DNA from: Planctomycetaceae bacterium
GTDB taxonomy: Bacteria; Planctomycetota; Planctomycetia; Pirellulales; Pirellulaceae
DNA: 34,505 nucleotides
Reading direction: 5' to 3'
Assembly (NCBI GenBank): GCA_947463915.1
Contig: CANHVO010000025.1
Location: 1-34,505, forward strand
This document shows, piece after piece, positions 1 through 34,505 of the stretch. Within the stretch, counting starts at the first letter, position 1, and each line of letters begins with the position of its first letter. Below the pieces are notes generated by a model. It was not told the DNA's origin, made no database searches, and saw nothing but the letters and a program-made list of their open reading frames with translations. The translations under genes were made by a program, and so were the position numbers.

Positions 1-287
1 CCGCCTTGGGCGGTGCGACCAATCCGGAGGTTTCATTTTCATCACGCGGCCCATTAGAACACCAGAGCGGTGTCCGGTCGGGGCAAGCCCGTGCCGGACA
101 AAACGCCAAATATCAAAAGACAAAGTCGGCAAACGCGAATTGCCAAATTTCGTACCTCTTCGACGCAACTAGTCAGGTGCATACCCGGCAGGTGTGCACC
201 ACCGTGGGGCACTTTTGCCGAAAGTGACTTAGCACGAACAAAGACGCTGCAAAAGCCTTTATGGTGTTGGCCTTGGGCTCTCGCCAA
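1..287. other. Intergenic region left of fabG
   Basis: I see no credible gene here; the short open frames overlap each other on both strands and have no recognisable content. Two hairpins are visible: a short GC stem at the window edge (about 1-13) and an interrupted stem at about 70-101 whose outer arms are TGTCCGG and CCGGACA. Neither is followed by a T-run, so I do not call them terminators. The expected fab-cluster neighbour acpP, if present, would lie further left, outside the window. Confidence 0.5.
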
Positions 288-1058
288 CTAGCCAGTCAAG
301 CCGCCGTCGACCGTGATCACTTGTCCGGTAACATAACTAGCCGCCTTGCTCGCCAAAAATAAAACGCAAGCCGCAACATCGTCTGCTGTCCCAAGCCGAT
401 TGGCTGGAACTCGCTTCTTGACTTCGTCCGTCACAGCGGGACCTAACGCTCGCGTCATATCGCTTTCGATAAAGCCTGGTGCAACTGCATTGACGGTGAT
501 CTTCCGTTTGGCCATCTCGCGAGAAAGCGATCGCGTGAAGCCGATCATGCCAGCTTTCGTGGCCGAATAATTGGTTTGCCCAGGGTTTCCGATTAGACCA
601 GATACGCTCGACATGTTGATGATACGTCCGTATCGCTGACCCATCATGATGCGAGTTGCGCCACGACAAAACAGGAAGCAGCTGGTCAAATTGGCTGCGA
701 TGATTTCATCCCAGTATTCGTCCGTCATCCGTGGCAGCAAGGTGTCGCGTGTGATTCCTGCGTTGTTGACGACAATGTCCAGTCGCTTGTATTCGGTTTC
801 AATCTGCTCAAACAATTTTTCAATCGAAGCTCGATCAGTAACATCGCAAGCGATAGCAACCGCCTCGCCACCCGCTGCTTGAATTTGGGAAACCGTTTCA
901 GCCAGTTTGTCCGCATTGCGAGCGACACAAAGCACTTTAGCTCCGTTTTCGCCCAATCGTACAGCTACGGTTTGGCCCAGTCCCTGCGAGGCACCTGTAA
1001 CCAAAGCAATTTGACCTGAAAGATCAGCTGACAATCCCAACGTACTAGAAGACGACAT
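288..1058 (-). CDS. fabG: 3-oxoacyl-[ACP] reductase FabG
   Basis: NADPH-dependent reduction of 3-oxoacyl-ACP to 3-hydroxyacyl-ACP in cytoplasmic type II fatty-acid synthesis. The 256-residue protein is a classical short-chain dehydrogenase: the cofactor loop TGASQGLGQ lies near the N-terminus, NNAG follows in the middle, then the catalytic Ser in NMSSVSG and YSATK with the catalytic Tyr and Lys, and a C-terminal VTGQVITVDGG signature. I chose the ATG at 1058; an upstream in-frame codon at 1097 would overlap the end of fabD and adds 13 residues unlike the family. It starts 23 bp after the fabD stop, so both are probably on one transcript. Family membership is clear; the FabG assignment rather than another SDR rests on the fab neighbours. 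Confidence 0.93.
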   Translation of the reverse strand: MSSSSTLGLSADLSGQIALVTGASQGLGQTVAVRLGENGAKVLCVARNADKLAETVSQIQAAGGEAVAIACDVTDRASIEKLFEQIETEYKRLDIVVNNAGITRDTLLPRMTDEYWDEIIAANLTSCFLFCRGATRIMMGQRYGRIINMSSVSGLIGNPGQTNYSATKAGMIGFTRSLSREMAKRKITVNAVAPGFIESDMTRALGPAVTDEVKKRVPANRLGTADDVAACVLFLASKAASYVTGQVITVDGGLTG

Positions 1059-1081
1059 CGTATACTTTCGTTTCAAAGAGG

Positions 1082-1993
1082 CTAATCGCCAAAACAATCA
1101 CAAGCCGCTTTGCGATCGACTCGCTTTAAGGTGCCAGCCAACACACGGCCGGCTCCAATTTCATAAAACTGATCGACGCCTGCCGATTGCAAATTTCGAA
1201 GAGTGCTTTCCCATTGCACCGGTGAAACGACTTGTTTCATCAATAGAGGAGAAAACTCCTCAGCCATCGCATGCGGCTGAGCATCGACGTTCGAGAACAA
1301 TGGAAATCGCGCATTGGAAAAAGTTGTGGCCGACAAGGCAACGCCCAACCGTTCCACCGCAGGTTTCATAATGTCCGTGTGAAAGGCACCCGCTACATTC
1401 AATCGAATCGTCTTCATCGCGCCCGCCGCAATTGCAGCGTCTGCGACCGCTTCGATGGAAGCCGTATGGCCAGAGACGGCGATGTTTCCGGGACAGAGCA
1501 AATTGGCAATTTGAAGAATTTCAGCAGGAAGCCGGGCCGAATTGCAAACAGCGTCGAGCTGCTCACTGGTTAAACCGAGGACACTTGCCATCCCGCTAGG
1601 TACCGCAGTTGCTGCTTCCTGCATGGCTGCACCTCGCTGCTGAACAAGCCGCACACCATCCTCAAACGAAATGGCATTCGCACATGCCAGCGCACTGTAT
1701 TCGCCCAGACTCAGGCCAGCTACTGCAACAACCGAGTTCAGTATGGCTGGATTTTGATCCAGGAAATCCGCAAGAGCAGCCATGGAGTGGACGAACAACG
1801 CTGGCTGACTGTGGTTAGTCAGATGAAGCTGGTCTTCAGGTCCATCTACGCAGAGCTTACCGAGGTCATACCCCAAGATTTCAGATGCGGTCGCAAAAAG
1901 CGATCTCGCTTTTTCGCTTCGCTCCAATAAACCTTTCCCCATGCCCAGGAACTGAGCCCCCTGGCCTGGGAAAAGCAATGCAATGTTGGGCAC
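1082..1993 (-). CDS. fabD: Malonyl-CoA:ACP transacylase FabD
   Basis: Loads malonyl groups from CoA onto acyl carrier protein for chain elongation in the cytoplasm. The 303-residue length fits the family. The N-terminal LFPGQGAQ motif, the nucleophile-elbow serine in GLSLGEYSA and the catalytic His in GAFHTDIM are all present. The usual GHSLGE elbow reads GLSLGE, so the His before the nucleophile is Leu. The start ATG at 1993 sits only 9 bp after the rpmF stop, consistent with an operon rpmF-fabD-fabG on the minus strand. Confidence 0.94.
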   Translation of the reverse strand: MPNIALLFPGQGAQFLGMGKGLLERSEKARSLFATASEILGYDLGKLCVDGPEDQLHLTNHSQPALFVHSMAALADFLDQNPAILNSVVAVAGLSLGEYSALACANAISFEDGVRLVQQRGAAMQEAATAVPSGMASVLGLTSEQLDAVCNSARLPAEILQIANLLCPGNIAVSGHTASIEAVADAAIAAGAMKTIRLNVAGAFHTDIMKPAVERLGVALSATTFSNARFPLFSNVDAQPHAMAEEFSPLLMKQVVSPVQWESTLRNLQSAGVDQFYEIGAGRVLAGTLKRVDRKAACDCFGD

Positions 1994-2002
1994 GTTGAAA
2001 CT

Positions 2003-2185
2003 CTACTCTTCGCCCATTTGGACGACGACTCGACCCATGTAATATCCACACTTTGGACAAACGGTGTGAGTCGGAACTACCGTGCTGCACTTAACGCAGA
2101 CCTGGAGTTGACGTGGCTTCTTGGAATGGTGTGCTCGACGCATGCCAGATCGTGAGTTGGAGTGTCGTCGCTTTGGAACTGCCAT
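2003..2185 (-). CDS. rpmF: Large ribosomal subunit protein L32
   Basis: A 60-residue ribosomal protein L32 of the 50S subunit. It begins MAVPKRRHSNSR, the conserved basic N-terminus, and carries two zinc-binding pairs, CVKC and CPKC, about ten residues apart, so this is the zinc-containing form. rpmF next to fab genes is a widespread bacterial arrangement that links ribosome and membrane lipid synthesis. It lies between the ketosynthase-like gene and fabD on the same strand. Confidence 0.95.
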   Translation of the reverse strand: MAVPKRRHSNSRSGMRRAHHSKKPRQLQVCVKCSTVVPTHTVCPKCGYYMGRVVVQMGEE

Positions 2186-2265
2186 TTTTACTACTCAAAC
2201 AAAATTGGAGACTGGAGTGCTTGTATTTTCAAGGAGCAAAAGGTTACGAACCATGCTCGTAACTG

Positions 2266-3609
2266 TCAAGCCGAAAGCACGCTTCGAATCAAAACACCGC
2301 TGGCTTGGCCCTGCGACGAGTAGGAAAGACTGACAAAAGCGTCACCAGCCGAACTAGAGCCAAGAGACGGGGTAATCGGGCATTCCGGATCAAGATGGTC
2401 GCAATTGAGCATTGGAAACAACACTTTCCGGTCCAATGCCAAGCAACTTGCGACGATTTCAACCGCGGCACAGCCCGCACCGAGATTGCCAAAGTAGCTC
2501 TTTGCCGCCGTGACGGGGATCTTTTTTCCCGCAATGCCATCGTTGATTCCTTGGGCTTCGGATCGGTCGGCTGCGATATCGCTTTTGCCGCAAGCGTGGA
2601 TGTGGGAGTTTTCGGCCGTCAGCTCGAGCCCAGCAGCCTTGCCTTTTTCAATCAAATGCGAAACCACGTTTTTCGTCGCGATACGAACGAAGTCCCGAGG
2701 TTTTCCAGCATGGGAGCTGCCTACGCAGGAGCCCGCACCTCCGATGACTTCACCCCAAATCTTCGCCCCTCGAGCCAAAGCGTGTTCCAGTGTTTCCAAA
2801 ACGAGAGCACCGGCCCCTTCGCCGAGAATGGAACCGTCCCGGCCGGTATCGAATGGGCGAGACATCTCGCCAGGCGACGAACGATCGCCAGCGAGTTTTT
2901 CAAGAGTCGACTCTGTAAAATGAAGAGCCTTGAGAGGCTCCAGTCGAGAGCCAGTCGCTCCTGCCAGCATCACATCGGCGGCCCCACGGCGAATGGTCGC
3001 AACGGCTTCTGCAATCGACGAGGAACTGCTCGCCTCTCGGATCGTCACGGAATTGCTCGGACCGCGTAGATCATTGTAGATCGCAACATGGCTTGCAGGC
3101 ATGTTTGGCAAGTACTTCAAAAGCCACAGCGGATTCACTTTAGGGCGACCTTCGGTAGGCCATCGACCAAGTTCAAACTCTTTTTGAGCGTCGAGACAAG
3201 CGGTAACGCCATCGGAAAACTCTTCGGGGCGAGTAACGATATAATCGCTGCCATAAACGATTCCGGTTCGATCCGGATTTCGGCTTTCTGGGGCTGCTAG
3301 ACCGCTATGAGCCAGGGCCATTTGGCATGCAGCCACCCCCATTTCGATCTCCCGGCACATCACCTTTTGGTTCTTTTTGATGGACCGCTGCAAGGATTTT
3401 TCGAGGGGCCCGAAGTTTTCGATGTCTCCGGTAAAGCACTTGGCTTGGCCACCGTACTTGAGCTTAAGTCCGTTCTCTGGCAGGCAATCCAAGGCGGAAA
3501 TCCCGGATTTTTTGCCGATCAAATTCGCCCAAAACGTTTCCAGGTCCCGGCCCAGAGGGCAAACAACGCCAAGGCCAGTGATAACAACACGTCGGATTGG
3601 GTTGGACAT
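2266..3609 (-). CDS. Ketosynthase-fold protein (FabF-like) lacking the catalytic Cys
   Basis: A 447-residue beta-ketoacyl synthase fold, by position and length like FabF, but apparently not a normal condensing enzyme. The N-terminus (RRVVITGLGVVCPLG) and the GDGSILGEGAGALVLE-like region are typical. At the site where active enzymes have TAC(A/S)SG the protein reads REASSSSS, so Glu192 aligns with the nucleophilic Cys. In the His motifs, H338 is kept, but K370-SYFG-N375 has Asn where active enzymes have His. This resembles chain-length factors or other non-condensing partners of heterodimeric ketosynthases. Start ATG at 3609 was chosen because upstream sequence in frame is not ketosynthase-like. 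It heads the minus-strand rpmF-fabD-fabG run. Alignment by eye; the Cys loss is clear, the partner hypothesis is inference. Confidence 0.85.
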   Translation of the reverse strand: MSNPIRRVVITGLGVVCPLGRDLETFWANLIGKKSGISALDCLPENGLKLKYGGQAKCFTGDIENFGPLEKSLQRSIKKNQKVMCREIEMGVAACQMALAHSGLAAPESRNPDRTGIVYGSDYIVTRPEEFSDGVTACLDAQKEFELGRWPTEGRPKVNPLWLLKYLPNMPASHVAIYNDLRGPSNSVTIREASSSSSIAEAVATIRRGAADVMLAGATGSRLEPLKALHFTESTLEKLAGDRSSPGEMSRPFDTGRDGSILGEGAGALVLETLEHALARGAKIWGEVIGGAGSCVGSSHAGKPRDFVRIATKNVVSHLIEKGKAAGLELTAENSHIHACGKSDIAADRSEAQGINDGIAGKKIPVTAAKSYFGNLGAGCAAVEIVASCLALDRKVLFPMLNCDHLDPECPITPSLGSSSAGDAFVSLSYSSQGQASGVLIRSVLSA

Positions 3610-3735
3610 CGTCGAGGCTAAAGAAAGGGCAAAACGGGCAATCAAAAAACACGGCTTTTTTCGAAGCAAGCAGCATAACCGGCAGCCAGCGATTCGACAA
3701 CCAAAGCGGATGTTCACAATCGAGCGAAGTTGAAC

Positions 3736-3763
3736 TTGACATAGCGGGCGACAAGAAGACAAT
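3736..3763 (+). promoter_or_regulatory. Probable sigma70-type promoter of tRNA-Val
   Basis: TTGACA at 3736-3741 and GACAAT at 3758-3763 are separated by 16 bp, and the tRNA gene begins 12 bp later. The -35 is a perfect match and the -10 matches 4 of 6 positions. It lies in the gap between the divergent ketosynthase-like gene and the tRNA. Confidence 0.5.
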
Positions 3764-3775
3764 CCGTACACCGAA

Positions 3776-3849
3776 GGACGGTTAGCTCAGTTGGTTAGAG
3801 CACCACGTTGACATCGTGGGGGTCGTTGGTTCGAGTCCAATATCGTCCA
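3776..3849 (+). tRNA. tRNA-Val: tRNA-Val (anticodon GAC)
   Basis: A complete cloverleaf can be folded. Acceptor arms GGACGGT and ATCGTCC pair with one G-T. The D-arm is GCTC/GAGC. The anticodon stem CCACG/CGTGG encloses loop TTGACAT, giving anticodon GAC (Val codons GTC/GTT). The T-arm GTTGG/CCAAT has loop TTCGAGT, and the discriminator base is A3849. The 3' CCA is not encoded. The 3' end is the attachment core of the island, so the gene is restored intact by the left copy of the repeat. Confidence 0.95.
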
Positions 3850-5170
3850 CTCCTATGCATATGCCAAGCGAAGACATCAAGCGACAAATCTCGTCAAAGC
3901 CCTGAATTATCGGGGCTTTTTTCGTTTCCTGATCTTTCGAGTCCGAGACAGTATGGGACGATTCAAGCCCCTCCGAGACATCGATTGTGGCTAACTTTGT
4001 GGCTAACTTTTGGGAGAGCTTATCCATCGCAGTATCAAGATCTCCGTCCGTGATCGTCCAATAGTGTTCCTTTGCGATCTGCTCTGTATGTCCACAGAAT
4101 GCAGCTGCTACATGGCTAGGTAGATTCTTCGCGAAGTCCGTTGATCCTGACGCTCTCAGATTCTGCCAGAGCTTCGGCCACTGCATTACCCCTGCCCGTC
4201 GGATCATAATCGTCAAACCCTTCCGAAGATTCGTATCGGCTTGGATATTCGGGAAGACATATTCAGCCCCCTCTTCGGCTTCAGCGAAAAGCTTCAAAAG
4301 CTCCGTCTCGATTGCGGGAAGCAAAGGGAGGATCCGTATCGCTCGATTTGCGTGATGCTCCGTCTTGCTCGAAGCGACGATCGAGATCCTTTTTGCTTCC
4401 CAGGCGATATGCTCCCACTTCAGGCCCTGAGCTTCGCTCGGAATTCTTAAAGCTCCCAGCCTTGCCAGAACCAAAAGAGATCGCCAAGAAGCGTTAGGAG
4501 CTTTTTCAAGCACCTTCGCAAAGACTTCCATCGGGATATAGTGCTGTCGCTCTTTGTTGGAGCGAACTGAAGTTGACATTCCTAAGAACGGATTTCGAGA
4601 GATCAACCCGTCTTCGATAGCCTGTTTGAAGATCTGCCGGCAAAGTCCAGTCCGTCGCTTGATCGTGTTGATCGCCAAAGGCTTCGCTTTTTCTCCGTCT
4701 TTGGGTTTGTCTCTCTTGTTTGATGTTTCAAGCCATTGGCGAAAAGCCTTCGCATCCATTGCCGTAATGCTTGAAAGTGTGCGACCCTTGAAGAACTCTT
4801 CGAGTCTTTTTCGAGTGTGTTGATAGGAGATCCAGCTCGCTTTTTTCAGCTCCGACTTATGCGATTCAAAATAGGCCGTGAGATATTGCGAAAGTGTGAT
4901 CTCTTCCTTGACTGGCTCGTCGGCTTGAATCAGGCCTTTATTGGAAAGCTTTTTTCGTTGATCAGCTGAAAGCGAAGCTAGCCATTCAAGCGTCTTTCGA
5001 TCGAGAGGGCTTTCAAAGTCGATACTGTTTGCGATTGCTTGGACGAAAAGCTTCCAGCGATTCGCCTGGGCTTCAGAGAGATCCGTAAGCGATATAACGC
5101 ACCTTTGCTTTTTGACTGATAAGCGAAGCTGCCAGCTGCCGCCTGTTGCTTGTTTTCGGAGACTTGCCAT
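3782..5170 (-). CDS. Tyrosine recombinase (island integrase), 3' end overlapping tRNA-Val
   Basis: Catalyses site-specific integration and excision at tRNA-Val. The 462-residue protein has an N-terminal arm-binding region, a SAM-like core-binding domain (about 90-200) and a C-terminal catalytic domain. Catalytic residues visible: R242 in GALRIPSE, K269 in SSKTEH, R339 in QNLRASG, H361 in CGHTE and Y370 in EHYW. The usual HxxR box is QNLR, so the first His is Gln. The ATG at 5170 has a strong AAGGAAGG upstream; the TTG at 5176 is less likely. Residues 441-462 are translated from the complement of the tRNA-Val gene, and the stop lies inside the tRNA, so this C-terminus exists only in the integrated state. 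A KLATKLAT repeat occurs at about 388-395. Confidence 0.93.
   Translation of the reverse strand: MASLRKQATGGSWQLRLSVKKQRCVISLTDLSEAQANRWKLFVQAIANSIDFESPLDRKTLEWLASLSADQRKKLSNKGLIQADEPVKEEITLSQYLTAYFESHKSELKKASWISYQHTRKRLEEFFKGRTLSSITAMDAKAFRQWLETSNKRDKPKDGEKAKPLAINTIKRRTGLCRQIFKQAIEDGLISRNPFLGMSTSVRSNKERQHYIPMEVFAKVLEKAPNASWRSLLVLARLGALRIPSEAQGLKWEHIAWEAKRISIVASSKTEHHANRAIRILPLLPAIETELLKLFAEAEEGAEYVFPNIQADTNLRKGLTIMIRRAGVMQWPKLWQNLRASGSTDFAKNLPSHVAAAFCGHTEQIAKEHYWTITDGDLDTAMDKLSQKLATKLATIDVSEGLESSHTVSDSKDQETKKAPIIQGFDEICRLMSSLGICIGVDDIGLEPTTPTMSTWCSNQLS
3831..3852 (+). other. attL: attL: left attachment core in tRNA-Val 3' end
   Basis: This 22-bp stretch covers the tRNA from the T-loop to the discriminator and three bases beyond. 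It is identical to 32211-32232 in the same orientation. Sequences immediately outside the two copies differ, which marks the repeat edges. Confidence 0.88.
3896..3922 (+). terminator. Intrinsic terminator just inside the island, downstream of tRNA-Val
   Basis: Arms AAAGCCC (3896-3902) and GGGCTTT (3913-3919) form a 7-bp stem with a 10-nt loop and run into six T on the plus strand. It would stop tRNA transcription before it runs antisense through the integrase gene. It lies within the integrase coding sequence on the other strand (near residues KKAPIIQGF) and on island DNA, not host DNA. Confidence 0.6.
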
Positions 5171-5189
5171 TGTCAAACCTTCCTTCGAT

Positions 5190-5429
5190 TCACTTGAGGG
5201 GTTGTTGCTTCTTTTGTGTCAATTCGAGGTTGATCAGCTCACAAATTTTGTCGACGTTTGCAAGCGATAACGAGCGATTGCCATGAACAAACTCCGACAA
5301 CGTGCTTTGAGCGATCCCGGTTTCTTTCGAAATTCGATATCGGGTCAGCTCCGAAGTTTCAATCGCTTCCCGAAGTTGTTGAGATACTGAGATCGTCTTT
5401 TTCTGCTTCTTATTCATTACTTTTCCCAT
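5190..5429 (-). CDS. XRE-family HTH regulator
   Basis: A small cytoplasmic DNA-binding protein of about 79 residues with a Cro/CI-type helix-turn-helix: TRYRISKETGIAQSTLSEF supplies helices 2 and 3, followed by GNRSLSLANVDKI. Likely a repressor of the island or the antitoxin-like partner of the kinase-like gene upstream. Starts at 5429 and 5417 are both possible; an even longer frame to 5501 would overlap the upstream gene. Its stop is 20 bp before the integrase ATG, so it may control or be co-transcribed with the integrase. The exact operator is not evident. Confidence 0.8.
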   Translation of the reverse strand: MGKVMNKKQKKTISVSQQLREAIETSELTRYRISKETGIAQSTLSEFVHGNRSLSLANVDKICELINLELTQKKQQPLK

Positions 5430-5481
5430 TGCAATGCTTTGCCGATTGTAAAGCACATTTGCCCCAAAAGCAACTTCGTAG

Positions 5482-5991
5482 CTATTTTGCTTTGACCGCA
5501 AGCGGATGCTTCTCGCAGTTGATGTTGTTTGGGTTCGGATCGATGTACCAAATTCCGTATTTCTTCAAAGCAGAAAGGGCGGATTGCACTAGTTCCCAAT
5601 TGCCGTCGAACAAACTGCTTTTTTCCTCTTCATATTCCTCCCATTGCTCGGCAGTGTAATCTGGACGACTCATCCAAGATTTCCCAAAGTCCAAAAGGTA
5701 AGGAGGAGCGACAATTGACATTTCAACGACATGGAATTCAGAATCAAAATCGATCAGTCTTGGAACAGTAAAACCGGCAATTTCATAGACATCCCTTTCC
5801 CTCAGCTTCAAGTAGCAGGCGACTTCCCGATCAAAATTCCCAATTCGATCAAATACTTTGACGGCAGTTTCCCGATTAGTTTTCCAGACAATTCCCTCTT
5901 GCCCGATCCCCAATGGATTGCCAAAATCGATTAAGATGCCCCTTGAGTGCCCAAAGTTCTTTGCTTGAATTACCAGATTGTCATTGCTCAT
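5482..5991 (-). CDS. Mini protein-kinase-like fold protein
   Basis: A 169-residue protein with the first two thirds of a kinase fold. The nucleotide loop is LGIGQEGIVW (G28, G30, G33), K45 sits in AVKVF, E57 in REVACY matches the helix C Glu, and a hinge-like region follows near E90. DPNPNNI (D151-I157) corresponds to the catalytic loop DxKPxNI, with Asn153 instead of Lys. The protein ends 12 residues later, so there is no DFG motif or C-lobe. It may be a pseudokinase, a minimal kinase or a truncated gene. It precedes the XRE gene on the same strand with a 52-bp gap, an arrangement that recalls kinase-HTH toxin-antitoxin pairs, but this role is inference. The start ATG overlaps the ATG of the divergent gene at 5990. 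Confidence 0.6.
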   Translation of the reverse strand: MSNDNLVIQAKNFGHSRGILIDFGNPLGIGQEGIVWKTNRETAVKVFDRIGNFDREVACYLKLRERDVYEIAGFTVPRLIDFDSEFHVVEMSIVAPPYLLDFGKSWMSRPDYTAEQWEEYEEEKSSLFDGNWELVQSALSALKKYGIWYIDPNPNNINCEKHPLAVKAK

Positions 5992-6232
5992 GTCGGTTAA
6001 ACGTATCCCCTACTCTTCCCAAGTAATTCTTCAACTTGCCATTGCTGGGCAAACCATTGCTCTTTCGCAAGTCGGACCCGATTTTTTCGTTTTACGAGAT
6101 ACACCGACTTTTACACAATTGTCCGGGAGCGGACGTGTTGATGTAATCGTCAACAATACCGTCGCAACTAGCAAAACCGTTTTTCTTCCCCACGGCATTG
6201 TGAACGGATCAAAACGAGTTTCCTATTTCTGA
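5990..6232 (+). CDS. Small hypothetical protein, divergent from the kinase-like gene
   Basis: An 80-residue protein with no domain I can name. The composition is protein-like: a beta-rich pattern with ALSQVGPDFFVLRD, then GRVDVIVNN and VFLPHGI near the end. I believe similar small proteins occur in planctomycete islands, but this is memory of style, not a search. ATG 5990 is chosen over the upstream TTG at 5978. The gene is the only plus-strand gene in the replication block and ends one base before the polymerase stop, so the two genes converge tail to tail with no spacer. Confidence 0.5.
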   Translation: MSVKRIPYSSQVILQLAIAGQTIALSQVGPDFFVLRDTPTFTQLSGSGRVDVIVNNTVATSKTVFLPHGIVNGSKRVSYF

Positions 6233-8572
6233 TCACTCGGGATTCCATTTTTGGAGCTCCCCTGAACTGTTAAAAACTGCTTCGGCAGATTTATACCATC
6301 GATCGGAGAGAGCAAACTCGCAAGCGATCGGAATGGATCCCGTCAGCTCTTCCATTGTCTCGCAAAGTATGCGATCGATTCGCTTCGCTGCTGCTGTGTG
6401 ATCCGCGTCGATCGGAAGCTCGATCAATACTTCATCGTGAACGAAAGCGACAGCTCGAAAGCCAGATCGATACAACCCCCACAAAGCAAGCTTCGCTCCG
6501 TCAGCTGCAAGGCCTTGGAAGGGAGTATTCCGAGACTGAGAGAAGCCGACTTTCCCGCGTAATCTTCCTGTCATCGTCGCGACTGGGGAAAAGAAGAGAT
6601 CCCTCGAAAGCTGATCCCCTGCCTCTCGATTCTTGATCAGATCGGAGAGCTTCCGATTCTCATTCAACGTCTTCAGCGACTCCCAAACTCGATCGACGAA
6701 GGCTTCGCCGTAGTTGGACCCCGAAGCTTTTCCTTTACCGGCAATGATTCGTTTCGCAGCTCCCAAAGCTCCGTCCGTGTCAAAGCAGCTTCTCACTCGA
6801 AAAGCCGAAGTCTTCAGATTGTGAGCAAGAGCAGCGACCGGATCGTCTTTGAGATACTCCGACAGCTCCGAATAGACTTCTTTGATCAAGCGATCTCGGA
6901 AGCTCGAAGCCAGCTCGATCGTCATCGTTACGCCATAAGTTGCTGCCGCGTAACTCACTAGCGAAGCTGCTCCGAGTCCCCCAGGGATTCCGAAGTTGAG
7001 AGCTTTCGCCTGTTGCCGAAGCTGCTTTTTGTTCGGAAGCTTTGCGAAGTCTTCGAGTGATACGCCTTCAAACATGGAAGCCGTGAAGCTATGCGGATCG
7101 ATCCCCTGTTTGATAACGTCTGCAAGTTGAGAGCGACCGTATCGGCTTTCACAAACTGCCGCCAATGTCCGAAGCTCGATCGCAGCATAATCGATTCCGA
7201 GGAAGACAGTGCCAGACGAAGGGACGATCATTTCACGAAAGCCCCCTGCCCTGGGAAGCTGTTGGATATTCGGACCGTGACAGCTCGATCGCCCCGTCCG
7301 TACCAGCGTTGTATATCGTGGATGGATCCGATCCGTCTTCAAGCCGGCAAAGAATTGACAAAGCTTGGCGACTTCTTCGAGCTGAACCCAGAGCGACAGG
7401 AAAGCTGATCTCTCCGCGTACTGCCCCCAGAACTTGATCGAGCTGCTGATCTTATTTGTCTTCCCCGTTCTTGGAACGTCTTCGAGATCGAGATCTTCAG
7501 CGATTGCTTCGAGAAGCTCAATTAGCTTCGCCTGATTCGTGGAAGGCTTGCCGGAAGCTGTCAGGATCAGCGATCGAGACTTTGAGAGCTTGAAGAGTCC
7601 CTCCGTCGCTTCCATCTGCTGAAGCTGCTCGATCAATCTTTCGACTTCGGCCGACAGCTTCGTCTTCGTCGCTGCGACTTGCTTTTGATCCAAGGCGATC
7701 CCGTTTCTCTCGATCTGCGATAGAGCGATCGCTCCGCGTACCTGAAGCGATTCCGTAAGCAGTCCGAAGCGACTAGAAGCCTCTGGGAGCAGATCCTTCG
7801 AGAAAGGCTTTATCAGATCAGAAGCGATCGTTGAAAGAACGTCCCAAAGCTTGCGCGTTACGATCGCGTCTTTGATCGCGTAACTGAAGAAGCCGGGATC
7901 CGCCAGCTCCCAAGGAAGATCGAGAAGCTCCGAGTATCGAAGCCGGAAGGGATCGTCTTTGTTGATAACAACCCCCATATACACTTTTGCGAGAGTCCCC
8001 AGATCCCGAGACTGAGGATAGCTATCGTCCCTCCCCAGCCTGATCAAAGCGTCAAGTATCATAGTATCGTGAAGCCGGCCCTGATCAGCGACTTCAACCC
8101 AGGCGATCGGATCGCGAAGAGCTGCTCGAATTACTGCGAAGTCGAAGCTCGCATTGTGGGCGATAAAGTGAGCTTCCAAGTGTTGATCAATAAAGGCCTG
8201 AAGATCTGACGGCTTGATCAGCTTATGCTTCGCTCCGTCCGAGACAGAAGCCAAAGCGATCCGAGGGATCTGGCAGTCTTTGATCAGCTCCGTTTCGGTG
8301 TCTATTGCGATCGGAGAGCGAAGCTTTTCGCCGCTTTGCCAGATCGAGAAGTCGAAATCTTGATCTCCCAGCCGTACCGATTGCCGGGAGAAGTCTTCGA
8401 TCGATTCCTGATCGAGCAAGTTTAGAAAGAGCTGCCGATTGTCCCGAAGAGCTGTCTTCATGTCGTCCGTCAGTCTTGAGAGATCGCCCACCACTTCGAG
8501 CAAGCGATCAGATCGAAGCTTTACTCGAAGCGATAGAGCGTTAAGGGATTCGAATAGCTGTTGCGTGTTCAT
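6233..8572 (-). CDS. Family A DNA polymerase with 3'-5' exonuclease and docking-like N-terminus
   Basis: Replicative or repair polymerase of the element, 779 residues from ATG 8572 (a GTG at 8650 would add 26). Residues about 3-53 resemble a TubC_N-type docking domain, seen in the run LNALSLRV, the hydrophobic core and a final LFLNLL. A DnaQ-like proofreading domain follows: D91-T-E93, HNASFDF (D144), and YAIKD. The polymerase domain has TGRSSCHGPNIQQLP, motif A DYAAIELR (about 460), motif B with KALNFG (about 520) and motif C VHDE (about 710), all with catalytic residues intact. There is no N-terminal 5' nuclease, so this is a phage-type enzyme, not chromosomal PolA. It follows the primase-helicase gene on the same strand. 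Confidence 0.92.
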   Translation of the reverse strand: MNTQQLFESLNALSLRVKLRSDRLLEVVGDLSRLTDDMKTALRDNRQLFLNLLDQESIEDFSRQSVRLGDQDFDFSIWQSGEKLRSPIAIDTETELIKDCQIPRIALASVSDGAKHKLIKPSDLQAFIDQHLEAHFIAHNASFDFAVIRAALRDPIAWVEVADQGRLHDTMILDALIRLGRDDSYPQSRDLGTLAKVYMGVVINKDDPFRLRYSELLDLPWELADPGFFSYAIKDAIVTRKLWDVLSTIASDLIKPFSKDLLPEASSRFGLLTESLQVRGAIALSQIERNGIALDQKQVAATKTKLSAEVERLIEQLQQMEATEGLFKLSKSRSLILTASGKPSTNQAKLIELLEAIAEDLDLEDVPRTGKTNKISSSIKFWGQYAERSAFLSLWVQLEEVAKLCQFFAGLKTDRIHPRYTTLVRTGRSSCHGPNIQQLPRAGGFREMIVPSSGTVFLGIDYAAIELRTLAAVCESRYGRSQLADVIKQGIDPHSFTASMFEGVSLEDFAKLPNKKQLRQQAKALNFGIPGGLGAASLVSYAAATYGVTMTIELASSFRDRLIKEVYSELSEYLKDDPVAALAHNLKTSAFRVRSCFDTDGALGAAKRIIAGKGKASGSNYGEAFVDRVWESLKTLNENRKLSDLIKNREAGDQLSRDLFFSPVATMTGRLRGKVGFSQSRNTPFQGLAADGAKLALWGLYRSGFRAVAFVHDEVLIELPIDADHTAAAKRIDRILCETMEELTGSIPIACEFALSDRWYKSAEAVFNSSGELQKWNPE

Positions 8573-8718
8573 CTTCAGTATGCCAGCCGAAAAGTGATGG
8601 GGATAGACTTGTCCTTGAGTGTCTTGAATTGTCGCAAGACTTAGCTTCACGTTGCCAGATTGCCACTACGTTGCATACAGGCAATCCGTGGCAAGCTGGC
8701 ATTCTGACAACCTGAGAA

Positions 8719-10650
8719 TCAGAAAGTGAACTTCGATTCGCTTCCCGTTTCAACGTCCGAAGGGGGAGCTTCCGAGCTGCTCGACTGCTCCAACAATCGC
8801 CACCACCAAACCCTTTCGCGTTGCTCTGCCTTCACTCCGAGCTTCTTCTTCGCCCTGTTCAGCGTCCGATCAGCGATCCCGTCTTTGAACGCTTGCTTCT
8901 TCGCTTCTGCCGCCTTTACTGCTCCGTCCGAGAGGAAGCCCCTAATCCATTCGACAGCCTCTTCGATAGCGGATCGATCTTCGCTTCCACCTTCGTTCTC
9001 GACTTCGTTGATCGAGATCTCGACAGTCCCTTTCTCCCAAACTGCGAAGCCTGCTCCGTTCGATCCCGATTGAATTCGATACGCCAAGCCGGGAGCAGCG
9101 GCGAGATTATTCTTCACTGGGAGCAGAAGCCGACGATCAGCGTCTTCGGGATCCTCGCATACTCGAAGCTCGATTCGAGCGACTTGGACGAAAGCTCCGG
9201 ATCCCAGCGACCGATTCTTCGATCCTTTGCCGGCTTTGTTCAAGTGATTCATCGCTACGATCGCGACTTGATGTCTCTCCGCCAGCGATCGTAAAGGCGA
9301 TAGAACCCTTCGAACGTCTGTTGCCCGATCGCTATTCGTTGCAGCTCCCAGATAATCCATAATCGGATCAATAACGACAAGCTTCGCTTCGGGATAGTTT
9401 CCGAGAAGAGTATCGAGCTTCCCAATATGTCGCGACAGATCGATCGGAGAAGCGTATTCTTCGCCTTCAGGCTTCGGCCCGCGTATCAAGTGAACTCGAT
9501 CGACATTCGCCCCGGCCGCGTCAAGCCTAGGCCGGACCGTGTCTTCAGCCCCGTCTTCGGATCCAATGAAGAAGCTGTCTCCGATCTGACAGGAAGCCCC
9601 GTCTGGAAAAGCCATACCTTTGCTGATCCGTGATGCCAGATCGCAAGTGAGCATACTTTTGCCGACTCCGCCTTCGCCTGTCAGAAGTGTTATCTTCCCA
9701 AGAGCAAAACGACCCGGCCAAAGCCAAGCGACCGGCTTCGCTTCAATGTCGCGAAAGCTGAGAACTTGAAGCTCTAAAGATCCTTCCGAAGTTGCCGATT
9801 CGCTGTTTTCATTTTGGGGGTTGTTTGCTAAATGCTTCGCGACAAGATTCACGACAGTCTTCGCGACCGATGCTTCCTTCATTGGAGGATCGCAGCGTCT
9901 CCCCCAGTCCGTCGCAAGTTGCAAGAGATCAGGAGTATCGCCAAGCCTTCCTAAGTGAGATCCGACCAGCCGGCAAAGCTTATCCGTTCTCTCTCCGTCC
10001 CCCACACCGGGAGCAGTCCGAAGATCGAGATCCTCGAAGCTGAATTCGCTTTGAGCTGCCGGCTTCGACTTCGACTTCGTTGTCGCTCCCGTTACAAAGT
10101 TGATCAACCACTCGGGAGCAGTTGCGAGCTCTGCTTCTTCAGGCGATACGATCCATCGATACCGATTCCCTGAAGCATGAAGGCTTGGAGCTGCTACTAT
10201 CGCTCCGCCTTTTGTCTTCACATCGATCGAAAGGCCTTGGATCTTCGTCTGATTCTTCGAGATCTTGCGATCGACTCGGAAGAGATAGTGCTTTCCCCCT
10301 CCTCCTGTCGCTGCTGTTGGAGTCCGAGGAAGCTCTCCGTTCTCTGCGATCAAGCGATCGAGATCGCGAAGGCCGGCTGCTCCGTCAATATCGAGAACCC
10401 AAAAGTTATCGCAGATCAGACCGATAGAAGCGTCCGAACTGCTGAAGAGCGTCTTCAAGATAGAAGGATCAACCGTTGCCGACTTCAGCCCCCCCAGCTC
10501 GAAGAAAGGGTGTTTGCCAGGATCTTCGCAAGCTCTTCCTTTGCGACAAGAGCAACTATTATTTGATGGGGGTTGTACAGGGTAAACCTCCCAGCCTCTT
10601 GAAGCATAGGCCAATACGGATTCGACAGGATCTTCCATTTCGCATACCAT
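8719..10650 (-). CDS. Primase-polymerase / RecA-like helicase replication protein
   Basis: A 643-residue bifunctional initiator. The N-terminal prim-pol domain has a small Cys cluster (C33, C35, C41), the metal-binding D87-I-D89 in VLDIDG, H121 in GGKHYLF and D143 in LSIDVKTKGG. The C-terminal AAA/RecA-like (RepA-type) domain has Walker A GEGGVGKS (325-332), Walker B LVVIDPIMD (about 424-432) and a sensor-like AIVAMNHLN. Such proteins prime and unwind DNA in plasmids, phages and satellites. It is 68 bp upstream of the polymerase ATG on the same strand. An upstream AGGA supports ATG 10650; ATG 10638 is also possible. Confidence 0.9.
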   Translation of the reverse strand: MVCEMEDPVESVLAYASRGWEVYPVQPPSNNSCSCRKGRACEDPGKHPFFELGGLKSATVDPSILKTLFSSSDASIGLICDNFWVLDIDGAAGLRDLDRLIAENGELPRTPTAATGGGGKHYLFRVDRKISKNQTKIQGLSIDVKTKGGAIVAAPSLHASGNRYRWIVSPEEAELATAPEWLINFVTGATTKSKSKPAAQSEFSFEDLDLRTAPGVGDGERTDKLCRLVGSHLGRLGDTPDLLQLATDWGRRCDPPMKEASVAKTVVNLVAKHLANNPQNENSESATSEGSLELQVLSFRDIEAKPVAWLWPGRFALGKITLLTGEGGVGKSMLTCDLASRISKGMAFPDGASCQIGDSFFIGSEDGAEDTVRPRLDAAGANVDRVHLIRGPKPEGEEYASPIDLSRHIGKLDTLLGNYPEAKLVVIDPIMDYLGAATNSDRATDVRRVLSPLRSLAERHQVAIVAMNHLNKAGKGSKNRSLGSGAFVQVARIELRVCEDPEDADRRLLLPVKNNLAAAPGLAYRIQSGSNGAGFAVWEKGTVEISINEVENEGGSEDRSAIEEAVEWIRGFLSDGAVKAAEAKKQAFKDGIADRTLNRAKKKLGVKAEQRERVWWWRLLEQSSSSEAPPSDVETGSESKFTF

Positions 10651-10688
10651 TTCATTTGAGTCCTAAATCCTTCAGGGATTCGATTCAC

Positions 10689-10729
10689 AAAAAGCGAAGG
10701 CCTGGGGAGTTGCCAGCTCTCCCAGGCCT
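10689..10729 (-). terminator. Possible intrinsic terminator upstream of the primase gene
   Basis: Arms AGGCCTGGG (10698-10706) and CCCAGGCCT (10721-10729) form a perfect 9-bp stem. Read on the minus strand the stem is followed after five bases by five T. It sits between the 63-residue gene and the primase gene, where it could lower expression of the replication proteins relative to the small proteins upstream. Confidence 0.4.
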
Positions 10730-10747
10730 CTCGCGTTAAATAGCCTT

Positions 10748-10939
10748 TCAACCTTTCGATTGAATGAACTGCTTTTGCAGTAAGACAAACTTCGCTTTGT
10801 CCGATGCTTCAAGCTCAATCAGAAGACCCGCTGCTTGATCGTTCGAGATCTTCTTCTCGGTTGCTACCCAAAAAATGAAACGAAAAGCCGTTTCAATATT
10901 AGGGAACTTCAAGAGCTTCACTGGGGTTGCTGATTCCAT
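10748..10939 (-). CDS. Small hypothetical protein in the replication block
   Basis: A 63-residue, predicted mostly helical protein with no recognised domain. It begins MESATPVKLLKF and contains an aromatic stretch FRFIFWVATEKK and a C-terminal helix rich in Lys and Gln. It lies 16 bp after the SSB-like gene on the same strand, and tight packing in an operon is the main support that it is real. An alternative TTG-started frame running 10751 to 10485 overlaps the primase N-terminus and is judged unlikely. Confidence 0.5.
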   Translation of the reverse strand: MESATPVKLLKFPNIETAFRFIFWVATEKKISNDQAAGLLIELEASDKAKFVLLQKQFIQSKG

Positions 10940-10955
10940 CGCGATAACTCCTTCG

Positions 10956-11318
10956 CTATTCTGCCGACTTCAGAAAAGTAGCGACCCGTGTCGATCCTGA
11001 TTCCGTCGATTCGACGACGATCATTCCCCTCGCTCCGATATGATCGGCGAAGTCGAAAGCTTCTCCACTAACGAGATCGCGACCGACAAGAGCTTTCGCA
11101 AACCGGTAAAGATTGCTCTTCGCCGAGAACTTCGTCGAGCAGATCCGCGAAGCCTCTTCCCCTTTGTGTTCTCCCGTTACGATCTTGAACTTCAGCAAAA
11201 CCCCTTCGCCGTACAAGTCGCTGTTCTGTTCGAACTTTTCCAAGCCGACAAAAGTCGCGTTGTATGATCCTGTTGGTACTCCCGAAGCCGACGATACTGT
11301 AAAACTTGTTGAACTCAT
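10956..11318 (-). CDS. Putative phage-type single-strand DNA-binding or replication accessory protein
   Basis: A 120-residue beta-rich protein. Features suggestive of a phage OB-fold or DUF669-like accessory are GSYNATFVGLEKFE near the N-terminus, LLKFKIVTGEHKGEEASRI in the middle and a C-terminal IVVESTESG strand. The ATG at 11318 has AAGG eight bases upstream; the frame is open to 11360, but the extra residues look unlike the rest. Position between the HTH genes and the primase-helicase supports a role in element replication. I cannot name a family with certainty. Confidence 0.55.
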   Translation of the reverse strand: MSSTSFTVSSASGVPTGSYNATFVGLEKFEQNSDLYGEGVLLKFKIVTGEHKGEEASRICSTKFSAKSNLYRFAKALVGRDLVSGEAFDFADHIGARGMIVVESTESGSTRVATFLKSAE

Positions 11319-11349
11319 TTCGATAACCTTCATCCTTCCAAAACTCGAT

Positions 11350-11541
11350 TCACACCTCATCTGACGAAGAACGTCTTCGCCAGTAAATTTCTTCAGCTGT
11401 CAGATCGATTCCGACAGCGTGTCTCTCGCAGCGAAGAACCACTTCGCCGTCAAGCCAATGTTTCGCGATCCCGTCGCTCGATCCGCAGATCTCGCAGGAT
11501 CCATCGTTGGGATCGACTTTTGCGGGATCGGAGTCATTCAT
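11350..11541 (-). CDS. Small zinc-knuckle-like protein
   Basis: A 63-residue protein with CEICG near residue 16 and CERH about 20 residues later, a Cys2-CysHis arrangement suited to one zinc ion. It starts at ATG 11541, which overlaps the stop of the AlpA-type gene by four bases (ATGA), so the two are translationally coupled. AGGG lies about eight bases upstream. The function is unknown; small zinc proteins in such operons are often DNA- or RNA-binding. Confidence 0.6.
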   Translation of the reverse strand: MNDSDPAKVDPNDGSCEICGSSDGIAKHWLDGEVVLRCERHAVGIDLTAEEIYWRRRSSSDEV

Positions 11542-11747
11542 CGCGATACCCTTGGACAGCCGGATCGGATCCAATCTGAGATCTCGCTTGATCGCCAGCG
11601 TCTTGCTCCGCCAAGCTTCAAGCCTTTCGGAAACTCCCCGGCTTCAATTTTGCGATCGATGGATCGCTTAGATAGCTTCACCTGCTGGGCTACCTGCATT
11701 TTGGTAATCAGCTCTTCGCCTTGCTGAAGCGTCGAATTCGGTGTCAT
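11538..11747 (-). CDS. AlpA/excisionase-type HTH protein
   Basis: A 69-residue protein with a MerR-like winged helix: ELITKMQVAQQVKLSKRSIDRKIEAGEFPKG, then LGGARRWRSSEISDWI. This is the AlpA/excisionase pattern found in phage satellites and integrative elements. It can act as a recombination directionality factor for the integrase or as an activator of the replication genes. The ATG at 11747 is preceded by GGGAG at good spacing; the TTG at 11759 is less likely. It is the first gene of the coupled minus-strand run that leads into replication. Confidence 0.82.
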   Translation of the reverse strand: MTPNSTLQQGEELITKMQVAQQVKLSKRSIDRKIEAGEFPKGLKLGGARRWRSSEISDWIRSGCPRVSR

Positions 11748-11887
11748 AACAACTCCCAAACTTAAGAAGCGATAGCGTTAGCGAAGTTGCTAGGCGATCG
11801 ACTGAAAGAAGTTTTAGGAGCTGTCTAAGCTTATGGAAATTAAGAGGAAGCAAAGGAATTTTACTCCCTTGCTTCGTTTTGTTAGAA

Positions 11888-11901
11888 GGCAATGCATTGC
11901 C
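11888..11901. promoter_or_regulatory. Perfect 14-bp palindrome upstream of the AlpA-type gene
   Basis: GGCAATGCATTGCC is a perfect palindrome in the 172-bp gap between the AlpA-type gene and the stop of the 286-residue gene. It could be an operator for the XRE or AlpA-type protein or part of a hairpin after the upstream gene. No T-run follows on either strand. Confidence 0.3.
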
Positions 11902-11919
11902 AAGAGAAGACGTTAATCG

Positions 11920-12780
11920 TCAGGTCAAGAATTCTTTCAAAAGGATTTCTTTTCCTTTGCTTCCTTTGACAAAATCTGTCCAAGGCTTTCCTTTTTTGAT
12001 TCCTTCTTTCGCGAATTTAACGAACTCGCCCAGCTGATCTTCAGGCCATCCATTTGCCTTTGCAGTAGGGAATGCCTCCACGATCTGCACTCCTTCCCGA
12101 GTCCTTCTGCGACTGCCTTCCAGGATCAAAGCTTCCTGCTGTCGCCGATACTCGCTCCATATGCGACCACAAAAAACATAATGTCGATTCTTCAGTGAAA
12201 GACTCGCTAGTAAAGCCTCTTGCCTAATCTTTTCGACGTCAGCCATCGCGGCCGGAGTTGCAGGTTGCGAGATTTCATTCGGCTTCGGCTCGGTTGACGA
12301 CCTTCTTACTTTGACTAATCCCCTAAGGCAAGCCGTCAAGATGTCCTGGATGCTATTAGCGACTTCGAAGACTTTGGTGCGTATTTCTTGTCGCGTCCCA
12401 GGTTGCGTCCAATCTATAGAGCCATTGTCCTTTGGTAGTCCACCCAACTCCCTGTCAATTGCCTTGGCCTCCGTAGTCCAACCACAGTCCGCTAGGTGTC
12501 CCGCCGCTTCTTCTAGGCAATGTCGCCAGGGATAGTAGTTTTCAATCCTCGGACGATTATGGACACCGGCTTGAACGTCTTGCTCGTATTTCTTCTTTGT
12601 AGTCTTCTTCACCTTAGTCGCTGGGGCGGTCCCTTCTGGCAACGCCGCTAACCGTTCGAATTCCTTTTCAAACTCTGCCGCAGACTCTTCCGATTTCTTC
12701 TCTTGCTCAAAGAAGTTGTTTATCGCCTTGATAGCCTGTTCGAGAGGCTTACGAATCGATTCAGCTTGAGAAAACCGCAT
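11920..12780 (-). CDS. Hypothetical 286-residue protein, partner of the protease gene
   Basis: No family recognised. The N-terminal 60 residues are helical and highly charged (RKPLEQAIKAINNFFEQEKK and following), probably coiled coil, then a Lys-rich linker with TKVKKTTKKK. A middle segment carries NYYPWRHCLEEAAGHLADCGW, and the C-terminal third is helical and basic. ATG 12780 has AAAGGTG about nine bases upstream; the frame stays open to 12843 inside the protease gene but is not needed. It starts 17 bp after the protease stop, so the two form a transcriptional unit. A cytoplasmic effector or adaptor paired with the protease is conceivable, but this is only context. Confidence 0.6.
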   Translation of the reverse strand: MRFSQAESIRKPLEQAIKAINNFFEQEKKSEESAAEFEKEFERLAALPEGTAPATKVKKTTKKKYEQDVQAGVHNRPRIENYYPWRHCLEEAAGHLADCGWTTEAKAIDRELGGLPKDNGSIDWTQPGTRQEIRTKVFEVANSIQDILTACLRGLVKVRRSSTEPKPNEISQPATPAAMADVEKIRQEALLASLSLKNRHYVFCGRIWSEYRRQQEALILEGSRRRTREGVQIVEAFPTAKANGWPEDQLGEFVKFAKEGIKKGKPWTDFVKGSKGKEILLKEFLT

Positions 12781-12797
12781 AGGATTCACACCTTTGT

Positions 12798-15032
12798 TTA
12801 TGGTTGCTTTTTTGCACGGCATTTGGCGATTGCCTCGTCGCAAATATCCACAGCCGAATGCATCCCTAAAGCCAGGTATTTTGCACGAGCTTCTTGTAAT
12901 TTGACTATTGCCTCGGAGAATCGTCTGGCTTTCTGGAGCAAGGACGCTAGTCGTTCACAAACGTATTCCGAAGTGCCACCCAAGCGGTAACACGCTTCGT
13001 ACGATTCAATTGCCTTTTCATTTACGCCAAGTTTGTCATAAATGTCCCCCAAACCAGCATAACTGCCCGGATTGTTCGGACTGAGTTCGGCTGCCGTTTG
13101 GTAGTCCTGCAATGCCGAGTTGAGCTGTTCGAGTTCTTCGAAAGCTGAACCTCGTTTCTTAAACGCTTCGGAACACCGAGGAACGAGTTGCACGAGCCTA
13201 TCCGCAGCAAGCAGTGCTTCTGCGTGTTGTCCAGTACGCGATAGGGCATCGCGAAGATTATCATGAGCTGGCGGGAACTTTGGGTTCAGTTGAATTGAAT
13301 GCTTAAGAAAGCGAATACCAGCCTGATGATCTGGACTGCGCTGTAGTTGACGCCCTACGATATCCATGAAGGGGAGCCCTTGCTCAGACTTGGGTACAGG
13401 TGCGGCAAGATTGATGTCATAGTTCGCTATATAAATGTTCGCCATCCCACGAGCGTAGTACAAAAGATACTCGAAGTCGCCGCACGAGGAGGGCTCAATG
13501 CTCAGTAGCGTTTTCAACAATACGCGGTAAAGATTCGCCGTTCTGTCAATCGGGGAATCTACATCGACAACGCCGATGATAGTCCACAACTCTTCCTTTT
13601 TGCGTCCCTCCGCCTTACTCATGGCGCTCTTCACCGGAGAGAGAGCAGCCTCCACCTCGTCATCAATGCTCGTGCCGCGCCACAACTCCCGACTATTGCA
13701 TTGCCCTTTGAGGAAGTCACGGACCTCACTTGCCGGGACCGCGAAGTTCAGATTCTGCCCACCGCGATGCAGGGCAGTAACAACCCCAACAACTTGTCCG
13801 GTTTCGTCAACAAGCGGGCCGCCACTTGACCCAGGACTAACGGGGGCGCTGAACTGTAGTCGGGGTAACCCTTCGGAACCACTTCGGTAGCCGCTTACTA
13901 TTCCTTCACTGAATGTGGATTCTAATCCTTTGGGGCTTCCAATCGCGTAGACCTTCATACCAACCACGGGGTCTCCTCTAGCCGCGATTTCAATCGTCGG
14001 AACTGACCTGTTCCACCAGGGGATCTTGGATTCAGCCAAACCCCAGTCCCAAATGTCTAAAAATCCATCCAAACCATCCGCCCTTTTACTTAGCGTCTTC
14101 TGATTCTTTGGCGGCCATAACGTGACGGACACTAGGGCCAAGTCCAAGTCCTCTCGTTCCATAACAACTTTATCAATGTATGCTTCGAGATGTACACCGA
14201 AATCATGGACGCGGACTTTTGCGGAAGCTGCGGTTCGGATCACATGATAATTGGTAAGAAGGTAACCGTGCATCTCCCATCTCCCGCCTTTTCTAAGTAA
14301 GGATTTCCTTGGCGTGAACTGCTCAACCTGCGAAATGTTGATGAAGAATCCGGATCCTAGTCCGGTATCATAACCCCCGCTGTCTTTCGTCAAGATCGTT
14401 GCGACAGCGATTCGAGAATTCTCATAAAGCGTTGCGGGATCACGAATCACCCGAGCTTCGTTTGCCGTACTCTGTGAAGTTTCTGACGCGATGACGCTCG
14501 AGTCGCCATCGTTTGCGGTGGGCAATCCGTCGCTCGGCGTCGCGAGGACAGCATCTTTGGAGCCAGCCGACTTCGCAACAACCGAGTGCCGTTGATCCTT
14601 CTCCGCCTGCTGCTGCTCGCCACCGCCCCGAAATACCAGAGCTATGAGCAAGATTAAGAGCAAGACGAACCCGGTGCTTGCTATGATCGCTACCCACGTT
14701 GCGGGATGGATACGGTCCGGCTTCTCGGATGCCGCGTTGACTGCCGCAGCGCCTCGGCCAGGGCGAGTCGGATTTGCGACACCAACGTTTTTACTAAGCG
14801 CGACGGACCCCTGCATTGCATTAGGTAGCGGCGGAGGTACCGGAGTCGTAGACGCAATTTGCTGGAATAGCCCCCTCGCTCGCTCAGCGAGTACCCAGCT
14901 GGCACTCTCGCTCTGACGTATCAGCGTGTCTGGCCTGACGATACCAGCATCTACCAGCCTGCGTAGTTCTTTCGAATCGATCGGGCCGGACTGCCGCCCC
15001 TCGGCTGTCTGATAAAACCACTGAGCCACCAT
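12798..15032 (-). CDS. Membrane-anchored GYF_2-trypsin-like serine protease-TPR protein
   Basis: A 744-residue multidomain protein. Residues 1-55 are a GYF_2 domain (QWFYQTAEGRQSGPI, then a Trp near 46). A proline linker (63-70) and one membrane helix (about 111-134, WVAIIASTGFVLLLILLIAL) follow. A trypsin/HtrA-type domain covers about 200-440 with H263 in NYHVI, D297 in DLDLAL and S403 in PGSSGGPL, so the triad is intact. The C-terminal 160 residues are three or four TPR repeats, with typical NPxxxxAHxNL and LGDIYDKLG patterns. The GYF_2 part should be cytoplasmic or the protein could be oriented the other way; this is not decidable here. ATG 15032 follows AAAGGTGGGG. It may sense and cleave a protein target, perhaps in defence. 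Confidence 0.85.
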   Translation of the reverse strand: MVAQWFYQTAEGRQSGPIDSKELRRLVDAGIVRPDTLIRQSESASWVLAERARGLFQQIASTTPVPPPLPNAMQGSVALSKNVGVANPTRPGRGAAAVNAASEKPDRIHPATWVAIIASTGFVLLLILLIALVFRGGGEQQQAEKDQRHSVVAKSAGSKDAVLATPSDGLPTANDGDSSVIASETSQSTANEARVIRDPATLYENSRIAVATILTKDSGGYDTGLGSGFFINISQVEQFTPRKSLLRKGGRWEMHGYLLTNYHVIRTAASAKVRVHDFGVHLEAYIDKVVMEREDLDLALVSVTLWPPKNQKTLSKRADGLDGFLDIWDWGLAESKIPWWNRSVPTIEIAARGDPVVGMKVYAIGSPKGLESTFSEGIVSGYRSGSEGLPRLQFSAPVSPGSSGGPLVDETGQVVGVVTALHRGGQNLNFAVPASEVRDFLKGQCNSRELWRGTSIDDEVEAALSPVKSAMSKAEGRKKEELWTIIGVVDVDSPIDRTANLYRVLLKTLLSIEPSSCGDFEYLLYYARGMANIYIANYDINLAAPVPKSEQGLPFMDIVGRQLQRSPDHQAGIRFLKHSIQLNPKFPPAHDNLRDALSRTGQHAEALLAADRLVQLVPRCSEAFKKRGSAFEELEQLNSALQDYQTAAELSPNNPGSYAGLGDIYDKLGVNEKAIESYEACYRLGGTSEYVCERLASLLQKARRFSEAIVKLQEARAKYLALGMHSAVDICDEAIAKCRAKKQP

Positions 15033-15502
15033 GTTAAATCCCCACCTTTTTGAAGCCAGGCCCGGTCGGGAACGAGCGCCAAAAGGTAGGCAATGGCGAC
15101 CGTCCCCGGCCCGGTTTAGCTTTTGAGGAGCGACCTCAACAAGCACCTAGTGTCCACCAGTATATCCGATGCGGTATGGAGGACGGGAACGGATGGACTG
15201 GGAGACCTTCCCGCGATTCGCGAGAGAACCTTCGTTTAAGGACCCACCACCCCAGGGTACCACTGACGACAGGCACACAGTAGAATGCTTGTCTTGTGGA
15301 CAAACTGCCGGGTTCGGGCGTTGGTTTCCGGTCTATTTGGCACCTGCCTACGCCGACGCTTCTGGACTCGGCCTGATTTTGGTAGGTGCATCTTGCCGAC
15401 TCTCCGTCACTAAGAACTCCGCAGAGTCGTGCCGATGATCTCTGGATGCTACCGACGCAGGCTCAGCGTGCGCCAATACCAACTGGACTCGGATGAAAAC
15501 CC
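15033..15502. other. 470-bp divergent intergenic region between protease and hsdM
   Basis: No convincing gene. It separates the minus-strand protease unit from the plus-strand restriction operon and so must hold promoters for both. I cannot assign clear -35/-10 pairs by eye. The longest frames (on either strand) have no coding-like content. Confidence 0.5.
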
Positions 15503-16960
15503 ATGTTTGAACAAGCCTTCAAAAACATTGATGACGTACTCTGGAAAGATGCCGGATGTACCAGTGAACTGGACTACACCGAGCAAACCTCGTGGCTCCT
15601 GTTCCTAAAGTACCTTGACGCACTTGAGCAAGACAAAGCCAGCGAAGCTGCACTCAACGGCAAAAAGTACACGCACATTCTCGACAAACCCTATCGCTGG
15701 GAAACATGGGCCGCTCCTAAGGGCAAAGATGGCAAGATCGATCACAACCAGACCTTGACCGGCGACGATCTGATCCAGTTCGTTAACGGCAAGCTCTTCC
15801 CCTACCTGCACGGCTTCAAGCAAAAGGCCACCGGCCCGAACACCATCGAATACAAGATCGGCGAAATCTTCGGTGAGATCAAGAACCGCATCCAGAGCGG
15901 TTACAACTTGCGAGAGATCATCGATCACATCGATGAACTCCGCTTTCAGTCGCAGACCGAGAAGCACGAGCTCTCGCACCTCTACGAGGCCAAGATCAAG
16001 AACATGGGCAACGCCGGGCGCAACGGCGGCGAGTACTACACCCCGCGCCCGCTCGAACGCGCCATCATCCAGGTCGTGCGACCAAAGCTCGGCGAACGCA
16101 TCTATGATGGCGCAGGCGGCTCAATGGGCTTTCTTTGCGAAGCCTTCGAATACCTCCGCGAGCAGAATCCCAAACGGACCACAGCACAGGACCGTGCCCT
16201 GCAAGAGAGCACCTTTTACGGCAAAGAAAAGAAGTCCCTGGCATATGTTATCGGCGTTATGAATATGATCCTGCACGGGATCGAAGCGCCGAACATTGTC
16301 CACACAAACACGCTTACCGAAAACCTAGCCGACGTCCAAGAAAAGGACCGCTACCACGTCGTGCTGGCCAATCCACCCTTCGGCGGTAAAGAGCGCAAAG
16401 AGATTCAGCAAAACTTCCCCATTCGGACCGGCGAGACCGCGTTCCTCTTCCTCCAGCACTTCATTAAAATACTCAAGGCCGGTGGACGAGCGGGCATCGT
16501 CATCAAGAACACGTTTCTCTCGAACACCGACAACGCATCGGTGAGTCTTCGTAAGTTACTGCTGGAAAGCTGCAATCTCCACACGGTGCTCGACTGCCCC
16601 GGCGGCACATTTCAAGGTGCGGGTGTGAAGACGGTCGTGCTCTTCTTCGAGAAAGGCGCACCTACTCGCAAAGTCTGGTTCTACCAGCTCGACCCCGGCC
16701 GCAATATGGGCAAGACCAACCCGCTCAACGACGACGACCTCGCCGAGTTTATCGAGCTTCAGAAGACCAAAGCCGACTCGTCTAAAAGCTGGAGCGTGGA
16801 AGTTGCGTCCATCGACCCGAATACGTTCGATTTGTCCACGAAGAACCCCAACGGTGGCGAAGAAATTGCGCACCGTAGCCCGCAGGAAATCATGGACGAA
16901 ATCGCCACCCTGGATGCCGAGAGCGCGGAAGTGCTGGGCAACATCAAGGCGCTATTATGA
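15503..16960 (+). CDS. hsdM: Type I restriction-modification methyltransferase subunit HsdM
   Basis: N6-adenine DNA methyltransferase subunit that with HsdS protects the element and host DNA and is part of the HsdR2M2S complex. The 485-residue protein has an N-terminal HsdM_N helical region (DDVLWKDAGCTSELDYTEQ), SAM-binding motif I as IYDGAGGSMGFL (about 200-211, a variant of DPxxGSGGFL) and motif IV NPPF at 290-293. An ExxxYYTPR stretch precedes motif I as in other HsdM proteins. ATG 15503 is preceded by GGATG. Its stop overlaps the hsdS start by ATGA. Confidence 0.95.
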   Translation: MFEQAFKNIDDVLWKDAGCTSELDYTEQTSWLLFLKYLDALEQDKASEAALNGKKYTHILDKPYRWETWAAPKGKDGKIDHNQTLTGDDLIQFVNGKLFPYLHGFKQKATGPNTIEYKIGEIFGEIKNRIQSGYNLREIIDHIDELRFQSQTEKHELSHLYEAKIKNMGNAGRNGGEYYTPRPLERAIIQVVRPKLGERIYDGAGGSMGFLCEAFEYLREQNPKRTTAQDRALQESTFYGKEKKSLAYVIGVMNMILHGIEAPNIVHTNTLTENLADVQEKDRYHVVLANPPFGGKERKEIQQNFPIRTGETAFLFLQHFIKILKAGGRAGIVIKNTFLSNTDNASVSLRKLLLESCNLHTVLDCPGGTFQGAGVKTVVLFFEKGAPTRKVWFYQLDPGRNMGKTNPLNDDDLAEFIELQKTKADSSKSWSVEVASIDPNTFDLSTKNPNGGEEIAHRSPQEIMDEIATLDAESAEVLGNIKALL

Positions 16961-18144
16961 AGAAGGGTTGGGAGACCAAAGAACTCGCAGCTGTATCGGC
17001 TATAAACTACGGCTACACTGAAAGCGCGTCCAGCCAGCCAGTCGGCCCACGATTTCTCCGCATCACGGACATTCAAGACGACGGCGTTGACTGGCACAGT
17101 GTGCCCTACTGCAAAATCGAAATGGCAGACCTACCCAAATACCGGTTAGCCAGTGGTGACATCGTTTTTGCAAGAACAGGTGCGACGACAGGCAAGAGCT
17201 TCCTCGTGAATGAGCCACCCGATGCAGTGTTCGCGTCGTATCTGATTCGACTCCGGTTGCTAGACAAGAAGTTGCTGCCGGAGTTCGTGCTACTGTTCTT
17301 CCAGACCGCTGGTTACTGGCAGTCCATAAAAGACGGTTCATCGGGTAGCGCACAAGGCGGGTTCAATGCGACCAAGCTTGGCGCTCTCTCGATTCCCGTC
17401 CCCCCGATGGCCGAACAGCAGCGGATCGTTGGCCTGCTGGACGAAGCGTTTGAGGGTATCGCCAACGCCAAAGCCAACGCCGAAAAGAACCTCCAAAACG
17501 CCCGTGCCCTCTTCGAAAGCCACCTCCAATCCGTCTTCATACAGCGTGACCCGCTCGCTTTACTCTCCGACCTCGCTGACGAGGTCACAGACGGCGACCA
17601 CTCACCTCCGCCCAAAGCGCCCACCGGCGTTCCGTTCATCACGATCTCGGACATCGACAAGCGAACGGGGACGATTGATTTCCGCGACACCTTCACAGTT
17701 CCCGAGACATACTTTCGCAGCCTTAAGCCGAGCAAGAAGCCACGAGTCGGCGATGTCCTTTATACAGTCACAGGCGCTACGCTCGGCATTCCAATTCTGA
17801 TTCGAGAGCAGCGTGACTTTTGTTTCCAGCGCCACATTGGTCTCATTCGTCCCAACGCAAACACAGACAGTTCGTGGCTCACCTACGCGCTTCGTTCGCC
17901 TCAGGTCTTTCGTCAGGCGACGATTGGTTCGACCGGAGCTGCACAAAAGACCGTTTCGCTCGGCGTCCTCCGCAACCTGCAATTACCAAAGGTAAAGTTG
18001 GCCGAGCAGAAACAAATCGCCGCCAAGCTCGACGACCTCCGCGAAGAAACCCAACGCCTCGCCTGCCTTTACGAGCGGAAGCTCGCCGCGCTGGACGCGT
18101 TGAAGAAGTCGCTGCTGCACCGAGCATTCACTGGAGAGCTTTAG
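16957..18144 (+). CDS. hsdS: Type I restriction-modification specificity subunit HsdS
   Basis: DNA sequence recognition subunit, 395 residues. It has two target recognition domains (about 1-135 and 200-335), each followed by a conserved helical spacer: IPVPPMAEQQRIV with the helix after it, and LPKVKLAEQKQIAAKLD with a terminal KKSLLHRAFTGEL. The two halves show the same TRD layout, including GDIVFARTGATTG in the first and GDVLYTVTGATLG in the second. Start ATG overlaps the hsdM stop, so translation is coupled. The recognition sequence cannot be read from the protein. Confidence 0.95.
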   Translation: MKKGWETKELAAVSAINYGYTESASSQPVGPRFLRITDIQDDGVDWHSVPYCKIEMADLPKYRLASGDIVFARTGATTGKSFLVNEPPDAVFASYLIRLRLLDKKLLPEFVLLFFQTAGYWQSIKDGSSGSAQGGFNATKLGALSIPVPPMAEQQRIVGLLDEAFEGIANAKANAEKNLQNARALFESHLQSVFIQRDPLALLSDLADEVTDGDHSPPPKAPTGVPFITISDIDKRTGTIDFRDTFTVPETYFRSLKPSKKPRVGDVLYTVTGATLGIPILIREQRDFCFQRHIGLIRPNANTDSSWLTYALRSPQVFRQATIGSTGAAQKTVSLGVLRNLQLPKVKLAEQKQIAAKLDDLREETQRLACLYERKLAALDALKKSLLHRAFTGEL

Positions 18145-18212
18145 GAACCTTTGGAATCTCAAGATGCCCATACCTGCCTACCGAAACGTAAGACGAAACC
18201 TGAGAGTGATGA

Positions 18213-19142
18213 ATGATGAGTGATTCGAGGCAAGCTGTATTTCCGTTGATAGAAGAAGAGTGGTTGCTTGCAACGGCAAGAAACATTGCGTCGGCGTTTA
18301 AGTTGCGTGCAACTGGAACACAGCTTCGAATTCGTGTACCGAGCCGATGCACTGCCACCAATACAGATGGGTGGGCAGCAGTAATCGGTGACCTGGGCAA
18401 GGGCCAACCTTTACTTGAAATTTGGCTGGACCGATTTTCAGGTCACGACGATAGGCAATTGTCCGCATGGTTTCATGCAGAGGAACGATCAGACATTACC
18501 GCGATTGTGGATCGAATGTCTGCTCAACTCTGGCCGGTTCGACGTGTCGATGTAGGCGACATAGACCGTGAAAGCCATTTGGTCTTGAACAAGCGATTGG
18601 CTCGTGCAGAGTTCAATGCTCCGTTGCTCGTTGAGAATGGGGAATTCCAATCGTTCTATGGTATTTACGATTTGGCGAGCCACGCTTCCGCCAAAGGGAC
18701 GGCTAATTTCTGCAATCGAGCCACGGCATTCTTTGAAGACGTCGCCCGTGAGCTACCAGCCGGAGCTGTTGCAGAGGAACAGCTAGAGGTCTATCCGAGA
18801 ATCGAAAATCGAAAAGTAGTCGCTTCGCATTTGCGTAGGGAACGTAGCCGTTTGCTGGCCACGGAATGCAAGATTCGCGACAACTACCAATGTCAGGTTT
18901 GCGAAATGCGATTCGAAAGTGTGTTCGGTATCCTTGGAGCTGAATTTGCGGAGTCGCATCACATCATTCCCTTGAGTAAGCTAAAAGAGAATGTTGCGAC
19001 CCGACTTGAGGACTTAGCCACGGTTTGTGCAAATTGCCATCGGATGCTGCACCGAATGGATGGTACGGAGAACGATATTCCAAAACTGCGAGCTATTATT
19101 CAGGAATCAGCCAAAGCGAACCAACCAAAAGTCACCACCTAA
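18213..19142 (+). CDS. HNH endonuclease-domain protein inside the type I operon
   Basis: A 309-residue protein. The C-terminal third is an HNH domain with two zinc pairs: CQVC (about 226-229), the active-site-like SHHIIPLSKL near 250 and CANCHRMLH near 271. About 210 residues before it form an N-terminal domain that I cannot name with certainty; it has a LEIWLDRFSGHDDRQLSAWF region and may bind DNA or modified bases as in McrA-like type IV nucleases. ATGs at 18213 and 18216 are both possible. It lies 68 bp after hsdS and 83 bp before hsdR on the same strand, so it is probably expressed with the restriction system. Confidence 0.83.
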   Translation: MMSDSRQAVFPLIEEEWLLATARNIASAFKLRATGTQLRIRVPSRCTATNTDGWAAVIGDLGKGQPLLEIWLDRFSGHDDRQLSAWFHAEERSDITAIVDRMSAQLWPVRRVDVGDIDRESHLVLNKRLARAEFNAPLLVENGEFQSFYGIYDLASHASAKGTANFCNRATAFFEDVARELPAGAVAEEQLEVYPRIENRKVVASHLRRERSRLLATECKIRDNYQCQVCEMRFESVFGILGAEFAESHHIIPLSKLKENVATRLEDLATVCANCHRMLHRMDGTENDIPKLRAIIQESAKANQPKVTT

Positions 19143-19225
19143 GACCATCGCCCTATAACCGAAATCAAGACCATGTCCGAATTTTCAACGCATAAGTCAA
19201 GTTTTGATGTACGCGTAGTGAAACC

Positions 19226-21613
19226 ATGAACGAAGCGGAAACAAGAGCCGAATACATCGATCCCGCGTTGGCCGCGTGTGGCTGGGGCGTCGTGGAGGGA
19301 AGTCGCATCCGCCGTGAATATGCCATCACACCAGGACGGCTCGAAGGTTTGGGCAGACGAGGCAAGGGGCTGACTGCGGACTATGTTCTGATCTATCGCA
19401 ATACTAAGCTTGCGGTTGTCGAAGCCAAAGCATGGGATGAACCCCTTACGGAAGGAGTAGGGCAAGCAAAAAACTACGCCAAGAAGCTGGAGATCCGCTA
19501 CGCATACTCAACGAATGGACAGGGTATATACGGCATCGATATGAAAACGGGTACAGAATGCGAAATGCCGCAGTATCCAACGCCTGAACAATTGTGGGGG
19601 ATGACCTTTGCTGAGGCGAATGCGTGGTGCGATCGTTTTACGGCAATTCCTTTCGAAGACAAAGGTGGCTCGCATCCCAGTCGGTACTACCAAGACATTG
19701 CGGTTGAGAAAGTGCTTGAAGCTGTTGCTAACGATAAACAGCAGATTCTTTTAACGCTTGCGACTGGTACGGGCAAAACGTTTATCGCGTTCCAAATCGT
19801 TTGGAAGTTGTTCCACAGCCGTTGGAATTTGAGTCGAGAGCCGTCGCGTCGTCCTCGCATCCTGTTCCTGGCCGACCGCAACAACCTTGCCAACCAAGCG
19901 TTCAACGCATTCTCGGCGTTCCCTGAGGACGCGTTGGTCCGTATCGACCCAGAGAGCATCCGTAAAAAGGGCAAGGTTCCCAAGAACGGTAGCATCTTCT
20001 TCACCATCTTCCAAACCTTCATGAGCGGACAGCCTAAGGATGGCCAACCATCGCCCTACTTCGGAGACTACCCACCGGACTTCTTCGACTTCATCGTGAT
20101 CGACGAATGTCATCGAGGCGGTGCGAACGACGAGAGCACTTGGCGAGGCATCCTCGAATACTTTGCTCCCGCCGTACAGCTTGGATTGACCGCCACTCCC
20201 AAACGCAAAGACAATGTCGATACCTATGCCTACTTTGGCGAACCGGTATACGTCTACTCACTCAAGGACGGGATCAATGACGGGTTCTTAACGCCATTCA
20301 AGGTCAAGCAAATACAAACTACTCTGGATGAGTATGTTTACACCGCCGATGATCGAGTCATGGAAGGGGAGGTCGAATACAACAAGCGATATGAAGAAAA
20401 GGACTTCAACAAGATCATTGAGATCAAGGAACGTGAAGCCCATCGCGTGAAGATCTTCATGGATCAGATAAACCAAAAAGAGAAAACGTTGGTCTTTTGT
20501 TCAACACAAGAGCATGCACTCATTGTCCGCGACTTGATCAACCAGATGAAGTCAAGCAAAGATCCAATGTACTGCCAACGCGTAACTGCTGATGACGGCG
20601 AGCTTGGCGAACAACACCTGCGCGATTTTCAAGACAATGAAAAATCGATACCAACGATCCTCACGACTTCTCAGAAGTTATCGACCGGCGTCGATGCTCG
20701 CAACATCCGAAACATTGTGCTGATGCGCCCTGTAAACTCGATGATCGAGTTCAAGCAAATCATCGGGCGTGGCACGCGGCTGTTTGATGGCAAGGACTAT
20801 TTCACCATCTACGACTTCGTTAAGGCGCACCACCATTTCAATGACGTCGAATGGGATGGCGAGCCGGTTGCAGACGATGATCCTTGCTCGAAGTGCAAGA
20901 AGACTCCGTGCGAATGCGAAGTCGCGCCGCCACAGCCTTGTTCAACATGCGGCAAGCGCCCGTGCGAATGCCCCAAGGAGCCCTGCAATATTTGTGGTCG
21001 ATTTGACTGTTCATGCGAAAAGAAGAAGAAGGCAAAAGTAAAATTGGCGGACGGAAAAGCACGTACAATCCAACACATGATGATGACGACCTTCTGGCAT
21101 CCCGACGGAACCCCAATGTCATCAGTGCAATTCATGGAAATGCTATTCGGTAAACTGCCCGAGTTCTTCAAAGACGAAGCCGAGTTGAGAGCCATTTGGA
21201 GCGTCCCAGGTACGCGATCCAAGCTGCTGGAAGGGCTAGCCGAGAATGGGTTCGGAGCCGAACAGATGGCGGAGATGCAGCGTATCGTCGACGCCCAGAA
21301 CAGCGATTTGTTCGATGTGCTGTCTTACGTGGCCTACGCTGCACCGACCAAGACCCGTCAGGAACGTGCGACCCAGGCCAAGGTAGACATCAGTGCCTCA
21401 TTCAATGTCAAGCAGCAAGCATTCCTTGACTTCGTCCTCGCCCATTATGTGGCCGAAGGAGTGCATGAGCTGGATCAGGAAAAGCTGACCCCGCTACTGC
21501 GGCTTATGTACAACAACTCGATCGCCGACGCCATCGTGGAACTGGGGCGACCGGAGGATATCGGCGAGATGTTTTCCGGTTTCCAACAGTATCTCTACAA
21601 GGTCGTCGCCTGA
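19226..21613 (+). CDS. hsdR: Type I restriction endonuclease subunit HsdR
   Basis: Motor and nuclease subunit, 795 residues. The N-terminal nuclease domain has LTADYVLIYR and VVEAKAW, the D...ExK core. Walker A ATGTGKT at 179-185 and the DECH box at 293-296 define the SF2 translocase, and RGTRLFDGKD belongs to helicase motif VI. Residues about 550-600 hold a Cys-rich insertion with repeated CxxC...PCxC units, probably zinc ribbons. An EcoEI-type C-terminal region follows. It is the last gene of the plus-strand restriction operon. Confidence 0.95.
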   Translation: MNEAETRAEYIDPALAACGWGVVEGSRIRREYAITPGRLEGLGRRGKGLTADYVLIYRNTKLAVVEAKAWDEPLTEGVGQAKNYAKKLEIRYAYSTNGQGIYGIDMKTGTECEMPQYPTPEQLWGMTFAEANAWCDRFTAIPFEDKGGSHPSRYYQDIAVEKVLEAVANDKQQILLTLATGTGKTFIAFQIVWKLFHSRWNLSREPSRRPRILFLADRNNLANQAFNAFSAFPEDALVRIDPESIRKKGKVPKNGSIFFTIFQTFMSGQPKDGQPSPYFGDYPPDFFDFIVIDECHRGGANDESTWRGILEYFAPAVQLGLTATPKRKDNVDTYAYFGEPVYVYSLKDGINDGFLTPFKVKQIQTTLDEYVYTADDRVMEGEVEYNKRYEEKDFNKIIEIKEREAHRVKIFMDQINQKEKTLVFCSTQEHALIVRDLINQMKSSKDPMYCQRVTADDGELGEQHLRDFQDNEKSIPTILTTSQKLSTGVDARNIRNIVLMRPVNSMIEFKQIIGRGTRLFDGKDYFTIYDFVKAHHHFNDVEWDGEPVADDDPCSKCKKTPCECEVAPPQPCSTCGKRPCECPKEPCNICGRFDCSCEKKKKAKVKLADGKARTIQHMMMTTFWHPDGTPMSSVQFMEMLFGKLPEFFKDEAELRAIWSVPGTRSKLLEGLAENGFGAEQMAEMQRIVDAQNSDLFDVLSYVAYAAPTKTRQERATQAKVDISASFNVKQQAFLDFVLAHYVAEGVHELDQEKLTPLLRLMYNNSIADAIVELGRPEDIGEMFSGFQQYLYKVVA

Positions 21614-21626
21614 TCTTACTCGGGCC

Positions 21627-21833
21627 TTGCGAGCGTTCCAGCGAGAGACGCCGACTGTCAAAATTCGTTTTGGCGAATCAGTCAAGCTTCGGGAAAACAG
21701 CCTCTCGATTTTGGACGTCTTCGGCATTGAGCGTCTCACGCGCCCGCGCCTGAAGATTGTAATAGAAATCGTCGGAAAAGCAAAATCCCAATATCCCCCG
21801 GGCCTCACGCCAACACAGCAGCCCACCACGTAG
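21627..21833 (+). CDS. Possible small protein after hsdR (weak)
   Basis: A 68-residue frame starting with TTG 13 bp after hsdR. The middle (FGESVKLRENSLSILDVFGIERL) looks protein-like, but there is no ATG, no clear ribosome binding site and no known domain. It may be a fragment. A frame on the opposite strand covers the same DNA and looks worse. Confidence 0.2.
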   Translation: MRAFQRETPTVKIRFGESVKLRENSLSILDVFGIERLTRPRLKIVIEIVGKAKSQYPPGLTPTQQPTT

Positions 21834-21865
21834 CCTCTATCAAAAATGCCACTGACAACCGACAG

Positions 21866-22234
21866 CTACGCGTCATCCTTCAGCATCTCAGCCAGCAATG
21901 ATCGCACCTCATCAATAGCCATCTTCTCTCGCTTCACCACCTCCTGCTCGTTCTCTTCGTCCTTCAGTGCCTTGGCAACGACGTCGATGTATTTGGAGTA
22001 GACTCTAATCGACGTCTCCAGCCAGCCCAACGCTGCCCATGACGGCGCTGGCGTTCTTGCTCGATCAAGGTGGACAACAACCACTCCGCTCGCTCTTTCT
22101 TCTACAACTCTCAACTGGTTCGCTTGGCACCAACCGATTTCCGCTTGCAACGAAGCATTGTTCGGTAGTGGCGGCCAGTCAGAGGGAATTTCGCTAAGCC
22201 CTTGGATTCGCGTATCTGTTACTGAAACCGCAGT
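21866..22234 (-). pseudogene. 5'-truncated paralog of the 185-residue gene at 31281-31838
   Basis: The reading frame matches the C-terminal two thirds of the protein at the right end of the island. Shared pieces are SEIPxxWPxLPxNASLQAE, WxQANxLR, then PAPSxAALGWLETSI and a C-terminal EVRxxLAxMLxxD/G. Homology continues upstream to a stop at 22235-22237 without any ATG, and about 60 N-terminal residues are missing. A TTG at 22150 could start a shorter product, but this cuts into the conserved part. Best read as a remnant of an older island end or a duplicated gene. Confidence 0.6.
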
Positions 22235-22447
22235 TTAATGGGCCGATCTTGGAGACAACCATATGCGACGAAATCCTCCTAGCTATCGCCTGTTCGAATG
22301 CAATGAACTTGAGAAATTCTTGGTGCTCATGGAGAGTCCCATTGCTGACAACGTGTCAGTGGCACAATTGGCAGGCGTCACCTCGGAGGCAAATTCTGTC
22401 GTATTGAGCGACGCAAAGTGCGGACTTTCCACCGTACAGACCCTGCA

Positions 22448-22490
22448 TTCGACGCTCCGGCATGTCAAACCGGTTGCGGGTTGGCGACTG
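22448..22490. repeat. Degenerate hairpin repeat, copy R0
   Basis: Matches the right hairpin part of the cassette-repeat family (GACGCTCCGG, a loop ending in TCAAACCGG, then GGGTTGG) with a few changes. It lies 45 bp beyond the 3' end of the minus-strand gene 22535-23080, the same place that copies R1 and R2 hold relative to the next two genes. Confidence 0.55.
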
Positions 22491-22534
22491 CGACTACAAC
22501 TCGAAATCGCGAAGTCGATTTCAACCTTTCGCAA

Positions 22535-23080
22535 TCAACTGTAGTTCCACCACTGATTGTGGATAAACGCAAGTGAGGCGATAAGCTTACGATCCATTGT
22601 GCCGGGCTTCAGAAGCACGCTCCATTGCATTTTTGACAGACCAACCGCGACCCAGATACTTGGTCCCGTATCCGTATCTCCCCAGAATCGAACAGTGAAG
22701 AGTGGCAGTCGAAAAGTGGATGACGCCTGTCCATCGATTCGGATTCGGTATTTGATACCCAGAATATTCCGCAGAGCAATTTGGCCGATCGAATGATCTT
22801 GGTCCATGATCTGAAAGACTGAAGGTAGGAACGACACTCTGCGGATGACGATTTCGGCTTTTCCATCCGTATTTGTAACAACAAAGTCAGGCTTGTTTAG
22901 CGGATTCCCCCATCGGCGTCCGTCGGGATTTGTGCGGGTTCCGTACTGCCAACAAATCTTTCCTTCGTCGTTGTATATCTTTCCCGTTCGATTGAGGCCA
23001 CCGCCATCGATGACGCAAACAAACTTGGAGCCACGCGAGATGATTGTTTCTTCTGAAGGTAAGATTCTATTTGAGCGCAC
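22535..23080 (-). CDS. Hypothetical protein in repeat-delimited unit 1
   Basis: An open frame runs from 23212, but its first 39 codons are repeat R1 read in translation, so the real start is probably the GTG at 23080, giving about 181 residues. No family is certain. The beta-rich pattern (FVCVIDGGG, GKIYNDEGKICW, YRIRIDG, then a C-terminal Trp-rich end) faintly resembles LURP/tubby-type folds, which is a guess. It fills the DNA between repeats R1 and R0 with only 15-45 bp at either side. Confidence 0.5.
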   Translation of the reverse strand: MRSNRILPSEETIISRGSKFVCVIDGGGLNRTGKIYNDEGKICWQYGTRTNPDGRRWGNPLNKPDFVVTNTDGKAEIVIRRVSFLPSVFQIMDQDHSIGQIALRNILGIKYRIRIDGQASSTFRLPLFTVRFWGDTDTGPSIWVAVGLSKMQWSVLLKPGTMDRKLIASLAFIHNQWWNYS

Positions 23081-23094
23081 GGGTTGCCTTTTCG

Positions 23095-23246
23095 GCCTAA
23101 CTAGTAATTCCCAGCGAGGCGCCGGCAAACTCTTAATGTACGCGATCTGACTGGCTGAATGGGCAGGCGAGCCGCTTTGAGGTGAGTGTTTGGAAGGGAA
23201 ACGAGTAAACACTGACGCTCCGGCGTGTCAAACCGGAGCGAGTCGG
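23095..23246. repeat. Cassette repeat R1
   Basis: About 152 bp. The left end reads GCCTAAC then TAGTAATTC; the right end holds the hairpin GCTCCGG...CCGGAGC (9-nt loop). Closely similar along its length to R2 and R3, including GGCAGGCGAGC and TGTTTGG blocks. The left and right ends form an imperfect inverted repeat. It lies at the 5' side of the gene 22535-23080 and 46 bp after the stop of the next minus-strand gene. Confidence 0.85.
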
Positions 23247-23291
23247 ACGATGGTGTGGGAGGGTGCCCGGCAACGGGAATGCTTACCGGAT

Positions 23292-23594
23292 TTACTCCTT
23301 TGTTTTTTCTAGTTCATCAAGCGGTTCGGTACGGTCATAGTGATGCAAAAGTAGGTAGTCGTCCCACCCCGCTGCACCCGTCATTGTAACGATCATCGCA
23401 TCTCGAAGTTCGGCTCCGAGCAATTTCGATTCGATAAGTTGTGAACGAACGCGATTCCACGTTGTTGTGCGGTTTGCGGTCTCAATAGTTAGGTTGACGT
23501 ATTGACCGTCGTCATTGCCAGTTTCGAACGAGATTAATTCAGGCCAAGCGTCTTTTAATCTGTCCAAATAGTCGATGATATCCTTTTCGGTCAT
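23292..23594 (-). CDS. Hypothetical 100-residue protein in repeat-delimited unit 2
   Basis: A soluble protein of about 100 residues starting MTEKDIIDYLDRLKDAW. It has a helix-rich N-terminus and a middle stretch NRTTTWNRVRSQLIESKLLG. No family recognised. An alternative ATG at 23639 adds 15 residues. The longer frame to 23852 would translate repeat R2 and is rejected. The gene alone fills the interval between R1 and R2, the geometry of a single-gene cassette. Confidence 0.5.
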   Translation of the reverse strand: MTEKDIIDYLDRLKDAWPELISFETGNDDGQYVNLTIETANRTTTWNRVRSQLIESKLLGAELRDAMIVTMTGAAGWDDYLLLHHYDRTEPLDELEKTKE

Positions 23595-23680
23595 GGAGGA
23601 CAGTCGATCAATTTGTATTTGGCAGCAAATGATTGTCATCGAATATGAAAGTGCAATGGATCGTAGGACCTTGCAGGGGT

Positions 23681-23840
23681 GACTAGTAATTCTCCAACGC
23701 GGCTTCGGTAAGCGCACTCCCAATGTACCCTTTCTGACTGTTTGAATGGGGCAGCGAGCTACCTGGAGGTGAATGTTTGGCAGGGCGCAAAGTAAACAGC
23801 GACGCTCCGGCGTGTCAAACCGGAGCGAGTTGGACTTAGG
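23681..23840. repeat. Cassette repeat R2
   Basis: About 160 bp, similar over its whole length to R1 and R3. Left end GACTAGTAATTCTCC, right end hairpin GCTCCGG...CCGGAGC followed by GAGTTGGACTTAGG. Its frames translate into the Arg-Ser-rich peptide seen at the N-terminus of overlong ORFs, which are artefacts. Flanked by the stop of gene 23928-24563 (87 bp) and the start of gene 23292-23594. Confidence 0.87.
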
Positions 23841-23927
23841 TACACTCGCCAACCAAACGCAGTGGCCCGCAGATTGGCCAGAGAAATCCGGCCCTTATGC
23901 CGATTGATTATTGATTGATTATTACCG

Positions 23928-24563
23928 TTATCCAGTGGGCTCGCTGAGAAACACCGTTGGCGGACCATGCAGGTTGCGTTGATATGGTATCACGCGACAT
24001 TTCGGAAAACGGCTTTCGAATCGCAAAATAGCATCGTCGGTGATTTTATCGCAGTCAATAAAGACGTATTTCAAATTCGGCATGGTAGATGCGATCTGCA
24101 ATGAAGCATCAGTAAGTACTTCATTATCCAAATAGAGATCGGAAATTCGATCGAGTCCATCCAGGCCCAAAATCAAGCCGAAATCGGCGTCCGATACCCC
24201 ACCCTCTATCGAAAGTTGGTGCACATAGGGAATCGGAAAGAAATTCCGGCGTACTGAGACATCGTAAGACTCGAGTTGCGTTAGGAGCCTCTGGTGTTGC
24301 AATTCGGCACGACTAATTAATGCGACGTATGCGCAAAGAGCGGTTGCGACGAGCCCGAATAATCCTCTGCCCAAAATGCGATTGTAACGGAAGGTTGCTC
24401 GCAAAATGTAAGCAATACCAACTAGGGTTAAGACAATTGCGATCGGCAAAGTGAGTGCGCGAAGTGGGGTAAGGACAACGAGCAGCGCGACAACGATTGT
24501 CGCGTTGCGCAACGCCTTTCCTCCACCACCACTCGATTTCGCTTCTGGCGAATCATCTGCCAT
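23928..24563 (-). CDS. Membrane protein with C-terminal LRR-like region, unit 3
   Basis: A 211-residue protein. Residues about 18-90 contain two or three membrane helices (ATIVVALLVVLTPLRALTLPI, IVLTLVGIAYIL, LFGLVATALCAYVALI). The C-terminal half is leucine-rich with repeat-like spacing (LDGLDRISDLYLDNEVLTDASL, MPNLKYVFIDCDKITDDAI). The family is unknown. ATG 24563 lies about 25 bp after repeat R3, and the stop lies 87 bp before R2. Confidence 0.6.
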   Translation of the reverse strand: MADDSPEAKSSGGGGKALRNATIVVALLVVLTPLRALTLPIAIVLTLVGIAYILRATFRYNRILGRGLFGLVATALCAYVALISRAELQHQRLLTQLESYDVSVRRNFFPIPYVHQLSIEGGVSDADFGLILGLDGLDRISDLYLDNEVLTDASLQIASTMPNLKYVFIDCDKITDDAILRFESRFPKCRVIPYQRNLHGPPTVFLSEPTG

Positions 24564-24587
24564 CGTTTGAGTCGGTTTTAGCTTTCG

Positions 24588-24750
24588 GGTAAACAGTAGT
24601 TCTCCGACGCGGTGCCGGTAAACACGTTTCTAATGTACCCCATCTGGCTGATTGGTTGGGCAGGCGAGCCACTTGGACCTGAATGTTGGCTTGGAGCCAT
24701 TTAATCACCGACGCTCCGGCGTGTCAAACCGGAGCGAGTTGGCGTTAGGC
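24588..24750. repeat. Cassette repeat R3
   Basis: About 163 bp, the best match to R1 and R2. Left end near GTAAACAGTAGTTCTCCG; the right hairpin GCTCCGG...CCGGAGC is followed by GAGTTGGC and GTTAGGC at 24744-24750. GTTAGGC is the exact inverse of the GCCTAAC at the other end of R1, so the family has complementary termini. Confidence 0.87.
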
Positions 24751-24827
24751 GAACCCGCCAAACACTGTAGTGGTGAGGGACCTCATCATCGATCCAGAAG
24801 CGATTTGGACGATATCGGGCGGTTGCA

Positions 24828-25313
24828 TTGCTGGGCCGCGGTACCGTTGATACAGCTAATCCACCCATTTCGGGGTTGAATGGCGTGTCGGCGGCCGATG
24901 GACTCACAACGCGGTATCTGTACGACAACAATTTGTCCGACGGGGTTGGCTTTGACGGCGTAGCTGGGGTTTCGGCACTCAAGTTTGGAACACGTGTTTC
25001 CGGAAATGCCGTATTTTCCGCTTGTACACCCACGAGTCAGCTCGCATCGCTAACAGACGCAGAGAACCAGACGACCGTGCACACATACGATACACTTGGC
25101 TCCAAGCTGTCCGACCAATATCCAGTTCAAGCGTCCGATTCGACGGTTGTTCAGACGGGCTATTGCATTTCGACCTTCGTCTACGACAAGGCTTGCCGAG
25201 TTTCGCTTGAGCAGATCAAGCGGGTGATAAAACGCTCAAGTCGGCCCGACATTGGTGCAAATGGATCGGTAGATGTAAACTACAGCTGTGCTGCACTGGA
25301 AGACATCGATTAA
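24828..25313 (+). pseudogene. Fragment of a YD-repeat (Rhs-like) protein
   Basis: The frame reads like an internal piece of a large planctomycete YD-repeat protein: RYLYDNNLSDGVG, then LTDAENQTTVHTYDTLGSKL and TFVYDKACRV, which match the xxTYDxxGR repeat style. Such proteins are usually thousands of residues long, while this piece has about 160 codons with neither a proper start nor a C-terminus. It lies directly right of R3. Regarded as a gene remnant captured in the island. Confidence 0.65.
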
Positions 25314-25368
25314 CATCCGATTCTGCCGGTGGCAAAACCTCTATTCCTCAATCACACAGGCAAATACA

Positions 25369-26202
25369 ATGAATACTCCAAAGAGATTGTTAACAATCGT
25401 GTTCTGTCTTGCGATTCCGATTCATCTCAATGGTCAAGAGCCGTCCGGAAATCAATGGGGTATTTACCTGTCTGAGGTCAACAAAATCCGGCTTCAGGTT
25501 CAAACGGACGATCGGCCGTTACACAACTCCGTCAACCGCAAATGGCTAGACTACATGAGGGAAGTGGTTCAACTTGATAATTACTCGGATGAAAAACTGC
25601 ATAAAGAAGACGCATTCTTGAATTTTCTAAAGGATAATGTTCCACTTCCCGATTGGTTTGAAGAAGATTTCCGGACGGGGTTTCACTCTGATAATACTCG
25701 ATATTTCTTCTCCCCAATCGGCAAGGATGTCATGGAGATTGGCAAACGATTTTATTCAATGGATAGCGTGTCTCGGTGGAAGGCCGAAGGAAAATCGGTT
25801 TCAATTGAATTACCTTGGGGTAAAGAGAAATTGTCGGATGAGTATTTGCAACTAATTCCAATTGACTCCTACCTTGCAGGTGCAGTCAACGACTCAAAAG
25901 ACAAATTTGCTCTGGTGTTTTTTAATGATGCAGAACTTGGGGATGTAATCGAGGTTCAAACTCCTGAAGGCTTTTTATGGCGTCAGCGATTGGCGAATCC
26001 TCCAAAGTACGGTCGTTCTGGGCCAGGAAGACAATGCTGCTGTAGTCTCGCCTTCTCAGGCAGTCACGTATGGTTGTTTGCTTTAAATCGTTGTTTCGCC
26101 CGAATTCAGCGATTCGAACAAGACTGTGGCAAGTGCGATTTTTTGTGGGATAGTAGAGGGTTCGAGGAACAGAAGCCTTCCCGTCAGTTGAAAGGTAAAT
26201 AG
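25369..26202 (+). CDS. Exported hypothetical protein, probably frameshifted near the end
   Basis: A 277-residue product with a clear signal peptide (MNTPKRLLTIVFCLAIPIHLNG, cleavage before QE). The body to about residue 210 is ordinary soluble protein, including PDWFEEDFRTGFHSDNTRYFF. From about nucleotide 26010 the frame turns Cys- and Arg-rich. A neighbouring frame of the plus strand over 26000-26170 reads much better (GQEDNAAVVSPSQAVTYG, then PEFSDSNKTVASAIFCGIV), interrupted by one TAA. This suggests one frameshift and one stop, so the C-terminus may be lost. Family unknown. Confidence 0.5.
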   Translation: MNTPKRLLTIVFCLAIPIHLNGQEPSGNQWGIYLSEVNKIRLQVQTDDRPLHNSVNRKWLDYMREVVQLDNYSDEKLHKEDAFLNFLKDNVPLPDWFEEDFRTGFHSDNTRYFFSPIGKDVMEIGKRFYSMDSVSRWKAEGKSVSIELPWGKEKLSDEYLQLIPIDSYLAGAVNDSKDKFALVFFNDAELGDVIEVQTPEGFLWRQRLANPPKYGRSGPGRQCCCSLAFSGSHVWLFALNRCFARIQRFEQDCGKCDFLWDSRGFEEQKPSRQLKGK

Positions 26203-26673
26203 CGCACGGCCTTCACGCCCTGTTTACGCTTTTCGCAAGGCGTCGCTTCGTTGGGATCAAACTCAGGACTCTGTGTTTCTAAGTCGCGATTATGGCTCGC
26301 GTTGTCCGGGCATTTTGAAAGCCGAGCGATTTCATCTCCCGTGTCTTGCACCGCGGACGCTTGGGAACGTTTCGTGCTGCGTGCTCTGGCTCAGTGGCAG
26401 GCGGTGTTTGTGCCGAAGCGGAAGACGTATCGTAATGGATGTCGTTTCGTCCGTTGTGCTCGATTAGTCCCTTGTGTTTGTACGTCACCCTGCCATCGAA
26501 CGCGTGGCGATTGCTCAAATTCTTGAACGCAGACAGAATTTTTGCTGAAGTCCATCCTCCCAAGTCGCTCCGGTCACCCAAACGTCACCCAAACCGGAGC
26601 GAGCCGAGGCTAGGCAAACTCACCGTCCTGTACAGAGTTGCTTCCAACTGAATAGGAAGTAGTCGAGTTCGGC
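26203..26673. other. Gene-poor spacer with a hairpin repeat
   Basis: No convincing gene. Several overlapping frames (for example 26251-26526) are Cys- and Arg-rich and appear on both strands, typical of non-coding DNA. The only structured element is the hairpin variant R4v at 26562-26603. Confidence 0.45.
26562..26603. repeat. Hairpin repeat variant R4v
   Basis: Perfect 10-bp stem TCGCTCCGGT (26565-26574) with ACCGGAGCGA (26593-26602). The 18-nt loop carries CACCCAAA twice. The 42-bp block is identical to 30832-30873. Stem sequences are those of the cassette-repeat family, but the loop differs. GGCTAGGC follows. It lies 71 bp after the stop of the SUMF1 gene. Confidence 0.75.
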
Positions 26674-27474
26674 TTACTTGGTTGATGCAGTGGCTGGCTT
26701 CTTGGCAGGCAGACTCATGGCAACCCGGAAGCCGATTTCGTGGATGCGAATCAGCGGAAGGCAACAACCCCGAGTTGCCGAACGACAATCGCAAGCATCG
26801 ACTTCCCAGCTGGCGCTCCGGTACACCCGATGCAAGCCCCGAATGGGCCCCTGCGGATCGGTCGCCTCATCCGATGTGTAATCAGCGTGCCAATCCTGGC
26901 ACCATTCCCATACATTCCCGTGCATGTCATGTAAGCCCCATCGATTCGGTTTTTTCTCGCCGACTGGATGGGGCTCTTGTTCTGAGTTTTCACCAAACCA
27001 AGCAAACTCCCCAAGCGATTCCGCAGTGTCTCCAAAACTATATGAGGTGGTGCTACCAGCACGGCAAGCATATTCCCATTCCGCTTCTGTCGGCAATTGA
27101 TACCTTCGTCCAGCCGCTTTCTCCTCCGGCATTTCGGATAGCTTCTGACAAAATGAAACAGCGTCGTCCCAACTTACCCTTTCTACAGGGTACTTCGATC
27201 CATTGAATCTGCTTGGATTGCTACCTATCACTTTTTCGTACTGATCTTGGGTCACTTCGTATGAGCCAAGATAATATGACTTGCTTATCGTTACTTCATG
27301 AGGCGGTGTCTCCTCTTTTCTTCCATCAGCAGCAGGCGATCCCATCGTAAAGGACCCAGCATGTATCAGTACCAGCTTCATCCCGATGCTGTTGGTAATC
27401 GCTTTAGGTTGCTGACCGTAGACCGGCGTCAACAATCCGAAAACAAGCAAAAAGCAAAGCAGTACAGATCGCAT
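26674..27474 (-). CDS. Exported SUMF1/formylglycine-generating-enzyme-like protein
   Basis: A 266-residue protein with a signal peptide (MRSVLLCFLLVFGLLTPVYG) followed by a SUMF1 domain. Diagnostic pieces are GMKLVLIHAGSFTMGSP, YEVTQDQYEKV, PVERVSWDDAVSFC, LPTEAEWEYACRAG, GNVWEWCQDW and the terminal IGFRVAMSL. SUMF1 domains either oxidise sulfatase cysteines or have binding and other roles; catalytic status cannot be told here. ATG 27474 is chosen because it starts the signal peptide. It is common in Pirellulaceae, which have many sulfatases, but no sulfatase gene is nearby. Confidence 0.88.
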   Translation of the reverse strand: MRSVLLCFLLVFGLLTPVYGQQPKAITNSIGMKLVLIHAGSFTMGSPAADGRKEETPPHEVTISKSYYLGSYEVTQDQYEKVIGSNPSRFNGSKYPVERVSWDDAVSFCQKLSEMPEEKAAGRRYQLPTEAEWEYACRAGSTTSYSFGDTAESLGEFAWFGENSEQEPHPVGEKKPNRWGLHDMHGNVWEWCQDWHADYTSDEATDPQGPIRGLHRVYRSASWEVDACDCRSATRGCCLPLIRIHEIGFRVAMSLPAKKPATASTK

Positions 27475-27587
27475 TTCAAATCTCACGAGGCCGGGGCGAT
27501 AAAAGGCGATAAAAGTCCCGAGATGATTCACGGGGAATCCTAGTTGTATCTGATTGATTCGTGGAAAACAAATAGCGATGCGGCAGC

Positions 27588-27681
27588 GAAGGGAAGATCT
27601 GGTTGGCTGGAGGCGAACGTTTGGCTTGGAGCCGAGCTAACACCGACGCTCCGGCGTGTCAAACCGGTGCGTGTTGGCAGT
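27588..27681. repeat. Cassette repeat, partial copy R4
   Basis: Matches the right half of R1-R3: GGTTGGCTGGAGGCGAACG, TTTGGCTTGGAGCC, then GACGCTCCGGCGTGTCAAAC and CCGGTGCGTGTTGGCAGTTA. The left end is degenerate or absent. The hairpin arm is changed by one base. It stands between the divergent SUMF1 gene and the gene at 27891. Confidence 0.75.
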
Positions 27682-27890
27682 TACAGTAAATCAACAGCTC
27701 GGAACCGATGATACATGTGGGGTGTCTATTCAGCTGGGGAAGGTCCACTTCTATTGCAAGAATCCCAAAGAAGCAGACAATGGCGTCGGAACAGTTAACC
27801 TTAGTGAAACTTGGCAATACAGCCAAATCTATGGTGGTTTGGAATGAATGGCAAAAATCGACTGGAAGTACGCAAAGGAGGGGACAAGCA

Positions 27891-28700
27891 ATGGGCAAAT
27901 TTTTGGGCGTTTCCTTGATCATCTCGAATAGATATCGATTGCTATGGGCCAGTGTTGTGTTTGCATCTCTGGTTTTTGGAATAAGTCAACGAAGCATGTT
28001 AGCTGGAGGATCGCAATCGGCTCAGGAATCCGAGAGTGATGAGGACGCGTGCTACAAAGCGTTGAACGACCTAAAGGAAAGCAAGCAAAACAAAGAAGAT
28101 ATTGCTTTCTACTTCGGATATTTGAGTGGAAGGTTGAAGGTTACGTTGCCAAGCCGTTGGAAACAGGCAGTTCAAGGTACGCCTCCTAAAGAAATGCCAA
28201 TGGACGAATTTCCGTCAAACTGCGTGTTCCAGGGGGAGAAGGAATTATCGGATTCCGAGATAGAGGAGCGGGGAATCTCGTCGTTTGTTTTTCGTCGCGA
28301 AGCTCGCTGCGTATTGGTCACTCCAGACAAACGCAAAGCTAATGTGATGTATACGACTTCGTTTATGAATCTCACTAGATCATTCGATGTTAATTGCATT
28401 GACAGAGATACAAAGAGCATCATATGGACGCAGAAAATTCTATCGCACTGGCGAAGCGGGGGTGGAATTGACTGGAATTATGTGGATTTGGTGTCGACAA
28501 CGGATAATGTCTTTGTTTTTGGCATGTCATCCAGCTTTTGCTACATCGAGCGCATCGACGCCAATACCGGACAAACAAACGTAAAGTTTTATTCCGCACC
28601 CATGGATTTTCCGCATTGGGAAACTCACCGTGTTTTGCCCCCATGGGTTGAAGATTCGAAAACAAATAATGGAAAAAGAAAGGGCATGCCCAACGAATGA
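27891..28700 (+). CDS. Hypothetical membrane-anchored or exported protein
   Basis: A 269-residue protein whose start is fixed by an unusually strong ribosome binding site (AAGGAGGGG, about eight bases upstream). Residues 1-38 hold a basic stretch and a hydrophobic helix (LLWASVVFASLVFGI), then SMLAGG, either a signal peptide or an anchor. The C-terminal part resembles PQQ/WD-type beta sheets (YVDLVSTTDNVFVFGMSS, YIERIDANTGQTNVKFY). No family named. It lies between repeats R4 and R5. Confidence 0.6.
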   Translation: MGKFLGVSLIISNRYRLLWASVVFASLVFGISQRSMLAGGSQSAQESESDEDACYKALNDLKESKQNKEDIAFYFGYLSGRLKVTLPSRWKQAVQGTPPKEMPMDEFPSNCVFQGEKELSDSEIEERGISSFVFRREARCVLVTPDKRKANVMYTTSFMNLTRSFDVNCIDRDTKSIIWTQKILSHWRSGGGIDWNYVDLVSTTDNVFVFGMSSSFCYIERIDANTGQTNVKFYSAPMDFPHWETHRVLPPWVEDSKTNNGKRKGMPNE

Positions 28701-29225
28701 CGCTTCAGGTAATGCATTGAAACAGATTGGCTCTTAAAGCGGGCGAACATGCTGCTTCGACCAAGTATTTCAGGCCGAATTGTTGTCATAGTTTTGGCCG
28801 GTCCTACGAATTTCGCATGGCGGAGTTCGGCAACGGAAGCTAGTTGTTGTACTGCGTCACGGATCAGGGGACGGCTAGGCCTGATTATTCGGATCATCCG
28901 ACGCACCGGCGTGTCAAACGCGTGTCAAACCGGAGCGAGCTGCGGTCTGGAATGGGCCCCCGAGCAATCCGAGCCCCCATCGCCATTGCCATGGTTATGT
29001 GACTCTAACTAGTTCTACTTCCAGTAGCCACCGCATTTTCCACAGCTTAGTGCGTGATTCGCCCCCAATTTCAAAGTCCAAACTAGTCAACCAACTGCGG
29101 ACATTGGAATCGGCTCGCTAGCTGTCAATCACAGATTGGAGCCAATGTTGAAAAGCGATTTACGACGCACGCACCATTCCGATTGGGTATATTGGAAGTG
29201 CAAAATCCTTTTCTTGGAGCAATAA
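28701..29225. other. Gene-free spacer with hairpin repeat R5
   Basis: No credible gene in 525 bp; open frames are short and overlapping. The repeat R5 is the only recognisable element. An AT-richer stretch from about 29180 precedes the next small gene and may hold its promoter. Confidence 0.45.
28899..28946. repeat. Hairpin repeat R5 with duplicated loop
   Basis: Resembles the right part of the cassette repeat: GACGCACCGGC, then GTGTCAAACGC followed by a second GTGTCAAACC and GGAGCGAGCTG. The loop segment is tandemly duplicated relative to R1-R3. The left arm has one mismatch. No left part of the element is visible. Confidence 0.65.
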
Positions 29226-29609
29226 ATGTGGATCAAAAAGCAATTTGGATTGCGAGTATTGTTCACGATAATGGTCTTTGTCGCCCACGCATGTGCGAAG
29301 CCTCATTTCGCAAAGCAGCTCAACAATGCAGATGTAGAGGTAGTAGCCACTTGGTGCCCGTTTCTAATCTCTATTTCTTACCAAGAGGATGGCGGGAGGA
29401 CAACCAACGAGGAGACTCATGCCGGTCTTCTCGGAAAGTACTGGCTATACAGCAGAACCTCCTCGTCGATTTGCGGCCTTTCCCCTCCTACAAGCATATC
29501 GGATGAGGAAATGCGGTCGGCGCTACGCAAAGCCTTCGGTGATCGGGAAGTTCTTAAAAGTAGTACGAATGATTTTTCATTAGAGAAAGGGGCTGCCATC
29601 GATCGTTGA
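29226..29609 (+). CDS. Small exported hypothetical protein
   Basis: A 127-residue frame beginning MWIKKQFGLRVLFTIMVFVAHACA, a basic N-terminus and hydrophobic helix fitting a signal peptide or membrane anchor. The remainder is mixed, with VATWCPFLISISYQEDGG and a charged C-terminus. No family recognised. Support comes from the signal-like start and the following small genes on the same strand. Confidence 0.45.
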   Translation: MWIKKQFGLRVLFTIMVFVAHACAKPHFAKQLNNADVEVVATWCPFLISISYQEDGGRTTNEETHAGLLGKYWLYSRTSSSICGLSPPTSISDEEMRSALRKAFGDREVLKSSTNDFSLEKGAAIDR

Positions 29610-29627
29610 CGTTGCACGATAGTACCG

Positions 29628-29804
29628 ATGTCCCTAGACCAAACACTGTGGGCGCTGGCCGATTCGACTACGAGTGCTTCATGGGATATTATGGAGCTGA
29701 TGGCGTTTTGGTGGCGGAATAGCAATAAAGGCTTCGGGTTTGAGCCGCCAGATTCAATTCGATTTGCTCCCACACCAATCCGTAAACTCCCTGAATTTCT
29801 TTGA
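29628..29804 (+). CDS. 58-residue hypothetical protein
   Basis: A short frame with credible composition: MSLDQTLWALADSTTSASW at the start, a Trp- and Met-rich middle (MELMAFWWRN), then FEPPDSIRFAPTPIRKLPEF. Its stop TGA overlaps the ATG of the next small frame (TGATG), suggesting coupled translation. No known domain. It starts 18 bp after the preceding gene. Confidence 0.4.
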   Translation: MSLDQTLWALADSTTSASWDIMELMAFWWRNSNKGFGFEPPDSIRFAPTPIRKLPEFL

Positions 29805-29968
29805 TGGAAAACTTTGATGAAAGCGCAAACGACATTTCACTTTCTGTTTTTGAAGCTGGTTGGATGCAAAAATCGATCTGTGAATCAAGTGCTTGTTTCC
29901 GAGGAAACGGTGTCTCAAGTCGTTTTAAAAGATCTCGCATCAGTCGAATCTCTAGACGCTCCCTTTAA
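29804..29968 (+). CDS. 54-residue hypothetical protein, coupled to the previous frame
   Basis: Begins MENFDESANDISLSVFEAGW and becomes Ser- and Arg-rich at the end. The start overlaps the upstream stop by TGATG, and its own stop is 8 bp before the lipoprotein ATG. The first half looks coding; the second half looks poor and may result from a frameshift. A different frame from 29814 runs into the lipoprotein gene and is an alternative reading. Confidence 0.28.
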   Translation: MENFDESANDISLSVFEAGWMQKSICESSACFRGNGVSSRFKRSRISRISRRSL

Positions 29969-29975
29969 GGGGAAG

Positions 29976-30275
29976 ATGTTACTTTTAGCTATAGTGCTTG
30001 CTTCGATTTTCGGGTGTCAAAAACAAGGTAAAAGCGATGACAAGTTTATTTCGATCGCAGCGGTTGGGGGAATGGATTCTGCGACACAGGATGAAATTTC
30101 ATCATTGCTCAAAACACGCAACATTGAATGCTACTTTGAAGGATCAATTCTTTACGGCTTGCATGTAAAGAAAAAAGATGCTGCTCTATCAATTCGAATT
30201 CTGAGAAAGTCAAAGGAATTTTCCGAAAGGATTATCTGGAATCCGGAAGCGGAAAAGCCGTTGCAGTCGCAATGA
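29976..30275 (+). CDS. Small putative lipoprotein
   Basis: A 99-residue protein starting MLLLAIVLASIFGC, a short signal peptide with lipobox SIFGC, so the Cys is probably lipid-modified and the protein membrane-anchored. AAGGGG lies about five bases before ATG 29976, which supports this start over the longer frame to 29814. The mature part (DKFISIAAVGG, DEISSLLKTRNIECYFEG, LHVKKKDAALSIRIL) has an alternating strand-helix pattern as in small ferredoxin-like folds. Function unknown. Confidence 0.55.
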   Translation: MLLLAIVLASIFGCQKQGKSDDKFISIAAVGGMDSATQDEISSLLKTRNIECYFEGSILYGLHVKKKDAALSIRILRKSKEFSERIIWNPEAEKPLQSQ

Positions 30276-30831
30276 TGAATGAAAGGCGACTCGGGGATCT
30301 ACATTTGGACGAAGGAGTGTAGGGCAGTGAGTCTGGTGATGCCACATCTGAGTGACGGAATATCAAGCCCCCCGCCCACTGATTGGCTTTGAACCCATTC
30401 GGCTTCTGCTTGCTGAAGGATGGATACGTCGGATAGACTGGAGCACATCATGGCCTGCGAAGTGTTCTGTGTGGAGCATTCCTTCGGGCGACACACCCAA
30501 AGTTCTGAGCTTGACTTCGAGGACAATGTCGCCGACCTTTTAAAATAATCGCAGGATCGTTCTAACATCAACCAACCTCTATCCTAGCCACAACCTTTCC
30601 TTCTACTCGTGGAAGTAGCCGTAGCCGGGATCCAGCCACTTTCCACATGTTGGTCCAAACCGAAGTAGGCAGGAAGCTGCTTCTGATTTGTATGGTGATC
30701 ATTCCGATGCATTTACGCCGAAGAACTACGTGAATATCGCTTGCAATGTGTCGCCCTCCTGGCTTTTCTTATAAACAATACGAGTCGGTCGACGATCACA
30801 TGGCAGACATTCAACGAAAGCCAGTCGCTCG

Positions 30832-30873
30832 AAGTCGCTCCGGTCACCCAAACGTCACCCAAACCGGAGCGAG
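30832..30873. repeat. Hairpin repeat variant R6v
   Basis: Forty-two bases identical to 26562-26603: a 10-bp perfect stem TCGCTCCGGT/ACCGGAGCGA around a loop with CACCCAAA twice. Flanking sequences of the two copies differ, so the repeated unit is the hairpin itself plus three bases at its left side and one at its right. Confidence 0.75.
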
Positions 30874-30940
30874 TTCGTTTACGAGAAAAAAAAACCGTCA
30901 TTAGACAACTAACAAACCGTGTTTGCAGGTTCAATTGGGG

Positions 30941-31036
30941 CCTAACGTTACCACCCAGCCACTCACACCATGTCTTAAGAATGGACCCGGCAACGCAATT
31001 GAAAAACGTTTCGATTTTGGGGGGGATAACGTTAGG
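30941..31036. repeat. 96-bp element with 10-bp perfect terminal inverted repeats
   Basis: CCTAACGTTA at 30941-30950 is the exact complement of TAACGTTAGG at 31027-31036, and complementarity continues imperfectly inward (CCACCC against GGGGGG). The ends contain GCCTAAC-like and GTTAGGG-like boxes similar to those of repeats R1 and R3, although the inside is unrelated. Confidence 0.5.
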
Positions 31037-31280
31037 GTTGTCACGGAGACGGGGTGGGGGTCTGGATCAAATCCCGGCTGGCTCGTCGATTCGCCTCAAA
31101 AACCACGCGTCCAACGCCCTTCGACCTGCCCGTTGGCCATCGATCGCCCTCAAAACCGCGCGCCATCACCACGCAAACACACGCATTCGTTAGGACTAAA
31201 GCCGTCGCGACACACGTCAATTCTGTGACACGATGTCACAAAACTGCCGGCCACCAACGAAAACGCTGGGCGAAACCGCT

Positions 31281-31838
31281 TTAGCCCTCCAACATTTGCG
31301 CCAAATGGCGCCTGACTTCCTCGATCGACTGCTGCTCGCGACGAACCTCGGCCTGCTCATCATCTTGCGTCGAAGTCGCCTTAGCAACCACGTCAACGAA
31401 CTTCGCGTACGTCTTTATGCTCGTTTCAAGCCATCCGAGAGCAGCATAAGAAGGAGCTGGTGACAAAGCGCGAGACAAGTCGACCACCACGCAATCCGAC
31501 GTCTCACGGACACAACGAAGGCGGTTCGCTTGCACCCAGCTAACCTCAGCCTGAAGAGATGCATTGGCAGGTAGCGTCGGCCAGCCAGCGGGAATTTCGC
31601 TCAGCCCGTGGATTCGCGTATGTGTCGCTACTTCCGATTGCATGTCGGCAGTCGCTGCCACGGCAGCTATCGGCGAATACGCTTCCTCCATTGCCTCCCA
31701 CGCAGCTTCTGATGCTTCGTCTCGCTTCATGCCTTTTGAGCGTAACTCTTTCAACGCCTCGTCCTTGAATTTAGACGCTTCGTCCCATCGACCTTCACGC
31801 CGCAGTCGTTCGGTTAACACAATTTTCGATTCGTTCAC
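31281..31838 (-). CDS. Hypothetical protein at the right end of the island
   Basis: A 185-residue soluble protein. Residues 1-45 are charged and helical (LTERLRREGRWDEASKFKDEALKELRSKG). The middle carries LSEIPAGWPTLPANASLQAE and WVQANRLR, then PAPSYAALGWLETSIKTYAKFVDVVAKA, and the end is a charged helix. A truncated paralog lies at 21866-22234. I have an impression of similar proteins in planctomycete islands, but no function is known to me. Being next to attR, it may be a core element gene. Confidence 0.7.
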   Translation of the reverse strand: MNESKIVLTERLRREGRWDEASKFKDEALKELRSKGMKRDEASEAAWEAMEEAYSPIAAVAATADMQSEVATHTRIHGLSEIPAGWPTLPANASLQAEVSWVQANRLRCVRETSDCVVVDLSRALSPAPSYAALGWLETSIKTYAKFVDVVAKATSTQDDEQAEVRREQQSIEEVRRHLAQMLEG

Positions 31839-32044
31839 TGTCTATCGCTCCTGATTAAACACCTGTTTTGAAATCCTAATTGTTTTGGTACTGCATCATG
31901 GCCCCCACAACGCAAACCGCATGAGACTTTCAATCCACCCGCATATTACGCTGGAGTCGACACCACCCCTCCGGTTCGCGTTCCGGTGGAATTAGTAGGT
32001 GTCGCCGATCGCCCTTCCTGTTGCCGTCTACCTTTGGAATCGTT

Positions 32045-32260
32045 TTACTGCCTCAGCGAGGACCGCTCGCGAAGCTGATTCAAGAAGAGAACAGCTTCAA
32101 TCCGTTCCTTGTCTCCGAGTGTCTTCCAAAGGCTTTCGATGTCGATTGTGGCTAGCTTTGTGGCTAACTCCTGAGGGATAGGCATATTTCCCAAGGAAAA
32201 AGCAGCTTTCTCGAGTCCAATATCGTCCACTCTCTTTTTGTTGGCAATCTTGCCGCCCAC
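32045..32260 (-). pseudogene. Integrase C-terminal tail spanning attR (remnant or excised-form tail)
   Basis: The frame crosses attR and encodes VDDIGLE exactly as integrase residues 441-447, then continues KAAFSLGN and QELATKLATIDIESLW to a stop at 32045. QELATKLATID closely matches the integrase's own QKLATKLATID. If the island circularises, this frame becomes the 3' end of the integrase gene in phase, extending it by 54 residues past E447. Otherwise it is the leftover tail of an earlier related integrase. On its own it has no plausible start. Confidence 0.5.
32211..32232 (+). other. attR: attR: right attachment core
   Basis: Exact direct copy of 3831-3852, the tRNA-Val 3' end. Here it is not preceded by a tRNA body. 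The DNA to the right (32233 on) should be the original downstream flank of the tRNA; it begins with TCTTTTTG, which could have been the tRNA's native terminator tail. Confidence 0.85.
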
Positions 32261-33079
32261 CTTGCAAATCTTAAATCAACAGTCCTGTTTAGTTATTAAG
32301 TGTTCTTGGCCTTTTGGTGCGGTTAAACGGCACGCAACCAAGGTGACCGTGCGTCTCAGTGATGGTTGAATTCGCCCTCACTACAATCACCCCGCCTTGT
32401 GTACCGAGGTGGGTCGCATCTGCCGGATGCGACTCGGGTATTTGACGCTTGTCGCGCTAGAGATCACCGCTCGCTCTGACGTGTAGCACGCCAAGCATTT
32501 ACGACGTTGGCAGGACAAGCCGCCCCCGTCGCCGACGTCCGCAAGCTGGATTTCATTCTCCGCAGCGAACTTGGGCCTTGAGCCCAATGGTCGCAAATGC
32601 TTGGTGTGCTAAGGGAAGGAGATCGTCGCGGCTGTAGCTGTCGCTAGTAGCACGCCAAGCATGTTGCGACGTGTCGGGACGAGCCCGACCGTCGCAGAAT
32701 GACTATTTCCGCCCAGCAACCCCAGCGTGAACAGAAGCAACACTCGAATCACATCGCAAGTCCATCACCAAACCTGGAGTGCCTAAGTGGGTCGCATCTG
32801 CCGGATGCGACTCAGGTCGTTGACGCTTGTCGCGCTAGAGATCACCGCTCGCTCTGACGTGTTGGACGCCGCGCATTTACGACGTTGGCAGGACAAGCCG
32901 CCCCCGTCGCCGACGTCCGCAAGCTGGGTTTCATTCTCCGCGGCGAGCTTGGGCCTTGAGCCAACGGTCGCAAATGCTTGGCGGGCTAAGGGAAGGAGAT
33001 CGCCGCGGCTGTGGCCGTCCCTAGTAGCACGCCAAGCATGTTGCGACGTGTCGGGACGAGCCCGACCGTCGTGGGAGGA
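32233..33079. other. Host intergenic region with a ~300-bp direct duplication
   Basis: No credible gene in about 850 bp; frames such as 32787-33257 run through both a repeat and the end of the dehydratase on the opposite strand. Most of the region is the duplication listed separately. Confidence 0.5.
32409..32709 (+). repeat. Direct repeat, copy A
   Basis: About 300 bp strongly similar to 32787-33086. It begins with a perfect hairpin, GTCGCATC/GATGCGAC, and contains two related sub-blocks that start TAGCACGCCAAGCAT and run into GACG and GGAC(A/G)AGCC. The two copies differ at scattered positions, so the duplication is not recent. Confidence 0.85.
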
Positions 33080-33086
33080 CTATTTC
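32787..33086 (+). repeat. Direct repeat, copy B
   Basis: Second copy of the ~300-bp unit, 378 bp downstream of copy A in the same orientation. It includes the same leading hairpin and the TAGCACGCCAAGCAT block. Its right end overlaps the last codons of the dehydratase gene on the minus strand. Confidence 0.85.
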
Positions 33087-34054
33087 TGCTTAGACAATAC
33101 ACTCGCGAAGACATCTGAGTCGACGTTGCCTCCGCATAGCGATAAGCCAATGACTGTTCCGCGTTCTCCGCTCGTACCGGAACGCACCTGTTTCAAAGCC
33201 GCGGCCAAAGGTGCCGCGCCGGCTCCTTCGGCGACGTTGTGTGTGTCCGAAAAATAAATGCACATCGCTTCAGCAACCTCGTCGTCTGTGACCAAGACAA
33301 CTTCCCGAACGCCTCGTCGAATGATCTCTAACGCTTCGACGTCGGGTTTTCGACAAGCCATTCCATCCGCAAGCTTCGTCGTGGCTGGGGCCTCAATTAC
33401 CTTGCCCGCTTCGATCGAGAGTGCATATGCAGGTGCGTGCGTCGACACCACGCCTATTACGTCTACCTTCAGCCCTAATGCATCGCGAGCAGCTATCGCC
33501 GAACAGATGCCAGACCCCATACCTATTGGTACATAAACTCGCTGTAGTTCCGGCGCCGCCTCAAAGAACTCGAGCCAATAAGACGATACCCCAAGAACAA
33601 GATCCATGTGAAAACTGGGGACCATATGCAACTGCCGCTCTTCGCTCAGCTTCTGCGCATACTCTCGGCTAGCCTGGAAATCGTCACCATACTCAATGAG
33701 CTCAACACCGAGTGCTCGCATCGCCGCGTTCTTCTCAACGCTGTTCCCTTTTGGGACCACAATCGTAGCGTGAATTCCATTGCGATTTGCCGCGATCCCC
33801 ACCGACTGACCGTGGTTGCCTCGCGTAGCGCTTACCACCCCACGACAATTGGGTTCGCGTTGCTTCAGCCGATCGAAGTAAGTTAATCCTCCTCGCACCT
33901 TGAACGCTCCCGCAGGAGTGTGATTCTCGTGCTTGACCACGACGCGAGTCCCCAATCGCTCTGCCAGCAACGGCCAAGCGTGAGCAAGCGTCGGCTTCAT
34001 GTACCTGTATACAATCTCTTGACCGGCTCGAAGCTCATCTAAGCGAAATGGCAT
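33080..34054 (-). CDS. PLP-dependent threonine/serine dehydratase-like enzyme
   Basis: A 324-residue fold-type II PLP enzyme, in the threonine dehydratase / serine racemase / hydroxyaspartate dehydratase group. PLP Lys lies in PAGAFKVRGG, the substrate loop is SATRGNHGQS, the phosphate-binding glycine-rich loop is PIGMGSGI, and a C-terminal SLCGGNVD motif closes the site. There is no C-terminal regulatory ACT domain, so it is the short catabolic type. Likely reaction: deamination of threonine or serine to 2-oxoacid, exact substrate open. ATG 34054 is chosen over GTG 34057. Host gene, outside the island. Confidence 0.88.
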   Translation of the reverse strand: MPFRLDELRAGQEIVYRYMKPTLAHAWPLLAERLGTRVVVKHENHTPAGAFKVRGGLTYFDRLKQREPNCRGVVSATRGNHGQSVGIAANRNGIHATIVVPKGNSVEKNAAMRALGVELIEYGDDFQASREYAQKLSEERQLHMVPSFHMDLVLGVSSYWLEFFEAAPELQRVYVPIGMGSGICSAIAARDALGLKVDVIGVVSTHAPAYALSIEAGKVIEAPATTKLADGMACRKPDVEALEIIRRGVREVVLVTDDEVAEAMCIYFSDTHNVAEGAGAAPLAAALKQVRSGTSGERGTVIGLSLCGGNVDSDVFASVLSKQK

Positions 34055-34505
34055 CACGGAAGAACCCTGTTTTGTCGGAAGGAATTAGTGGACGTAGGAT
34101 TTGTAACCAAGACAAACCGTTTTGGTAAGCTGACAAGTTAGATAGATGCCAGGTTCGGCGGTCCGTCAATTGAAAACAGAAGGGAGAACGAGGCTCCTGC
34201 CGAGCTGGCGACGCAATGGCTCGGCAGGAGCCTCGCCCTCCCGAAGATTCTAACTTGAATTAACCATTGAGGGAAAGTTGCATGCTAAACCGTCTTGCGC
34301 CGGTGGCTACTACTTGGCGTCGCAAAGATGCTTGGAGCGGTGGCTCTGCTTACGCTTCGGGTTGCTATGGTTCCTCGCTTACGCTTCGGGTTGCCAGCTG
34401 GTTCTAAGCCAGAATCTCTTTGACCACCCGTCCCGCTACGTCTGTCAGGCGATAGTCTCGGCCGGTGTGCCTGTAGGTTAGCCGCTCGTGATCTAGACCC
34501 AATAA
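34055..34505. other. Right-edge intergenic region
   Basis: No gene is convincing. It holds the long palindrome at 34182-34242 and an 18-bp direct repeat GCTTACGCTTCGGGTTGC found twice between 34348 and 34395. The small frame 34278-34481 covers this repeat and is not coding-like. Confidence 0.5.
34182..34242. repeat. Long palindromic element (16-bp perfect stem)
   Basis: CGAGGCTCCTGCCGAG at 34189-34204 pairs perfectly with 34220-34235, and after a 2-bp mismatch GGGAG/CTCCC extends the stem. The loop is 15 nt. No T-run follows. It is 128 bp upstream of the dehydratase start. The form suggests a REP-like or MITE-like dispersed palindrome. Confidence 0.75.

Follow-up and report, generated by a model that had tools for sequence, protein, structure and literature searches.

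The window, the whole stretch of 34,505 nucleotides analysed here from a Planctomycetaceae genome (7.6 Mb, 618 contigs), contains three integron cassettes, which very probably come from a very large cassette system with giant attC sites mobilised by the integrase IntI. Each cassette would run from TT to G and consist of one gene followed by a giant attC. The proposed giant attC opens with R'' at the stop codon and continues with a 5' module, of which there are several, the shared 35-bp core hairpin, a leader of about 115 bp that contains a -10-like motif, and lastly the G of R'. The integrase gene is located on another contig; its product IntI would most probably cleave the folded single strand at G^TT, and would insert and excise the giant cassettes like canonical ones. 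As no IntI-type integrase was found in the window by the profile search and no canonical attC by the canonical attC model search, the array is regarded as a CALIN. No intI or attI lies beside it. The features are as follows (CM, covariance model score).

24587..24743, minus strand: R3, core hairpin and leader, 3' part of a putative giant attC (CM 164 bits, alignment); R' G^TT position at 24594/24593
24632..24637, minus strand: TACATT, -10-like motif in R3 (alignment); equivalents on the minus strand at 23722-23727 (R2) and 23135-23140 (R1)
23928..24563, minus strand: gene of cassette 1, 211 aa, without Pfam family
23677..23936, minus strand: putative giant attC of cassette 1, about 260 bp, containing R2 (CM 162 bits), in the order R'' ACTGGATAAC (overlapping the stop codon), class-G module, core, leader, R' GTCACCC
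23677-23834, minus strand: R2 repeat (158-column model)
23292..23639, minus strand: gene of cassette 2, ATG at 23639, without Pfam family
23095..23301, minus strand: putative giant attC of cassette 2, about 206 bp, containing R1 (CM 153.5 bits), in the order proposed R'' AAGGAGTAA (overlapping the stop codon), class-H module, core, leader, R' GTTAGGC
23095-23247, minus strand: R1 repeat (158-column model)
22535..23080, minus strand: gene of cassette 3, GTG start inside the cassette, without Pfam family
22450..22478, minus strand: R0, degenerate end of the array, where only the core remains and the leader is lost or replaced (CM 22 bits over model positions 8-35)
27534..27678, minus strand: isolated, partly decayed or truncated repeat upstream of the array (CM 73.7 bits)
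28898..28937, minus strand: isolated core in which 11 bp are duplicated internally (GTTTGACACGC twice; CM 21.9 bits)

The first-pass annotation had described three repeats and a degenerate R0 alternating with three single minus-strand genes, and both the model matches and the core counts agree with this description. R1–R3, of about 157 bp each, score 154–164 bits against the 158-column model. The 26-bp core GACGCTCCGGCGTGTCAAACCGGAGC has four matches in the window, versus none in 100 shuffles. Cassette 1 spans 24593 to 23683, cassette 2 spans 23682 to 23101, and cassette 3 extends from 23100 to the decayed R0. A longer GTG/TTG reading of the cassette 2 gene extends into the leader, and the longest ORF of cassette 3 extends to 23212. 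The R''/R' match of cassette 1 is 6/9 in the 9-mer test. The R'' of cassette 2 was called by eye, and it differs from the best 9-mer of the complementarity test. Taken singly, the three window cassettes show weak or modest R''/R' complementarity, and the R' of R2 is GTC, not GTT. Thus, the attC copies in the window may be partly decayed.

The attC limits had previously been placed at the repeat ends, with GCCTAAC, which opens R3, and GTTAGGC, which closes R1, as the boxes. Both sequences are present, and GTTAGGC of R1 is the R' box. However, GCCTAAC is not R''; it is an internal sequence found in only one of several upstream modules. The repeat-end limits were wrong, as R'' lies at the gene's stop codon, 50–230 bp upstream of the core. 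The best reading of what had been called degenerate attC sites is that they are giant ones whose 5' modules vary.

In the whole genome, 93 copies of the 26-bp core are present, and 116 repeats were found by the search with the 158-column covariance model. Nearly all of them are located in co-oriented arrays that fill short contigs (C186, C198, C33, C232, C390, C486, C518, C528 and C548). Each unit has one small gene, or two in some units, and the longest ORF is in the repeat sense in 67/77 units. An ORF of at least 70 aa follows within 160 nt after 57/58 repeats, at a median distance of 19 nt. According to the repeat alignment, conservation falls sharply past GTT. The unit proteins are unrelated except for one near-identical pair and a few weak similarities. 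In a Pfam scan of 35 proteins, most had no family; the scattered matches were SUKH (SMI1/KNR4, two proteins), DUF4262, DUF4240, DUF5662, DMP19, LRR, ankyrin and flavodoxin. One near-duplicate cassette pair has the leader as well as the gene in common, and thus some exchange clearly occurred in the core, not at G^TT. Flanks that seemed duplicated at the ends of contigs (e.g. C186/C33) were disregarded, as they are probably assembly overlaps.

The cassette boundaries were located by comparison between species. The G/TT breakpoints named in the first-pass annotation were found in two array genes, one shared with the genome G389 and one with G349. One gene of the arrays (after the site at L036 2330) is also present in the same-genus genome G389, and the homology starts exactly at TTCG (...AATTACTAG^TTCGTTGTTTCAATGG in the genome studied here and ...TTTCAATCT^TTCGTTGTTTCAATGG in G389). 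The DNA before G^TT is unrelated between the two genomes, and the G389 copy is followed by a canonical attC. A second array gene, shared with G349, likewise begins at G^TT. The G^TT breakpoint in these alignments is the integron crossover. Left of the core, the sequence is not random but can be grouped into a small number of modules (A/G, F, H with its deletion variants, and some others). Relatives carry these modules too, and they start at the stop codon of the gene. The opening bases of a module finish with AAC and are matched by the reverse-complemented start of the cassette it belongs to, for example, ATGCATAAC with GTTATGCAT, GGGACGAAC with GTTCGTCCA (8/9), and CGCATAGC with GTTATGCG (7/8).

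The complementarity was evaluated against permuted pairings. For 61 cassettes, the best 9-mer within the same cassette scores 6.90 versus 6.50 ± 0.08 for the permuted pairs (0/300 as high), and the AAC-anchored R''/R' score is 3.31 versus 2.63 ± 0.11 (0/2000 reach the observed value). Clear complementarity is seen in only about a third of the cassettes. R'' fits the start of its own cassette (3.32) better than the physically adjacent start (2.78). Integron cassettes are expected to show this asymmetry, because the final bases of R' are part of the following cassette. It is predicted by no MITE or promoter model. From the same-cassette complementarity and its asymmetry, we conclude that the attC probably consists of R'', module, core, leader and G^TT. 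In this reading, the repeat makes up no more than the 3' half of an attC that is much longer, with R' as the terminal GTT.

Other delimitations were considered and rejected. The isolated repeat of about 150 bp shows no attC closure: its predicted AAC:GTT pairing is 0.11 versus 0.10 for shuffled interiors, and no complementarity was found around the AAC of the core. The repeat alone was rejected as a complete attC on both points. RNAalifold on the repeat gave the core hairpin only, and neither this nor other internal hairpins showed covariation. An attC located to the left of the core, with CCGG^TTTGAC as the crossover point, was rejected, as no enriched complementary arm was found. A core-only unit boundary, hinted at by one near-duplicate pair, was overruled by the cross-species breakpoints and the R''/R' test. 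A reversed attC orientation relative to the genes was set aside because the breakpoints put G^TT on the gene side.

The giant attC is 178–384 bp in length (median 287) in 19 delimited sites, which were picked by an R'' score of at least 4/6 and among which a few individual limits may be wrong. This is two to three times the published size range of 57–141 bp (PMC5371416). In full folds, the giant sites have 6.3 arm-to-arm pairs versus 1.9 for shuffled arms, and the arm pairing is near zero in several sites. The L''/L' covariation is not significant. Long-range folding of the giant sites is thus partly supported by these predictions. Because of this partial support and the non-significant covariation, we only infer from the sequences that the giant sites may be recombined by IntI at the present day.

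Canonical attC sites are also present in the genome. A model was built from four sites, from this genome and two same-genus relatives. These sites are about 92 bp long, with L''/L' paired 10/10 and one extrahelical G in all four. The model finds 55 sites at E <= 1 in the genome. Canonical arrays are located on C312, C378, C520, C369, C565 and C156, and single canonical sites lie within the giant arrays on C33, C528 and C518; another adjoins IntI on C416. The two classes are contiguous in relatives: a canonical array of G389 passes without interruption into giant sites, and a canonical site of G349 comes after giant ones.

The genome search for intI, also proposed earlier, gave an intact IntI reading frame on C416 (385 bits, above the curated cut-off). 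It carries SGLR, HxxR, LGH, the terminal Tyr and the IntI-type insert PYAYAVKSPDWGRQLAWQYMFPG. It adjoins an attI-like junction, G^TTCGTCG, and a canonical cassette whose R'' CGACGAAC is an exact match. An IS91-type Y2 transposase gene (L044 385-1578) lies directly after this first canonical cassette. C416 has IntI and the attI-like junction, but no giant site. By sequence, the closest IntI (80%) is that of a pond MAG assigned to the Planctomycetaceae, and no giant sites were found on the stretch of it examined. G349 has 12 core matches and no IntI above the cut-off in an assembly that is 95% complete; this, like the separate location of IntI and the giant sites, speaks against the main reading. 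The original proposal that a planctomycete carries an attC cassette array (CALIN) here is supported by the G^TT breakpoints, the same-cassette R''/R' complementarity, the interspersed canonical attC sites and the IntI on another contig.

In a survey of 397 genomes of the order, the core was limited to the same genus and a small number of other members of the family; of 392 genomes sampled from the phylum, only this one has it. In relatives, the core also occurs alone (about 36–40 bp), isolated, dispersed and leaderless, at L068 9731, L088 1453, L089 8784, L090 11092 and L091 9775. These leaderless cores resemble a REP-type repeat, and they are a possible source of the enlarged attC loop.

The main rival explanation is that the core and leader are a separate small mobile or REP-like element, inserted repeatedly into the loops of ordinary attC sites. 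The cassettes would still belong to an integron, but the giant size would then be secondary, and the sites may be dead. The isolated leaderless cores outside arrays, hybrid sites with a canonical R''/L'' half (L051_2271, L042_1142 and L048_152), the core-centred exchanges and the 11-bp core duplication are consistent with this explanation. However, no target-site duplication was seen, and more than 100 insertions at one place and in one orientation would be needed. Moreover, the leader end coincides exactly with the G^TT crossover, and several 5' modules, which other species also carry, lie between R'' and the core. We consider this explanation unlikely.

A non-integron cassette system like the rAID arrays of Bacteroidales is far less probable still. 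Those arrays combine short genes of one orientation, some for immunity-like proteins, with motifs conserved between the genes and a tyrosine recombinase (PMC12247911). Co-oriented short genes, conserved intergenic sequence and some SUKH proteins are found here as well, and the two SUKH, DUF4262, DUF4240, DUF5662 and DMP19 matches among the 35 scanned proteins fit such a system. Unlike the rAID arrays, the present arrays have integron-type boundaries and attC sites; the G^TT boundaries, the same-cassette complementarity and the interspersed canonical sites indicate an integron. No recombinase of a non-IntI type linked to the arrays, such as the XerD-like one expected of rAID arrays, was found: the array stretches of the genome, which are split over many contigs and thus limit the search, gave no tyrosine recombinase match. 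The least probable explanation, a MITE or duplicated promoter spread among ordinary chromosomal genes without any cassette system, would account for the high copy number and the conservation of the whole repeat body, but it is disfavoured by the single orientation, the tie to unrelated single genes, the sharp drop of conservation past GTT, shared genes that begin at G^TT where the repeats end, and the lack of visible target-site duplications (one genome per species compared), and it is contradicted by the R''/R' test.

Returning to integron cassettes with giant attC sites, the leader carries a promoter-like motif. The T, A, A and T of TACATT (TA-A-T) are invariant in 48/48 aligned repeats, and many neighbouring columns are at 65–90%. 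The motif lies about 40 nt upstream of R', and the gene starts are located at a median of 19 nt past R'. No matching -35 box is evident in the aligned repeats. The leader may drive the gene of the next cassette. More tentatively, the giant attC sites might be active IntI substrates with an enlarged loop that holds a promoter, so that each cassette supplies a promoter for its downstream neighbour. If this is true, the expression of the array would be independent of a single Pc promoter. Cassette promoters are documented mainly in gene-less Vibrio cassettes, and one start site is known inside an attC (PMC11014356). How large arrays express their distal cassettes is an open question, to which the presence of such a promoter-like motif in nearly all sites is relevant.

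The arrays resemble the sedentary chromosomal integrons or superintegrons of Vibrio and CALINs in having long series of mostly single unrelated genes with attC sites between them, a G^TT crossover, and an IntI with the IntI-specific insert elsewhere in the genome. Unlike in those systems (attC of 57–141 bp; PMC5371416), the attC sites here are 178–384 bp, modular and equipped with a conserved -10-like motif, two attC size classes are mixed in one genome, and the window has no intI. A covariance model of Planctomycetes attC sites was built previously (PMC8352920), and the phylum is listed among integron carriers (PMC8618304). The reported planctomycete integrons share the phylum, IntI and the ordinary attC class of about 92 bp with the present system. 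In the literature, as far as it was covered, no report of a giant modular attC with a promoter-like motif was found. Treponema succinifaciens has attC sites of 63, 68 and 132 bp (PMC3607928), and thus also short and long sites in one genome, but its long class is within the known range. Integron surveys commonly cap attC at 200 bp (IntegronFinder settings quoted in PMC13203075). With this limit, most of the array would be missed and the integron content of planctomycetes underestimated. The giant sites provide a test of the amount of DNA that an attC loop can accommodate without losing its ability to recombine.

Several minor features were observed. The 11-bp tandem loop duplication (GTTTGACACGC) is also present in core hairpins at L042 ~465 and at L087 10315 and 11159, in more than one species. 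The variant hairpins GCTCCGGTTTGGGTGACGTTTGGGTGACCGGAGC at 26564-26601 and 30843-30878 of the window are related to the core, with a doubled 11-bp loop unit. At L037 7935-7965 (contig C33), two arrays are joined head to head via a long near-perfect palindrome, which is built from the left half of the core in two copies (CCAACTCGCTCCGGTTTGACA-CTCGCA-reverse complement). Another dispersed repeat, distinct from the core and containing CCGGCGGCTCACGCCGCCGG, occurs in L045, L050 and L051 (several copies), sometimes directly left of a core. In G349, L087 15859-16376 is a fused remnant of two genes that are carried by separate cassettes in the genome studied here (97% identity each); this fusion is cassette decay by deletion. 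The window itself also contains a tRNA-Val with an adjoining phage-type tyrosine recombinase gene (3776-5176) and a gene like a type I restriction R subunit (19226-21613), and it looks like a tRNA-targeted genomic island.
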